NCBI GenBank assembly: GCA_009697505.1
Contig: SHUD01000005.1
Location: 1-64,000, forward strand
Length of the DNA: 64,000 bases
Direction: 5' to 3'
From: Bryobacterales bacterium
Lineage (GTDB): Bacteria; Acidobacteriota; Terriglobia; Bryobacterales; Bryobacteraceae
This document shows positions 1 to 64,000 of the stretch, piece by piece. The notes beneath the pieces were generated by a model that worked only from the letters and a program-made list of their open reading frames with translations, was not told the DNA's origin and ran no database searches. A program made the position numbers and the translations under genes. Position 1 is the first letter of the stretch, and the number at the start of each line of letters is the position of its first letter.

Positions 1-201
1 CGACTCGCTGAGTCTAAGCGGCGGCGAAAACGGTTCTTTCTTTAAGTAAACGCTTATGGGGGTGTCCACCCCCTAGCTTCCCCCGCCGCTTTTTCAAAGC
101 GGACAGTTCATGTGTGAATTCAACCGGACAGATCACATACTAGCGACAGGCAATTCTGTCGCGTCTTGCCCCGAGCCCTTATTCCAGATATGCTCCGTTG
201 T

Positions 202-1047
202 ATGAAGAAAGCACTTCTTTGCGTGACCGTCCTGCTAGCCGCCGTCGTGCCTGACGCCATGGCGCAACCGGCGAAAGCCCGCCCGCCGAAAACGCCGCGG
301 CTGTACATATTCGATTGCGGAACGCTGTACGCAACCGACACCTCCGCCTACCAGCTCAAGAAGGAAGAAGTGGCCACCACCACCATGTCCATGGCGTGTT
401 TCCTGATCGCCCATCCGAAGGGAAACCTGATTTGGGACGCGGGCGCGATTCCCGACGGCAGTTTCAAGAGCGGCGAGGGCACGATGCGCAATTCCAAATC
501 GACCAAAACGCTGACCGCGCAAATGACCGAAATCGGTTACAGCCCGGCCGATATCAAGTATCTGGCGCTATCGCACTTTCACTGGGATCACGTGGGGAAT
601 GCCAATCTTTTCGCGGGCGCGACGTGGCTGACACCGAAGGCCGAACGGGACGTGATGTTCGGCGACCCGCCGTCTCCGCGAACCGAGCCCGCCAGCTTTA
701 GCGCGCTGAGGAACAGCAAGACGGTCTTCATTTCGAAAGACGAGTACGATGTCTTCGGCGACAAGACGGTCATCATCAAGGCGGCTCCGGGCCACTCACC
801 GGGACATCAGGTGCTGTATTTGAAACTGGCGAAAACCGGGCCGGTGGTGTTGAGCGGCGACCTCTATCACTATCCGGAGGAGCGGACGCTGAGCCGGGTC
901 CCAACCACGGAATTCAACGCCGGGCAAACGGTCATATCGCGGGCGGCCGTGGAGGCGCTGGTGAAGAAAACCGGCGCCCAGCTCTGGATTCAGCACGATT
1001 TCACGGGCAGCGGCAAACTGAAGAAGGCTCCGCAGTTTTACGAGTAG
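202..1047 (+). CDS. MBL-fold metallo-hydrolase (N-acyl homoserine lactonase-like), secreted
   Basis: ORF 166..1047; start at 202 gives signal peptide MKKALLCVTVLLAAVVPDAMAQ; HxHxDH motif 'SHFHWDHVGN'. Confidence 0.85.
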   Translation: MKKALLCVTVLLAAVVPDAMAQPAKARPPKTPRLYIFDCGTLYATDTSAYQLKKEEVATTTMSMACFLIAHPKGNLIWDAGAIPDGSFKSGEGTMRNSKSTKTLTAQMTEIGYSPADIKYLALSHFHWDHVGNANLFAGATWLTPKAERDVMFGDPPSPRTEPASFSALRNSKTVFISKDEYDVFGDKTVIIKAAPGHSPGHQVLYLKLAKTGPVVLSGDLYHYPEERTLSRVPTTEFNAGQTVISRAAVEALVKKTGAQLWIQHDFTGSGKLKKAPQFYE

Positions 1048-1068
1048 CTACTCTGAGCAAGCATTCCG

Positions 1069-1482
1069 TCACTGTTTGCCGGCCGGGGGACTGGCGGGAG
1101 CCGAGCCACCGGAGAACAACTCGCGGCCGTCGGGCAATTTCACCTGCTTGGCGTTCCCCACGGCCTCTCCGCTCTTGGCGCGAAAGCCCTCGATCACAAC
1201 CGGCGTTCCCGGCTCGATCGAATTCTTGCGCCAGCCCATCCTCAGGAGGGCATTGGGCGGGCCCATTTCAAATCGCCAGGTGGTCACCGCGCCACCCGCG
1301 CCTTTTTCGTCGACATAAATCCAGGAATGGGGATTCACCCAGTCCATCTTGTTCACCGTTCCCTTCACGGTGACGGGTTTAGTGGCGTCGAATTCGGCGG
1401 CAAACGAGTGGTGTGAGGCCGCCGGGAACACCATCACAAACAGTCCGCCGATCGCCGCGATCACGCATAGCTTGGTCCGCAT
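1069..1482 (-). CDS. DUF6152-like secreted protein
   Basis: Signal peptide; 'HHSFAAEFDATKPVTVKGTVNKMDWVNPHSWIYVD'. Confidence 0.75.
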   Translation of the reverse strand: MRTKLCVIAAIGGLFVMVFPAASHHSFAAEFDATKPVTVKGTVNKMDWVNPHSWIYVDEKGAGGAVTTWRFEMGPPNALLRMGWRKNSIEPGTPVVIEGFRAKSGEAVGNAKQVKLPDGRELFSGGSAPASPPAGKQ

Positions 1483-1526
1483 GAGAGCTCCTTGTCCATG
1501 CCCGCCCTTAGCCGGCGGGGTTTATG

Positions 1527-2432
1527 TCAGCGCTTGGGCGCCAGTCCGAATCCGAAAACGTTGGGCAGCGTCTGGCTGCCTTCCGCGCAGGCAAATTCCA
1601 TGAGCTCGGTCCCCGGCGCCGCCGCGACAAATGCGCCGGCGATGCGGATGGGCCGCGTGAACAGATTTGAATCCTCAATCGTGATCTGGTAGTCGATCAG
1701 GGTGGGATCCATCCGGGTGAAGCGTTCCACGGTGTGCAGGGCCTCGCTGTGATACGGCACGGTCCGCGCCAACGACGTCTTGTCGTTGTAGTTGGTCGTG
1801 TCGACCACCAGAGTATCGCCCTCCCAGTGGCCCAGCGAGTCTCCCATGAACAAGCGGATGCCCGCTCCCACATGCGGGCGCCCATCGGTGTAAATCACCC
1901 GCGTCACGTGGTTGTACTCATACAGCAGAACGAAGGAATCGGGACGCTGTATGATTTGGTACGGTCCCCGGTTGTCGGCCTCGAGCGGTCCCGGCAGCAC
2001 GCAGCGGGCGTAAGCTTCCAGGTGCTTCAGCGAAGCGGGCGGGAGCATTTGCTTAATGAACTCGCGCCGGGCGGCGTCGGCCTCCGGCCGCCAGGGCAGG
2101 ATGCGATCGGCTGGGTCCACCAGACCAGCCGGGCGGTTCGTCAGAATGGAGCGATTTTGACCCGTGTTCACTTGGGTACTAAAAATCGTTGGATAGGGCT
2201 GGCCGGTGGAACTGAAGTCGTTCAACGCCGAATGGGGCGCGTTGGCTTCCGCGATGGCCACGCCCACGCGAGCCCACGTTCCTTGCAGGTCGGGATGCCC
2301 GTCCTTGGTGCGCGGCGGCGTATATTTCGCGGACGCGGCGGGCTTTGCTTGCGCGCGCGCCGGCAGCGGAGTCATTACGGCGGCCGCCAGGATCGTGGCG
2401 GCGGCCATCATTCCAAAGAACCGGTTCTTCAT
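1527..2432 (-). CDS. Secreted conserved hypothetical, 'TKDGHPDLQGTW' family
   Basis: Internal start at 2432 gives signal peptide MKNRFFGMMAAATILAAAVMTPLPARAQ; paralog of the adjacent gene. Confidence 0.7.
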   Translation of the reverse strand: MKNRFFGMMAAATILAAAVMTPLPARAQAKPAASAKYTPPRTKDGHPDLQGTWARVGVAIAEANAPHSALNDFSSTGQPYPTIFSTQVNTGQNRSILTNRPAGLVDPADRILPWRPEADAARREFIKQMLPPASLKHLEAYARCVLPGPLEADNRGPYQIIQRPDSFVLLYEYNHVTRVIYTDGRPHVGAGIRLFMGDSLGHWEGDTLVVDTTNYNDKTSLARTVPYHSEALHTVERFTRMDPTLIDYQITIEDSNLFTRPIRIAGAFVAAAPGTELMEFACAEGSQTLPNVFGFGLAPKR

Positions 2433-3226
2433 GGTTGAACTCCCACGGGCTTCGCGTTTCCATATCTCAGGTCCTGGAGATAGTAAACACATTCGTACTC
2501 CAGGAGCCGCACGTTCTTTTCGATCTTCCGATAGAGGGGCATGCCGATTTTCCACGGCCCGGTGAACACCTTGGGATCTTCCAGCGTGGCTTCATACATA
2601 ATGTGATCCGGATTGATCATAGTGTAACGCTCCACCACGTGCAAGGCGTCGCTGTGAAAGTTGCCAGCGTGATCCAGCCAGGTCCGCTCGTCCAGATTCG
2701 TCACATCGATCACCAGCGTATCGCCTTCCCAGCGGCCGCGGGAATCTCCCATCCAGAAATCCGGGAAGCCATCGGGATGCGGCGTCCCATCGGTGAAGAC
2801 GTTGCGCCGGGCGTGGGCGAATTCGTAGGCAATGGCGATCAATTTCGGGGTCTGAATAATCTCGAACGGAAAAGGCAGATACGTTGCCCTGGGCACTCCC
2901 GGCATGGAGCAGGTGGTTTCCGCGGGATCATCGGTCGCGCGGTGGGTGAAGTTGTCCTGCTTCTTCTGGGCCGCCGCGGGGCGGTAGGGAATCTGGCCGC
3001 CCACCACGACGCCTTGTCCCGGAGGCACTCCGAGCGCTCCCGTATGATCCTGCAAATCCCAGGCAGCGCTGTTCAGAACTTGCCAGATCCCGTTCAAGTT
3101 GGGTTTGCCGTCCGCGGTTCGTGGCAGCGCGCGGTTGGGAGTCTGCCCGGACGCGGAAATCGAGAGGAGCAGGAACAGCACGCTGGCGGGTCCCGCGCCG
3201 GGTGCAAATTTACGCTGGCGTTTCAT
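2429..3226 (-). CDS. Secreted conserved hypothetical, 'TADGKPNLNGIW' family
   Basis: Signal peptide; ATGA overlap with the next gene (2429-2432). Confidence 0.7.
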   Translation of the reverse strand: MKRQRKFAPGAGPASVLFLLLSISASGQTPNRALPRTADGKPNLNGIWQVLNSAAWDLQDHTGALGVPPGQGVVVGGQIPYRPAAAQKKQDNFTHRATDDPAETTCSMPGVPRATYLPFPFEIIQTPKLIAIAYEFAHARRNVFTDGTPHPDGFPDFWMGDSRGRWEGDTLVIDVTNLDERTWLDHAGNFHSDALHVVERYTMINPDHIMYEATLEDPKVFTGPWKIGMPLYRKIEKNVRLLEYECVYYLQDLRYGNAKPVGVQP

Positions 3227-3355
3227 TGGGAGGGCCCTCCACACTTGAAATTGACTCACCGTCAATCATACTCCCCGCCGGAGGCGTGCGCGCGGGGGTG
3301 CTTGAGATTATAGCCACTTGAGATTTTGGCCAAGCAGCGCCAACTATTCGATGGC

Positions 3356-3547
3356 ATGCCGATGAAGGTCCGCGAAGTCGTGCGCCTGTTGGAGCAGAAT
3401 GGTTGGGTCGAGATGCGGTCCAAGGGCAGCCACCGGCACTTCAGGCATCCGGCGCGGCCGAGCCTGGTCACCGTTCCCGGCAACGATGGGAAGGAACTGG
3501 CGCCGGGAACGCTGAACGCTATACTCAAGAAGGCAGGCTTGAAATGA
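3356..3547 (+). CDS. hicA: Type II toxin HicA family
   Basis: 'MPMKVREVVRLLEQNGWVEMRSKGSHRHFRHP...TVPGNDGKELAPGTLNAILKKAGL'; start could also be TTG at 3326. Confidence 0.85.
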   Translation: MPMKVREVVRLLEQNGWVEMRSKGSHRHFRHPARPSLVTVPGNDGKELAPGTLNAILKKAGLK

Positions 3548-3765
3548 ACGGGAAACGTTACCCTATCGTGATCGAGCGGACCAGCACCGGCTTCTCGGCC
3601 TACTCGCCGGATGTTCCGGGATGTGTTGCGGCCGGAGACACGGAAGAAGCGACGCGCAATGACCTCCAGGAAGCGTTGGTCCACCACTTTGAAGCGATGC
3701 GTGAAATCGGCGAACCCATCCCCGAACCAAGCTCTTCGGTCGATTACGTGGAAGTGGCAGCGTAG
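3544..3765 (+). CDS. hicB: Type II antitoxin HicB family
   Basis: ATGA overlap with hicA; 'YPIVIERTSTGFSAYSPDVPGCVAAGDTEEATRNDLQEALVHHFEAMREIGEPIPEP'. Confidence 0.85.
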   Translation: MNGKRYPIVIERTSTGFSAYSPDVPGCVAAGDTEEATRNDLQEALVHHFEAMREIGEPIPEPSSSVDYVEVAA

Positions 3766-3768
3766 GCG

Positions 3769-6453
3769 TTACTTGCCCGACGGCGCCTTGCGCCGCAGCT
3801 CGTCGGAAAAGTTGAGCAGAAACGTCAGATGCGTAAGTGGCTTCTCGCCCTTCGTATCGTCTGCGACCATCGCCGCAAGCCGCTTGCCGTCGGGCGCAAG
3901 ATCGTAATTGGAAACAACGCCGGTATTCCGCAGACGAGTTTCCGTCCACGCGCGGGGCTTCCCAGCGGCGAACGAGTCGCCCTTCACCGTGTAGCTGACG
4001 GCCATCACGTGCTGGTCCAGGGTCTCAAGAAGCAGTTCACGCCCGGCCCCTGGGGCACCCCAGGACCACGCGGGAAAGTTGCCTCCGCCCGTCGAAACCT
4101 GCCAGCGTCCTCCCGGCCCGGGGAACGGCCGCACGTACACTTCAGCGGTACCCGATTCCCTCGACGCATACGCCAGCCAGCGCCCATCAGGCGAAAACAC
4201 TGGGTCGACTTCGTTGAAAGGCGTTCCCAGGAACAACTCCGCTTTCCCGAGCCGGAACCCGAGAGCTCCCCGCCCGGGATCGACTTCGACAGGCATTGTG
4301 AAAATGTCAAAACTGCCGCCGTTCCGGGTCTGGTGAATAGCCAGGCGCTTGCCGTCCGGTGAAAACGAAGATGGAAACTCTGGAGTCTTGCTCTCGGTCA
4401 GACGCTTCGCCTCGCCCGCTCCATCCGAGCGGACCCCGTACAGCCCGGGGGCAGCCGGGTTGTTGGATTGAAACACGATGTTCTTCCCGTCGGGAGTCCA
4501 CACTGGCAAGCGATTCACGCCCGGCAGGAAACTCAGCCGCGACGGCGTGTCCCGGTCCAGATCCTTCACCCAGATGTCTGCGCCCTTGCCGTTGCTCATC
4601 GAAAACGCCAGCCGCTTGCCGTCGGGCGAGAAGCGCGGCGTGTTGTATACGCCGGGCGGCGCGTGCAGCGGCTGTGTCGCCTTGGACGCCCCAAAGGGGG
4701 CCCCGCCCGAGCCATCCACCCAGGAAATCGACCACCCCGTCTGTGATCCCTTCCCGGAGAGGTAGACAAAAGTTCCCGGCCCCGAGGGCGCCCCCGCGAA
4801 CGCAAAATCCCCGCCCGCTGCCAAGGTGCTGCTGACATCGTCCAAAATGGGCACCGGCGTTCCAGTCGAGACCAGGCGACTGGGGTCGAAGGGCACGGCG
4901 AAAAGCGTGGTCTCGTGCAGGTAAATGAGGTGAACCGTCCCGTTCGAGCCGGTTGCATCGGCGAGATAGCGGGCGGAAAAGCCTCCGCGCTGAATTGTCT
5001 TCCGTTCGCCGGTCTTGAGCGAGATCACATCGATATTCGCATCGTCGTGACCTGCGCCTGCTGCCTGGGTGTTCCAGGTAAACAAGACCGCCTGGCTCCC
5101 CGGCAGAACCTGCGGCCAACGGTGGGTCAGTTCTCCGGAGTTGAACTTGGTCACCGGCACGGGCATCCCGCCTCCGGAAGGGACCCGCGAGAGAACATCG
5201 GTTTGGTTCAGCGCCGCGATGATGTTGCCATCTTCGCCCCAGCTTCCACCATAGCCCCTGGGCGCGTCACACAGCGTGACCGCCGCGCCGCTTTCCACCG
5301 CAATCTTCTTGAGCTTGCCATAGGCGAAGAACCCGATCCAATCCCCCGCCGGAGAAAAGAACGGGCCATGGGCGTTCTCGGTACCCGCCAGCGGGGTGAC
5401 CTGGCTCTGATTCAGCAGGCGGGTGTGGAGGCGCACCTTGCTGTCCGCGCCGCGCAGCGTGAGTGCCAGGCGCGCGCCGTCGGGGGAAAGAGCCAGCATA
5501 TTACCGCCCTTGCTGGTGACGGCGACCCTTGCCAGCGGTGTGTCGGGCGCGATCTCCGCGTTGAGGCGGATCAGCGGTTTGAGTTCAGGAGGGCGCGTCG
5601 CGCGGTACCAACCCGCGAGTCCAAGCGCTGCGACAACCGCCAACAGGGCCGCCGCGATCCACGGCCAGTTTCCGAGCCGCGACTGTGAAGGAGCGGTGGG
5701 GGCCCCATTCTCGCCTACCAGCCGCTTGGCATCTCCGATGTCCCGCAACCGCAGCTTGGGATCTTTCTGCAAACACTCTTCGAGCAGACGCCGCGCTTCT
5801 GGCGGAGCCTTCGCCAGATCCGGCTGTTTGTGGATGACGGCGGCCAGAGTCTCGGCGGCGTCTTCCCCGCTGAACAGCCGTTCGCCGGTGAGCAGTTCGT
5901 ACGGCACCACGCCGAAGCTCCAGATGTCGGCGCGTTTGTCCACCTGTTTGCCCCGAGCCTGCTCCGGGGCCATATACGCGGCCGTTCCAAGAACGACGCC
6001 CACTTCCGTCGCGCCGAGCGTCAGCGTCGGGGAGTCCTCCGGGCTCGCCGATGGCTCCCTCTGATTCGTGAACGCCTTCGCCAGGCCGAAATCCAATAGT
6101 TTGACCAAACCCTCCGGCGTGACCAGGACGTTGGCGGGCTTCAGGTCGCGATGCATGATGCCCTTGTCGTGCGCGTATTCAAGCGCCGCGGCGATTTGGG
6201 AGGCGATCTTCCAGGCCTCGTCGAAGGGCAGAGGCCCTTTAGGTGAACTGCCTTCCACCAACTCCATGACCAGCGCGTGATCGTGGACTCCGTGGATGGT
6301 AGCGATATTGGCGTGGTTCAACGAGGCGAGCACTTCCGCTTCGCGCTGGAAGCGCGCCATGCGCTCCGGGTCGCGCGCAAAGGCGTCGGGCAGAACTTTC
6401 AGCGCCACGTCGCGCTTCAGCTTGGTGTCCTTGGCGCGATACACCTCGCCCAT
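3769..6453 (-). CDS. Serine/threonine protein kinase with C-terminal TolB/WD40-like repeats
   Basis: 'HRDLKPANVLVTPEGLVKLLDFGLA', 'GTAAYMAPEQARG', then SPDGK/WL beta-propeller repeats; N-terminus problematic (see findings). Confidence 0.85.
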   Translation of the reverse strand: MGEVYRAKDTKLKRDVALKVLPDAFARDPERMARFQREAEVLASLNHANIATIHGVHDHALVMELVEGSSPKGPLPFDEAWKIASQIAAALEYAHDKGIMHRDLKPANVLVTPEGLVKLLDFGLAKAFTNQREPSASPEDSPTLTLGATEVGVVLGTAAYMAPEQARGKQVDKRADIWSFGVVPYELLTGERLFSGEDAAETLAAVIHKQPDLAKAPPEARRLLEECLQKDPKLRLRDIGDAKRLVGENGAPTAPSQSRLGNWPWIAAALLAVVAALGLAGWYRATRPPELKPLIRLNAEIAPDTPLARVAVTSKGGNMLALSPDGARLALTLRGADSKVRLHTRLLNQSQVTPLAGTENAHGPFFSPAGDWIGFFAYGKLKKIAVESGAAVTLCDAPRGYGGSWGEDGNIIAALNQTDVLSRVPSGGGMPVPVTKFNSGELTHRWPQVLPGSQAVLFTWNTQAAGAGHDDANIDVISLKTGERKTIQRGGFSARYLADATGSNGTVHLIYLHETTLFAVPFDPSRLVSTGTPVPILDDVSSTLAAGGDFAFAGAPSGPGTFVYLSGKGSQTGWSISWVDGSGGAPFGASKATQPLHAPPGVYNTPRFSPDGKRLAFSMSNGKGADIWVKDLDRDTPSRLSFLPGVNRLPVWTPDGKNIVFQSNNPAAPGLYGVRSDGAGEAKRLTESKTPEFPSSFSPDGKRLAIHQTRNGGSFDIFTMPVEVDPGRGALGFRLGKAELFLGTPFNEVDPVFSPDGRWLAYASRESGTAEVYVRPFPGPGGRWQVSTGGGNFPAWSWGAPGAGRELLLETLDQHVMAVSYTVKGDSFAAGKPRAWTETRLRNTGVVSNYDLAPDGKRLAAMVADDTKGEKPLTHLTFLLNFSDELRRKAPSGK

Positions 6454-6644
6454 GCCTCCTTTGCCGATTAAGGTTCGGATTTGGAACGGGCCGAGTTTGT
6501 CGCCGGGAGAGAGAGCGGCATCTTAATGAGTCAGTTTAGTTTACCTGAACGCTGTCCGGCCGTCCGCCAATCTCGCTAGGCCCTTCTCGCAGCCGCGTCG
6601 AGTGATCGTCGTTATTTTATGCTTCGCTTACCGCCACCCGCGGC

Positions 6645-7607
6645 CTACTGCGGCGGAAGCGATCCGACGTAGGCCGAGATCGCGATGATGTCCTCTTCAG
6701 AAAGTTTCGCCACTACCTTTTTCATGAGCGCCGCGGCGGTGCCGGCGCTCGATCCGTTCTGCAAGCAGATGAGTTGCCGGGCGAGATAGACGGGCTGCAT
6801 GCCGGCGATTCTGGGCACTTCGCCGAGACCTTTCAGATCGTCGCCGTGGCAGATCGCGCATGCAATGGTCTTGCCGGAGCCGCCGGTCTTCACCAGCGCC
6901 TCCCCTTTGGCGATGCTGCCGGGCGGGACATAAGCGATATAGCCGGAGTGGGGATCGCGAAGCTGCGTCCGCAGGGGATCATCCGGAACTTGAATGATGC
7001 GGCTGCCGATCGGTTCGGTGCCGCCTCCGGGAACAGGGATGCGGTGCCGGCCCGCCGTGTTGACGTAGGTCTTGGGCGGCGTGGCGGTTTCGATCACTTT
7101 CACGAAGGTGCTGGGCTTGAGCGCCGCATAGTACTCCGCCGACCGCCGCACGTCCTCATCGGAAACGGCTTTCGCGATGGGGCCCATGCGCGAGTCGTCT
7201 TTGCGGGCGCCGCTCTTGAAATAGTTCATCTGGCGTATGAAGTATTCGACGGGGAGGCCCGCGATATCCGCCGCCTCGGGATGCCCTTGCCCGGACATGA
7301 GATGGCAGGAGCCGCACGCCATCAGCGCCACGCCGGCTTCGCCCTTCACGATGCGCGGGGCCGGGCCGTGTTCATTGGGGAACCAATCGGGCGGATTGGC
7401 ATTGCCGGCGATCTTGGCGGCATCATACTCGATTGGACTTCCCGGGACCCGCACGATGCCCTTGGGCTCCGGGCCGGGGGGCTGGACTTTATCGGGAATG
7501 TTAAACGCCCAGGAGGGCAAGCCGTTGGGCACGGTCAGCGGAGTTTGCGCCGGGCTGACCCACGCGAACAGCAAAGCGAGAGACAGAACTACAATCCAGG
7601 TTTTCAT
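6645..7607 (-). CDS. c-type cytochrome, two CxxCH motifs
   Basis: Signal peptide; CGSCH and CAICH heme motifs. Confidence 0.85.
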   Translation of the reverse strand: MKTWIVVLSLALLFAWVSPAQTPLTVPNGLPSWAFNIPDKVQPPGPEPKGIVRVPGSPIEYDAAKIAGNANPPDWFPNEHGPAPRIVKGEAGVALMACGSCHLMSGQGHPEAADIAGLPVEYFIRQMNYFKSGARKDDSRMGPIAKAVSDEDVRRSAEYYAALKPSTFVKVIETATPPKTYVNTAGRHRIPVPGGGTEPIGSRIIQVPDDPLRTQLRDPHSGYIAYVPPGSIAKGEALVKTGGSGKTIACAICHGDDLKGLGEVPRIAGMQPVYLARQLICLQNGSSAGTAAALMKKVVAKLSEEDIIAISAYVGSLPPQ

Positions 7608-7644
7608 AAGCGTCCAAATTCGACTGGCCGATCCCGCCGTGACC

Positions 7645-8166
7645 CTAGAACAGTTCCACGTTAAAAGCGAGCCAGGGTTTGCCGGGGATATCCTTGAACC
7701 AGTGCACGACGCCGGCGGGCACTACGATGATGCTGCCCTTGTCCAGCGCCCAGGTCTCGCCGCCTAGCACCGTCTCGCCCTTGAATTTCGTGGTGCCTTC
7801 TCCCTCCACGCCCGCCGATGATCCGGACATCTTGCCGCCCGTAACCAGCGTCGCGTTTCCTTCCAGCACGTAGAAGATGTGGGTTTTGAATCTGTGGAAT
7901 TCAGGATCCTGTTTGCGTTCCTTGCGGCGCACCGTCACCTTGTAGCTGGAGGCGCCCTTGAACATCGGGTTCTTTTTCGAATCCAGCAGCTCGCCGAGAA
8001 CCCCGTTGGTGCCGCCTGGGCTGGCAGGATCGATTCCGAACGCTTTCTTCACTTGTTCGGCACTATAGTAAGAAACCTTCTGGTTGCTCGCGTTGTTCTG
8101 CGCCGTTAACGGCAGAATCCCTATCGCCAGCAGCAGCGTTCCCAATACTTTCGGCGTCGTTCGCAT
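7645..8166 (-). CDS. Cupin-domain secreted protein
   Basis: Signal peptide from 8166; 'HIFYVLEGNATLVTGGK...IIVVPAGVVHWFKDI'. Confidence 0.75.
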   Translation of the reverse strand: MRTTPKVLGTLLLAIGILPLTAQNNASNQKVSYYSAEQVKKAFGIDPASPGGTNGVLGELLDSKKNPMFKGASSYKVTVRRKERKQDPEFHRFKTHIFYVLEGNATLVTGGKMSGSSAGVEGEGTTKFKGETVLGGETWALDKGSIIVVPAGVVHWFKDIPGKPWLAFNVELF

Positions 8167-8336
8167 GGTTAAGTTTTCTCCTTGATACCTACTTCCGGCA
8201 TGCAGGCAGTATACACCCATGGGTTACCGCGAAGTGGACGGGGACCCTCTCGGGCCACGCACGTGATATTTTAGATGCGGGCTGGGCGTGCTTGGAATCC
8301 AGCTCAACCTGAATCTAGAACAAGCAGGAGGCATCC

Positions 8337-9149
8337 GTGAAAATCAATTTCGTAGCTTTATTGCTGGTTGCGGCGCTGACGGCAGGCATCGCGGCCGCGC
8401 AACCGGCTCCGTTCAACACCGCGGGGGTGACCATGGGTCACTTGCATCTGGCGTCGAAGGACGTGGAAGCGAACAAGAAAATCTTTATGGGCATGGGCGG
8501 CAAATTACTCAGCACCGGGCAGGTCATGTTCCCCGGCGTCTACGTCAATTTGTCGGCCAGGAGCGGGAAGGCCGGAGAGGGCGGCAGCCAGGGTTCGGTG
8601 GTGAACCATGTCGGCTTCATTGTCGACGATGTGCAAAAGCGCGTGGCGGAATGGAAAGCCGCGGGCGTGAAAGTGCTCCCCGGCGGCAAGGGCCGGCTGG
8701 ACCAGGCGTTTGTCGAAACGCCGGACGGCTTGCGCATGGAGATCCTGCAGGACAAGGCGCAAGGCATGGCGATCCGCAATGAGCACGTGCATCTCTCCGT
8801 GCCGGAGTCCGAGATCCCCAAGGCGCAGGCCTGGTATGCGAAGACCTTCGGCGGCAAGATCGGCTCGCGCAATAACGCGCCGGTGGTGGATATCCCGGGC
8901 GTGCAGATCCGCTTCGCCAAGGCCGACACCAAGCAGGCGCCGACGCTGGGGCGCGTGCTGGACCATATCGGTTTCGACGTGAAGGACCTCGGGGTCTTTG
9001 TGAAGAAGATCCAGGCGGAAGGGATCAAGCTCGATGAGCCGCCGCGCGGGAATCCGGGCGGCAACCGCGTCACCTATGTCACCGACGCCTGGGGCACGCG
9101 CATCGAGATTGTCCAACGCGCGCCGATTACGGCGCAGGCGCGAAAATAA
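8337..9149 (+). CDS. VOC (glyoxalase/dioxygenase superfamily) protein, secreted
   Basis: Signal peptide; two VOC-like modules ('GHLHLASKDVEANKKIFMGMGGK', 'VLDHIGFDVKDL'). Confidence 0.8.
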   Translation: MKINFVALLLVAALTAGIAAAQPAPFNTAGVTMGHLHLASKDVEANKKIFMGMGGKLLSTGQVMFPGVYVNLSARSGKAGEGGSQGSVVNHVGFIVDDVQKRVAEWKAAGVKVLPGGKGRLDQAFVETPDGLRMEILQDKAQGMAIRNEHVHLSVPESEIPKAQAWYAKTFGGKIGSRNNAPVVDIPGVQIRFAKADTKQAPTLGRVLDHIGFDVKDLGVFVKKIQAEGIKLDEPPRGNPGGNRVTYVTDAWGTRIEIVQRAPITAQARK

Positions 9150-9200
9150 AGGGACCTAGACCGGGCCGCGGGAACGGACTTCGGGTTTCCCGCGGCTGGG

Positions 9201-10997
9201 ATGAAAAAACCAAGGGAGAATGCCATGAAACAACCGATGAAGAAAGTTTTCCGGATGACCGCGCTGCTTGCCAGCCTGGCCTCGCTAGGGCATGCCCAGA
9301 CGCCCGTGCCGAGGCCACCGGGAGTGGTGCGGAACTTCATTCCGTTGACCGAACAGGCCATTAAGGCTCCCAAGCCTTCCGACTGGGTGATCCATCGCGG
9401 CAATTATCAGGCCTGGGGCTACAGCCCGCTGGACCAGATCAACAAGACCAACGTCAAGAATCTGCAACTGGTCTGGTCACGCAGCATGGACGCCGGCACC
9501 AACGAGTCCACTCCGCTGGTCTACAACGGCGTGATGTATATCGGGAATCCGGGCGACACCGTGCAGGCCATTGACGCGGCCACCGGCGACCTCATCTGGG
9601 AATACCGGCACCAGGCGCCTGAGATCACCGGGTTTCGCAACGGCCTGGGTCAGCGCAAGCGCAGCATCGCACTCTACGACGACCGTGTGTATATGGTGTC
9701 CTGGGACAATCAGGTGGTCTCGCTGGACGCCCGCACTGGTGAGGTGGCGTGGAAAACCAATCGCGGCGGCGCCCCGCTGGTCAGCAACTCCAGCGGACCT
9801 ATTGTGGCCAGTGGCGTGGTCATAGCGGGCAGCACCTGCCAGTACTCGGCCGAGGGTTGTTACGTCACCGGTCACGACGCCAAGACCGGCCGTGAGCTGT
9901 GGCGCAATGAGATGATTCCGCACCCTGGGCAGCCCGGGGATGAAACGTGGGCCGGTGCTCCGTTCGAGAAGCGCTGGATGACCGGCGTCTGGGGCCAGAT
10001 CACGTACGATCCCGAACTGGATCTGGTGTACTACGGGTCCACCGGCGTCGGACCGGCCTCCGAAGCCCAGCGCGGGATGCCCGGCGCGACCATGGCCGGC
10101 ACCAACACGCGCTTCGCGATCCGGCCCAAGACCGGCCAGGTCGTCTGGAAGCACCAGGTGCTGCCGCGCGATAACTGGGATCAGGAATGCACCTTTGAGA
10201 TGATGATCATCAACACGCCGGTGAATCCCAGCGCGCCGGACTTCCTGGCGGTGAATCCCAACGCGCGCCGTGGGCCGCGCAAGACGCTGACCGGCGTCCC
10301 GTGCAAGACCGGAATCGCCTGGAGCTTCGACGCCGCCACCGGCGAGTTCCTGTGGGCCAAGGCGACCACGCAGCAGAACCTGGTTTCCAAGATCGACCCC
10401 AAGGGGCTGGTCACGGTGAACGAGGACGTGGTGCTCAAGGAGGTCGACAAGACCTATAGTATTTGTCCAACCTACAACGGAGGCCGCGACTGGCCGCAAG
10501 GCGCGTACAACCCGAAAACCAACGTGATGTACATACCGCTATCGAATCTGTGTATAGACACGACGGCGCGCACGGATCGCAACGCCATACCGCAGTACGC
10601 CTACAACACGAACAATGTCGCCAAATTCCCAGCGGGCAAGGATAAGGTGGGGCGCATCGATGCGATTTCAGTGGAAACCGGCAAAACGCTATGGACCTGG
10701 GAGACGCGCGTGACCAACTACTCGCCGGTCCTGGCGACCGGCAGCGGGCTGCTGTTCAACGGTGGAATCGACCGTTATCTGCGGGCGCTGGATGCCGACA
10801 AGGGCCAGGTGGTGTGGCAGACGCGGCTGCCTTCGCAGGTCGCTGCCGGCGCCGTGACCTATTCCATCAACGGCCGCCAATACATTGCCGTCGCCGCAGG
10901 TGGCGGGGCGATCGCCAACACCGGCTTGAGCCTCACGCCCGAAGCGGATGCTCCGGGCGGCAACAACGCCATTTACGTTTTCGCGCTGCCGCAATAA
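9201..10997 (+). CDS. PQQ-dependent dehydrogenase
   Basis: 'NYQAWGYSPLDQINKTNVKNLQLVWSRSM', 'RDNWDQECTFEMMI', C-terminal PQQ-DH motifs; start may be 9225. Confidence 0.88.
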   Translation: MKKPRENAMKQPMKKVFRMTALLASLASLGHAQTPVPRPPGVVRNFIPLTEQAIKAPKPSDWVIHRGNYQAWGYSPLDQINKTNVKNLQLVWSRSMDAGTNESTPLVYNGVMYIGNPGDTVQAIDAATGDLIWEYRHQAPEITGFRNGLGQRKRSIALYDDRVYMVSWDNQVVSLDARTGEVAWKTNRGGAPLVSNSSGPIVASGVVIAGSTCQYSAEGCYVTGHDAKTGRELWRNEMIPHPGQPGDETWAGAPFEKRWMTGVWGQITYDPELDLVYYGSTGVGPASEAQRGMPGATMAGTNTRFAIRPKTGQVVWKHQVLPRDNWDQECTFEMMIINTPVNPSAPDFLAVNPNARRGPRKTLTGVPCKTGIAWSFDAATGEFLWAKATTQQNLVSKIDPKGLVTVNEDVVLKEVDKTYSICPTYNGGRDWPQGAYNPKTNVMYIPLSNLCIDTTARTDRNAIPQYAYNTNNVAKFPAGKDKVGRIDAISVETGKTLWTWETRVTNYSPVLATGSGLLFNGGIDRYLRALDADKGQVVWQTRLPSQVAAGAVTYSINGRQYIAVAAGGGAIANTGLSLTPEADAPGGNNAIYVFALPQ

Positions 10998-11103
10998 GCT
11001 GCGCGCTTCGCTTGAGCTTGCCTGGGAGCCGTTTGGCGGTCGTAATGCGCTCAGAGAGCTGAGAAGGTCAAAGGCCAAGTCTCGCGAGTAGCCCCCGCGC
11101 TGC

Positions 11104-11976
11104 TCATTTGGCTTCGTTTCGGGTTATTCCAAAGGTTGGCGTGATAGGCCAGCCAACGTACTCGTAGGTCGTATGTTGCACAGCGGGGCTCAGGCCGTTA
11201 TTCGCAAGTCGTTCGTAGATGGTCATATCGCCCAGGGATGGGAGATTGACGAGGTAGGGACCAAACTGCACGGTGCACCCGCGATGCCATGCTGGCTCAA
11301 GCACGCGGAGCACGCGTCGAATTGTCATCGGAAAGTCCGCTTGTGCGTCAGCAACGAAGGTCAGCATGCGTCGTTCATCGCACTCCTGGATCTGTGTTCG
11401 CACGATTTCCATCGCGGGGTCGAGAACAATCTTGTAGCCCTCCATCGCCACTAATGCGAGGTAGCCCGCGCGCAACCAGCTAATGCGCGCACCAAGTTCC
11501 GAATAGCGTTCATGCTCCACTGTCAGCGAGGCACCCGCCCGTCCGAGCCGCTGAAGTGCTTCGCTCATCCCCGGTCTATTGAGATGCCTGGGGATGGTGA
11601 GCGCGTATGAGCCATCCTTCGCATTAAGCTGGCCGTTCACAGTTATTCCGCCGATGGTTGCCTTTATTCGATGCGGTCGATTGGCCCTGCCAGCCATTGC
11701 CAGGCGCACGTCCTCCTTGGTCTTCGCTGACGCATCCAACTTGGTGCCTGCCATGTTGTTGCATGAGGTGCACGTGAGTAGGAGCTCATGACCGCCGACA
11801 CCTTGCGGCGGCACATGCTCCTTCGAAAGGCGGCCGTCGTCTAGCGCCTCCACTGAGAATGGGTTCAGGCAAATCGGGCAGACGTACGTCGGCACAGCGT
11901 ATATCCCCGGACACGCTTGATCATACGCGGCGGCGCCAAGATCAAACCAATCGCGTTTCTTCCCTTGTGCAGACAT
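11104..11976 (-). CDS. HNH-endonuclease-like protein with zinc-knuckle cysteines
   Basis: 'CPICLNPFS...LSKEHVPPQGVGG...LLLTCTSCNNMAG'. Confidence 0.6.
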   Translation of the reverse strand: MSAQGKKRDWFDLGAAAYDQACPGIYAVPTYVCPICLNPFSVEALDDGRLSKEHVPPQGVGGHELLLTCTSCNNMAGTKLDASAKTKEDVRLAMAGRANRPHRIKATIGGITVNGQLNAKDGSYALTIPRHLNRPGMSEALQRLGRAGASLTVEHERYSELGARISWLRAGYLALVAMEGYKIVLDPAMEIVRTQIQECDERRMLTFVADAQADFPMTIRRVLRVLEPAWHRGCTVQFGPYLVNLPSLGDMTIYERLANNGLSPAVQHTTYEYVGWPITPTFGITRNEAK

Positions 11977-12206
11977 TCACTCTGTCAATTATCGCAAGGA
12001 ACAAATTGGCACACCTTGTTTGCGGCTCGTGAGGCGATTGCGCGCCCGTCGGAATTTGCGGGCGAGAAGTCGGTTTGGGGGAAACGTGGCCGTGATCTCC
12101 TCGAACGCCGTTTTCTGGCCAAGTAATGGCGTCGGCCCAAAAAGTAGCTTAGCGACTATTACGTCGGGGTGACTTCCAGGTAGCTGATTTCGGGCCTAAG
12201 TCCCGG

Positions 12207-13220
12207 CTATTTCGCCCGGCCCTTATACCCTTCTGCGAGCATCGCGACCTGGTACACTGCTCCGCGAGCGACGATGTACAGCATCTTCTTGTCGGGACCC
12301 GCGAAGGCCAAGTTGTTGGGATTCCTCGATACGGGAATGGTGCCCAGGTGCTTGCCCTGTGGGCTGAAGACCTGGATGCCCGCCGCCGTTGCCGCATACA
12401 CGCGGTCCTGGCCGTCGATCGCGAGGCCGTCCCCCCCAAATCTGACATCGGGCGTCCCGTTCGGCCTCTGGGTCACGATTTCATACTTGGCGAAGTTGCG
12501 CCGATTCTTCACAGTCCCGTCGGGCTGGACGTCGAAGGCCAAGATGTACTCACCGCCTTCTTTGGGAAGGTCGGCAATGGAGAGCGTCGTTTTGGCGGCT
12601 CTGCTCTGCGTGGCCACGTAGAGGGTCTTTTCATCTCGACTCAGTGTGATGCCGTTGATCCGCTCGACGGGATCTGCAAACACCGTGATGACCTTCGCAC
12701 CCGGACGGGCATAGAGGACCGTGCCCGAGCCTGAGAGCGTGAAGTAGACGCCATCCCTCTTGTCAACCACGAGATCGTTAGGACCCTCGAAGGGCTTCCC
12801 GTCGATGCTGTCAGCAAGAATCGTCTTCCTGTCCTGGGGCCAGATCACGCCGATTGAGTTGGTTTTCCCGTACTTCAACGAGGTAATGAGACGTCCCTTC
12901 GAGTCGAAGCCGATGGCGCTCGATCCGTCCGTGCCGCTCAGAAATGTCGCAGGTTTTCCGTGGGGATCTACCTTGCCGATACGGCGCGCCATGTAGTCCC
13001 AGTAGAGAAGCGTCCCGTCCGCCATCGTGGCCGGCCCATCGGTGTGCTTCAACCCATCTACGATGACCTGAACCTTGGTTCCTCCCTTCACCACGCCTGG
13101 AATATCCGGTGCGATCGTGTCGGTGGCCGGCGGCGGGAGCGGTGTTTCGCCTTGCTGGCCAAACGCCGTCACGGCGCAACGAAGAACGAATACAACGACA
13201 AATCCTGCCTTCAGCTTCAT
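12207..13220 (-). CDS. SMP-30/gluconolactonase/LRE family protein
   Basis: Signal peptide at 13220; 'GPNDLVVDKRDGVYFT', 'GDGLAIDGQDRVYAAT'. Confidence 0.82.
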   Translation of the reverse strand: MKLKAGFVVVFVLRCAVTAFGQQGETPLPPPATDTIAPDIPGVVKGGTKVQVIVDGLKHTDGPATMADGTLLYWDYMARRIGKVDPHGKPATFLSGTDGSSAIGFDSKGRLITSLKYGKTNSIGVIWPQDRKTILADSIDGKPFEGPNDLVVDKRDGVYFTLSGSGTVLYARPGAKVITVFADPVERINGITLSRDEKTLYVATQSRAAKTTLSIADLPKEGGEYILAFDVQPDGTVKNRRNFAKYEIVTQRPNGTPDVRFGGDGLAIDGQDRVYAATAAGIQVFSPQGKHLGTIPVSRNPNNLAFAGPDKKMLYIVARGAVYQVAMLAEGYKGRAK

Positions 13221-13536
13221 CGTCTCCTCCTTTGCCTGAGTCGCCAACCGCGCGGTCCCTTACTCACCTTCGACCAAGCCCGCACAGGGCCGGCGCGGCC
13301 CTCCAAACTGCCCAGAAACTCGCGCTGTTCCGCCGCGCCAGGCTCCGTTGTGCGGGCGAGTTCCTTAAAATGCGACGCGATTAGACGAAGCGCCACAAGC
13401 ATACTCCGTCCGCGCCTGAAGCAACAGAGCTATGCGTCCGATTTCTGATGTAGACTCGTCTCGCCAGCGCCATAATTCGGATCAAAATTAGTTTATCTCA
13501 TTGGCCGACACACCAATCGCGCCAGCGCGTTACCCT

Positions 13537-13588
13537 TGCGCCATCTGCGCCATCTGCGCCATCTGCGCCATCTGCGCCATCTGCGCCA
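13537..13588. repeat. Tandem repeat, 9-bp unit TGCGCCATC, ~5.8 copies
   Basis: Read directly from sequence. Confidence 0.95.
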
Positions 13589-13695
13589 CGTTTCCGTGTA
13601 ACGCCCTATCCGCTGATTTGGTCTCAACGCGGTTCAGAAGTCGGCTTTTGGGAAGTTGCCGTCTAACGTATGTCAGCAAACTCCGGGGGCAGACG

Positions 13696-13794
13696 GGTGG
13701 CGGGGCGATCGCCAACACTGGCTTGAGCCTCACACCCGAAGCGGATGCTCCGGGCGGCAACAACGCCATCTACGTTTTCGCGCTGCCGCAATAG
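13696..13794 (+). pseudogene. Fragment of PQQ-dehydrogenase 3' end (duplicate of 10899-10997)
   Basis: ~99 bp with about four mismatches; both copies end at the stop codon (TAA vs TAG). Confidence 0.9.
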
Positions 13795-13897
13795 GTCACT
13801 GGAGTTTGCTGTTCGCGGACTCCGGTTCGCCGTCCTCCGCGCTTTTGCGCGCGTAAGACAACCGCTTTGTTTGTATGTGCTATCCTGTACATACACT

Positions 13898-14115
13898 GCC
13901 CAGTTGATTTTCGATGACCCGAACTGTGTCACGTTCATTGAGCGAACCAAAGACGGCGAACCGAGATGGCACGCGATTGGATTCGCGGAGGGATTGATTT
14001 TGCTGGTTGCCATACATACCATCGCGATGTGGGGACGCACGAACTGATCCGCGTTATTTCCGCGCGCCAGGCGACTCGTCACGAAAGGAAACTCTATGAA
14101 GCCACTCTCCACTAA
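13898..14115 (+). pseudogene. brnT: BrnT-family toxin remnant, N-terminus lost and frameshifted
   Basis: 'AQLIFDDPNCVTFIERTKDGEPRWHAIGFAEGLILLVAIHT' in one frame, then 'YHRDVGTHELIRVISARQATRHERKLYEATLH' in another from ~14008. Confidence 0.75.
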
Positions 14116-14359
14116 GAAACGGGTGGAACTGAAGTGCCTTGCCCGAAGACCCGACAGTCAGATCGATCTCTCGGACATCCCGGAGATCCGCCAGTTCCCT
14201 TCAGACGCGGTGATCGGCAGATTCTACCGGCCCAAGAAGCAAAGCGTGACCATCCGTTTGGATGCGGATGTACTCGCGTGGCTGAAGGCGTCCGGCGATG
14301 GATATCAGACCCGTGTGAACAAGTACCTGCGGCAACTCATGGCCAGGCAGCACGCGTGA
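14096..14359 (+). CDS. brnA: BrnA/CopG-like antitoxin
   Basis: 'IGRFYRPKKQSVTIRLDADVLAWLKASGDGYQTRVNKYLRQLM'; overlaps the brnT remnant. Confidence 0.8.
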   Translation: MKPLSTKKRVELKCLARRPDSQIDLSDIPEIRQFPSDAVIGRFYRPKKQSVTIRLDADVLAWLKASGDGYQTRVNKYLRQLMARQHA

Positions 14360-14467
14360 TGAACACTTCGAGTGAGTCGAGGCGGGGTGGCCGAGGATGC
14401 GAGCCGGCCGGCTCCGCCCCAGTCTTTTTCGTGTATACTGCGTTTGGCCGAAAATAAAGGTGACTCT

Positions 14468-15238
14468 ATGCGCCGCTTCGTACATATTTCCGTTTTGATT
14501 TCCGCGCTGGTGTTCACGCTGCCGGCGGCGGCGCAGTGGGTCAACCAGCCCACGAAAGGGGCTCCGCGAACCAAGGACGGAAAGGTGAATTTGGCGGGGC
14601 CGACGCCCAGGATGGCTAATGGAAAACCCGATTTCTCGGGCATGTGGAGCGCTCCCGGATTCAGCACGAAATATCTGGAGAACCTGGCGGCCGATGGGGT
14701 CGAGGTGCCCATGCTGCCGTGGGCGGCCGCGGTTTACAAAGAGCGCGTGGAAAACCACGGGAAGGACCGGCCCTCGGGGACCTGCCTGCCGCATAGCGTG
14801 ACGGATTTTGACGCGCACCACAACCCCAAGAAGGTGATCCAGTCGCCGGACCTGATGGTGCTGCTGTTTGAGAGTTATCACACGTTCCGGCAGATCTTCA
14901 CCGATGGGCGGGCGCTGCCGGCGCAGCGCGATCCGGCGTGGTTCGGCTACTCGGCGGGGAAATGGGACGGTGACACGCTGGTTGTGGACACGGTGGGCCT
15001 GCATGAAAAGACCTGGCTTGACGACGGAGGCCACCCGCACAGCGATGCGTTGCACGTGATCGAGCGCTTCCGGCGTCCCGACTTCGGGCACATGCAAGTG
15101 GAGTTGACGATCGACGACCCGAAGACGTACTCCAAGCCGTGGACCGTGAAAATTCCGTGGGCCTATATGCCCGATACGGATCTGCTCGACTGGTTCTGCG
15201 AGAACGAGAAAGACACGCAGCACATGGTCGGAAAGTAA
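14468..15238 (+). CDS. Secreted conserved hypothetical, third copy of the 'TKDGK/PDFSGMW' family
   Basis: Signal peptide MRRFVHISVLISALVFTLPAAAQ; 'GDTLVVDTVGL' shared with the genes at 1.5-3.2 kb. Confidence 0.7.
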   Translation: MRRFVHISVLISALVFTLPAAAQWVNQPTKGAPRTKDGKVNLAGPTPRMANGKPDFSGMWSAPGFSTKYLENLAADGVEVPMLPWAAAVYKERVENHGKDRPSGTCLPHSVTDFDAHHNPKKVIQSPDLMVLLFESYHTFRQIFTDGRALPAQRDPAWFGYSAGKWDGDTLVVDTVGLHEKTWLDDGGHPHSDALHVIERFRRPDFGHMQVELTIDDPKTYSKPWTVKIPWAYMPDTDLLDWFCENEKDTQHMVGK

Positions 15239-15297
15239 AGTAGGAAGACAGGAATCGAGCAAAGGAGAGGAAACTGAACTAATATCCGGAACTCTCC

Positions 15298-16971
15298 GTG
15301 ATGCCGCATCAAGTGCGTGCCCGCCAGGCGATTCTCGACGGTGAGATCACGGCGCTCGACGCCAAGGGACGTCCCAACTTCGAACAGTTGCAGCGGCGCA
15401 TCAATGTGGCGGAACCAGGCGCGATTGCCCGCCTGGCGCGCAGCCATCCCGTGGTGTTTTACGCCTTCGATCTGCTGTACCTGGACGGCCATGATTTGCG
15501 GCCGGTGCTGCTGATCGAACGCAAGAGGTTGCTGCGCGAAATTTTCACGCCGACGGACGTCATCCGCTACTCCGAGCACTTTGCCGCCGAACCCGCGCAC
15601 TTGCTCGACGCCGTGAAAGAGCAGGGACTGGAGGGCATTGTCGGCAAGCGCGCGCGCAGCCGCTATGAATCGCGCCGCTCGGGGGATTGGGTGAAGTGGA
15701 AAACGGCCGACACGTCCGACTTCGTGATCTGCGGCTCCACCGAAGGAAAGCGGCAGGGCTTAGGCGCGCTGGTGCTGGGGATCCGGGATGCGGCGGGAGC
15801 GCTACGGTGGGCGGGCAACGTCGGCACCGGTTTCGACGCAGCCATGGTACGCAGGCTTCAGAAGAAACTCGCGGCGCTGGAAATACAAGAATGTCCGTTT
15901 GCCCCGGTGCGCGGCCTTCCCAAAAATGCCACCTGGGTGCGGCCGGAGTTGATGTGCGAAGTGGGCTTCGCCAACTGGACCGGTGAAGGCCGGCTGCGCG
16001 CGCCGGTGTTTGTGAAATTACGGGACGATATCGGCCCGCCGCCGCGTGCGCGGACGCCGCTGCTCGATGCCAGCGCCAAGGAGGCGATGCTCACGCTGGA
16101 TAGCCATCGCCTCAAGTTCACCAATCTGGACAAACTGTTTTATCCGAACGACGGCTACCGCAAACGCGACTTGCTCAACTACTACGACGCGGTCGCCCCG
16201 CTGATTTTGCCGCATCTGCACGACCGGCCGCTGTCGCTCAAGCGTTATCCCAACGGAATAGAGAAGCCCTATTTTTTTCAGAAGCAGGTGGCGGCGAGTT
16301 TTCCGGCGTGGGTCCCCACCGTGGTGGCGGAGGGCATCCGTTATGCGATGGCGCAGGAGCGGGCGGCGCTGCTGTTCCTGGTCAACCTGGGCTGCATCGA
16401 CCACAACCCATGGATGAGCCGCCGCGGCTCGCTGGAACATCCGGATTACTGGTTGATCGATCTCGACCCGCACGAATGCGGCTACGACAAGATCGTCGAG
16501 GCGGCGCAGTGGGTTCACGGGCGGCTGGACCGGCTGGAGTTGGAAAGCTATCCCAAGACCACGGGCGGCGACGGCATGCACATCTTTGTCCCACTGAAGC
16601 CGGTGTACACGTACGCACAGGTTCGCGCGTTTGCGGAAGCGCTGGCGACCCTGGGCGCCGCAGAACGGCCGGATTTGTTCACCACTCCGCGGGCTGTTGC
16701 GCGACGGGAAAAGGGCAAAGTCTATTTCGACTGGCAACAGATTGCGGAGGGCAAGACCATCTCTGCTCCGTATGTACTACGCGCTTATCCAGGGGCTCCC
16801 GTGGCCACGCCGCTGGCCTGGGCCGAAGTGACTTCACGCCTGCGCCCGGAGCAATTTCATCTGGGCAATGCCCTGGCGCGGTTCGACCGGGTGGGCGATT
16901 TGTTAGCGGGCGTCCTGGAGCGGCCCCAGCGGCTGGAGAAAGCCATTGAGAAACTGGCTACCCGGGTGTAA
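15298..16971 (+). pseudogene. ligD: N-terminally truncated DNA ligase D (partial LIG domain plus complete-looking POL domain)
   Basis: Ligase motifs 'VFYAFDLLYLDG', 'EGIVGKR', 'DWVKWK', then LigD POL domain; no upstream motif I lysine; in-frame TAA at 15280-15282 just before 'YPELSVMPHQ'. May still encode a protein. Confidence 0.75.
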
Positions 16972-17022
16972 ACTTCTGGGTTATCCTAACGTCTATAGAG
17001 GCGAAGGAGTTTTCCAAACGAT

Positions 17023-17511
17023 ATGAAATTACGAGTAGTTGTGATGGCCGTCACGATGGCCACGGCGCTGTTGGCGCAGCCTCCCCGCGACCGTTTCCAG
17101 AACGCCGATGTGCTGCCGCCCACGCCGCAGGAGATGATCGAGCGCCATGTGAAGAGACTGGGTTATTTCCTGACGCTCACCACGGATCAGCAGGCCCAGG
17201 TCACCAGTATTCTCACCGCGGACATCAACAATCTGGCGACGTTGCGCGACGCGGCGAAAACCCAGCGCGAAGCGGTTGTAGCGGCGATTAAAGCGAATAG
17301 TGGCATTCCAGCGGCCGTTACGGCGTTGTCGGCGACGCAGGCCCAGGTCGAGACCATCCATGCCAGCCAGGCCGCAAACATATACGCGATTCTGACGGCG
17401 GATCAGAAAACGAAAATCGGGAATGCCCTTAACCTGCTGGCCGGCGGCGGTGGACCGGGCGGGCCCGGACATGGGCCTCGCGGCCCGCGGGGCGGCGGCC
17501 CTCCTCACTAA
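17023..17511 (+). CDS. Spy/CpxP-like periplasmic protein (LTxxQ)
   Basis: Signal peptide; 'LTLTTDQQAQVTSIL', 'AILTADQKTKI'; Gly/Pro/His-rich tail. Confidence 0.6.
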   Translation: MKLRVVVMAVTMATALLAQPPRDRFQNADVLPPTPQEMIERHVKRLGYFLTLTTDQQAQVTSILTADINNLATLRDAAKTQREAVVAAIKANSGIPAAVTALSATQAQVETIHASQAANIYAILTADQKTKIGNALNLLAGGGGPGGPGHGPRGPRGGGPPH

Positions 17512-18029
17512 CCGCGGAACTTGGTTAAACCCTTCACCTGTTCCATCCAGTTATAGACGATGGGGCAGTAGGTAGCGCGGTCCACGTGGGCCCACATTTT
17601 TGCCTCCAATGACCCGCTACCTCGCAAAAGGTGAGGGAAACGTTCGCAGTTGCCGGGCCGGGCCTCGTAGACCGTACATTCGTTCCCCTCCAGAAATTCA
17701 CAGCCGCCCTTGGAGTCCCCTGAAGGCGGATTGCGGCGCAAGATCATCTTCCCATCCTCGTCGACAGCCGTGTGTTTTTCTACAAAAGTCTTCTCCGGCA
17801 TCCCCAGAAAGTGCGCCAGCTTTTCCACGTCCCGTTCGGCGATCTGCACGTCGGTGACGCGGCAGCACTCGCCGCACTGGCGGCAGTCGATTTTATCCTG
17901 CACTTCCTCGGCCGCTTTGCGGAACTGGCGTTCCACGAACGTATGCGACTTCAGATATCTGCGGAACTTCAGGTTTTCGTCCCGTTTCTTTTCGCCGAGG
18001 CGCCTGATCTGAACTAAGTCCGTGATCAC
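17508..18029 (-). CDS. YkgJ-family cysteine cluster protein
   Basis: 'CRQCGECCRVTDVQIAERDVEKLAHFL...CEFLEGNECTVYEARPGNCERFPHL'. Confidence 0.8.
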   Translation of the reverse strand: MITDLVQIRRLGEKKRDENLKFRRYLKSHTFVERQFRKAAEEVQDKIDCRQCGECCRVTDVQIAERDVEKLAHFLGMPEKTFVEKHTAVDEDGKMILRRNPPSGDSKGGCEFLEGNECTVYEARPGNCERFPHLLRGSGSLEAKMWAHVDRATYCPIVYNWMEQVKGLTKFRG

Positions 18030-18051
18030 CTCTTCAGGTTACAATCACAGC

Positions 18052-18651
18052 GTGACTGACCGTCTGCTTTTTTCCGGCCGCTTAAAAGGAGCCACTTCCA
18101 CCACGACTCTGCGCCAGTTCGGCAAGATGCTGGGCGTGTTCCCGTTTTCCAAGCTTGCCCAGCGCGGCCCGGTGCTGCGCGTCTACGCCATCGCGTTGAG
18201 CGAGCCGCTCCTGATGGAGCGCGAATTTCCGGTGAGCGAGGATACGGCCGGCATCTCGGCTGATATCCTGAGCGCGGCCGGCGAGTTTCTGAAGTCCGAT
18301 TGCGCCTGCGAGATCGACACCTTCTGGGATCTCTGGCAGTACGACGGAAGCGAATGGAACCTGCGGCCTGCCGCGATTACGCTGGCTTGCTACGGAGCCG
18401 GGTTTGAGAACGAGCACGACGATCACCTGCGGATCGAGTTCGGTCCCGACGCGCGTTTCCTGCCCGTGGCGGGGTTGGAGGGAAGCCCGCGCATGGGCCA
18501 ATCGAACCTGAAGAGCCTCTTGCGGCTGGTCGCTGACCTGGAACGCGCGCTGGACCTGGAGAGCCGCAAAGTATGGTCGGAAAGCGGGGCGAACTTCGCG
18601 GACGTGCTGAAGCAAGCTCTGGGTACATTCACCTTCGACCGCGGCGCGTGA
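18052..18651 (+). CDS. Conserved hypothetical protein
   Basis: ORF 18022..18651; GTG start at 18052 avoids overlap with the divergent gene. Confidence 0.5.
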   Translation: MTDRLLFSGRLKGATSTTTLRQFGKMLGVFPFSKLAQRGPVLRVYAIALSEPLLMEREFPVSEDTAGISADILSAAGEFLKSDCACEIDTFWDLWQYDGSEWNLRPAAITLACYGAGFENEHDDHLRIEFGPDARFLPVAGLEGSPRMGQSNLKSLLRLVADLERALDLESRKVWSESGANFADVLKQALGTFTFDRGA

Positions 18652-18814
18652 ACGGGCCGGGAGTTTTACCCTGAAACGATTCGCGATTATGGCGCTCGCA
18701 CTGGTTTTTCTTACGGGAACCGTCGTGACCACCAGCTTTGCTCAGGAACATGGCCAGCTCTAAGTGTTTTTCCTCCCTGCAATTCCTCCTGCCCGCTGTT
18801 ACATTTGAAACAAG

Positions 18815-19651
18815 ATGATTGTTGAGATCGACGGAGTACAGCTGCACTTGGCGCACCCGGACGAATTGTCCATCACCTGGGTGGGGCAGGAAGAAGTCAT
18901 GCGCCAATTGCTGGCCGCCTGGCTGGTAATCGACGCGCAGGATATGCCCATGCACCCGCGCCTGCTGGGCAAGCCGGGCGTCGGCAAGACTACGCTCGCT
19001 TATGCGGCGGCCAAGCGCCTGGATCGCGAAGTTTATATCATGCAGGCGACGGTCGACACGCGCCCCGAAGACTTGCTGGTCACGCCGGTGATCGAAGGGG
19101 AAGCGCGCCTCCGCTATGTAGCTTCGCCGCTGGTAACGGCCATGCTGCGCGGCGGCATCGTGATCCTGGACGAAGGCAACCGCATGAGCGAAAAGAGCTG
19201 GGCCAGCCTGGCTCCGCTGCTGGACAATCGCAGATACGTGGAGTCCATCGTGGCGGGCATCAAGATCAAGGCGCATCCCTTGTTCCGTCTGGTGGCGACC
19301 ATGAACGACGACGCCAGCACCTTCGATCTGCCCGAGTACATCCACTCGCGGCTGCAGCCGATGATCCTGATCGATTTTCCCGAGCGTCACGAGGAGTTCG
19401 CGATTCTGCGCGAAAATCTCCCCTTCGGCGACGAGCATATTCTCAACTATGTGACGGATTTCCTGCAGCAGGCGCACTCCGCCGACGAGCGCTACACCGC
19501 GCGCGACGGCATCAACATCGCGCGCTTTACCATGAAGCTGGAACAAAGCTACGCCGACCGCGGGTTCGCCGCCAACCGTCAAGAGACTTTGCGAACGGCC
19601 ATCGTGCAGACGCTCGGCGAAGAGGCCCTGCGCTATGTCGCTCGAAACTGA
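18815..19651 (+). CDS. MoxR-type AAA+ ATPase
   Basis: Walker A 'GKPGVGKTTLAY', Walker B 'GGIVILDEGNRM', sensor 'RLVATMNDD'. Confidence 0.85.
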   Translation: MIVEIDGVQLHLAHPDELSITWVGQEEVMRQLLAAWLVIDAQDMPMHPRLLGKPGVGKTTLAYAAAKRLDREVYIMQATVDTRPEDLLVTPVIEGEARLRYVASPLVTAMLRGGIVILDEGNRMSEKSWASLAPLLDNRRYVESIVAGIKIKAHPLFRLVATMNDDASTFDLPEYIHSRLQPMILIDFPERHEEFAILRENLPFGDEHILNYVTDFLQQAHSADERYTARDGINIARFTMKLEQSYADRGFAANRQETLRTAIVQTLGEEALRYVARN

Positions 19652-21485
19652 ACTGAAATCCGGCGATCTGCGGCGCGGGAATATCCACTATTTCCCGGTG
19701 GTGCCAGGCAAGCTGGAATTCGCGCTGGAGCTGCGCAAGCTGCTGCTGGCCTCGCGGCCGCAGGTGGTCGCGGTGGAGTTGCCGGGGTTCCTGGAGCGCG
19801 CCTACCAACGGGCGCTGGCGCGGTTGCCGGAGATCACCGTGATCTGGTATCACGAGTCTCCGACGGGGAAAGACCAAGACGGTGACGAGCGGGCGATCTA
19901 TGTCCCGGTCGAACCCTGCGATCCCTTTGTGGAAGCCTTGCGCACGGCGGCGGAAATCGGCGCGCAGATTCTGTTTTTAGAGCCCGCTTCGGCCGAGCGT
20001 CCGCATCTGCCGGATACCTATCCGGACACCTACGCGGTCCGGCGAATCGGCCGTGACCCTTACATCGAGGCGTATCGTGTGTATCCACAGACGCGCACGG
20101 AGGAGGTGACCGCGCACGCTTCCGCCATGGCCTGGAAGCTGCAGGGCGCCGATCCGGGAGCGAGCGTGGTGGCCGTGGTGGCGCTCAATATGCTGGATCC
20201 GCTGCTGGACGCGATGGAAGTTCCGCAGCCGGCGCCGGAAGGCGGGCAACGTTATGAGCCCGAGCTGGTCAACCCGCACCCGGATTGCCTGTCGGAGATC
20301 ACCATCGAGTATCCCTACCTGCAGGAGCGCTACGAATTCTTCCGGCTGGGCATGAGCTTTGGCTCCGGTGATGACAACGTGTTAGACCGGCCGCGCGTGC
20401 AATGGGAGCTGATGCGCGAGGCGGAGAGCAAGTACACGCAGTCCACCGGTGAAAAGTTGGCGCATTGGCAGCGGCGGATGATCGGCCGTTACACGCGCAA
20501 CCTGGCGCACATCAGCGGCGAGCTCGTCGCGAGCGTCTACGATCTGGCGGTGGCGGCGCGCTCGGTTGCTGACGACAACTTCGGCTGGGAAGTGTGGCAG
20601 ATGGCGAATCGCTATCTGGCGCAGCAGGAGAAGTCGGATCTGGAGACCGTCCGCCTGAGCGCCAGCGCAATCTGGATCAACACGAAAAGGCTGCGCATCC
20701 GCAGGCGGTTGCCGCGCGCGAAACAGCGCCTGAAGCCCACCGGCTTGAAGCCGCGCAAGAAGGAAAAAGTTCCCGGCGAATGGGCGCGGCAGACCACGGG
20801 CGAAGCGATCTGCTCCTATCCGCCCGAGGATCTGGTCATCGAAGAGTATGGCCGCTTCGTCAAACACAGGGCCAAGGCGCTGCTTTCCGAAGAGCGGGTG
20901 CGCGTGGAACCGTTCACGACTTCGATTTTGGACGGCATCGACATCCGCGAAACCATCCGCAACTGGCACCGGCGCAAGATTTTCGTGCGCCAGGCGGACC
21001 GCCTGGCCGGCGAAGTGGGCGCCGTGGTGATTATTTTTGACGAAGACCATGAGGACCGTTATACGTACCTCACGACGTGGCTCGGCGAGCATCAGAACGA
21101 ATCCGACATGGCCTACTATTCGACCCATCCGTTCGACAACATTGTGGGTCCGGGGATCGGGCGCGCCGAATACGGAGGCCTGCTGATGACGCTGCCTCCG
21201 CGGCGCATGTACGACGTGTGGTCGGATCCCGACTACGATTTTGCGGAGTCCAAGCCGGAGCGCCTGTTGATGGCCGCTCTGGATTACTCGGTCCAGCGCT
21301 TTGTGGTCTACGTGGCGGCCAAGCCGCCGCGCTCGATCTTCCGTTCCATTGCGGCGCATCTGAACCGCAAGATTCTCTACGTTCCCATCGGCCAGCTTTC
21401 CCCCACCAAGGTGAAAAAGCTGCGCGTGGTGCACGTGCTGGATAGCTACGCCCGGCGCGCTGAGGCGAAGGAGTATATTTGGTAG
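19635..21485 (+). CDS. ~616-aa protein of unknown function; N-terminal region may be TraB/GumN-like
   Basis: Start overlaps the MoxR gene by 17 bp; 'ALELRKLLLASRPQVVAVELPGFLERAYQRAL'; distinct C-terminal half. Confidence 0.7.
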   Translation: MSLETELKSGDLRRGNIHYFPVVPGKLEFALELRKLLLASRPQVVAVELPGFLERAYQRALARLPEITVIWYHESPTGKDQDGDERAIYVPVEPCDPFVEALRTAAEIGAQILFLEPASAERPHLPDTYPDTYAVRRIGRDPYIEAYRVYPQTRTEEVTAHASAMAWKLQGADPGASVVAVVALNMLDPLLDAMEVPQPAPEGGQRYEPELVNPHPDCLSEITIEYPYLQERYEFFRLGMSFGSGDDNVLDRPRVQWELMREAESKYTQSTGEKLAHWQRRMIGRYTRNLAHISGELVASVYDLAVAARSVADDNFGWEVWQMANRYLAQQEKSDLETVRLSASAIWINTKRLRIRRRLPRAKQRLKPTGLKPRKKEKVPGEWARQTTGEAICSYPPEDLVIEEYGRFVKHRAKALLSEERVRVEPFTTSILDGIDIRETIRNWHRRKIFVRQADRLAGEVGAVVIIFDEDHEDRYTYLTTWLGEHQNESDMAYYSTHPFDNIVGPGIGRAEYGGLLMTLPPRRMYDVWSDPDYDFAESKPERLLMAALDYSVQRFVVYVAAKPPRSIFRSIAAHLNRKILYVPIGQLSPTKVKKLRVVHVLDSYARRAEAKEYIW

Positions 21486-22307
21486 GTGCTTCGCCGGGCC
21501 CACCGTTTCCCTTTCGCCGGATTCGCGTTGGCCATGGTTTTTCTGGGTGCGATTGGCATCCTATACGCCCAGCGGCCGTTCCGCGAATATCCGGGGCGCG
21601 AGTACCGCAACTTCCCGCTGCCCCCGGATTGGAACCGGCCCGCTGAATGGACCCGTGCGCGTCTGCGCGTCCCCGGGCTGTTCACGATGGGTTACCGCGG
21701 AGGCGACTACAACTGGACCACGGACTATCCGCGCTCGGACCGGCACCTGTTGCAAGGCATCCGGCGGCTGACGCGCATCGACACGCGGTCAGTGGAGCAG
21801 GTCGTTGATCTGGACGACAACGACGACGTCTACCACTGGCCGGCGATGTACGCAGTCGAAGTCGGCTACTGGCGCGTGCCGGACGGTCAGGCCCGCCAGT
21901 TGCGTGAGTATTTGTTGCGTGGTGGATTTCTGATGGTCGACGACTTCCACGGCTCGCAGGAGTGGGAGAACTTCGTCGACGGCATTCACAAAGTGTTCCC
22001 CGACCGGGAGATCGTCGACATCAACGATAACGACCCGATCTTCCACACGATTTACGATTTGGAGTCGCGCTTCCAGGTGCCGGGCGCGCAATATCTCTAC
22101 ACCGGCCGCACCTATCAGCGCGACGGCTACCAGGCGCACTGGCGCGGCATCTATGACGACAAGGGCCGTATCATGGTCGCCATCTGCCACAACATGGATC
22201 TGGGCGACTCCTGGGAATGGTCCGACGACCCGCGCTACGACGAACGCTTCGCGGGCTTAGCTTACCGGATCGGCGTCAATTACTGGATCTACGATTTGAC
22301 GCATTAG
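21486..22307 (+). CDS. DUF4159-like protein with N-terminal signal/TM segment
   Basis: 'YPRSDRHLLQGIRRLTRIDTRSVEQVVDLDD...LREYLLRGGFLMVDDFHG'; starts directly after the preceding stop. Confidence 0.75.
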   Translation: MLRRAHRFPFAGFALAMVFLGAIGILYAQRPFREYPGREYRNFPLPPDWNRPAEWTRARLRVPGLFTMGYRGGDYNWTTDYPRSDRHLLQGIRRLTRIDTRSVEQVVDLDDNDDVYHWPAMYAVEVGYWRVPDGQARQLREYLLRGGFLMVDDFHGSQEWENFVDGIHKVFPDREIVDINDNDPIFHTIYDLESRFQVPGAQYLYTGRTYQRDGYQAHWRGIYDDKGRIMVAICHNMDLGDSWEWSDDPRYDERFAGLAYRIGVNYWIYDLTH

Positions 22308-22338
22308 GAGGCGGCCCCGAGAAATCGGTAGTAGGTGT

Positions 22339-22447
22339 GGTGGAGCGGGCTTTAGCCTGCCACGGTGGCTTTAGCCACCGCGAAGTGCGGGATCAGCTAA
22401 AGATCGGGGACTGAAGTCCCCGTTGCAGGCTAAAGCCTACTCCACCC
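22339..22447. repeat. Nested palindromic intergenic repeat, copy A
   Basis: Outer arms GTGGAGCGGGCTTTAGCCTGC / GCAGGCTAAAGCCTACTCCAC; inner palindromes GGTGGCTTTAGCCACC and GGGGACTGAAGTCCCC. Confidence 0.9.
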
Positions 22448-22531
22448 GACGCCACTTCCACGTGTGTCCATCCGCGTTCATTCGCGAGCCACATTTCCCG
22501 GAAGTGGCACGCAGGAGTGCTGGCGCTACCT

Positions 22532-25500
22532 TTAAACCGCCGCCATTGCGGTGGCCATCGCGGGCGGCGCGGCGGCCACCGGCAGCGGGTCGAATTTCAC
22601 GCTCACCAGTTTGGAGACGCCAGGCTCCTGCATGGTCACGCCATAGAGCGACTGCGCGGCTTCCATAGTGCGCTTGGCGTGCGTGATAACGATGAACTGC
22701 GTGTCGTGCGACATTTCTTTGAGCAGGCGCGTGAGGCGCTGAATGTTAGGCTCATCGAGCGGCGCGTCCACTTCGTCGAGGATGCAGAACGGACTCGGCG
22801 TGTAACGGAAGATGGCCATCAACAGCGCCATCGCCGTCAGCGATTTCTCGCCGCCCGAAAGCAGCGCGATATGCTGCAGGCGCTTGCCGGGAGGCGACGC
22901 CATGATGTCGATGCCGCTTTCGGCGAGGTTGCTTTCGTCGGTTAGACGCATCTCGCCCACGCCGCCGCCAAACAGGGTCTGGAACATCTCCTTGAAATTG
23001 GTGTTGATGTTCTCGAAGGCTTCCTGGAAGCGCTTGCGGGATTCCGTGTCGAGTTCCTGAATGGCCTTCTCGGTGTCGCGAATCGAATCGAGCAAGTCCT
23101 GCCTCTGCGTGTTCAGGAATTCGTAGCGCTGCTGCGCTTCCTGATACTCTTCGAGCGCCTGCGGATTCACCGGTCCCAGCGCTTCGATGCGCGCGCGCAC
23201 TTCCTGATAACGCTGCTCGGATTCTTCGACGCCCATGGCCTTGACCGCTGCCGCGTGGTTTTCCGTCCTGGCACTTTCCAGCAGCGCCGCGATCTCCTGC
23301 GCTCCGGCACTCAGTTCCTTGTGGCTGGTTTCGTCGAGATACTTGAGCTCCGCTTGCTTGCGCACCAGTTCGAGCTCGATCCGCGAGCGCTGTTCCTGCG
23401 CGGCCTGCGCGTCGCCGCGCAACGTCTTCAGTGCTTCATCGAGCGCCGCCAGAGCCTCGCGGCCGCCGGCTTCCTGCGCGGTGAGCAATTCGACCCGTCC
23501 GGTGGCTTCCGCGGTGTGCTCGTGGAGTTGCTGGGCGCGCTGGTCCAGCTCGATATTATCCGTAAGGAGATGCGCGCGCTCCACGCCCATGCGTTCCAGG
23601 TCACGGGCAAGTTGTTCCCGGCGCGCGGTGAGCTGTTGGATCTGGGCTTCCAGGCGTCCTGCCGCGGTTTTTTCCGCGCGGGCACGCTCTTCGAGTCCCG
23701 CGAGTCCAGCGCGCAACACCGAGTATGCCTCGCCGATGGCGTGGACTTGCGCTTGCAATCCATCGAATTCGCCGCGTGCCACTTCGACGGTCTTTTCCTG
23801 ATCGAAGCGGGCCTGCTCTTTTTCGGCGACCAGAGTCTGATTGATTTCGCGCTGGGCGCGCGCCTGTTGGTCCTGCCGTGCGAGGCGTTCCAACTCCAGG
23901 CGGGCGGCGGAGAGGCGCGAACCCGCGCGGGCGTATTCCTCGGCCAGCTTGCGCTGTTCGTGGTCCATCGCCAGCGCGTCTTTTTCCTGCGTCTGCTGCA
24001 AGCCGCGCACCTGCTCCAGTTCTTCGGCGAGCAGGGCCGCGCTGCGCTCCAGTTCTTCGAGCGCGGCGGTACGCTCATCGGCTTCGCGGTCGCGGACTTC
24101 CACCTGCGCCGTCAATTCGCGCAGTTCGCGCTTGAGCGCCAGCGGGCCGCCCGAGGATTTCTTGCCGCCGGTGACGGTGTGGCCGTGGTAGCTGGCTCCA
24201 TCGGGCAGCAGGAAGTAGCAATCCGGGTGCGCTTCGGCCAGGCGCGGAGCGGCGGCGCGGTCATGGACCAGGAAGCAATGCGCCAGGCGCGAGAGGAATC
24301 CTTGCGGCGCGGCGGAAAATCCGTTGGTCAGCCGCACGGCATCACGCAGCGCTCCGGCGACGGAAGGCTCGGAAGAAAGGTCCGGGATCCGTGTCGCCGT
24401 ATCCGTTGCGGAGTGCACCAAGAATGTCGCGCGTCCATCGGATTCCGCGCGCAGTACTTCCACGCCGCGCTCGGCGTCATTCCAGCCGTCGACGACCACG
24501 TACTCAAGCTCTTCGTGCAGGAACTCTTCGCACGCGCGTTCCCAATCCGGGTTGGTGACTTCGACGAAATCCGCCAGCACGCCCAACGGGCGGAAGCCTT
24601 CGGGCTGCTGCTGGAACAAATGCTTCACGGATTCGGTCGTGTACGCGCGGTGCGACAGAATACCTTCGAGCGATTCCTTGCGCGCTTTCTGTTTCGAGAG
24701 CAAATCACGCAGACCGTTGAGCGCTTGGCGCGATTCAATGACGCGCTCGCGCCTCTGCTTTAGCTCATCTTCGACGCGGCGGCGGCGGCCGGTCAGGGAT
24801 TCCAGTTCCAGTTGCCGTGCCGAGAGGCGCGTGGAAAGCTCGGACTTGCTCTGCTCCAAGCGGGCAAGATCCGCCGTGGAGCATTCTTCTTCTTTGCGGG
24901 CGCGGGCCGCGTCGCGTTCCATGGACGCCAGGTACTCGTCGGCTTGCGCGAGTTGGTTGCGCAGGCCTGATGCTTCATTGAGCAACCGAAGAACCGCCTG
25001 ACGGGCGGCTTCGAGTGACTGCTCCCGCTCCCGCAGATGGATCTGCAGAGCGTCGCGCTCCCGGGCCTTCGCGTCGAGCTGTTGGCGGGCGTCCTGGACA
25101 TCGCGCTCCATCCCCGCGATCGACTCCTGATGTGCCGCGATCTCGGTGGACTCGCGCTGGTGCCGCTCGTCCAGTTCCCTGGTTTCGGTCTCGCCCGCGG
25201 CCATGCGCTCTTCCAGCGCCCCAATCTGCCGGGCCTGCAATTCCACGCGGCTGCGCGTGCGCTCGGATTCCAGATTCAACTCGGCAACGCGGCCGCGCGC
25301 GGATGTCAGCGCCGCTTCCACCTGATAACAGGATTCCTGCGTGCGCGTGTACTCCTGCTCCTTGGTTTGCACCTCAGCGGTGAGCGTTTGAAAATTGGTC
25401 TGCGCCTGGCCCAGGTCGAGCGCGAGCTTGGCGGCCTCGCTTTCCAGAAGGCGGAAGCGGCCCGCGACGGCGTGCCGCAAGTGGTTGAGCATCTCCGCGC

Positions 25501-26254
25501 GCAGTTCTTCGTAGCGCTTGGCTTTGGAGGCCTGCCGCTTCAGAGAATTGGCCTGCCGCCCGACTTCTTCCAAAATGTCGAACACGCGCGCGAGATTTTG
25601 CTTGGCACTTTCGAGTTTCGATTCGGCCAGGCGCTTGCGGTTCTTGTACTTTCCGATGCCGGCCGCCTCTTCGATAATGGCCCGGCGGTCGGCGGGCTTG
25701 TTCGACAGAATCTGGCCGATGCGGCCCTGCTCGATAATGGCGTAGCTTTCCGGACCCAGGCCCGTGCCCATGAACAGATCCTGAATGTCGCGCAGGCGGG
25801 CCGTCTTGCCGTCAATTAGGTATTCGCTTTCGCCGGACCGGTACAGCCGCCGCGTGATGGTGATGTCGGCGGGCTTCTGGTGCCCGTTGCCGTGCGCGTG
25901 GTGGCCGTTCGTTCCGCTCGTTCCATTGGTTCCATGCGTCCCGTTGAGCACGCCGGCTTCGAGCAGCTTGTGCTCGCGGTGTGCTTCCGGATCGCTCATG
26001 GTCAGCGTGACTTGCGCCATGCCCAGCGGCTTGCGCTCGCGCGTCCCGGCGAAGATCACGTCTTCCATGCGGGCCCCGCGCAGACTCTTGGCGCTCTGCT
26101 CGCCCAGAACCCAACTGATGGCGTCGCTCAGGTTGGACTTGCCGCACCCGTTGGGACCCACGATCGCGGCCACGCCGGAGCCGTGGAACCGCATTTCGGT
26201 GCGGTCGTAAAACGACTTAAAACCTTGGATGTCAACGCGCTTGAGCTTAAGCAA
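22532..26254 (-). CDS. smc: Chromosome segregation protein SMC
   Basis: 'GPNGCGKSNLSDAISWVLGEQSAKSLRG', coiled coils, hinge, 'LSGGEKSLTAMALLMAIF...FCILDEVDAPLDE'. Confidence 0.95.
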   Translation of the reverse strand: MLKLKRVDIQGFKSFYDRTEMRFHGSGVAAIVGPNGCGKSNLSDAISWVLGEQSAKSLRGARMEDVIFAGTRERKPLGMAQVTLTMSDPEAHREHKLLEAGVLNGTHGTNGTSGTNGHHAHGNGHQKPADITITRRLYRSGESEYLIDGKTARLRDIQDLFMGTGLGPESYAIIEQGRIGQILSNKPADRRAIIEEAAGIGKYKNRKRLAESKLESAKQNLARVFDILEEVGRQANSLKRQASKAKRYEELRAEMLNHLRHAVAGRFRLLESEAAKLALDLGQAQTNFQTLTAEVQTKEQEYTRTQESCYQVEAALTSARGRVAELNLESERTRSRVELQARQIGALEERMAAGETETRELDERHQRESTEIAAHQESIAGMERDVQDARQQLDAKARERDALQIHLREREQSLEAARQAVLRLLNEASGLRNQLAQADEYLASMERDAARARKEEECSTADLARLEQSKSELSTRLSARQLELESLTGRRRRVEDELKQRRERVIESRQALNGLRDLLSKQKARKESLEGILSHRAYTTESVKHLFQQQPEGFRPLGVLADFVEVTNPDWERACEEFLHEELEYVVVDGWNDAERGVEVLRAESDGRATFLVHSATDTATRIPDLSSEPSVAGALRDAVRLTNGFSAAPQGFLSRLAHCFLVHDRAAAPRLAEAHPDCYFLLPDGASYHGHTVTGGKKSSGGPLALKRELRELTAQVEVRDREADERTAALEELERSAALLAEELEQVRGLQQTQEKDALAMDHEQRKLAEEYARAGSRLSAARLELERLARQDQQARAQREINQTLVAEKEQARFDQEKTVEVARGEFDGLQAQVHAIGEAYSVLRAGLAGLEERARAEKTAAGRLEAQIQQLTARREQLARDLERMGVERAHLLTDNIELDQRAQQLHEHTAEATGRVELLTAQEAGGREALAALDEALKTLRGDAQAAQEQRSRIELELVRKQAELKYLDETSHKELSAGAQEIAALLESARTENHAAAVKAMGVEESEQRYQEVRARIEALGPVNPQALEEYQEAQQRYEFLNTQRQDLLDSIRDTEKAIQELDTESRKRFQEAFENINTNFKEMFQTLFGGGVGEMRLTDESNLAESGIDIMASPPGKRLQHIALLSGGEKSLTAMALLMAIFRYTPSPFCILDEVDAPLDEPNIQRLTRLLKEMSHDTQFIVITHAKRTMEAAQSLYGVTMQEPGVSKLVSVKFDPLPVAAAPPAMATAMAAV

Positions 26255-26399
26255 AACTTAGCCCTCCAAACATATAGACGCGTCTCGGGGGGACAAATCA
26301 ATCCTAAACTGAATCCAAGGGAAAGTAAAGCGTGAATAGTACTGCCAATTGGGGTTGCCCAAAAAATAGCCCTATATCTTGTGTTGCCAGGGTCTCCCA

Positions 26400-27515
26400 C
26401 TACCGAATGCAGTCGATCATCGCGGCGACCAGCATGTCGACGTTTTCCATGGTCGCCAGCGGACCCATCAAGCCGACGCGGAAGATCTTGTTGGCCAGCG
26501 ATGCGTAGCCTCCCCCGATGTCGATGCCGTACTTATCCACCAGGGCCTTGCGGCTGCGGGCGGGGTCGACTCCGTCGGGCACGTGGATGGCGTTAATGGT
26601 GGTGATCCGGCGGGCCGGATCGGTGACGAACATGCGGAAGCCGGCGGCCTCGATGCGGCGCACGAATTCCGCGTTCACCCGCACGTGGCGGTTGAAGCGG
26701 TTCTGCACGCCTTCCTCGCAGACCAGCGCCAAGCCTTCGTGCAGCGCGTAGAAGGAACTGATGGGCGCGGTGTGATGATAGCGATGCGCGCCTTCGTAGT
26801 ATTCGAGCAGCAGCTTCAAATCCATGTACCAGACCGAAGACGGCTTGGTGCGCGCGCGCAGATTTTCCACGGCGGCGGGAGAAAGCGTGATGGGAGACAG
26901 CCCGGGTGGGCAACTCAGCCCCTTCTGCGTGCAGCCGAAGGCGACGTCGATGCCGGCCGCATCCGTGTTGATGGGGAGCGCTCCGATGGAAGTCACGCAA
27001 TCGGAGATAGTCAGCGCGCCGGTCGCACGCGCGGGGCGCGTGATCGCCAGAGGATCCTGCAGGACGCCCGTGGAGGTTTCCGCGTGCACGAACGCCACCA
27101 CATCGGGGCGCTCTTGGTTCAAGAACTCGGCCGCCTGAGCTTCCGTCACGGCTTCACCAAGAGGCACGGTGAAGCGCACAACCGTCGCGCCATGCCGCTC
27201 GCCCATCTCGGCGATACGTCCGGCGAAAAAGCCGCCCACGAACACCGCGAGTTTCTGGCCCGACTCGACGAAATTGGCGACCGACGCTTCCATGCCCGCG
27301 CTGCCGGTGCCGGAGATCACCTGCACGAAGGAATTCTGGGTGCCATAAACGGCGCGCAAGCCCTGGCGGATTTCCTCGTAGACCTCGAAGAAGAAAGGAT
27401 CGAGATGACCCACGATGGGCTTGGTCATGGCCTCGTAGACGCGGGGGGCAACCTGCGACGGTCCCGGGCCGAATAGAAGGCGGCGTGGAGGGTTCAAATT
27501 GGACATTAAGTCCAT
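26400..27515 (-). CDS. Alanine-glyoxylate / serine-pyruvate aminotransferase family
   Basis: 'LLFGPGPSQVAPRVYEAM', 'GCTQKGLSCPPGLSPI' PLP-lysine region. Confidence 0.85.
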   Translation of the reverse strand: MDLMSNLNPPRRLLFGPGPSQVAPRVYEAMTKPIVGHLDPFFFEVYEEIRQGLRAVYGTQNSFVQVISGTGSAGMEASVANFVESGQKLAVFVGGFFAGRIAEMGERHGATVVRFTVPLGEAVTEAQAAEFLNQERPDVVAFVHAETSTGVLQDPLAITRPARATGALTISDCVTSIGALPINTDAAGIDVAFGCTQKGLSCPPGLSPITLSPAAVENLRARTKPSSVWYMDLKLLLEYYEGAHRYHHTAPISSFYALHEGLALVCEEGVQNRFNRHVRVNAEFVRRIEAAGFRMFVTDPARRITTINAIHVPDGVDPARSRKALVDKYGIDIGGGYASLANKIFRVGLMGPLATMENVDMLVAAMIDCIR

Positions 27516-27577
27516 AGTTTAGCAATGTGCGGGGATTTCGCGCACACTGGTGCCCATGATATAGTGAAGTTCTTTCC

Positions 27578-27654
27578 GGGCTCGTAGCTCAGTTGGTTAG
27601 AGCGCCTGCTTGACACGCAGGAGGTCACAGATTCGAGTTCTGTCGAGCCCACCA
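27578..27654 (+). tRNA. tRNA-Val (anticodon GAC), CCA encoded
   Basis: Acceptor GGGCTCG/CGAGCCC, anticodon stem CCTGC-TTGACAC-GCAGG, T-arm TTCGAGT, 3' ACCA. Confidence 0.93.
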
Positions 27655-27739
27655 TTTCTCAATGACTTAACGGTTCGTTAAGTCGTCAGACCCCCGGCTC
27701 TGACAGCACAGTATCTCAGTTAGCGTTGTCAAAACGTTG

Positions 27740-28018
27740 TCACCACGCTTGAGCTGCGTTGTTGTCACGTTCGGCCAGCAGATTCTCGCATTGCACGCCC
27801 AAACGCCCCGCAAGGGAATAGGCCTCCATCGCGAGGTTAATGATCGCGTCTGGGTCCGGGATCTCGTTCCGTGGCGACGCTCTATTCAATATCTTGAGGT
27901 GGGTTTGATTCGTGACAAAGTCATAAATCACCAGGGCGTGAACGTAGTCGTTCCGCTTTTGGGCAAGCTCATCGGCCTTGTTTAAAGCCCACGATCGAAT
28001 CGAAACCGGATGGTTTGT
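27740..28018 (-). pseudogene. Gene remnant of unknown family
   Basis: Open reading extends upstream of ORF 27740..27931 ('NHPVSIRSWALNKADELAQKRNDYVHALVIYDFVTNQTHLKILNRASPRNEI...') but no good start codon found before an upstream stop. Confidence 0.4.
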
Positions 28019-28140
28019 AACTTATCCTGAAGGGCGGAGGCACGTGCTCGGCAAGACTGAGACAGGTATCCGGACGGCTGTGCGAGAGGCTTTGCAGTTG
28101 TGCGGGGAAGTCGGCATGTTCGGCGGAGGTTTGATCTAAG

Positions 28141-28407
28141 ATGGAGACAGGGACTTTCTGGATGCCTTTTGAACCGAACGCTTATAAGGATTATCAATGG
28201 ATTGTGGCTGACCCACGGCTTTTGGGTGGCAAGTTAGCGATCCGAGGAACGCGGCTATCGGTCGCCCTGATCCTTGAAGCTCTTGCAAATGGGATGACCC
28301 TCGATGAGATTGATTCTGCATTCGATTATTCTTTCCCTCATGAGGCCTTGCCCGAGGTGTTGAAAGTCGCCTCCGAACTTACCGATTCTTTCCATGTGGC
28401 TGCTTGA
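28141..28407 (+). CDS. DUF433 (VapB45-like) antitoxin
   Basis: 'VADPRLLGGKLAIRGTRLSVALILEALANGMTLDEI'. Confidence 0.8.
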   Translation: METGTFWMPFEPNAYKDYQWIVADPRLLGGKLAIRGTRLSVALILEALANGMTLDEIDSAFDYSFPHEALPEVLKVASELTDSFHVAA

Positions 28408-28735
28408 CGCCAACATGGACGTCCACCTAGTCCGAACGTTGAACCAACTTGGCGTTTCCTGTGACACTGCCGCCAATCGTGGCTGGAAAGCATTGGCGAA
28501 TGGCGAGTTGGTAGCAGCGGCAGTTGCGGCGGGCTTCACCTGTCTATTAACTCGCGACCAACTATTCGGTGAGTCAGCGGCCCGCGCACTGAATGCTTTC
28601 TCGACTTTTGGCGTCGTCGTTGTCGACCTGCCACAGCAGCGCTGGCAGGCGTATCAAGAACATTTCCTTGCAGCATGGGGTGTGAGACCCATCGAACCGG
28701 TAGCTGGTGCCTTGTTTCACCGGCCTCAGAAGTGA
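28394..28735 (+). CDS. DUF5615 PIN-like toxin
   Basis: 'MWLLDANMDVHLVRTLNQLGVSCDTAANRGW...LLTRDQLFGESAARAL'; overlaps the DUF433 gene. Confidence 0.75.
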   Translation: MWLLDANMDVHLVRTLNQLGVSCDTAANRGWKALANGELVAAAVAAGFTCLLTRDQLFGESAARALNAFSTFGVVVVDLPQQRWQAYQEHFLAAWGVRPIEPVAGALFHRPQK

Positions 28736-28784
28736 CCGCTCCGCGATACCGCTGGGGAAAACCGAGGGCGGGATTCGGAGTGCC

Positions 28785-29134
28785 GTGCACGAGGCGCCAC
28801 AGCTTTACGAGGAAAATCGGCTGGGCCAGGAGATTGCGCCAGCGACGGCCTGCCAGCCGCCGATTCCGATCTCGCGCCGCCGCCGGTTATCAGCGTCGCA
28901 TTCACGGGCAGCAACTCGAACGTTCCAGTGACGGTCACCGCGGATCTGGCCAACGGCTCCGCCGATGATGGCAATGCGCTGCGCTACAATGCCGCGGACC
29001 AGAGCTGGAAGTTCAATCTCTCGACCAAGAACCTGTCGCAGGCCGGCACGTACACGATCAGCATCGTGTCCGGGAACATTAGCCTGTATACGGTGAATCC
29101 GGCAAACTGCTCCATCGCCTTCGAAAGAAAGTAG
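28785..29134 (+). pseudogene. C-terminal fragment of a PxKF-like secreted/Ig-like protein
   Basis: 'PPVISVAFTGSNSNVPVTVTADLANGSADDGNALRYNAADQSWKFNLSTKNLSQAGTYTISIVSG'; reading frame open upstream without a clear start. Confidence 0.5.
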
Positions 29135-29322
29135 GGCGCGGCGCGCCAAAAACTAACAGCCGGATCCTGCCCTAACTATCTGAGCCGATAGGGCATTGAC
29201 TTCAAGTGCATTCTAAGCTAGTCTCGATAGCGGATAGGTCCATCCGTCGGGCCGCCTTTTTTTAAAACAAGTTAGCGGCAAAGGTAAGGATCTGAATCAA
29301 TAGCCGATGCGTATATATTAAG

Positions 29323-31704
29323 ATGACGGGAGGTAGGTTCATAATGCCCAAGGGTTCGTGGAAGCTATTGATTGGTTGGTTCGCAATCCTATTTGTCGTT
29401 GGTAGTGTTTCGAGCGTCTTTGCCCAGCAACAAGCCGCCAGCGGCGCTGCCGCCGCTCCGCATACCGCGGTGGTGAATCAATACTGCGTCACCTGCCATA
29501 ACAGCAAACTGAAAATCGCGGGATTGCAGCTAGACGCGATCAGCGCCGATGCGGTGACGCAGCATCCGGAAGAGTGGGAAAAAGTAATCCGCAAACTGCG
29601 CGGACGCTATATGCCGCCGCCGGGCTCGCCGCGTCCCGATGACGCAACATATACAAAGGTTCTTTCCTCCTTGGTCGGCTCGCTGAATAGCGCGGCTACG
29701 GCCAAGCCCAACCCAGGGCGTACCAGCGCGGTTCGGCGCTTGACGCGGACGGAATTCCAGAATTCGATCCGCGATCTGCTGGGCGTGGAAGTGGATATCA
29801 CGCCGCTGCTGCCCGCCGATGAGTTGAGCCACGGATTCGACAACATCACGGTGGCCGGCCTGTCGCCGACCTTGCTGGAGAAGTATCTGGGAGCCGCGGA
29901 AAAAATCAGCCGTCTGGCGGTGGGTGGCGTGTTGCCCGCGCCGGGCGGCGATATGATCATGCTGCCTCCGGATCGCACGCAGGAGCAGCGGATCGATGGA
30001 CTGCCGCTGGGCTCGCGCGGTGGAGGGGTGGTCAACTACAACTTTCCAGTGGACGCCGAATACGAACTCCAGTTGCGTCTGGATCGTGACAGCCGCGAAC
30101 TGGTGGCCGGCTTGGATGCGCCGACGGACATGCACGTCATCATGGACCGTGAGCTGATCAAGACATTTAAGGTCATCCCGGCCCAAGGCGAAGACCACAC
30201 CAATGTGGACAAGCAGCTGAATCTCCGCATTCCGGTGAAAGCGGGTCCGCACGCGATCGCCGTGGCTTTTGTGAAGAATAGAGCGTGGACGCTGCTGCCC
30301 ACCGAGCGGCAGCCCTACCAGGCGCACTTCAATATGGACCGCCATCCGCGGACCCAGGTAGCGCTTTACACCATCACGATTAACGGACCCTATGGCCAGC
30401 AGGCTGCGGGAGACACGCCCAGCCGGCGCCGGATTTTCGTGTGCAAGCCGGCCAAGGCTTCCGAGGAAGAGGCTTGCGCCAAGCGTATCCTGACCACACT
30501 GGCCCGGCGGGCCTATCGCCGCCCGGTGACGGACGCCGACCTGCAAGTTCCCATGAAGTTCTATCGCGATGGGCGCGGCGAGGGCAGCTTTGACAGCGGA
30601 ATCGAATCCGGCCTGGCTTCGATACTGGTGAGTCCGGAGTTCATCTTCCGCGTCGAAGCGGATCCGCCGAACGTGGCTTCCGGCGCGGCTTACAAGATTA
30701 GCGATCTGGAATTCGCCAGCCGGCTTTCCTTCTTCCTGTGGAGCAGCATTCCCGACGACGAGTTGCTGACTGCGGCAACCAACGGGAAGCTCAGAACGCC
30801 GGCCGGTCTCGAGCAGCAAGTCCGGCGGCTGCTGACCGATCCGCGTTCGCGCGCGCTGGTCAACAATTTTGCTTCGCAATGGTTGTACCTGCGCAATCTT
30901 GCCGGGACCACTCCGGACATGCGCCTGTTCCCGGATTTCGACGACAATCTCCGCCAGGCGTTGCGCGAGGAAACGGAATTGTTCTTCGATAACATCATGC
31001 GCCAGGACCGCCCGATTCCGGAATTGCTGAGCGCGAATTACACCTACGTCAATGAGCGTCTGGCCAAGCATTACGGGATTCCGAATGTATACGGCGACCA
31101 CTTCCGGCGGATCGAGTATGACGGCCGGGGCGGATTGCTCCGGCAAGGCAGCATCCTGATTGTGACTTCTTATGCCACCCGCACCTCGCCGGTGATTCGC
31201 GGCAAATGGATTCTGGAAAATGTTCTGGGAGTTCCGCCACCGCCGCCGCCTCCCGCCGTGCCACCGTTGAAGGAAAACGGCGGCTCGACCAAGAACCTGT
31301 CGGTTCGGGAACGGTTGGCTCTGCATCGCGCCAACATGCCCTGCGCGGGATGCCACCGGCTCATGGACCCGGTCGGATTTTCGCTGGAGAACTATGACGC
31401 CGTCGGCCGTTGGCGAACCATCGAGGAATCCAAACCCATCGATTCGACGGGCGGCCTTCCCGATGGCAGCACCTTTCAGGGCGTCACTGGATTGCAGCAG
31501 GCTCTGATGGGCCGTCAGGATCAGTTCGTTTCCACGTTTACGGATAAGTTAATGACCTACGCGCTGGGACGCGCGGTCGAATATTACGATCAGCCCGCGG
31601 TCCGCGGCATCGTCGCGGATGCAAAGGCAAAGGACTACCGGTTCTCGTCCGTGGTTTTGGGAATCGTCAACAGCACACCGTTTCAAATGAGGAGAACAAA
31701 GTAA
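29323..31704 (+). CDS. DUF1592-domain (DUF1587/1592/1588/1585) cytochrome-containing protein
   Basis: N-terminal CVTCH; 'TRTEFQNSIRDLLGVEVDITPLLPADELSHGFDN'; 'ERLAKHYGIPNVYGDHFRRI'; start may be 29344. Confidence 0.9.
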   Translation: MTGGRFIMPKGSWKLLIGWFAILFVVGSVSSVFAQQQAASGAAAAPHTAVVNQYCVTCHNSKLKIAGLQLDAISADAVTQHPEEWEKVIRKLRGRYMPPPGSPRPDDATYTKVLSSLVGSLNSAATAKPNPGRTSAVRRLTRTEFQNSIRDLLGVEVDITPLLPADELSHGFDNITVAGLSPTLLEKYLGAAEKISRLAVGGVLPAPGGDMIMLPPDRTQEQRIDGLPLGSRGGGVVNYNFPVDAEYELQLRLDRDSRELVAGLDAPTDMHVIMDRELIKTFKVIPAQGEDHTNVDKQLNLRIPVKAGPHAIAVAFVKNRAWTLLPTERQPYQAHFNMDRHPRTQVALYTITINGPYGQQAAGDTPSRRRIFVCKPAKASEEEACAKRILTTLARRAYRRPVTDADLQVPMKFYRDGRGEGSFDSGIESGLASILVSPEFIFRVEADPPNVASGAAYKISDLEFASRLSFFLWSSIPDDELLTAATNGKLRTPAGLEQQVRRLLTDPRSRALVNNFASQWLYLRNLAGTTPDMRLFPDFDDNLRQALREETELFFDNIMRQDRPIPELLSANYTYVNERLAKHYGIPNVYGDHFRRIEYDGRGGLLRQGSILIVTSYATRTSPVIRGKWILENVLGVPPPPPPPAVPPLKENGGSTKNLSVRERLALHRANMPCAGCHRLMDPVGFSLENYDAVGRWRTIEESKPIDSTGGLPDGSTFQGVTGLQQALMGRQDQFVSTFTDKLMTYALGRAVEYYDQPAVRGIVADAKAKDYRFSSVVLGIVNSTPFQMRRTK

Positions 31705-33068
31705 TGATCATCACGAAGAAGGCTCTACCGCGCCGGACATTCCTGCGGGGTGCGGGTGCGGCTCTGGCGCTTCCTTTACTGGATGCCATGATTCCCGCGC
31801 ATACGGCTCTGGCGGCCACCGCCGGAGCGCCGGTTCGCCGCATGGGCTTTGTCTATGTGCCCATGGGCTCGAATATTAACGCGTGGACTCCCGGTGGCGG
31901 CGGATTCGGGCAGCCGGTAAAAGGGGGTGTGGATACACTCACCGAACTATCGCCCACCCTGCGCACATTGACTCCGGTTATGGACCAGGTCACGGTGCTG
32001 ACCAACTTGGAGCTGCAGAACGCCTACCCCGGCACGCATGCGACCTCCAACGCGTCGTTCCTCAGCGCCGCCAAGGCCAAGTGGACCGAGAGCACGGACT
32101 ACTATCTGGGCACGACGGTCGACCAGATTGCCGCCAAGCAGATCGGTCAAGAGACCGCGCTGCCGTCGCTCGAGCTCGCCATGGACCTGTTGACCACGGT
32201 GGGCCAGTGCGATAACGGCTACGCCTGCGTGTATCAGAACAACCTGGCGTGGTCGTCGCCCACGACGCCGCTGCCTTCCGAAGCCCATCCGCGTATTGTC
32301 TTTGAACGCCTCTTCGGCGAGGGCGGCAATTCGGCGACGCGCCTCAAGGCGCTCAAGAAGCGCGCCAGCCTGCTCGACCGCGTCAACGAAGACGTGACGC
32401 GCCTGCAGAAGAAACTCGGCTCGGGCGACAAGTTGATTGTCGGCGAGTATCTCGACACGGTCCGCGAAGTCGAGCGCCGCATTCAGAAAGCCGAAGGCGA
32501 TGCCACCGATTCCAAGCTTCCCGATCTGGATCGTCCCATCGGCGTGCCGGCTGCTTATGCCGATCACGCCAAGCTGATGTTCGATCTGCAACTGCTGGCT
32601 TTGCAGGGCGACGTCACCCGTATCATTACGTTCCAATTGGCCCGCGAAGTCAGCTTGCGCACGTATCCGGAGATCGGGGTTCCGGAATCGCATCACCCCA
32701 CGTCGCACCACGGCGGCGATGCTGAAAAGCTGGAAAAACTGGCCAAGATCAATGCGTTCCATATCTCGCTGTTCGCCTACTTCATCGATAAGCTGAAGGC
32801 CACCAGGGACGGCGACGGTTCGCTGCTGGATCACACCATGTACATGTACGGCAGCGGCATGGGCAACTCCAGCATCCACAGTCATTCGAATCTGCCGATC
32901 GTGCTGGTGGGCGGCGGCGCCGGCAAGCTGAAGGGCGGACGCCACATCAAATATGCGGAGCCCACGCCGCTGGCGAATCTGCACCTGACCCTGCTCGAAA
33001 AGCTCGGAATCCATTTGGATAAGTTCGGCGACAGCAAGGGCCGCGTGGACGCGCTGCTTACGGTGTAG
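31704..33068 (+). CDS. DUF1552-domain protein
   Basis: Tat-like 'PRRTFLRGAGAALALPLLDAM'; 'YMYGSGMGNSSIHSHSNLPIVLVGGG'. Confidence 0.9.
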   Translation: MIITKKALPRRTFLRGAGAALALPLLDAMIPAHTALAATAGAPVRRMGFVYVPMGSNINAWTPGGGGFGQPVKGGVDTLTELSPTLRTLTPVMDQVTVLTNLELQNAYPGTHATSNASFLSAAKAKWTESTDYYLGTTVDQIAAKQIGQETALPSLELAMDLLTTVGQCDNGYACVYQNNLAWSSPTTPLPSEAHPRIVFERLFGEGGNSATRLKALKKRASLLDRVNEDVTRLQKKLGSGDKLIVGEYLDTVREVERRIQKAEGDATDSKLPDLDRPIGVPAAYADHAKLMFDLQLLALQGDVTRIITFQLAREVSLRTYPEIGVPESHHPTSHHGGDAEKLEKLAKINAFHISLFAYFIDKLKATRDGDGSLLDHTMYMYGSGMGNSSIHSHSNLPIVLVGGGAGKLKGGRHIKYAEPTPLANLHLTLLEKLGIHLDKFGDSKGRVDALLTV

Positions 33069-33095
33069 GCGGGCAGCGAACAGGAGAGAATAGTC

Positions 33096-34637
33096 ATGAA
33101 GCTAATACGGTTAGGCACATGGACCACGATTTCCGCGTTGTCAGCGTGCAGTGTGTTTGGGGCCGGCGTAAATTCGCCGGTCGCGGATGCCGCCGAAGCG
33201 AGCAACAAGACCGTAGTCCAGGCTTTGATCCAGAAAAAGACCGACGTGAACGTGCCTCAGGTGGACGGGATGACCGCTCTGCATTGGGCCGCCCACAAGG
33301 GGAACCTCCCGCTGGCGGAGATGCTGGTGAAAGCCGGCGCCAACGTCAAGGCCGCCAACCGCTATGGTGTCACCCCGGTGTCATCGGCCGCCGAAAACGG
33401 CAACGGACCGATGATGGAGATGTTCCTGAAAGTCGGCGCCGATGCCAATACGGTTATGGCCGGAGGCGAAACTCTGCTGATGACGGCCTCCCGCACCGGT
33501 GACGTTGAAACCATTAAGTCCCTGCTTGCGCATGGGGCCGATGTCAACGCCAAGGAGGCTTTTGCCCAACAGACCGCTCTCATGTGGGCCGCCGCCGAGG
33601 GCAACGCCCAGGCGGTGGAAACCTTGCTCAAAGCGGGGGCGGACTTCAAGCTCCGTGACCGTTACGGATATTCACCGCTGTTGTTCGTGGCGCGCGAAGG
33701 CAAGGGCGACGTGGCCGCGATCCTGGTCAAAGCCGGGGAGGATCCCAGCGAGGTGGTAAAACCCCGCTTCCGGCAGCGCTCACACGGTATCGCCCAGGCG
33801 AGCCGCGGTATCGCCGGCATTTCGCGGCCCGGCATCAGCGCGCTGGCGCTGGCGGTGTCCAATGGCCACTTTGAAGTGGCCACCAAGCTCCTGGACCTGG
33901 GCGCCAATCCGAACGCCGCCGAGCACGGCTGGGCCCCGATTCACTCGATTACTTGGCTCCGCAAGCCCGGCTCGGGCGACAATGCGCCGGCTCCCGAGGG
34001 TTCAGGAGCCATGACCACGCTTGAAATGGTGAAGCAACTGGTGGATCACGGCGCCAACATCAACGCCCGCATGACCAAGAAGGACAACGTCGGGTTGACC
34101 ATTTTGAACACCAGGGGCGCCACTGCGTACTTCCTCGCCGCCAGAACAGCGGATGCCGAACTGATGCGTTATCTGGTCCAGCTCGGCGCGGATCCGAAGA
34201 TTCCCAACGAGGATAACAGCACGCCGTTGATGGCCGCCGCCGGACTCGGCACCCGCTCTCCGGGCGAAGATGCCGGAACGGAAAGCGAAGTCCTGGAAGC
34301 GATCCAGGCCGCGCTCGACCACGGTGGCGACATTAACGCGGTCGACAGCAAGGGCGAGACCGCTATACATGGAGCGGCTTACAAGAACCTCCCCGGCGCG
34401 GTGCAGTTCCTGGCCGACAAGGGCGCCAAAGTGGAGATCTGGAACCAGAAGAACAAGCAGGGATGGACTCCGCTGTGGATTTCACTGGGCAACCGCTTTG
34501 GAAATTTCAAGCCTGCTCCGGAAACGGAAGCCGTCCTGAAGAAACTCATGACCGCGGCCGGCGTATCCACGGAAACCGATGGTATGTCGAACTGCGACAC
34601 GCATTCCAAGGAAGTGTGCAAGCCCGTTAGTAAGTAA
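33096..34637 (+). CDS. Ankyrin-repeat protein, secreted
   Basis: Multiple 'DGMTALHWAAHKGNLPLAEMLVKAGANV' repeats. Confidence 0.9.
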   Translation: MKLIRLGTWTTISALSACSVFGAGVNSPVADAAEASNKTVVQALIQKKTDVNVPQVDGMTALHWAAHKGNLPLAEMLVKAGANVKAANRYGVTPVSSAAENGNGPMMEMFLKVGADANTVMAGGETLLMTASRTGDVETIKSLLAHGADVNAKEAFAQQTALMWAAAEGNAQAVETLLKAGADFKLRDRYGYSPLLFVAREGKGDVAAILVKAGEDPSEVVKPRFRQRSHGIAQASRGIAGISRPGISALALAVSNGHFEVATKLLDLGANPNAAEHGWAPIHSITWLRKPGSGDNAPAPEGSGAMTTLEMVKQLVDHGANINARMTKKDNVGLTILNTRGATAYFLAARTADAELMRYLVQLGADPKIPNEDNSTPLMAAAGLGTRSPGEDAGTESEVLEAIQAALDHGGDINAVDSKGETAIHGAAYKNLPGAVQFLADKGAKVEIWNQKNKQGWTPLWISLGNRFGNFKPAPETEAVLKKLMTAAGVSTETDGMSNCDTHSKEVCKPVSK

Positions 34638-34782
34638 CCCGCGCCGAAGTTTTCCGATCCTACAGTGCCTGGTTGCGGAACACCCGCAATCAGGCATTTT
34701 TCATTGCGGGCGATTTGCCCGCAAGCAGGCATTGATCGCCGCAGGCAACGTAGAATAATAAGATCCTGATCGAGGTGCCCAC

Positions 34783-35781
34783 GTGTCTGCTTCTGACGAG
34801 ATCACAGATGAACTCCGCTTGCGAATGTACCGGCTGCAAGTGGAGATCCGCGAAGCCGAGCAGCGCGCCTACGATTTGTTTTTGCAGAATCTCGTGAAAG
34901 GCACCAGCCACCTGTCGCTGGGCCAGGAAGCCGTGGCCGCGGGCTGCGCGGCGGCGATGCAGCCGGGCGATCTGACGTTCTGCACGTACCGGGGCCACGC
35001 CCACACCATTGCCCGCGGCGCGCCTATCGAAGGGGTGCTGGGAGAACTGATGGGCCGCGACAACGGCCTACTGCGCGGCAAAGGCGGGTCCATGCACCTG
35101 ACCTCGGTGGAGCACGGCGTAATGGGTTCCTACGCGATCGTTGGCGCGCACCTGCCCATCGCCTGCGGGGCGGCTTGGCGGGCGCAGTACCAGGGCGCGG
35201 GCGACGTCACCGCGTGCTTTTTCGGCGACGGCACCACGAACATCGGGGTGTTTCACGAAGCCCTGAATTTTGCCGTGGTCTGGAAACTGCCCGTCGTCTT
35301 CATCTGCGAAAACAACCTGTATATGGAATATACGCCGATTAGTGAAGTGACGGCAGTCGCCGATCCGGCAGCCAGCCGTGCCAGTGCCTACGGACTGGAA
35401 CCCATCACCGCCGATGGCCAGGACGCCGACGTGGTTTATCGCGTCGCCAAGACGGCCTTCGACAAAGCGCGCTCCGGCGGGGGGCCGTCGCTGATCGAGT
35501 TCAAGACCTACCGCTACAGCGGACACTCCCGGGCCGATCCAGCCAAGTACCGGCCGGCGGGTGAGCTGGATCACTGGAAAGAAAATCGCGATCCCATTAA
35601 GATCTACCGCCAGCGTTTGCTGGAGTTGGGCATGCCGCCAGGCAAACTCGCCGCGATCGAGAAGGAAGCCCGTGCTCTTGTCGACGACGCCACCGAGAAG
35701 TGCAAGGCCGCGCCGCCGCCCGATCCCGGTATTCTGTGCAGCGATGTTTATGCGGATGGAGGCTGGGCATGGCGGAACTGA
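34783..35781 (+). CDS. 2-oxoacid (pyruvate/acetoin) dehydrogenase E1 alpha
   Basis: 'GKGGSMHLTS', TPP motif 'FFGDGTTNIGVFHEALNFAVVWKLPVVFICENN'. Confidence 0.92.
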   Translation: MSASDEITDELRLRMYRLQVEIREAEQRAYDLFLQNLVKGTSHLSLGQEAVAAGCAAAMQPGDLTFCTYRGHAHTIARGAPIEGVLGELMGRDNGLLRGKGGSMHLTSVEHGVMGSYAIVGAHLPIACGAAWRAQYQGAGDVTACFFGDGTTNIGVFHEALNFAVVWKLPVVFICENNLYMEYTPISEVTAVADPAASRASAYGLEPITADGQDADVVYRVAKTAFDKARSGGGPSLIEFKTYRYSGHSRADPAKYRPAGELDHWKENRDPIKIYRQRLLELGMPPGKLAAIEKEARALVDDATEKCKAAPPPDPGILCSDVYADGGWAWRN

Positions 35782-36749
35782 CTTACCGCGACGCGGTAGC
35801 ACGCGGGATCGCCCAGGAGATGGCGCGCGACAACGACGTGGTGCTTCTCGGCGAGGATGTCGGCAAAGCCGGTGGCGTCTTCAAAGCCACGGTCGGGCTG
35901 TTCGAGCGGTTCGGTCCCTTGCGCGTGCGCGACACGCCGATTTCGGAGCAGGCGATTCTGGGCGCGGCCATGGGCGCGGCGATGACCGGCCTCAAGCCGA
36001 TTGCCGAGGTCATGTTCTCCGATTTCATCGCGGTGTGTTTCGATTACTTCGCCAACGAAATGTCCAAGAGCCGCTACATGACCAGCGGACAAGTGAAGTG
36101 TCCTTTGGTGGTGCGGACCGCCAATGGCGGCTCGGCCCGCTTCGGCGCCCAACATAGCCAGAGTGTTGAGAACTGGTGCATGATGATCCCGGGTTTGAAG
36201 GTTGTGGCGCCTTCCACGCCGCGCGATGTTATCGGGCTGCTGGCGGCCTCGGTGCGCGATCCCGATCCCGTGATCTTTTTCGAGCACAAGGGCCTCTACG
36301 CCGCCAAGGGCGAGGTGGAGGACGGCGAGATCGTCGATACGCTGGGTACCGCGAAGATCGTGCGTCCCGGCAAGGATGCGACGGTCCTGGCGCTGGCGCT
36401 GATGGTCCCGCGCGCGCTGGCGGCGGCGGAGGCGCTGAAAGCCCAACACGGCATCGACTGCGAAGTCATCGACGTGCGGTCTTTGGTGCCGCTCGATACG
36501 CGGACGATCCTGGCCTCGGTCGCCCGCACCAGCCGTGTATTCACAGTGGAAGAGAATCCGCGCCTGTGCGGTTGGGGTGCGGAAATCGTGTCGATCATCA
36601 CGGAGGAAGCCTTCTACAATCTGGACGGGCCTCCGGTACGCATCACCACGCCGCACATCCCGCTGCCGGCGGCGGATAGCCTGGAAGACCTGGCCATCCC
36701 GAGCGCCCAGCGCATCGCCGAGACCATCCGCCGGGCATTGGCTGAGTAG
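35769..36749 (+). CDS. 2-oxoacid dehydrogenase E1 beta
   Basis: 'MAELTYRDAVARGIAQEMARDNDVVLLGEDVG'; overlaps E1 alpha. Confidence 0.92.
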   Translation: MAELTYRDAVARGIAQEMARDNDVVLLGEDVGKAGGVFKATVGLFERFGPLRVRDTPISEQAILGAAMGAAMTGLKPIAEVMFSDFIAVCFDYFANEMSKSRYMTSGQVKCPLVVRTANGGSARFGAQHSQSVENWCMMIPGLKVVAPSTPRDVIGLLAASVRDPDPVIFFEHKGLYAAKGEVEDGEIVDTLGTAKIVRPGKDATVLALALMVPRALAAAEALKAQHGIDCEVIDVRSLVPLDTRTILASVARTSRVFTVEENPRLCGWGAEIVSIITEEAFYNLDGPPVRITTPHIPLPAADSLEDLAIPSAQRIAETIRRALAE

Positions 36750-36774
36750 GGGCGGCTTAGGGGCCGCATAGGAT

Positions 36775-38004
36775 TTGATGTCTGACGGCAAATGGACACT
36801 GCAAGAACGCCGCGCGTTCACCGCCTGTTTCGGCGGCTGGGCCCTGGATGCCATGGACGTCCAGATCTACAGCTTCGTCATTCCCACCCTGATCGCTTCC
36901 TGGGGCCTCTCGCGCGGACAGGCAGGCGCGCTGGGGACCGCCGCGCTGCTGGTCTCGGCCGCCGGAGGCTGGTTCGCGGGCTGGTCCGCCGACCGCTACG
37001 GACGCGTGCTCACTCTGCAGATCGCGATCGCCTGGTTCTCGGTATTCACGTTCCTCTCCGGACTGGCGCAATCCTACGAGCAACTCTTTGCCGCGCGAGC
37101 GCTACTGGGGTTCGGCTTCGGAGGGGAGTGGGCGGCCGGCGCCGTGTTACTGGGTGAAGTGATACGGCCCGAGCACCGCGGGAAGGCGTTAGGAATGATG
37201 CAGGCGGGCTGGGCGGTTGGTTGGGGCGCGGCTGCAATTCTTTACGCCTTCTTCTTCACCGTGCTTCCGGCCGAGACCGCCTGGCGCGTTCTCTTCCTGG
37301 CCGGAGTCCTGCCCGCGGTACTGGTGTTCTACGTCCGGCGCTACGTGGAGGAGCCGCCGGTATATCTTGCATCGAAGGTAAAACTTGCGGTAAGCGGCCC
37401 ACCCTCCTGGCGCGAGATCTTCCGTCCACCGCTGCTCAAAGTCACGCTTCTGGGAGGCCTGCTGGGCACGGGCGCGCAGGGAGGTTACTACGCGGTGACG
37501 ACGTGGCTCCCGACGTTTCTTCGCACGGAACGCAAGCTGTCGGTCCTGGATTCGGCGGGTTACCTGGCCGTGCTGATCGCGGGGTCATTCTGCGGATACT
37601 TGTCCGGCGGTTTCCTGGCGGATCGCATTGGCCGCCGTTTGGGTTTTCTGGTGTTCGCGATCGGCGCGGGAGTTATCGCGGTGACCTACACCATGATTCC
37701 GTTCGGCAATTCGGCCATGCTGTTATTGGGCTTTCCCCTGGGGTTTTTCGCGTCCGGCGTGTTCAGCGGAATGGGGGCCTTTTTCACGGAGCATTTTCCG
37801 ACGCGCGTGCGCGGCGTCGGCCAGGGCTTCGCCTACAACATCGGCCGCGCCGTTGGCGCGATGTTTCCCACTCTGGTGGGGATGCTCTCGGCGCACATAC
37901 CGTTGGGAGAGGCCATCGGCGTGTTCGCCGCGATCGGTTACGCGACCATGGCCATCGCGGCGTTCCTGTTGCCGGAGACGAAGGGGAAAGTGCTCACCGC
38001 GTGA
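36775..38004 (+). CDS. MFS transporter (sugar/aromatic-acid symporter type)
   Basis: 12-TM pattern; 'GWFAGWSADRYGRVLTLQ', 'GFGFGGEWAAGAVLLGE'. Confidence 0.88.
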   Translation: MMSDGKWTLQERRAFTACFGGWALDAMDVQIYSFVIPTLIASWGLSRGQAGALGTAALLVSAAGGWFAGWSADRYGRVLTLQIAIAWFSVFTFLSGLAQSYEQLFAARALLGFGFGGEWAAGAVLLGEVIRPEHRGKALGMMQAGWAVGWGAAAILYAFFFTVLPAETAWRVLFLAGVLPAVLVFYVRRYVEEPPVYLASKVKLAVSGPPSWREIFRPPLLKVTLLGGLLGTGAQGGYYAVTTWLPTFLRTERKLSVLDSAGYLAVLIAGSFCGYLSGGFLADRIGRRLGFLVFAIGAGVIAVTYTMIPFGNSAMLLLGFPLGFFASGVFSGMGAFFTEHFPTRVRGVGQGFAYNIGRAVGAMFPTLVGMLSAHIPLGEAIGVFAAIGYATMAIAAFLLPETKGKVLTA

Positions 38005-38005
38005 A

Positions 38006-38347
38006 CTACTTCGGAATCCGCGGCACCACTAAATGGAACAACTTTGCCGTGCCGCCGGACGGCGCTGAAAGCGTCGCGCTTTCCCGCGGCCCCAGATACA
38101 CGCCCGCGCCTTTCGTGACGTCGTAGTCCTGGTTCTCCAGGCGAATGCGCGCCGCGCCTTCCATCAGGTAGATGAGTTGGTGTTTGTCACAAGCCTCGGC
38201 GGTGAACGTCTCGCCGGATTGTATCCAGCGCAGCGTCCCTAGGACGTTTTTGGCGCCCGCCAGGTGCTGGTTAAGAATTTCCGTTACCTCGCCCTGCGGC
38301 GTTTTCACTCGCGGGAGTTGGTTGGTGTCGATGAAAGTGAGTGCCAT
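38006..38347 (-). CDS. Cupin-domain protein
   Basis: 'HQLIYLMEGAARIRLENQDYDVTKGAGVYLGP'. Confidence 0.7.
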   Translation of the reverse strand: MALTFIDTNQLPRVKTPQGEVTEILNQHLAGAKNVLGTLRWIQSGETFTAEACDKHQLIYLMEGAARIRLENQDYDVTKGAGVYLGPRESATLSAPSGGTAKLFHLVVPRIPK

Positions 38348-38354
38348 GATGCCT

Positions 38355-38771
38355 CTAGGTCTGGACCCACACGCGCCCATCGACGCGCTCCCAGCGCAAG
38401 TCATCGGGAGTGCCATCGAGGATCGTAGTCACGAAGCGATTGGGCGCCTGAAATTCGAAGTAGAACAGCGGAGATTCCGTCGCGCGCAGGCGGTGCTTGT
38501 CCTCGGGCGGGATAAAGACCATGTCGCCGGGACCGACTTTCCGGACGCCGTCCTCCGTCTCAACCGTGCCGCGCCCTTCCATGATGAAGTAGAAATGCTC
38601 GCAGTTCTCATGCAAGTGATAGGGAGATGCCGCGCCCTGTTTATAGCGCATGATTCCGGCCAACATGTCGTCGATGTTGGTCAGCTCCTTGTTGACGAAG
38701 AACGTGCGCTCGCGTCCGGGGACAACGGAAACCAACTTCGGCAGTTCGTCTTCATGGAATATGTATGCCAT
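38355..38771 (-). CDS. Cupin-domain protein
   Basis: 'SPYHLHENCEHFYFIMEGRGTVETEDGVRKVGPGDMVFIPPEDKHRLRA'. Confidence 0.8.
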   Translation of the reverse strand: MAYIFHEDELPKLVSVVPGRERTFFVNKELTNIDDMLAGIMRYKQGAASPYHLHENCEHFYFIMEGRGTVETEDGVRKVGPGDMVFIPPEDKHRLRATESPLFYFEFQAPNRFVTTILDGTPDDLRWERVDGRVWVQT

Positions 38772-38782
38772 TCCCGCGCCTC

Positions 38783-40051
38783 CTATTCACGCACCGTCGA
38801 GAGCGGTCCGTTGACCGTGAAATATTGTTTGCCCACCACCAGAAGTTCCTCCGCCGGGAACCGGGTGATGATTTCGGCGCCGGTTTCCGTGACTACAATT
38901 TCCTCTTCGATGCGCGCCGCGCGCCAGCCATCCTTGGCGGGCCAGAAGGTTTCGAGCGCGAACACCATGCCGGGCTTGATCACGTGCGCGTGCTCGAGCG
39001 ACACCATCCGGCTGATCACGGGTTTCTCCCAGATGGCCAGTCCGATGCCGTGGCCGAACTGGAGCGCGAACGCGGCCTCTTCATTGGGGAATCCGAATTC
39101 CTCTGCCTTGGGCCACACGGATGCGATCTCCGCCGTGGTGCGGCCGGGCTTCACCAGGGCGATGGCCGCGTCCAAGTAGTCGCGGCAGCGCTTGTAGGCG
39201 TCGATCATGCCCTGCGGCGCGTAGCCGACGGTAAACGTACGGTAGTAGCAGGTGCGATACCCCATGTAGGAGTGCAGAATGTCGTAGTACACCGGGTCAC
39301 CGGGACGCAGCGCGCGGTCGGAAAACACATGCGGATGCGGACTGCAGCGTTCTCCGGAGATTGCGTTCACGCCTTCCACGTATTCCGAGCCGTTGTCATA
39401 GAGAAACTTGTTCACCAGACCCACCGCTTCGTTCTCTTTGAATCCGGGACGCATGGCGTGATACAGCTCGTGGTAGGCGCCGTCGACGAGCATGGCCGAA
39501 TGATTCAGGAGTGAGATCTCATCCTGGGTCTTGATCTCCCGCGCGTCGGACATCAACTGTTGGCCGTCGACCACCGTGATGCCCTCCTTTTGCAGGGCGA
39601 ACAGAATCGGCGGTTCCACGATATCGATGCCCACCGGCTCCTTGAGCAGCCCGCGCATTTCAAGTTCGACTTTGATCTTTCGCGCGACGTTTTCGGCGCG
39701 CCCCATTTCCGGCGACATCGCTCCGCGCAGCAGGGGAATCCCGGCGCGCGACCGGTCGCCCAGCCACGGGCAGTTCTGTTCATGATGCCGCGCGGCCGAG
39801 CCGAAGTCCCAAAGAATCGGTTCATCATTCTGCGGTAACAATGTGAAACGGCTGATCTTATCCTGCGCCCAGGTGCCGATGTGCGTCGAGGTCAGATAGC
39901 GGACATTGTTCATGTCGAAGCACAGCAGGGCGCCCATCTCGGAACGCGCCAGCATCGCCTTGGCGCGGGCCAGGCGTTCTTTCCGCAGCCGGTCGAAGTC
40001 GATGCGCTGCTCCCAGTCGACCGCCATCGACCCGTAGTGCTTGATCGCCAT
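38783..40051 (-). CDS. M24-family peptidase (Xaa-Pro/creatinase fold)
   Basis: 'LARAKAMLARSEMGALLCFDMNNVRYLT'; 'FGHGIGLAIWEKPVIS'. Confidence 0.85.
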   Translation of the reverse strand: MAIKHYGSMAVDWEQRIDFDRLRKERLARAKAMLARSEMGALLCFDMNNVRYLTSTHIGTWAQDKISRFTLLPQNDEPILWDFGSAARHHEQNCPWLGDRSRAGIPLLRGAMSPEMGRAENVARKIKVELEMRGLLKEPVGIDIVEPPILFALQKEGITVVDGQQLMSDAREIKTQDEISLLNHSAMLVDGAYHELYHAMRPGFKENEAVGLVNKFLYDNGSEYVEGVNAISGERCSPHPHVFSDRALRPGDPVYYDILHSYMGYRTCYYRTFTVGYAPQGMIDAYKRCRDYLDAAIALVKPGRTTAEIASVWPKAEEFGFPNEEAAFALQFGHGIGLAIWEKPVISRMVSLEHAHVIKPGMVFALETFWPAKDGWRAARIEEEIVVTETGAEIITRFPAEELLVVGKQYFTVNGPLSTVRE

Positions 40052-40947
40052 TACTCGCCTCCCTGTCCTGTCCGCAACCCTGCCATGCGCGCCAGGGCTT
40101 CAAACAGGATCGCAAAATCTTTCTCGGCCAGCCCCATGCCCCGCGCGGCGGTCAGCATTTCATTGGTGACGGCGGTGGTGGGAAGCGGCACGTCCAACTG
40201 GCGCCCCAGTTCCAAGGCCAGCAGCATGTCTTTCTGCATCATGTTGACGTTGAACCAGGCTTCCTCCGGCATGTCCAGCACGAACGGTCCGCGGTACTGC
40301 ACCATGGGCGATCCGATGACGCTGTTCTTCATCACGTCCACGGCTACCTCGCGCCGGATGCCGCTTTTTTCGGCCAACAGGACACCTTCGGAAAACGCGA
40401 GCATCTGCACGGCCAGACTCAAGTTGATCGAGATCTTCATCACCAGTGCCAGCCCATTATCTCCCACGTGCGTCACCTTGGGGCCTAGGTCCAACAACAG
40501 CGGCTTGACGCGCGCGAACGTATCGGCGCGGCCTCCGACCATCACGGAGAGTTTGCCTTGCTGGAGCGTGATCACGCTGCCGGAAACCGGAGCGTCCACC
40601 ATATCCGCGCCTTTCTTGCGAACTGCCGCGGCGAGGTTCCGGCTGACGGCGGGACTCACGGTGCTCATGTCGATCCACACTTTGCCCGCACTGATTGCCG
40701 CGAGCACTCCGTCGGGTCCTTCGGCCACCTGCTGGAGCGCCTCGGAGTTGGTCACCATGGATATAACGAAATCCGCGGCGGCGCAAACGGCTCCTGGAGA
40801 ATCGGCCCAGTGCATGCCCTTGTCGATCAGCCACTGGGCCTTAGAGCGCGTGCGGTTGTAGCCGGTGACCGTATGGCCACGTTGCAGCAGGCGGTCCACC
40901 ATCTGCCCGCCCATCACTCCTAAACCGATAAATCCGACGTTGGCCAT
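40051..40947 (-). CDS. NAD(P)-dependent 3-hydroxyisobutyrate dehydrogenase-type oxidoreductase
   Basis: 'VGFIGLGVMGGQMVDRLLQRGHTVTGYNRT'; 'VDAPVSGS'. Confidence 0.9.
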   Translation of the reverse strand: MANVGFIGLGVMGGQMVDRLLQRGHTVTGYNRTRSKAQWLIDKGMHWADSPGAVCAAADFVISMVTNSEALQQVAEGPDGVLAAISAGKVWIDMSTVSPAVSRNLAAAVRKKGADMVDAPVSGSVITLQQGKLSVMVGGRADTFARVKPLLLDLGPKVTHVGDNGLALVMKISINLSLAVQMLAFSEGVLLAEKSGIRREVAVDVMKNSVIGSPMVQYRGPFVLDMPEEAWFNVNMMQKDMLLALELGRQLDVPLPTTAVTNEMLTAARGMGLAEKDFAILFEALARMAGLRTGQGGE

Positions 40948-41000
40948 GTACGAGTTCTCCTGAATTGAGAGCAACTGAAATTTTGACACAATGAAGGCTC

Positions 41001-41393
41001 ATGCAGGGTGTCCAGATTTTTGGCGTGAAAAGCTCACCGGCAACCCGCGCCGCCGAACGCTTCTTCAAGGAGCGCCGCGTGCAGATTCATTTCGTGGACT
41101 TAAGCCAGAGGCCCATGTCGCCGGGTGAGATTAAACGGTTCCAAGACCGTTTCGGATTAGAAGGATTGCTGGATCGGGAAGGGAAGCTGTACGCCGACGC
41201 GGGCCTGAAATATTTGAAGATATCCGGCGCGGAGATGCTGTCCCGCTGCGAACGAGAGCCGAGACTGCTGCTCCTGCCTCTGGTTCGCGCGGGCAACCTG
41301 CTCAGCGCCGGACACGATGAAAACGCCTGGAAGGCGATGACCGCGCCGCTCAGTAACGGGCCTAGTAACGGGCCGGCTAAGGGGCCGGCGTAG
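41001..41393 (+). CDS. ArsC/Spx-family protein
   Basis: 'GVQIFGVKSSPATRAAERFFKERRVQIHFVDLSQRPMSPGEIKRF'. Confidence 0.75.
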   Translation: MQGVQIFGVKSSPATRAAERFFKERRVQIHFVDLSQRPMSPGEIKRFQDRFGLEGLLDREGKLYADAGLKYLKISGAEMLSRCEREPRLLLLPLVRAGNLLSAGHDENAWKAMTAPLSNGPSNGPAKGPA

Positions 41394-41766
41394 CGACCGG
41401 CTTGCCTTTTTCTACATAGAAAACGCCGGAAAGCTTGGCCTGTTGCGAGCCAATGTTCTTGGCGTCGTGTATCTTGCCGGCGGGAATGATGAAGCCCTCG
41501 CCCGCCTTGTACTTCTTGGGAGCCTCGCCGTCGATGGAGATTTCCATCTCGCCTTCAATCACATAGGTGATTTCCTCGCCGGGATGGGTATGCCGGCCCA
41601 CGGCCACGCCCGGGTTGATCTCGATGCGCGCGATCAACGCTTCGCGGCCGGGAAAGGATACGTCCGCCTTTGCTACGATGACCCGCTGAAAGCCGGGATT
41701 CTGCGCCAGCAGCGCCCCGGCGGCGATCACCAGCCCAATAACGGTCCACTTGGAAATTGATTTCAT
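41377..41766 (-). CDS. Cupin-domain secreted protein
   Basis: Signal peptide; 'GVAVGRHTHPGEEITYVIEGEMEISIDGEAPKKYKAGEGFIIPAGKIHDAKN'. Confidence 0.85.
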   Translation of the reverse strand: MKSISKWTVIGLVIAAGALLAQNPGFQRVIVAKADVSFPGREALIARIEINPGVAVGRHTHPGEEITYVIEGEMEISIDGEAPKKYKAGEGFIIPAGKIHDAKNIGSQQAKLSGVFYVEKGKPVATPAP

Positions 41767-41826
41767 GTGTTCTCCCTACAAACAGACCCGGACACTCAGG
41801 TGCCCGGGTCTCTTCTTCTGCCTTCT

Positions 41827-42669
41827 CTAGAACAGCGCGGTTGCCCGGCGGGCCCAGGGCTTGCCCTTTTCCTTGGAAACCTTCTCCACGTCGTTGACGT
41901 AGGCGCCGGTCTGCGTCAGGACGTGATGCAAATCGTTGCCGACGCCGATCAGTGAGAAGCCCTTATCCAGGAACTCGCCCACGCGCGAAGTACCAAACAG
42001 GAAGATGCCCAGGATCACGTTGTTCTTCTTGGCCGCCGCGATCAGCTTGTCGGTGGCGGCGCCCAATTCCGGCGACGTGTACATGTGGGGGAACTCGTAT
42101 TTCTCAAACAAGCCCATGGACATGCACAAGTCGTTTTGCCCCAGGAATAGCATGTCGACGCCCGGAATGGCCGCGATTTCATCCATGTTCTTAATGCAAT
42201 CCGCGGTTTCCACCTGCAACGCGGTGATGATGTTGGCGTTGGCATTGCCCGCGTATCCCAACAATCCAGCCTTGTTCATGCTGCGCTGCGGGAAATACAC
42301 GGAGCGGGTGCCGGTGGTGGGGTAACGCGTGCAGCTCACGGCCTGGCGGGCTTCGTCCGCCGTGTTGATGTAGGGGACTAGAACGCCATCGGCTCCCATG
42401 TCGAGCGCCTGCTGAATCCCGGGCCGGTCCGCATAGCCGCCCACACGCACCAGGGATTTGGCGCCGCCGCTGGCGACGCCCGCCAGCATGGCCGACAAGG
42501 TCTCATAACTCATGGGACCGTGCTGGGTGTCGACCAGAAGCCAGTCATAGCCGCTGTGCGCCAACTGCTCTGCCACCGTCGGGCTATGAGAATTGACGAA
42601 AATTCCGAGTTTCGGGGTTCCTTCCCGCAATTGTTTCTTGAATTCCGCACCGCTCAATACTGCGCTCAT
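41827..42669 (-). CDS. HpcH/HpaI aldolase/citrate lyase family protein
   Basis: Start at 42669 (MSAVLSGAEFKKQLREGTPKLGIFVNSHSPTVAEQLAHSGYDWLLVDTQHGPM). Confidence 0.88.
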   Translation of the reverse strand: MSAVLSGAEFKKQLREGTPKLGIFVNSHSPTVAEQLAHSGYDWLLVDTQHGPMSYETLSAMLAGVASGGAKSLVRVGGYADRPGIQQALDMGADGVLVPYINTADEARQAVSCTRYPTTGTRSVYFPQRSMNKAGLLGYAGNANANIITALQVETADCIKNMDEIAAIPGVDMLFLGQNDLCMSMGLFEKYEFPHMYTSPELGAATDKLIAAAKKNNVILGIFLFGTSRVGEFLDKGFSLIGVGNDLHHVLTQTGAYVNDVEKVSKEKGKPWARRATALF

Positions 42670-42801
42670 TCTGTGTTCTCCTGATGGATTGCCAGTCTTG
42701 ACTTGGCCGAGGTTCTCAGTATAAGCCAGTGGAAACGGCTTGCACAACAAAGAGGGAACCAGGTGAGTTATGATGATTTGCTGTAGAAGGAGTTTCAGTT
42801 T

Positions 42802-43224
42802 ATGAACCTCACCCAGTTGGTGATCTTGCCCGCGGTTGCGGCCGCTATGCTGATGACTGCCCCCCTCGCCTCGGCGCAGTCTCTCGATTTTGATACGTAC
42901 AAAAGCAAGGTCGAGCCGATCTTCCTGAAGAAGCGTCCGCCGCATGCCCGTTGCGTGGTGTGCCATTCCAACAGCAACAACGCGTTCCGCCTGGAGGCCC
43001 TGCCGAAGGGAGTCAAAGAATATACCCAGGAGCAATCGCGGAAGAACTTCGCTAGCGTGACGAACCTGGTGAAGCCGGGAAATCCGGAGGGCAGCCGTTT
43101 ACTGATTCACCCGCTCACCCGGGAAGCCGGTGGCGATCTGTTCCACAACGGTGGGCGCCAGTTTGCGTCGCAAAAAGATCCGGATTGGCTGACCATCGCC
43201 GACTGGGTCAAGAAGGGCAAATAA
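42802..43224 (+). CDS. Secreted protein with single CxxCH heme motif
   Basis: Signal peptide; 'ARCVVCHSNSNNAFRLEAL'. Confidence 0.7.
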   Translation: MNLTQLVILPAVAAAMLMTAPLASAQSLDFDTYKSKVEPIFLKKRPPHARCVVCHSNSNNAFRLEALPKGVKEYTQEQSRKNFASVTNLVKPGNPEGSRLLIHPLTREAGGDLFHNGGRQFASQKDPDWLTIADWVKKGK

Positions 43225-43272
43225 GTTCCGCTGCAAAGAACCCCCGGGGATCCGTGGTGCGGATCGCCCGGG

Positions 43273-44760
43273 TTAGCTTTCTTGGTACTCTCCAAACACC
43301 TTACGCAGTACGTCGGAGATCTCTCCCACCGTAGCTTTCGCCGCGCAGCATGCCAAGACATGCGGCATCAGGTTGTCTGTTGACCGCGCGGCTTTTTCCA
43401 GTTCCGCCAGGCACGCCGCCCAGATTGCGGCATCCCGGCCCGACCGTAAGTCGCGCACACGCTCGATCTGGCGGCGCTCAATAGTGGGGTCCATCTTAAA
43501 CCCGGGTGGGGTGGCGGATGGCTGCTCCTGGAACTTGTTCATACCCACGACGATGGCTTCGCCGCGCTCGACCTTCTGTTGATAGTCGTACGCCGCGTTC
43601 TGGATTTCACGCTGGATGTAGCCGTCTTCAATGGCGCGCAGCGTGCCGCCCATTTTGTCGATGCGGGCGATGTAGTCCTCGGCCCCGCGCTCGATCTCGC
43701 CGGTCAGCTTTTCGATATACTCGCTGCCGCCCAAGGGGTCGGGCTCGGCGGTGACGCCGCTTTCGTAGGCGATCACCTGCTGGGTGCGCAGTGCGATCCG
43801 CGCCGCGTGTTCGGTGGGAAGTCCCAGCGCTTCGTCCTGGCTGTTGGTGTGCAGGGATTGCGTGCCCCCTAAAACAGCGGCCAAGGCCTGGAGGGTGGTA
43901 CGCACGACGTTCACTTCGGGTTGCTGCGCCGTCAGCGTGGAGCCTGCCGTCTGCGTATGGAAGCGCAGCATCATGGAGCGCGGGTCCTGGGCGGCGAAGC
44001 GTTCCTTCATGATGCGCGCCCACAGCCTGCGCGCCGCGCGGAACTTGGCGATTTCCTCGAAGAAGTTGTTGTGCGCGTTAAAGAAAAACGAAAGCCGCGG
44101 GGCGAACGAATCAATGGCGAGTCCCGCGGCCAGTGCCGCCTCCACGTAAGCAATGGCGTCGGCCAGAGTGAAAGCGACTTCCTGAACTGCCGTGGAGCCC
44201 GCTTCGCGAATGTGATAGCCGCTGATGGATATGGTGTTCCACTCGGGCACTTCGCGGCCGGCCCACGCAAATAGGTCCGTGATAATGCGCATGGCCGGGC
44301 GGGGAGGATAGATGTAGGTGCCGCGCGCGATGTATTCCTTCAGGATGTCGTTTTGGATGGTGCCGTTGAGCTTCCTGCCGTTCGCCCCTTGTCCGCGCGC
44401 CACCAGAACATAGAGTGCCAGCAAAATAGCCGCTGTCGAATTAATCGTCATCGACGTGCTGACCTGCTCCAGAGGGATTTGTTCGAACAGCAACTCCATG
44501 TCGGCGAGGGAAGCGATGGACACTCCCACTTTGCCGACTTCACCGCCGGCGAGAGGATGATCCGGGTCCAGGCCCATTTGTGTCGGCAAGTCGAAGGCGA
44601 CCGAAAGCCCGGTGGTTCCCTGGGAAAGCAGGTACCGATACCGCTGGTTGCTCTCTTCCGCCGAGCCGAAGCCCGCGTACTGGCGCATGGTCCACAGCCG
44701 CGCGCGGTACATGTCTCTGTAGATGCCGCGCGTGAAAGGGAATTCGCCGGGCTTGTTCAT
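43273..44760 (-). CDS. Methylmalonyl-CoA mutase large-subunit catalytic domain (MeaA/IcmA-like)
   Basis: '[44 protein letters not shown]'; '[34 protein letters not shown]'. Confidence 0.92.
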
Positions 44761-44770
44761 GCGCGCGGGC

Positions 44771-45043
44771 TCAGGAACGCGAGATCTTGCGGGCCTTGAG
44801 GAAGGAAGTAATGCCGAAGTATCCCATCAGCAAGCCGAACATCCCCGGCATGGCGATGCGGAATAGGCCTTCGATGTCTCCCTGAAACTCGCGCACCGCG
44901 CGGAACACATAGAACGCCGCCAGGACCGTGAAGATCATGAAGAGAAAGCCGATGACCTCGTTCCACAGGGCATGCAAGGGGCGCACCACGTTGGGCCACA
45001 CATGCTGTATGAACTTGGAAATCAAACGCCCCATCGGTTTCAT
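44771..45043 (-). CDS. Small membrane protein, conserved hypothetical
   Basis: C-terminal part of ORF 44771..46060; start at 45043; two hydrophobic segments. Confidence 0.6.
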
Positions 45044-45169
45044 CCTACCAGACCTGCGGCAGCGGGACGGCTGGCGGGAAACCTCTGTCGAAAGCCTGGT
45101 TTTCCGTCGATATGATGGTATTCTGTAGGTGCAAAGAGAGGCCATCTGGACGACCGGCTCAAAGATCTG

Positions 45170-45466
45170 ATGAAGGAACTCGGCGACGCGATTAACGAGT
45201 CCCTTTCCGATTCCGACCGCATCGCGGCCGCGATCGGGGAAATTAAGAGCGCCGGTTATGACGTTTTCCTGGTGCTCGAAGCCACCATCGGCTTCAATAA
45301 ACGCGAAGAGGGCGACCAGGAAGACGGTTCCGAGCAGGATGAAGCAGTCGAGTTTGACGCCGCACCGGAAACCGGCCGCCGCAAGCTCAGCAAGATCAAG
45401 CTCACCTCCCAGGATCAGAAGTTCCTGCGCGCCCTCAAGATTTCCGTCGAAGACGAAAAGCACTAG
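45170..45466 (+). CDS. Conserved hypothetical small acidic protein
   Basis: ORF with upstream spacer; 'SDRIAAAIGEIKSAGYDVFLVLEATIGF'. Confidence 0.5.
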   Translation: MKELGDAINESLSDSDRIAAAIGEIKSAGYDVFLVLEATIGFNKREEGDQEDGSEQDEAVEFDAAPETGRRKLSKIKLTSQDQKFLRALKISVEDEKH

Positions 45467-45493
45467 GGCGCCAGTTCTTGTAAACTGGTTCCG

Positions 45494-46774
45494 TTGCATC
45501 CCGCACTTGGGAAGGCTTTGCGCGGTGGTCCGCACGAGGCGTCCCTGGCGATTGAGCGTTTTCTCAAGGCCAGTAAGAAACCCGTTCTCATCGAGCCCGG
45601 ACACGATCCGTTTACGATCCTTCCCGATGCGTTCGTGGCGACCGTGCGCCCGTCCGCGCTCACGATCGAATGCTGGGATGAGAAACGGAATCTCGCGCGG
45701 CGAGTGACCCGCGTCAGGCTGGAGCGGCCGGGGCGCCTGGAACTCGCAGTCGAGCACTTTGGTGGAGCCACGGGCACGTTGACCCTGGTCGATCTGGATC
45801 GCACCGTGCACCGCGACGCCGCCCGCAAAGGCGCGCGTCTCAAGTATCGCGAGCGTTTCCGGCAATCGCTCCACCGGCAGTTCCCGGATTGGCGCCTGGT
45901 GGAACTGAGCACCGAACAGGATTTGCACCACAGCCTGTCTCCTGCTTATCCGCGGGCGCTTCTGCGGAGGGGGCGAACCGCGATTGCGGCCATCGGAGTG
46001 GCGGAAGACTCGCCGTTGCCCGAACAGGCGCTGAGTTTCGGCCTGATCTGGCTGGATCACCTGCGGCGGCGGGAGCCGAAACTAGCGATGGAAGCTTTGG
46101 CCATCTTTGTCCCGGCAGGCAAGGAGAACCACCTCTGCCATCGTGTCCGCTGTCTCGATCCCCAGGCGGCACGCTACTTCGTATTTGTCCATGATGGCGT
46201 CAGCTATGAGCAACAGGTGGACCCGCTGGACTACACGAATCTGGACACGAAACTCGACCCGGGCGGCAGCGGGCGGCGAAAGCACCGCGAACCCCATACC
46301 GGCTAGCCCGAGGCGCTGTTTGAAGCGCGCATCCGCGCCGACATTGAATCTTTGGATGCCACCCTCCACGCTCAGCCCGTGTATGGCCAGGTTACGGAAT
46401 TCGCCGGAGGCGACCGGGGCATCATCGACCTGCTGGCTGTGGATCGGGACGGACGACTGGCCGTGATCGAGCTCAAAGTCGACCAGGACATCCACCTGCC
46501 GTTGCAGGCACTGGATTACTGGATGAGGGTCCACTGGCACCTGGAACGGGGAGAGTTCGCGGAGCGGGGATATTTTAGCGGGATTCCGTTGCGAGCCGGC
46601 CCGCCGCGGCTGTTGCTGGTGGCGCCCGCCCTGGAGTTCCATCCGTCCAAAGAAACCGTACTAGGCTTTTTCCGTCCGGATATCCCCGTGGAAAGGGTTG
46701 GACTCGGGATACAATGGAGGCAGGAGCTAAAGGTGATGTTCCGGGCTCCCGGGAAGACGAATTCCGGCACGTAG
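45494..46774 (+). pseudogene. Nuclease-like (PD-(D/E)XK-type) protein interrupted by an in-frame TAG at 46304-46306
   Basis: ORFs 45494..46306 and 46352..46774 share a frame; C-terminal 'GDRGIIDLLAVDRDGRLAVIELKVDQDIHLPLQALDYW'. Confidence 0.7.
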
Positions 46775-46778
46775 CTTT

Positions 46779-47648
46779 TTGGCAGACATGTCCCTGGTTG
46801 TCCTCCGCGAAATCAAACACGCACTCTCCGCGCTGAATCCGCGCGAGCTACGCCAGGAGGCTGAGCGTCCGGTGCGCGTGGGAATCTTGGCTCCGTCGGC
46901 CGACGTGCTGGGCCAGATGGAAACCTACTTCGTTCCTAGGCATTATTCCCCCAAACGCCGTGCCGAAGCATTAAAATTGCTGGTCCGGGGCGGGGGACCG
47001 TCCTGCGATCTGGAGATCTACGATGCTTCGATCCTGCGTCCGGCGAGTGCGTTTTCCTTGGACGCGGAATCTCCCGACACCTGCATCCGCAAGATCCTGC
47101 GCGCCCGCCCGGAATTGACGCTGCCCTTGGCCCGCCGCCTGTATCCGTTCCGCAAGCCGGCGGCCCATCGCGTCATCCGCACTGTCGCGAAAGAGAACGC
47201 CCTGTTTTGCCTGGCGACCGCCATTCCCGATGTCATCCCCAGCCTGGCGATGATTCCCTGGGCGGCCGGCGAATTCGCCTCCGATACCATTTTCCTCACG
47301 GTCAATCAGATCCGCATGGCCTTCATGTTGGCAGCCGCCAGCGACCGCGCCATTGGTTATCGCGAGCAGCGCTCCGAGATTGCCTCGATTGTCGCCGGGT
47401 CGTTCGGCTGGCGCGCGATTGCCCGCGAACTGATCGGCAAAGTCCCCTTTGGGGGCGGCCTGATTCCGAAGGCCGCTATCGCTTACGCCGGCACCTTCGC
47501 CGTCGGGCTGTCGATCGAACGACTTTACCGGTTGGGCTATGGATTCACGCGTGACGAGCGCCGGGCGGCTTATGAAGAGGCCTATGAAAATGGCAAGCAG
47601 ATTGCGAACATGCTGTTGGAAACGTTCCGGCATCAGAGGGCCAGTTGA
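46779..47648 (+). CDS. DUF697-like membrane-associated protein
   Basis: 'NQIRMAFMLAAASDRAIGYREQRSEIASIVAGSFGWRAIARELIGKVPFGGGLIPKAAIAYAGTFAVG'. Confidence 0.5.
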   Translation: MADMSLVVLREIKHALSALNPRELRQEAERPVRVGILAPSADVLGQMETYFVPRHYSPKRRAEALKLLVRGGGPSCDLEIYDASILRPASAFSLDAESPDTCIRKILRARPELTLPLARRLYPFRKPAAHRVIRTVAKENALFCLATAIPDVIPSLAMIPWAAGEFASDTIFLTVNQIRMAFMLAAASDRAIGYREQRSEIASIVAGSFGWRAIARELIGKVPFGGGLIPKAAIAYAGTFAVGLSIERLYRLGYGFTRDERRAAYEEAYENGKQIANMLLETFRHQRAS

Positions 47649-47694
47649 AACGCATCCCGCCTGGGACGCATCTACTATTGCAAGGAGGAGTCTC

Positions 47695-48490
47695 GTGCGA
47701 ATCTTAACCCCATTCTTGTTACTGGCTAGCCTTGGATTACTGGCAAGCCTTGGGCTGGCCGATACGGTCACCTTCCGCGATGGACATAGCGTTAACGGAT
47801 CATTTCTAGGCGGCGACGCCAGGAGCGTCCGCATCGCCGTAGGCGACCGCGTGGAGACCTACTCGCTGGGCGAAATCACGCGTATTTCCTTCGGGGACAC
47901 GGCACAGACGGCGGTGGCGCCGCCGGTCCTGCGCACGCCTCCCGAGCCCACCAGCCACCCCGCGCCGGCAACTGGCATCCCCGGAGCGTACCATTCCCAC
48001 GGGCACGGTGTTCACCATCCGCATGGTGGATAGCGTGGATTCCGAGCGCGACCGGGTAGGCCAGACCTTCAAGGCTTCCATGGATGAACCCGTGACAGAC
48101 GGCGCTGGGAACACCGTCATTCAGCGGGGAGCGGATGTAACCGTGAAGTTGGTTGACGATAAGCAATCCGGCAAGATTGAAGGCAAGACCATCCTGACGT
48201 TGGACATCGTGTCCGTAAAGGTGGGCGGACGTGAGGTGGAAATCGATACCACGTCAATTACCCAGGAGAGCGGATCCCGCACGGCCCGCAGCGGCAAGGT
48301 GATTGGCGGCACGGCGGCAGTCGGCGCCATCATCGGGGCGATTGCCGGCGGAGGTAGAGGCGCCGCGATCGGAGCGGGCGCCGGCGCCGGCGCGGGTACA
48401 GCCGTGCAAATGGCCACCAAGGGGCAACGCGTCCGCGTTCCTTCGGAAACCCGGCTGACCTTCACTCTCCAGCAGGCCGTCCGGCTCTAG
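47695..48490 (+). pseudogene. Secreted glycine-zipper protein split by a frameshift
   Basis: Frame 1: signal peptide 'LTPFLLLASLGLLASLGLADTVTFRDGHSVNG...'; frame 2: '...ERTIPTGTVFTIRMVDSVDSERDRVGQTFKAS...GGTAAVGAIIGAIAGGGRGAAIGAGAGAGAG'. Confidence 0.65.
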
Positions 48491-48524
48491 ACCAAGTCAG
48501 AACCCTGCTACACTGACAGATGTT

Positions 48525-48695
48525 ATGGCTATCAGTAAGGATCTGCTGGAGATCCTCGTCTGCCCGTTGTGTAAAGCCGCACTCGAGCTAAAGCAAGACG
48601 AGAATGGCCTGAAATGTGTGAAGTGTAAGCGGGTTTACCCCATTCGCGACGACATCCCCGTGATGCTGGTCGATGAAGCCCGCGTCGAAGATTAG
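48525..48695 (+). CDS. Trm112-family zinc-ribbon protein (56 aa)
   Basis: Translated by hand: [56 protein letters not shown]. Confidence 0.88.
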
Positions 48696-49614
48696 GCGGC
48701 GACTAGGCGTCACGCGAAAAATGAAGAACTTACTGGAGCGGCTTCCTCCACGCTCCCGGATCGCTGTGATTCGTTTGCGGTCGCTCGGCGACTGCGTTCT
48801 CACCACTCCTGCCCTCGCTCTCCTCAAGGCCCACCGTCCCGATCTGCATGTTTCCGTGGTCGTCGAACGACGTTTTGCTGAGATGTTCGAAGACAATCCC
48901 GATGTTGACGCCATCGGGGAGAAGCCCAACCACCCGCTGCTTGCGCTGAACCTGCATGGTGGCACGCGGAGCATGATGCTTACGGCGACCTCCGGCGCCA
49001 AGTATCGCGTGGGCTTCGGGCATCATAGTTTCAGCTTCGTTTATACCCACAAGATTCCCAGAGCGCAGGAGATCCTCGGCGAGGAAAGGCCCGTGCATAC
49101 CGCCGAACATTTGGCATCAGCCATGTTCTGGTTGGGAGTTCCGCGCGTCGAGATTCCGCGGGCGAAACTGGTGGCGCGCAGCAAGCCGAACTATCCGCCG
49201 TATGTGGTGGTCCATCCCTTTGCTTCCGCGCCTCCGAAAGCCTGGCCGCGGGAGCGCTTTGCCGCGCTGGCGGCGCAGTTGCAGTCGCAGGGGTGGGAGC
49301 CGATGATTCTGGCGGGCCCCGCCGACGATGCATCCGCGTTTTCGCAATTCCAGGTTTTTCGTAACGCGCCCTTGAGCGACGTGAAGAATCTGATGTCCGG
49401 CGCGACGCTGTTCGTGGGTAACGACAGCGGCCCGGCGCACATCGCGGCGGCGTTCGGAGTTCCCGTGGTGGTGCTGTTTGGTCCGTCCAACCCCGTCACT
49501 TGGGCTCCGTGGCGCACCGAAGCGCGGGTGTTGACGTCGCAGGGCTCCATTGACAAGATCGCGTTGGCCGAAGTCAGCGCGGCGGCGGAGAGCCTGGTGA
49601 GGACGGCTCAGTGA
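48673..49614 (+). CDS. Glycosyltransferase family 9 (heptosyltransferase-like)
   Basis: '[28 protein letters not shown]'; '[31 protein letters not shown]'; start may be 48721. Confidence 0.9.
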
Positions 49615-49624
49615 GAACAACCCA

Positions 49625-51442
49625 GTGAGAGAACTGTCGCGGTTGTTGCGCTATTCGCACCCCTACACGCCGCACCTGCTGGCGTCCGTGGTGCTGATGG
49701 CTTGCGTCGGCGCCGCGCAAGCCCTCACGGCGCTCCTGATCGGGCCCATCTTCGACCGGGTTCTAGATCCGAGCTCGGTCGAAGCACCGGTACGGCTGTT
49801 CACCATCCCGATCTTCCGGTACGCTGTGTACCTTTCCGACCTGATGCCGGCCTCGATCCATAACGTTTGGACTATGGTGGCCACCGGAATCCTGACGGTG
49901 TTCTTCATTAAGGGCCTGTGCGACTACATCGCCAACTACCTGATCAATTACGTTGGATATTCGGCCATAACGGATTTGCGCCAGACGGTGTTTGACCGCG
50001 TGGTCCATCAGGATGCGCACTTTTTCGAAGCCAACTCGACGGCGCGCGTGATGTCGTCGATCATGAACGATCTGGAGAAGATCCAGGTGGCGCTGTCGCA
50101 TATCCTTGCCGACTGGCTGCGGCAGAGTTTTACGGCGGTGGGGCTGCTCGCGGTTGTGCTGCAAACCGACTGGCGGCTGGCCATTGTGAGCCTCACGGTC
50201 CTGCCCTTCGTTCTGGTTCCGACGCTGCGCCTGGGCAAGAAGATCCGCCGCAGCACCCGCCGTGCTCAGGACGATGCCGCCGAGCTGAACCAGGTTTTGC
50301 AGGAGACGCTAACCGGCCATCAGGTCGTGAAGTCCTTTGGAGCGGAAGAGGTTGAATCCAACCGTTTCCGTGCGCGGGCCGAGAAACTGCGCGATAGCAA
50401 TTTGCACTATGTCGCCCAGCAGGCCATTGCCAGTCCCATCATCGAATTTTTCGGCGCGGTGACCATTGTCGGATTGCTGACGTATGCCCGCACGCAGATC
50501 AAATCCGGGGCCATGACCACGGGCGAGTTCACCGGTTTCGTGATCGCACTGCTGATGCTCTATGAGCCTGTCAAACGCCTGACCGGTATCCACAATATCT
50601 TTCAGCAGGCGCTGGGCGCGTCGCAAAAAGTATTCGAATACCTGGATCGCGACCAGCACGTTACAGAGAAGCCCGGTGCGGCCAAGCTGGCGCGCTTTGA
50701 AAAATCGATTCAGTTCGATCACGTTGGCTTCCGCTATCCCAGCGTTCCGGACGGCTTCAAACTGGATGCCGTGGATCTTGAAGTCAAGCGCGGACAAGTG
50801 GTGGCGTTAGTGGGTTCCAGCGGCGCCGGCAAGACGACGCTGGCGAATCTGGTTCCACGCTTCTATGATGTGACGTCCGGCGCGGTGCGCATCGACGGGC
50901 GCGACGTGCGCGATCTTCGGCTGGCCTCGCTGCGCGACAAGATCAGCCTGGTCGCGCAGGATACGTTTCTGTTCAACGATACGGTGGCGGCCAATATCGG
51001 CTATGGCCTGCGCCACGCGACTCGGGAGCAGATTCACGAGGCCGCCCGCAATGCCATGGCCGAGGAGTTCATTGTTCGTCTTCCGCAGGGTTACGACACC
51101 ATCATCGGCGAGCGCGGCACGAAGCTCTCCGGCGGCCAGCGGCAGCGGCTGGCCATTGCGCGGGCGCTGCTGAAGAACGCTCCCATCCTGATTCTGGATG
51201 AAGCGACCTCGCACCTGGATACCGAATCCGAGCGTCTGGTGCAGAGCGCGCTGCAGAACCTGATGGCGCACCGCACGGTGATCGTCATCGCGCACCGGCT
51301 ATCCACGGTGCGGCGCGCGGACAAGATCGTGGTCCTGGACCGCGGCGGCGTCGCCGAAACGGGGACGCACGATGAATTGATCAGCCGTGGCGGAATCTAC
51401 CAGCGCCTCCACGACATGCAATTTTTGGAAGCGGACGCGTAG
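49625..51442 (+). CDS. msbA: MsbA-like lipid A export ABC transporter
   Basis: ABC-TM domain plus 'GSSGAGKTTLANLVPRFYDV', 'LSGGQRQRLAIARALLKNAPILILDEATSHLD'. Confidence 0.9.
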   Translation: MRELSRLLRYSHPYTPHLLASVVLMACVGAAQALTALLIGPIFDRVLDPSSVEAPVRLFTIPIFRYAVYLSDLMPASIHNVWTMVATGILTVFFIKGLCDYIANYLINYVGYSAITDLRQTVFDRVVHQDAHFFEANSTARVMSSIMNDLEKIQVALSHILADWLRQSFTAVGLLAVVLQTDWRLAIVSLTVLPFVLVPTLRLGKKIRRSTRRAQDDAAELNQVLQETLTGHQVVKSFGAEEVESNRFRARAEKLRDSNLHYVAQQAIASPIIEFFGAVTIVGLLTYARTQIKSGAMTTGEFTGFVIALLMLYEPVKRLTGIHNIFQQALGASQKVFEYLDRDQHVTEKPGAAKLARFEKSIQFDHVGFRYPSVPDGFKLDAVDLEVKRGQVVALVGSSGAGKTTLANLVPRFYDVTSGAVRIDGRDVRDLRLASLRDKISLVAQDTFLFNDTVAANIGYGLRHATREQIHEAARNAMAEEFIVRLPQGYDTIIGERGTKLSGGQRQRLAIARALLKNAPILILDEATSHLDTESERLVQSALQNLMAHRTVIVIAHRLSTVRRADKIVVLDRGGVAETGTHDELISRGGIYQRLHDMQFLEADA

Positions 51443-51448
51443 ACTTGT

Positions 51449-51798
51449 TCAGATCGGGAGGAATATGAGTTGATCGCGCCATTCTTCCTCCTCGGATGCG
51501 GCCCAGATCAACACGATCTCCTCGACCGCCGGGCCTTTGTCGAGATCCTGGGCCACGATGACGACGCCCGGGCTTGACCGTACCTTTAAAAGTGGGCCAG
51601 ATGCGCGGGCATCGTTTTGCGATCGTGCGAAACGAGAATACGTCCCTGATCGGCCGCTTTTCGCAAAACTTCTTCGTCGCGTATCCCGGTTATGCCGGCC
51701 TCGTGGGCGCTCCGTATATCGATGGCCGGTTCCTTGCGGCGCAGCGCAAGAACGATCTTGTGATTGAAATCCGCATCCGCCTGAAAGCGCGGCTTCAT
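51449..51798 (-). pseudogene. DUF5615-family toxin frameshifted at a T-homopolymer
   Basis: 'MKPRFQADADFNHKIVLALRRKEPAIDI...HDRKTMPAHLAHF*'; +1 frame continues 'SSPGVVIVAQDLDKGPAVEEIVLIWAASEEEEWRDQLIFLPI*'. Confidence 0.8.
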
Positions 51799-52112
51799 TG
51801 ACTATGCCGGTGGCCTGTGTGCCGAGCCGCAGTCAGCTTTGCGTAAAGACGTGGGTTGCTTTGGCGGGCCTGGGCCCGCAAATGTTCGAATTCCCGCTTG
51901 CCCTCATCGAGGTATCGATCCACCGCGCTGCGGTTGGCGAGATAATATGTCAGAGCGCCAAATACTTGTTCCAAAGTGAGCACCGGGAAGGACTCCGCGA
52001 TTCCTTCGGGCGATTCTCCGCGCAGAAACGCATAGGCAAGCGAGTCCAGCGACACGCGTGTGCCCTCGACAAAGTAACCGCCGTCCCGCTTCTGAACGTA
52101 CTCTTTGATCAT
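51795..52112 (-). CDS. DUF433-family antitoxin
   Basis: 'MIKEYVQKRDGGYFVEGTRVSLDSLAYAFLRGESPEGIAESFPVLTLEQVFGALTYYLANR'; ATGA overlap with the toxin. Confidence 0.85.
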   Translation of the reverse strand: MIKEYVQKRDGGYFVEGTRVSLDSLAYAFLRGESPEGIAESFPVLTLEQVFGALTYYLANRSAVDRYLDEGKREFEHLRAQARQSNPRLYAKLTAARHTGHRHSQ

Positions 52113-52257
52113 GGTTGAACTACCGTAAGTATAAACAGGGAAGCCGCAGCCGGTGTTGGGTGGGCCGGCCAACCTCCTATTCCAGAACGAAGCTGAGTAT
52201 CAGCGGCGCTCGCACGTCAGGAAGCTCTTGGCCGTTGATCGGAGATGTGTCGCAGTG

Positions 52258-52312
52258 CAGCGGCGATACAGCAGCGGCGATACAGCAGCGGCGTTACAGC
52301 ATCGCCGATACC
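52258..52312. repeat. Tandem repeat, 14-bp unit CAGCGGCGATACAG, ~3-4 copies
   Basis: Read directly; third and fourth copies degenerate. Confidence 0.85.
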
Positions 52313-52341
52313 ACATCGTTGATAATAGGTAAACCTCTTCT

Positions 52342-53244
52342 ATGGGTGCTCCTTTACGCAGCATGACCGGGTTCGCACGCGTGCGGCGGCCACTGGAACA
52401 AAGCGAACTCATGGTCAGCGTGAAGAGCGTGAATCATCGGGCTCTCGATCTGGTCATCCAGTCATCGGCGGCGATCGACCCGTTCGAGGCCATGATTCGG
52501 GCCATGGTCAAGGCGCAGGTGGTACGCGGACACGTGGAAGTGCGGGTGTCGTTGCCTAAGAGTTCCGGCGGCGTCTCCGCTCTCACCCTAAACCGGGAGT
52601 TTTTCGAGGAGTACCTGCGGATTTTTCGCCAGGAAGCGGAAAACCACGATCTCGACTCCAAACCCGATCTCAATGCCGCGCTGCGGATTGCCGGGATGTT
52701 GGATGAAGTCGAAAGCGCGGGACCTCCGGAAGGCACGGAAACGGCCCTGCAAGAGGCGCTCGCGCGGGCGCTCGACGAACTCAACGTCTTTCGTTCCCGC
52801 GAAGGCAGTGAGCTGGCTGCGGAGGTACGCGCCCACAATACTCGCCTTGGCGAAGCCGCGGAACAGATGGAACAGTTGCGCGACAGCGCCCGCGAATATT
52901 TTCACAAGCGCCTTTCCGATCGGTTGCGGGATGTTGCCGCGGGAATTCAGATCGATCCGCAGCGCCTGGCGCAGGAAGCCGCTCTGCTGGCCGATCGCAG
53001 CGATATCGGAGAAGAGCTGGCCCGCTTGAAGATTCACTCCGGACAATTGGCCGCGCTCATGGAAGCGGGCGGGGAAGTGGGCAAGAAGCTCGATTTCCTG
53101 TTGCAGGAAATGAACCGGGAGACCAATACGATTCTCTCTAAGACCAGCGGTTCCGGCGAACCCGCGATGAAGATCACGGACCTGGCTTTGGGCGCCAAGG
53201 CCGCCATTGAGAAAATTCGAGAGCAGTCCCTGAATCTGGAATGA
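52342..53244 (+). CDS. yicC: YicC/YloC-family endoribonuclease
   Basis: 'MTGFARVRRPLEQSELMVSVKSVNHRALDL'; 'EVGKKLDFLLQEMNRETNTILSK'. Confidence 0.93.
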   Translation: MGAPLRSMTGFARVRRPLEQSELMVSVKSVNHRALDLVIQSSAAIDPFEAMIRAMVKAQVVRGHVEVRVSLPKSSGGVSALTLNREFFEEYLRIFRQEAENHDLDSKPDLNAALRIAGMLDEVESAGPPEGTETALQEALARALDELNVFRSREGSELAAEVRAHNTRLGEAAEQMEQLRDSAREYFHKRLSDRLRDVAAGIQIDPQRLAQEAALLADRSDIGEELARLKIHSGQLAALMEAGGEVGKKLDFLLQEMNRETNTILSKTSGSGEPAMKITDLALGAKAAIEKIREQSLNLE

Positions 53245-53861
53245 GCCTTTCTCCCAACGCCACCGTTTTCATCATTTCGGCGCCCTCCGGCTCCGGTAAG
53301 TCCACCCTCGTCGGCGAACTCATGCGGCAGGTGCCCAAGCTGCGCTTTTCGGTGTCCTACACCACACGCTATCCCCGTGGAAACGAACGGGATGGCGAAG
53401 ATTATTATTTTATTTCGCGCGCCGAATTTGAGGCCCGTATTGCCCAGGGCGAATTTCTGGAACACGCCGAAGTCTTTGGCAATTACTACGGTACGCACTG
53501 GAGCGAGCGGGAACGCGCCGCCGCCGCTGGCTGCGACCTCGTGCTCGACATCGATGTGCAGGGTGCGCGACAATTAAAAGAGAAGATTCCCGACGCGGTG
53601 TCGATTTTTATTTTGGCGCCGGGCCGGCAGGTTCTCGAGGAGCGCTTGCGGGCGCGCAGCCAGGACCAGGAGTCAGTGATCCTGCGGCGATTGCATGACG
53701 CTGCCGGGGAGATCCGGAATTATACTTTGTATGACTATGTGCTGGTAAACCGGGAAGTCGCGGCTTCCGTGGATACGCTGGTGTCCATTGTGAAAGCGAC
53801 CCGCAGCCGGCGCGACCGGATGGAAAATGAGATCCGTCCGATACTGGAAACATTCTCGTAG
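53241..53861 (+). CDS. gmk: Guanylate kinase
   Basis: 'IISAPSGSGKSTLVGELM', 'SVSYTTRYPRGNERDGEDYYFIS'. Confidence 0.95.
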   Translation: MSLSPNATVFIISAPSGSGKSTLVGELMRQVPKLRFSVSYTTRYPRGNERDGEDYYFISRAEFEARIAQGEFLEHAEVFGNYYGTHWSERERAAAAGCDLVLDIDVQGARQLKEKIPDAVSIFILAPGRQVLEERLRARSQDQESVILRRLHDAAGEIRNYTLYDYVLVNREVAASVDTLVSIVKATRSRRDRMENEIRPILETFS

Positions 53862-53896
53862 TCCTTTCTGAGAGCAAACGGAGCAGAGCAATCCAC

Positions 53897-54142
53897 ATGG
53901 CTGAAAGCAATCTGAGACAAACCGCCCAGAGCGTGATTCCGGACGACCCGGAAGCCAGCGCGTACCGCTTCATCATCGTGGCGGCGAAGCGCGCCCGCCA
54001 GTTGCAGAACGGCGCCCGCAGCGTGCTGCCGAGCACCTCGAAGAAGCCCACCATCGCGGCTATGGAAGAAGTGCGGCGCGGGCTGGTGCCTTACGAAGAC
54101 ACCGCCATTGGCAAGACGGTTGAGGCCGCTCCGGAATCCTAA
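53897..54142 (+). CDS. rpoZ: RNA polymerase omega subunit
   Basis: 'YRFIIVAAKRARQLQNGAR'; position between gmk and coaBC. Confidence 0.85.
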   Translation: MAESNLRQTAQSVIPDDPEASAYRFIIVAAKRARQLQNGARSVLPSTSKKPTIAAMEEVRRGLVPYEDTAIGKTVEAAPES

Positions 54143-54157
54143 CCGGGGCATGGAGCG

Positions 54158-55396
54158 ATGAACGTCGCGCTGGGCGTCGGCGGAGGCATTGCCGCTTATA
54201 AAGCGGCGGAGTTGGCCCGCGCTCTGATGGAGCGAGGCTTCACTGTCGATGTTGTGATGACCCGCGCGGCGGAAGAATTCATCCGCCCTCTGACTTTTGC
54301 CGCACTCACCGGACGCAAGGTGCATACGCAACTGTTTTCCGCGGCCAGCGCGGACGACACGCTCTCCAGCGCCATCGATCACATGCGCATCGCGCAGGAG
54401 CACGAGTTGATGGTGGTCGCGCCCGCCACCGCGGATCTCATCGCGAAGTTCGCCAACGGGCTGGCGGACGATCTGCTGACCACTACGTATCTGGCTTTTA
54501 CGGGTATCGTCGTGGTGGCCCCCGCCATGAATACCAGCATGTGGAACCACCCGGCAACGCAAGCCAATATGGCGAAGCTGCGCGAGCGCGGGCATGTGAT
54601 TGTCGAACCAGGCGAAGGTCTGCTGGCGTGTGGCGTGATCGGTCCGGGACGTCTGGCGGAACCCGAAGTGATCGCCGAGGCGGTCCTGGCCGCCAGCCGC
54701 GCGAAGCAGCCCCGGCAGGACCTGGAAGGCGAGACCATCTTGTTGACCGCCGGACCGACGCAAGAGCCCATCGATGGGGTGCGCTATATCAGCAATCGCT
54801 CTAGCGGCAAGATGGGATACGCAATTGCCGAAGAAGCCGCCGCGCGGGGAGCCCGCGTGGTGCTGATTTCCGGGCCGGTGAATCTGGCTCCCCCCAAGGG
54901 CGTGACGATGGTGGCTGTGCGCACCGCGCTCGAAATGCGCCAGGCGGTGATGGACCACCTGAACGAAGCGACCATCGTGATCAAGGCCGCCGCCGTGGCT
55001 GATTATCACGTCGCTAATGCGCCTGCTCAGAAAGTGAAGAAGACCGCGGCGCGGCTTTCGCTGGACCTGGAACCCACCCCGGATATTCTGGCCGAAGTCG
55101 GCTCGAAAAAAGGTGATCGCCTGGTGATTGGATTCGCCGCGGAAACCGGCGACCTGGTGGCGGAAGCGCGCCGGAAGTTGGAACAAAAGAATTGCGACAT
55201 GATCGTCGGGAACGTGGTTTCTCAGCCCGGCGCCGGAGAGCCGGCGACCGGCTTTGAGTCCGACGACAACGCAGTGGTTCTGGTGACGCGCTCCGGAGAG
55301 ACGATTCCCGTGGAGCGAGCATCCAAACGCGCCATCGCCGCGCGAATTCTGGATGAGGCTCTGCGCGTGCGCCTGGCCCTGCACGCTTCGCACTAA
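54158..55396 (+). CDS. coaBC: Bifunctional phosphopantothenoylcysteine decarboxylase/phosphopantothenate-cysteine ligase
   Basis: 'GVGGGIAAYKAAELARALMERGFTVDVVMTRAAEEFI'; 'TAGPTQEPIDGVRYISNRSSGKMGYAIA'. Confidence 0.95.
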   Translation: MNVALGVGGGIAAYKAAELARALMERGFTVDVVMTRAAEEFIRPLTFAALTGRKVHTQLFSAASADDTLSSAIDHMRIAQEHELMVVAPATADLIAKFANGLADDLLTTTYLAFTGIVVVAPAMNTSMWNHPATQANMAKLRERGHVIVEPGEGLLACGVIGPGRLAEPEVIAEAVLAASRAKQPRQDLEGETILLTAGPTQEPIDGVRYISNRSSGKMGYAIAEEAAARGARVVLISGPVNLAPPKGVTMVAVRTALEMRQAVMDHLNEATIVIKAAAVADYHVANAPAQKVKKTAARLSLDLEPTPDILAEVGSKKGDRLVIGFAAETGDLVAEARRKLEQKNCDMIVGNVVSQPGAGEPATGFESDDNAVVLVTRSGETIPVERASKRAIAARILDEALRVRLALHASH

Positions 55397-55421
55397 CGCT
55401 TGAACCCATGACACTTGAGCC

Positions 55422-56135
55422 ATGACTCCCGAACAGCTTCGGCAGTACCTTACCTTCTATCAGGATCTCGGTGTGAAAAATATTTACCGGCGCACGCCGG
55501 CTTCGAAACCGGCGCCAGCTGAAACATCCGCGCCCATGGAATTACCGGCACTCTCACCGTCCGGCGATACGCTGCTCCGGATTCGCGAGGATATCGGCGA
55601 TTGCCGCCGCTGCGGGTTGTGCCAGCAACGCAATAAGATCGTGTTCGGATCCGGCAACCAGCAGGCGCGGCTGGTATTTGTCGGCGAGGGACCGGGCGCC
55701 GACGAAGACGCGCAAGGATTCCCCTTCGTGGGGCGTGCCGGTCAACTGCTGACCCAGATGATTGAGAACACCGCCGCCAAGGAAGGCATTCCCATTCAGC
55801 GCCCGGACGTGTACATCTGCAACGTCGTCAAGTGCCGGCCTCCGGAGAACCGTGCTCCAAGCCCCGAGGAAATGGAAATATGCGGCCAGTTCCTGTACCG
55901 CCAACTGATGGTCCTGCAGCCCACCGCCATCTGCGCTCTTGGTTCGACGGCAGCGAAAGCGTTACTTGCCACCAAGGACGGCGTGACCCGCCTGCGCGGG
56001 AAATGGCACGCATGGCGCGATATCCCGTTGCTGGTGACGTTTCATCCGTCCTACTTGCTGCGCCCCTATAACCAGGATGCCAAGCGCGAAGCCTGGGAAG
56101 ACTTGAAAAAAGTTTTGCACTTTGTTTATGACTAA
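55422..56135 (+). CDS. Uracil-DNA glycosylase (4Fe-4S family)
   Basis: 'CGLCQQRNKIVFGSGNQQARLVFVGEGPGADEDAQGFPFVGRAGQLL'. Confidence 0.92.
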   Translation: MTPEQLRQYLTFYQDLGVKNIYRRTPASKPAPAETSAPMELPALSPSGDTLLRIREDIGDCRRCGLCQQRNKIVFGSGNQQARLVFVGEGPGADEDAQGFPFVGRAGQLLTQMIENTAAKEGIPIQRPDVYICNVVKCRPPENRAPSPEEMEICGQFLYRQLMVLQPTAICALGSTAAKALLATKDGVTRLRGKWHAWRDIPLLVTFHPSYLLRPYNQDAKREAWEDLKKVLHFVYD

Positions 56136-56772
56136 GCGGAGCCCGTTCATCACGTTGGAAGGCCCCGAGGGCAGCGGCAAATCCACCCAGTTGCGCTTAC
56201 TGGGAAAACGGCTGCGTGGCGCGAATTGCGAAGTGTTGGAAACGGCGGAACCGGGGGGGACTCCGATTGGGTTGCAGATCCGCCGCGTGCTGCTCGACGC
56301 GAAGAACCAGGAGCTATGCCCCACCGCTGAACTGCTGCTCATGTTCGCGGCGCGCGCGCAAAACGTGGATCAGGCGATCCTTCCCGCGCTCGGCGAGGGC
56401 CGCATCGTCATCTGCGACCGCTTCACCGATTCGACGCTGGTCTATCAAGGCGCCGCGCGCGGCATGGGTGCTGAACTGGTCTATGAAGTCGACCGCATCG
56501 CCTGCCGCGGCCTGGTGCCGGACCTCACTTTAATTATTGATATCGACGTCGAAACCGGCCTGGCCCGCGCGCATCGCCGGAATCAGCGCGCGCAGGACGT
56601 GGAGACGCGCCTGGACGAGCAGTCCGCCGATTTCCATCGCAAAGTGCGCGCCGCTTACCACCAGCTCGCCGAGGATGAACCGCGGAGGGTGAAGCTCGTC
56701 GACGGATCACGGAACGAAGCGGAGGTCGCGGCCGATGTGTGGGCGATCGTGGAGCCGTTGTTAGCCAACTAA
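56128..56772 (+). CDS. tmk: Thymidylate kinase
   Basis: 'FITLEGPEGSGKSTQLRLL'; 'DRFTDSTLVYQGAARG'. Confidence 0.93.
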   Translation: MTKRSPFITLEGPEGSGKSTQLRLLGKRLRGANCEVLETAEPGGTPIGLQIRRVLLDAKNQELCPTAELLLMFAARAQNVDQAILPALGEGRIVICDRFTDSTLVYQGAARGMGAELVYEVDRIACRGLVPDLTLIIDIDVETGLARAHRRNQRAQDVETRLDEQSADFHRKVRAAYHQLAEDEPRRVKLVDGSRNEAEVAADVWAIVEPLLAN

Positions 56773-56774
56773 TG

Positions 56775-57293
56775 TTAGCCAACTAATTTCGATCCCAACC
56801 CCACCAGTGCCGCGCCGAGCATCACCCACCAGCTTTCAATGTCGGTAAACGTGAGTACCAAAAAGCTCGCGGCGACCATGGCGGCGGCGAGCGGCCCGGT
56901 CACCGCGTCCATGGTTAGCGGGATTGACGCGGCGATGAGCAAACCCGCGCTCGCCAGAATGATCGCGCGAATGGCGCTGCGGACGCGCGGTTGTCCGGCA
57001 TAGCGGCCGATCCAGTTCATCAAAGGAATGATGAGGAACGCCGGAGTGATCAGCGCAATCAGGCCCGCCATCGCACCGGGCAGCCCGGCTACGATGAAGC
57101 CCACGCTTACCAGGTAGAGGCCATTCGGCCCCGGGCCCGTGCGCCCCGCCACAATGGCCGTGTTGAGCTGGCGATCGGTCAGCACATGGCGCTGGGTAAC
57201 GAAATCGTCGCGCACCATGGGCAGCGACGCCATGCCGCTGAAGGATGTGATCACGGCCTTGAACAGCAGAACATAGAGCAGGAACAGGTTCAT
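56775..57293 (-). CDS. Chromate transporter family, half-size
   Basis: Membrane protein; 'AGRTGPGPNGLYLVSVGFIVAGLPGAMAG'. Confidence 0.82.
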   Translation of the reverse strand: MNLFLLYVLLFKAVITSFSGMASLPMVRDDFVTQRHVLTDRQLNTAIVAGRTGPGPNGLYLVSVGFIVAGLPGAMAGLIALITPAFLIIPLMNWIGRYAGQPRVRSAIRAIILASAGLLIAASIPLTMDAVTGPLAAAMVAASFLVLTFTDIESWWVMLGAALVGLGSKLVG

Positions 57294-57862
57294 TTCCGCG
57301 CGGGCTCCTTCCACAGCAGGCCGGTCAATGCGGCCAGGCCAATGATAGGTAACGGGCTAAGCCCGAACTTCGATAGCGCGGCGAATGCTCCCAGCGTAAT
57401 CACCAGCCCACGCACGGCGCTGGCCCGGCCGCGGAAATACGGGCGCACCAAAGACCAGATGCTGGACCACATCATTCCCGCGACGGCCGCAATCGTGCCC
57501 GCGATGGCCGCCATGGCCCATGTGTTTGTGCGCCAGGTCTCGTAACCTTGCGTGATCAGGATTGCGAGAACCGCGGATGGAACCGTTTCTGACAGCGCCC
57601 CGGCCAGCGCCCCGCGAAATCCCAGAATGCGGGCCCCGGCTGCGGCGCAAAACGCGATTACGTTGGTCCCGGGCGTGACGCGCGACAGAGAAAACGCCAG
57701 CGCGTAGTCTTCCGGGGAAAGCCAGCGGCGTCGATTCACTAACTCGCGCTGCAACGCCGCGATGGTCGGGACGCCGCCTCCGAACGTGGTGTTGCCGACG
57801 CGCAAAAAGATCCCGGTCAAGGCACGAAGAGTGGGTGGGGAATCGGAACGTGGCGCGCTCAT
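57290..57862 (-). CDS. Chromate transporter family, half-size
   Basis: 'FLRVGNTTFGGGVPTIAALQRELV...LSRVTPGTNVIAFCAAAG'. Confidence 0.82.
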   Translation of the reverse strand: MSAPRSDSPPTLRALTGIFLRVGNTTFGGGVPTIAALQRELVNRRRWLSPEDYALAFSLSRVTPGTNVIAFCAAAGARILGFRGALAGALSETVPSAVLAILITQGYETWRTNTWAMAAIAGTIAAVAGMMWSSIWSLVRPYFRGRASAVRGLVITLGAFAALSKFGLSPLPIIGLAALTGLLWKEPARK

Positions 57863-59223
57863 TCTTTGGGGGCGATGCCCAGGGTCTTCATTTTACGATA
57901 CAGGTGGCTGCGCTCTAGCCCTAATAATTCCGCCGTGCGCGTGACGTTGCCCTTGGCTTCTTCCAGCTTCTTAAGGATATAGTCGCGTTCGGCGCCTTCG
58001 CGCACTTCCTGGAGACTGCCGAAACGTTCCATCGGGCGGTCAAAGACGGCGCGGCGCGAACGGTCCAGCGGAATATGGCGCGCGTCGATGCCGGTCTGCG
58101 GATTCATGATGACGATGCGCTCCATGAGGTTGCGCAATTCACGCACGTTGCCGGGCCAGGGGTAGGCTTCCAGCGTCCGCATCGCTTCCTCCGTCAGTTC
58201 CTTGGGCTTGCGGCCATAAGCGGTGGTAAATTCGCGCAGGAAGTGATCGGCGAGCAGGCGCACGTCTTCGATGCGTTCGCGCAGCGGCGGAACGTGGAAC
58301 GGAATCACGTTCAAGCGGTAGAACAGATCCTCGCGGAAGTTTCCGCGTTCGATTTCCTCTTCGAGATTCTTGTTGGTGGAAGCGACCACGCGTACGTCCA
58401 CCTGAGTCGATTCCGTCGCGCCGACGGGTTCGAAGCGTTGTTCATCGAGCGCGCGCAGCACCTTGGCCTGCGTCTTAAGCGACATGTCGCCGACTTCATC
58501 CAGGAACAGGGTTCCGCCGTCTGCCTTTTGCAACTTGCCCACTTTGTCATCCAGGGCCCCGGCCAGGCTCCCTTTGCGGTGGCCGAAGAGCTCGCTTTCG
58601 ATAAGCTCCTCCGGAATCGCCGCGCAGTTCACTTCCACGAACGCCTCATGCACGCGCGGACTGGCGGCATGGATGGCATGGGCGATCAGTTCCTTGCCGG
58701 TGCCGCTTTCCCCGAAAATCAGCACGCGGCCGTTGGTGGCCGCCATGAGACTCAGTTGCTGGCGCAAGGCTTTCATGGGGACGCTATTGCCGATGATGCG
58801 CAACTTGGCGTCATCGGAATCCTGGAGACGGTTCACTTCGAGTTCCAGGCGCCGCTGCTGCACCGCGTTGTTCAACACCACCAGGACTTTTTCGATGGTG
58901 AGCGGCTTTTCCAGAAAGTCGAACGCGCCGAGTTTGGTGGCTTTCACCGCGGTTTCGATGGTTCCGTGTCCGGAGATGATCACCACTTCGGGGCGCTCCT
59001 CGAACGGCACCTCCTGGATCCGGGCCAGGGTTTCCAGGCCGTCCATGCCCGCCATCCAGACGTCCAGCAGCACCACGTCGTAGTTTTGCCGCGCGAGCTC
59101 CTCTAAACATTTCGCGCCGCACTCCACGGCCTCGCAAACGTAGCCTTCGTCTTCCAGAACGCCCTTGAGCGACTCGCGAATTCCGGGTTCGTCGTCGACG
59201 ATCAGCACGCGCGTGGTCTTCAC
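57859..59223 (-). CDS. Sigma-54-dependent response regulator (NtrX/NtrC-like)
   Basis: Receiver domain, 'GESGTGKELIAHAIH', GAFTGA-position variant 'GSLAGA', C-terminal Fis-like HTH. Confidence 0.92.
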   Translation of the reverse strand: MKTTRVLIVDDEPGIRESLKGVLEDEGYVCEAVECGAKCLEELARQNYDVVLLDVWMAGMDGLETLARIQEVPFEERPEVVIISGHGTIETAVKATKLGAFDFLEKPLTIEKVLVVLNNAVQQRRLELEVNRLQDSDDAKLRIIGNSVPMKALRQQLSLMAATNGRVLIFGESGTGKELIAHAIHAASPRVHEAFVEVNCAAIPEELIESELFGHRKGSLAGALDDKVGKLQKADGGTLFLDEVGDMSLKTQAKVLRALDEQRFEPVGATESTQVDVRVVASTNKNLEEEIERGNFREDLFYRLNVIPFHVPPLRERIEDVRLLADHFLREFTTAYGRKPKELTEEAMRTLEAYPWPGNVRELRNLMERIVIMNPQTGIDARHIPLDRSRRAVFDRPMERFGSLQEVREGAERDYILKKLEEAKGNVTRTAELLGLERSHLYRKMKTLGIAPKE

Positions 59224-61268
59224 GCGCGCGCCTCGGCTTCAGCCGCGACGGCGGCCGGAACGTCCACGTAGAAGCGCGCGCCGTTGGGCCGGTTGTCCTC
59301 CACGCGCACGCGGGCGCCGTGTTCGGAAAGAATGTGGCTCACGATAGCCAGACCCAAGCCGGTGCCGCGGTCTTTGGTGGAAAAGTATGGCAGGAACAGT
59401 TTTTCCTTGTCTTCTGGAGAAATGCCGCAGCCGGTATCGGCCACCAGTAGTTCGATGGAGTCGGGCGCGGCCAGGTTGGTCCGCAGCAGCAGGCGCTTGA
59501 CCAGTGAATCGCGCATGGCTTCGGCGGCGTTGTCGACGAGATTCACCACCACGCGCTTGAACTGTTCGGGGTCGACATTAACCGCCGGCAGATCGGGCGC
59601 CAGCTCCACGCGCAGATCGATGTCATTGAGGCGCCCCAGAAACACCGCCAGGGCATGCTTGACGATCTCATTCAGGTCGCAAGGCACGGGCTGCGCGGCG
59701 GGGAAGCGCGAGAACTGCGAGAATTCGTCGGCGAGCGCCTTGACCGATTCGACTTCGCGCGAAATAGTGCGCGCGCATTCGCGCAAGACGTGGCGGGTGT
59801 GCGCGGAGGGCGTGCCGGTGTCTCCCATGCGATCCAGAATCCTGCCGATGCGCTCCGCGCTTAAGGCGATCGGTGTCAGCGGGTTCTTGAGTTCATGCGC
59901 GATGCGGCGGGCCACTTCATGCCAGGCCGCCGCTTTCTGGGCCCGCAGCAACTCGCTCGTGTCTTCCAGCACCACCACGAAGCCCTGCTCGGCTGGCGCC
60001 TGTGCGGGTAGCGCGGAGACGGTTACGGAAAGATGCCGCACCTGGGCCGGCGACTGCAGCTCGATTTGGCTCCCGGCCAGGCCCGTGCGCCGCGCCCGCT
60101 TCATCAGATACTGGATTTCCGCGGTGTCTTCCTTGGAAAACAGATCGCCGAGATGAACCGCGCGTTCCACTTGCTCCGGCGGCAACAGTCCCTGCAGCGC
60201 CCGGTTTACCCGTTGGATGCGGCCATCGGCGCTCAGCGACAGCACGCCCGTGGGAATGCTCTCCAGAATGGTTTCGGTGAAGCGCCGCCGGTTTTCGAGT
60301 TCATGGCTGTTGGCCTCGAGTTCCTGCATCATCTCGTTAAAGGCGCGCACCAGCGTGGCCAATTCATCGATGGCCTTGGTGCGGACACGGTGGCCCAGAT
60401 TGCCTTTGCGGATTTCCCCGGCCGCGACCAACAGGGCTGAAATCGGCGAGATGATCTGCCGCGACAGCAGCAGAGCGATCCAGGTGGCGACAAACAGGAT
60501 GAACAGCGCAATGGCGACGATGAACAGCAGGTACAGCGTGCGGATATTTTTCTTCTGGCCGGCCAGTTGCGCGTACTCCGCCATGTAGCGGTCGATCTCG
60601 TCTTGCGTCCGCTGTAAATCCACTTTCGGGCGGACGCCTAGCCGCAGCGATCCGCGGCCCAGCGGAGCGGTGGCGGTAAACAGCCGGCCCGGGCCCGGCT
60701 GGAGCGGGCAGACTACGCTGGGCTTCGCGCCACGCGCAGTCAGCTCCATCATCACGATGCCGTTGTCGCGGCACAGGCGCGCGTAGTTCGCCGAGCCCGC
60801 GTCCCCTTCCGGTAGCGAGGCCACCCAGCGGGCCAGAGCATTGGCGCGGCCCTGTACCTCCGCTGCCAGCGCATTGGTGCTTTGCACCAGATCCGCGCGA
60901 ATTCCTTCCGCGGGACGGCTGAACCACTTCTCCACGTTCCGGTTCAAGATGACGTAGCTGAACAGGGACAGGAACACCACCGGCAACAGACTGAGAGCCA
61001 GCGCGCCCACCAGCAGCTTGGTCTTGATGCGCGACCCCTCGCGGTTGGCCTGCCGCTCAAAGTAGAGTTTGATGGCCGTGCGGAATAGCATGAAGCCGAG
61101 CGTCACGGTCAGCAGGAAAATAAGCGTGGAAATGGCCCAAAAAACGAACGTCTGCGCGGCGTTTTCCGGACCATAGTCGCCAAACGTGAAGGAAACCTGC
61201 CAGACCACCAGCACCGACAGGATTGCCAGCAAGGCGATGCCGGACCAGAATAGATACCGCTTCCGCAT
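59220..61268 (-). CDS. Sensor histidine kinase (NtrY-like)
   Basis: TM segments, HAMP, PAS, 'HEVARRIAHELKNPLTPIALSAERI', 'TKDRGTGLGLAIVSHIL'. Confidence 0.92.
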   Translation of the reverse strand: MRKRYLFWSGIALLAILSVLVVWQVSFTFGDYGPENAAQTFVFWAISTLIFLLTVTLGFMLFRTAIKLYFERQANREGSRIKTKLLVGALALSLLPVVFLSLFSYVILNRNVEKWFSRPAEGIRADLVQSTNALAAEVQGRANALARWVASLPEGDAGSANYARLCRDNGIVMMELTARGAKPSVVCPLQPGPGRLFTATAPLGRGSLRLGVRPKVDLQRTQDEIDRYMAEYAQLAGQKKNIRTLYLLFIVAIALFILFVATWIALLLSRQIISPISALLVAAGEIRKGNLGHRVRTKAIDELATLVRAFNEMMQELEANSHELENRRRFTETILESIPTGVLSLSADGRIQRVNRALQGLLPPEQVERAVHLGDLFSKEDTAEIQYLMKRARRTGLAGSQIELQSPAQVRHLSVTVSALPAQAPAEQGFVVVLEDTSELLRAQKAAAWHEVARRIAHELKNPLTPIALSAERIGRILDRMGDTGTPSAHTRHVLRECARTISREVESVKALADEFSQFSRFPAAQPVPCDLNEIVKHALAVFLGRLNDIDLRVELAPDLPAVNVDPEQFKRVVVNLVDNAAEAMRDSLVKRLLLRTNLAAPDSIELLVADTGCGISPEDKEKLFLPYFSTKDRGTGLGLAIVSHILSEHGARVRVEDNRPNGARFYVDVPAAVAAEAEARA

Positions 61269-61276
61269 GGACGTAA

Positions 61277-61705
61277 CTAAATTATAGGACTGAAAGAGCT
61301 CCCGCCTTCAGGCCCGGGCCTTCCAGTGTGATCCTCCAGAATCACCATGGCCAGCGCCTGTTCCTTGGTATGCGTGATGGAGAGAGCCACCCGGGAGACG
61401 CCGAGCTGTGCCGCGATTTCGGCGGCCTTGCCGTGGAAGCGAAGTGTGGGGCGTCCCGAGGGGAGATTGGCCACTTCAAAATCCCGCCACGCGATGCCGC
61501 CGCGCCAGCCCGTGCCCAGCGCCTTCATGCCGGCTTCTTTGGCCGCGAAGCGCGCCGCGTAACGCTCAAAACGGTTGGCTTTACTTTCGGCGTAGGCGAT
61601 TTCCCGCTCTGTGTACACCCGCTCCACGAAGCGCTGGCCATGGCGCGCGATGGCTGCCGCGATGCGCGGGACTTCACAGATATCCACGCCTGTGCCCAGG
61701 ATCAT
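61277..61705 (-). CDS. acpS: Holo-[acyl-carrier-protein] synthase
   Basis: 'MILGTGVDICEVPRIAAAIARHGQRFVERVYTEREIAY'; 'RFAAKEAGMKALGTGW'. Confidence 0.93.
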   Translation of the reverse strand: MILGTGVDICEVPRIAAAIARHGQRFVERVYTEREIAYAESKANRFERYAARFAAKEAGMKALGTGWRGGIAWRDFEVANLPSGRPTLRFHGKAAEIAAQLGVSRVALSITHTKEQALAMVILEDHTGRPGPEGGSSFSPII

Positions 61706-61725
61706 TGCAAGAACCCTTTCACTGT

Positions 61726-61770
61726 GATCAGCGTAACCAAGATCAGCGTAACCAAGATCAGCGTAACCAA
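61726..61770. repeat. Tandem repeat, 15-bp unit GATCAGCGTAACCAA, 3 perfect copies
   Basis: Read directly; lies upstream of the acpS start. Confidence 0.95.
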
Positions 61771-61775
61771 GGCCC

Positions 61776-62234
61776 TTAGCGGGCCGCAAGGCGCGAGGGG
61801 CTCTCCACAATCAGCGTTACCGGACCGTCGTTCACCAGCGATACGTCCATATGCGCCTGGAATACGCCGGTGGCGATCCGCAGATCACTGCGGCGCGCGA
61901 TCTCGACAAACACTTCATATAAGGCCCGCGCCTGCCCTGCGGGAGCGGCATCGTCGAAGCTGGGGCGGCGTCCCTTGCGGCAATCGCCATACAGCGTGAA
62001 CTGGGAAACCACCAGCATGCTGCCCCGGCTATCCAGCAAACTGCGATTCATCTTGCCGGCATCGTCGGCAAAGATGCGCAGATTCACCAGCTTGTCTACC
62101 AGAAACTCCGCATCTACGGCCGTGTCCGTCTTGGTCACTCCCAGCAGCACCAGCATGCCCGCGCCGATTTCGCCGGTGACTACGCCGTCCACTTTCACCC
62201 GCGCTTCCGCAACCCTCTGAATAACCGCCCGCAT
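61776..62234 (-). CDS. dtd: D-aminoacyl-tRNA deacylase
   Basis: '[33 protein letters not shown]'; '[12 protein letters not shown]'-type motif. Confidence 0.94.
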
Positions 62235-62317
62235 TCTTCTAGGGTAGATGCTGGAGGCGCTCTAGATCATTTGCCTGATCGAAGCCCGTGCGCGCGGCAC
62301 GCATAATTGAGATATCT

Positions 62318-62602
62318 ATGTACAGCAGGCACCGGAAACACTCCCCTCTGCCGGGCGGTTTCTTCCACCTGGAAGAAGAGAAGACGCGCACCCGGGTTAC
62401 CGGCCATGGCTACGGCGACAACATCAGGCTCAAGGATGACTACGGCAATGTCTGGCAGGGCCGAGCCGAGCGCATGGACGATGCGACTGTGATCTACCGT
62501 TTTCGCGACGGCAATGGGCGCTCCCTGAGCGGCGTTTCCGATAGCACCGCAATCACGTTGCTCGACGACAAGGGCTGTACCTGGAAAGGTTTTATCGATT
62601 AG
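62318..62602 (+). CDS. Hypothetical protein
   Basis: ORF with internal ATG at 62318; no recognised family. Confidence 0.45.
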   Translation: MYSRHRKHSPLPGGFFHLEEEKTRTRVTGHGYGDNIRLKDDYGNVWQGRAERMDDATVIYRFRDGNGRSLSGVSDSTAITLLDDKGCTWKGFID

Positions 62603-62668
62603 CGCAGGGCTTTATTGACTAGCCTGCATTTCGCACACGAGATTGCTTACGGAGGAGCAGATCCCAAC

Positions 62669-62774
62669 GTGGAGCGGGCTTTAGCCTGCGACGGGGACTT
62701 GAGTCCCCGGTTCGAAGTGTGGTTATACCGCTGCGGAGGCTGAAGCCTCCGTTGCAGGCTAAAGCCCGCTCCAC
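62669..62774. repeat. Nested palindromic intergenic repeat, copy B
   Basis: Outer arms GTGGAGCGGGCTTTAGCCTGC / GCAGGCTAAAGCCCGCTCCAC; inner palindromes GGGGACTTGAGTCCCC and GGAGGCTGAAGCCTCC. Confidence 0.93.
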
Positions 62775-62843
62775 GCTGGGCCCCGGTATGGCTCTTTCTG
62801 ATCTACCTTGGGACGTTGTGAGAAATGCAGGCTAGCGCCCGGC

Positions 62844-63542
62844 CTAGCTGAGTTGCACCAGGATTTGTTGGGCTGCCTTCTGGCCGGCGCTTTTCTTGGA
62901 AAGTCCCTGGGCCTGGCTCACCCAGTCCTTACCCACGCGTACCTCGACGGTAAAGGTCTTGGCGTGCTCCGGCCCTTCTTCAGCCACAACACTGTAACGC
63001 GGAGGAGGCAACTTCAGCGACTGCGCCGTTTCCTGCAGCGCGCTCTTGTGATCGGTGGAGGCCGTCGTCTCGATCTCTTCCAGTGGATCATAGGGTTCGA
63101 TGACGTGGGCCTTGATGAACTGGCGAGCCGCTTCGAGTCCGGCATCCAGATACAGGGCCGCGATCAGAGCCTCCAGCGCGTCGGAGAGCAGGGCCTTCTT
63201 CATGCGCCCTCCGCTCAGTTCCTCGCCGCGGCCGAGCAACAGGTAATCTCCCAAGTTCAGCGATTGCGCGACCTCATGGAGGTGAGCGGCGCTGACCAGA
63301 CGGGCCTTCAGCTTGGACAGCCGGCCTTCGGGATACGTGGAAAAGCGCCGGACCAGAAACTCGCTGACGGCGAAGCCCAGGATGGCGTCGCCCAGGAATT
63401 CCAGGCGTTCATTGTCGGTGGCGCTGCCGTCGCCGGGCTTTTCATATGCCCGCGATTTATGGGTGAGCGCGCGGCCCAACAGTTCCCGGTCTTGAAACCC
63501 GTGCCCCAGTACCCGCTCGAGGCCCGCCAGATCCGCGCTCAT
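62844..63542 (-). CDS. rnc: Ribonuclease III
   Basis: 'NERLEFLGDAILGFAVSEFL'; C-terminal dsRBD. Confidence 0.95.
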   Translation of the reverse strand: MSADLAGLERVLGHGFQDRELLGRALTHKSRAYEKPGDGSATDNERLEFLGDAILGFAVSEFLVRRFSTYPEGRLSKLKARLVSAAHLHEVAQSLNLGDYLLLGRGEELSGGRMKKALLSDALEALIAALYLDAGLEAARQFIKAHVIEPYDPLEEIETTASTDHKSALQETAQSLKLPPPRYSVVAEEGPEHAKTFTVEVRVGKDWVSQAQGLSKKSAGQKAAQQILVQLS

Positions 63543-63562
63543 CCGAGCCGCCGTGGTAGCAG

Positions 63563-63994
63563 TTACTGGCCACCTTTGAGTTTGGCGATGCGCGCCTTTT
63601 CTTCCTGCGCGATCTTTTTCAGGGCTTCCGGAGTGCCGGCCATCGCCAACACCCGGTCCACCGTCGCGTTGGCTTCATCGAACCGTTTGGTGTTGGTGTA
63701 GGCCACGGCAAGCCGTATCATGACCGCTGGCTCAGGCGTAGCGCCGGCCTCGACGGCGGTCTTGAATTCAGCGATCGCCACATCGTACTTCTTGTCGACG
63801 GCCGCGAGCATCCCCAGCGTCTCGTGCCCGCGCGAGATCATGTCTTTCTTGATGCTGATCCATTGCTCGTCGGGAAGCTGCGGGTTGGGCTTTTCCGCGG
63901 TATTGATGATGGCGATGGCGTCGCCGGCCATTTTCGTGGCTTTTTTGACCTTTTCGTCCTTGTCGAGATCGAATTCCTTGGTGCCCTGCGCCAT
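63563..63994 (-). CDS. TPR-like protein, 5' end beyond window
   Basis: ORF runs to window edge; 'KKYDVAIAEFKTAVEAGATPEPAVMIRLAVAYTNTKRFDEANATV'. Confidence 0.6.
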   Translation of the reverse strand: MAQGTKEFDLDKDEKVKKATKMAGDAIAIINTAEKPNPQLPDEQWISIKKDMISRGHETLGMLAAVDKKYDVAIAEFKTAVEAGATPEPAVMIRLAVAYTNTKRFDEANATVDRVLAMAGTPEALKKIAQEEKARIAKLKGGQ

Positions 63995-64000
63995 CGTCGA

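Follow-up and report, generated by a model that had tools for sequence, protein, structure and literature searches.

The DNA analysed here (the window) is a stretch of 64,000 nucleotides from one contig of the 2.56-Mb, 65% complete draft genome of a Bryobacterales bacterium. Near its right end, two convergent genes are separated by a nested set of inverted repeats, the innermost part of which had been described in a sequence-only reading as copy B of a repeat first seen at 22340 (copy A). The coordinates of copy B, its inner modules (GGGGACTTGAGTCCCC at 62693-62708 and GGAGGCTGAAGCCTCC at 62735-62750), its placement between convergent genes and the perfect complementarity of its outer arms, 21 nt at each end, were all confirmed. 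That reading had addressed the core only, however, and a larger element of 217 bp, with 19-bp terminal inverted repeats of its own, had been overlooked. The features of the locus, together with copy A, are as follows.

22340..22445, no strand assigned: copy A, a free REPIN with REPs at 22340-22380 (+) and 22405-22445 (-), without terminal repeats
62288..62602, + strand: left neighbour, a small open reading frame, conserved in the nearest relative and without a Pfam match
62619..62835, + strand: whole non-autonomous element, read here as a MITE, 217 bp including one CTAG per end; based on the 19-bp inverted termini, copy number and an empty orthologous site
62619..62637, + strand: left terminal inverted repeat, CTAGCCTGCATTTCGCACA, 95% complementary to 62817-62835; near-identical ends occur on intact IS1380 elements of relatives
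62619..62622, no strand assigned: left CTAG of the 4-bp target duplication; based on YTAR ends in all copies and on the empty-site comparison
62669..62709, + strand: REP 1, 41 nt; a GTGG tag, a GCGGGC-TTTA-GCCTGC stem, then a CGGGGAC-TTGA-GTCCCCG hairpin
62710..62733, no strand assigned: spacer between the REPs, 24 nt, containing a small hairpin
62734..62774, - strand: REP 2, inverted; its inner hairpin on the + strand is CGGAGGCTGAAGCCTCCG
62817..62835, - strand: right terminal inverted repeat, 19 bp, pairing with the left repeat
62832..62835, no strand assigned: right CTAG of the 4-bp target duplication, on the same basis as the left
62844..63542, - strand: rnc, convergent with the left neighbour and encoding ribonuclease III (RNase III and dsRNA-binding domains)

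The core at 62669-62774 is a REPIN, composed of two inverted 41-nt REPs that together form one hairpin and that belong to the GTRG-tagged type associated with REP-associated tyrosine transposases (RAYTs). Specifically, the predicted fold of 62660-62784 reaches -89.5 kcal/mol (z = -10.7), a value that none of 200 shuffled sequences equalled, and the word forming the outer arms is found at 22340, 22428, 62669 and 62757, as compared to 0.03 matches in all for shuffled sequence. The element falls within no curated family, an Rfam search of the window having matched only a tRNA. Such REPs are abundant, with 113 in a genome of the same genus (G003) and 55 in G000, and the tag preceding the GCRGGC-TTYA-GCCTGC stem in 63 distinct REPs is GTGG, or GTAG in two, as collected with a search pattern that was itself biased toward GTGG. 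Moreover, in two genomes of the same genus, Y1 transposase genes are flanked by this same REP as an inverted pair (G019:C199 and G003:C52), and the G019 protein passes the NCBIfam model for REP-associated tyrosine transposases. In G003:C52, the RAYT of this family has as its neighbour another Y1 transposase gene (L197:1350-2048), which is itself flanked by REP clusters of a different type.

Copies A and B are 77% identical over the core only, and no match to the terminal repeats was found near copy A. The proposal that A and B are two copies of one element was rejected on the grounds that A has no outer repeats; because only B lies within the 217-bp element, the two sit in different mobile layers. 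Several further core-only matches occur in the genome, and the three free copies that could be placed all lie between called genes. Two further repeats were also observed in the window, a tandem repeat of a 9-bp unit (TGCGCCATC) at 13537-13588 and a 98-nt direct repeat of 97% identity, the copies of which (10899-10996 and 13696-13793) are 2.8 kb apart.

The inner stems of A and B differ by compensatory changes, as had been noted, and this holds true over the REP family as a whole. Among the 63 distinct REPs, a set consisting mostly of free copies but including both REPs of the 217-bp element, two-sided changes were found in 9 of 13 pairs, amounting to 85 cells as compared to 15.8 after shuffling; none of 500 shuffles scored as high, and controls in which the pairing was slid gave values of 1-11. 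That REPINs undergo compensatory change had been reported before (PMC3116915). The earlier suggestion that pairing rather than sequence is preserved thus stands for the free REPs but not for the amplified element, in that the REPIN helices of 19 copies of the 217-bp element contain not a single two-sided change. Nor does the covariation prove selection, since compensatory changes of this kind may also stem from repair templated by the opposite arm. Taken together, these data carry a caution of general use: covariation among repeat copies can come from mixed layers, and the compensatory changes seen here are those of REPINs, not those of the element that was amplified.

The same reading had proposed a mobile or structured element, and both descriptions apply, the REPIN being enclosed in a terminal-inverted-repeat element of which approximately 26 copies or fragments are present in the draft genome, 19 of them with both ends. 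Several contigs terminate inside the element, and for this reason, as well as the incompleteness of the draft, the true copy number is probably higher. Intact copies are mostly 95-100% identical to copy B, and the 19 two-ended copies align from end to end with a mean column identity of 95%, those parts outside the REPIN being conserved as well as the REPIN itself, while parts of the hairpin are deleted in several copies. YTAR is present at both ends of all 19. The 4-mers at the two ends are identical in 13 (7.8 expected by shuffling, P = 0.006) and unequal in the remaining 6. The element has no coding capacity, and two contig ends considered as possible autonomous copies (C69 and C15) were rejected, as only ordinary genes extend up to the break. 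Elsewhere in the same genome, the same terminal repeats surround a different core (C35:11983-12167 and C22:55333-55538). The inner-flank sequence had no match in a scan of 84,980 species genomes, from which records of the source genome itself were possibly excluded, and the REPIN composite therefore looks private to this lineage.

Direct comparison with the nearest relative (G002) revealed an empty site. In that genome the element is absent between the same two genes, the flanks are 79-84% identical, and the joined flanks align without a gap at the point of insertion when a single CTAG is retained, as a 4-bp duplication would predict; it should be considered in reading this comparison that the relative is only about 80-84% identical. 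IS1380 genes of the same relative adjoin the same end, and are cut at contig breaks. Additionally, a genome of the same order (G048) carries two intact 1.73-kb IS1380 elements that are 97% alike, that have ends nearly those of the 217-bp element and that are bordered by target duplications of CTAA/CTAA and CTAG/CTAG. The assignment of the transposase to IS1380 rests on a score of 384.8 bits, the cut-off being 180. Beyond its first 18 bp, the 217-bp element has inner flanks that match none of the IS1380 elements seen here, and the only IS1380 of another genome (G061) is without these ends. In G048:C121 (L188:233-369), an IS1380 copy adjoins part of an element that bears the same terminal repeat, in what looks like a nested insertion.

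The two layers observed at the locus, together with the copy number, the empty site, the pattern of ends and duplications, the matching IS1380 elements and the linkage of RAYT genes to these REPs in relatives, point to 62619-62835 as a composite miniature transposable element in which a REPIN is carried within an IS1380-type MITE, a reading to which we assign a probability of roughly 0.85. The outer layer consists of 19-bp terminal inverted repeats resembling those that bound IS1380-family insertion sequences of related genomes, and an IS1380 transposase acting in trans would most likely move the 217-bp element into YTAR sites, duplicating 4 bp. The core is a REPIN, its two inverted, GTGG-tagged REPs belonging to a family whose cognate enzyme is a REP-associated tyrosine transposase. 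The REPIN presumably came between IS1380-type ends at some stage, after which the entire 217-bp unit would have multiplied in the lineage. The identity of the transposase now moving the element, the route by which the REPIN entered and its status as a passenger are what we infer from these observations. Neither a PF13701 (IS1380) transposase, one of which is present in the nearest relative, nor a RAYT or other Y1 transposase gene was found in the source draft genome; since that draft is 65% complete and several of its contigs end inside the element, the absence of both genes counts only weakly against mobilisation.

The nesting has probably arisen at least twice, because a second composite holds a different REPIN. 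Specifically, in a metagenome-assembled genome of Candidatus Solibacter sp. Chersky.3_40 (L295:6603-6798), a REPIN that includes GTGGCGCAGGC-ACTCAT-GCCTGC lies within the same terminal repeats and folds with z = -14.0; this genome also contains many free copies of its own REPIN and parts of two more composites. The same ends are found far more widely on elements of approximately 182-184 bp (for example L227:2411-2594 and, in the present genome, the two elements on C35 and C22), present on at least 120 contig stretches, including those of two isolates, in Alpha-, Beta-, Gamma- and Deltaproteobacteria, Acidobacteriota, Gemmatimonadota, Planctomycetota and Verrucomicrobiota. These elements are nearly constant in length, match no Rfam family and share a consensus rod-like structure, in which 30 of 50 pairs have two-sided changes across 24 of them (188 cells as compared to 67 after shuffling). 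No description of this structured element, conserved across phyla, was found. Elements with these ends may need, or profit from, a hairpin-forming core that is itself exchangeable, such that REPINs replaced the rod-like core both here and in Ca. Solibacter; we put this forward tentatively, as a rather doubtful extension of the main reading. The composite makes the role of a hairpin core in transposition directly testable.

This wide distribution bears upon the possibility that some other transposase recognises the same ends and moves the element, IS1380 merely sharing those ends. Such ends are found on elements in at least six phyla; of the 10 genomes with such elements that were tested, most of them from other phyla, 8 yielded no PF13701 protein, so that IS1380 is not supported as the mobiliser there and another enzyme could be at work. 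Within the order to which the present genome belongs, however, intact IS1380 elements have almost identical ends and likewise produce YTAR duplications, and between such ends no other transposase was encountered as the native content. One candidate, a 1.6-kb pair of terminal inverted repeats in G050 (L126, G050:C13:33312-34941), was set aside as an autonomous element, its IS110-type transposase gene having apparently inserted into a 184-bp element. For the element at this locus we therefore regard a different mobiliser as unlikely.

A further alternative, that the locus is a structured bidirectional terminator or a stabiliser of 3' ends maintained by selection between convergent genes, follows from the function suggested in the sequence-only reading, and we consider it quite improbable. 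The hairpin is indeed very stable, and a role in terminating or protecting transcripts has been proposed for REPs in other settings (PMC3733652), but no U-tract follows the stem at copy B and a terminator scan did not rise above chance, which leaves a canonical bidirectional terminator unsupported. Compensatory change, as described above, is lacking from the REPIN helices of the 19 copies, several copies have lost parts of the hairpin, and the nearest relative does without the element at the same site. A bias toward convergent placement was nonetheless found: of the 20 copies that could be scored with a rough gene caller, 11 have convergent neighbours, 6 co-directional and 2 divergent ones, and 1 overlaps a called open reading frame, as compared to 11 convergent, 43 co-directional and 10 divergent arrangements among the 64 neighbouring gene pairs of the window. 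This bias is explained at least as well by the targeting of YTAR, many sites of which are stop codons, combined with the removal of harmful insertions. Ten of 21 copies end at the stop codon of a neighbour, and 24-32% of the YTAR or CTAG sites that lie outside gene interiors in the window overlap stops. If the 3' ends of the two convergent transcripts are affected at all, this is most likely incidental to the presence of the long hairpin. It is a matter of pure speculation that this hairpin, which would fall in the 3' end of the rnc transcript, is a possible substrate for RNase III.

Finally, that a RAYT alone dispersed the REPIN, the outer inverted repeat being nothing but a target palindrome, is most improbable: REP dimers within long palindromes have been reported from A. 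variabilis and H. neapolitanus (PMC3733652), and free REPINs of this family exist in the genome and the genus, but the 217-bp unit recurs nearly unchanged over its full length at approximately 26 unrelated places, its non-REPIN parts are as conserved as the remainder, and the same terminal repeats enclose quite different cores within one genome.

The composite reading thus places the element among several known systems, each of which it resembles in part. The element joins a DDE insertion sequence to the domesticated HUH system of the RAYTs, two mobile systems without relation to each other, and this small composite is multiplied as a whole; mobile elements of either kind are known singly, and the nested form of a REPIN within a MITE seems to be undescribed, literature searches on the end sequence and on IS1380 with CTAG duplications having returned no description. 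With IS1380-family MITEs it shares terminal repeats almost identical to those on the IS1380 elements of this order, the 4-bp YTAR duplication and the lack of coding capacity, but its core is a REPIN derived from the unrelated HUH system rather than an internally deleted IS1380. With the REPIN, or RAYT-associated REP doublet (Bertels and Rainey 2011, PMC3116915), it shares inverted GTRG-tagged REPs, GTAG-tagged forms of which have been described (Di Nocera 2013, PMC3733652), as well as a short spacer, compensatory changes in the stems and REP-flanked RAYT genes in relatives. It differs in that each 41-nt REP contains a second hairpin, and in that the REPIN of copy B is carried in a larger element, the copies of which vary in a manner unlike that of free REPINs. 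The REP dimers of A. variabilis and H. neapolitanus likewise lie regularly within one longer palindrome; there, however, the outer palindrome was interpreted as target or associated sequence, whereas in the present element the outer part shows terminal repeats and target duplications, and insertion sequences that match it are known from relatives.
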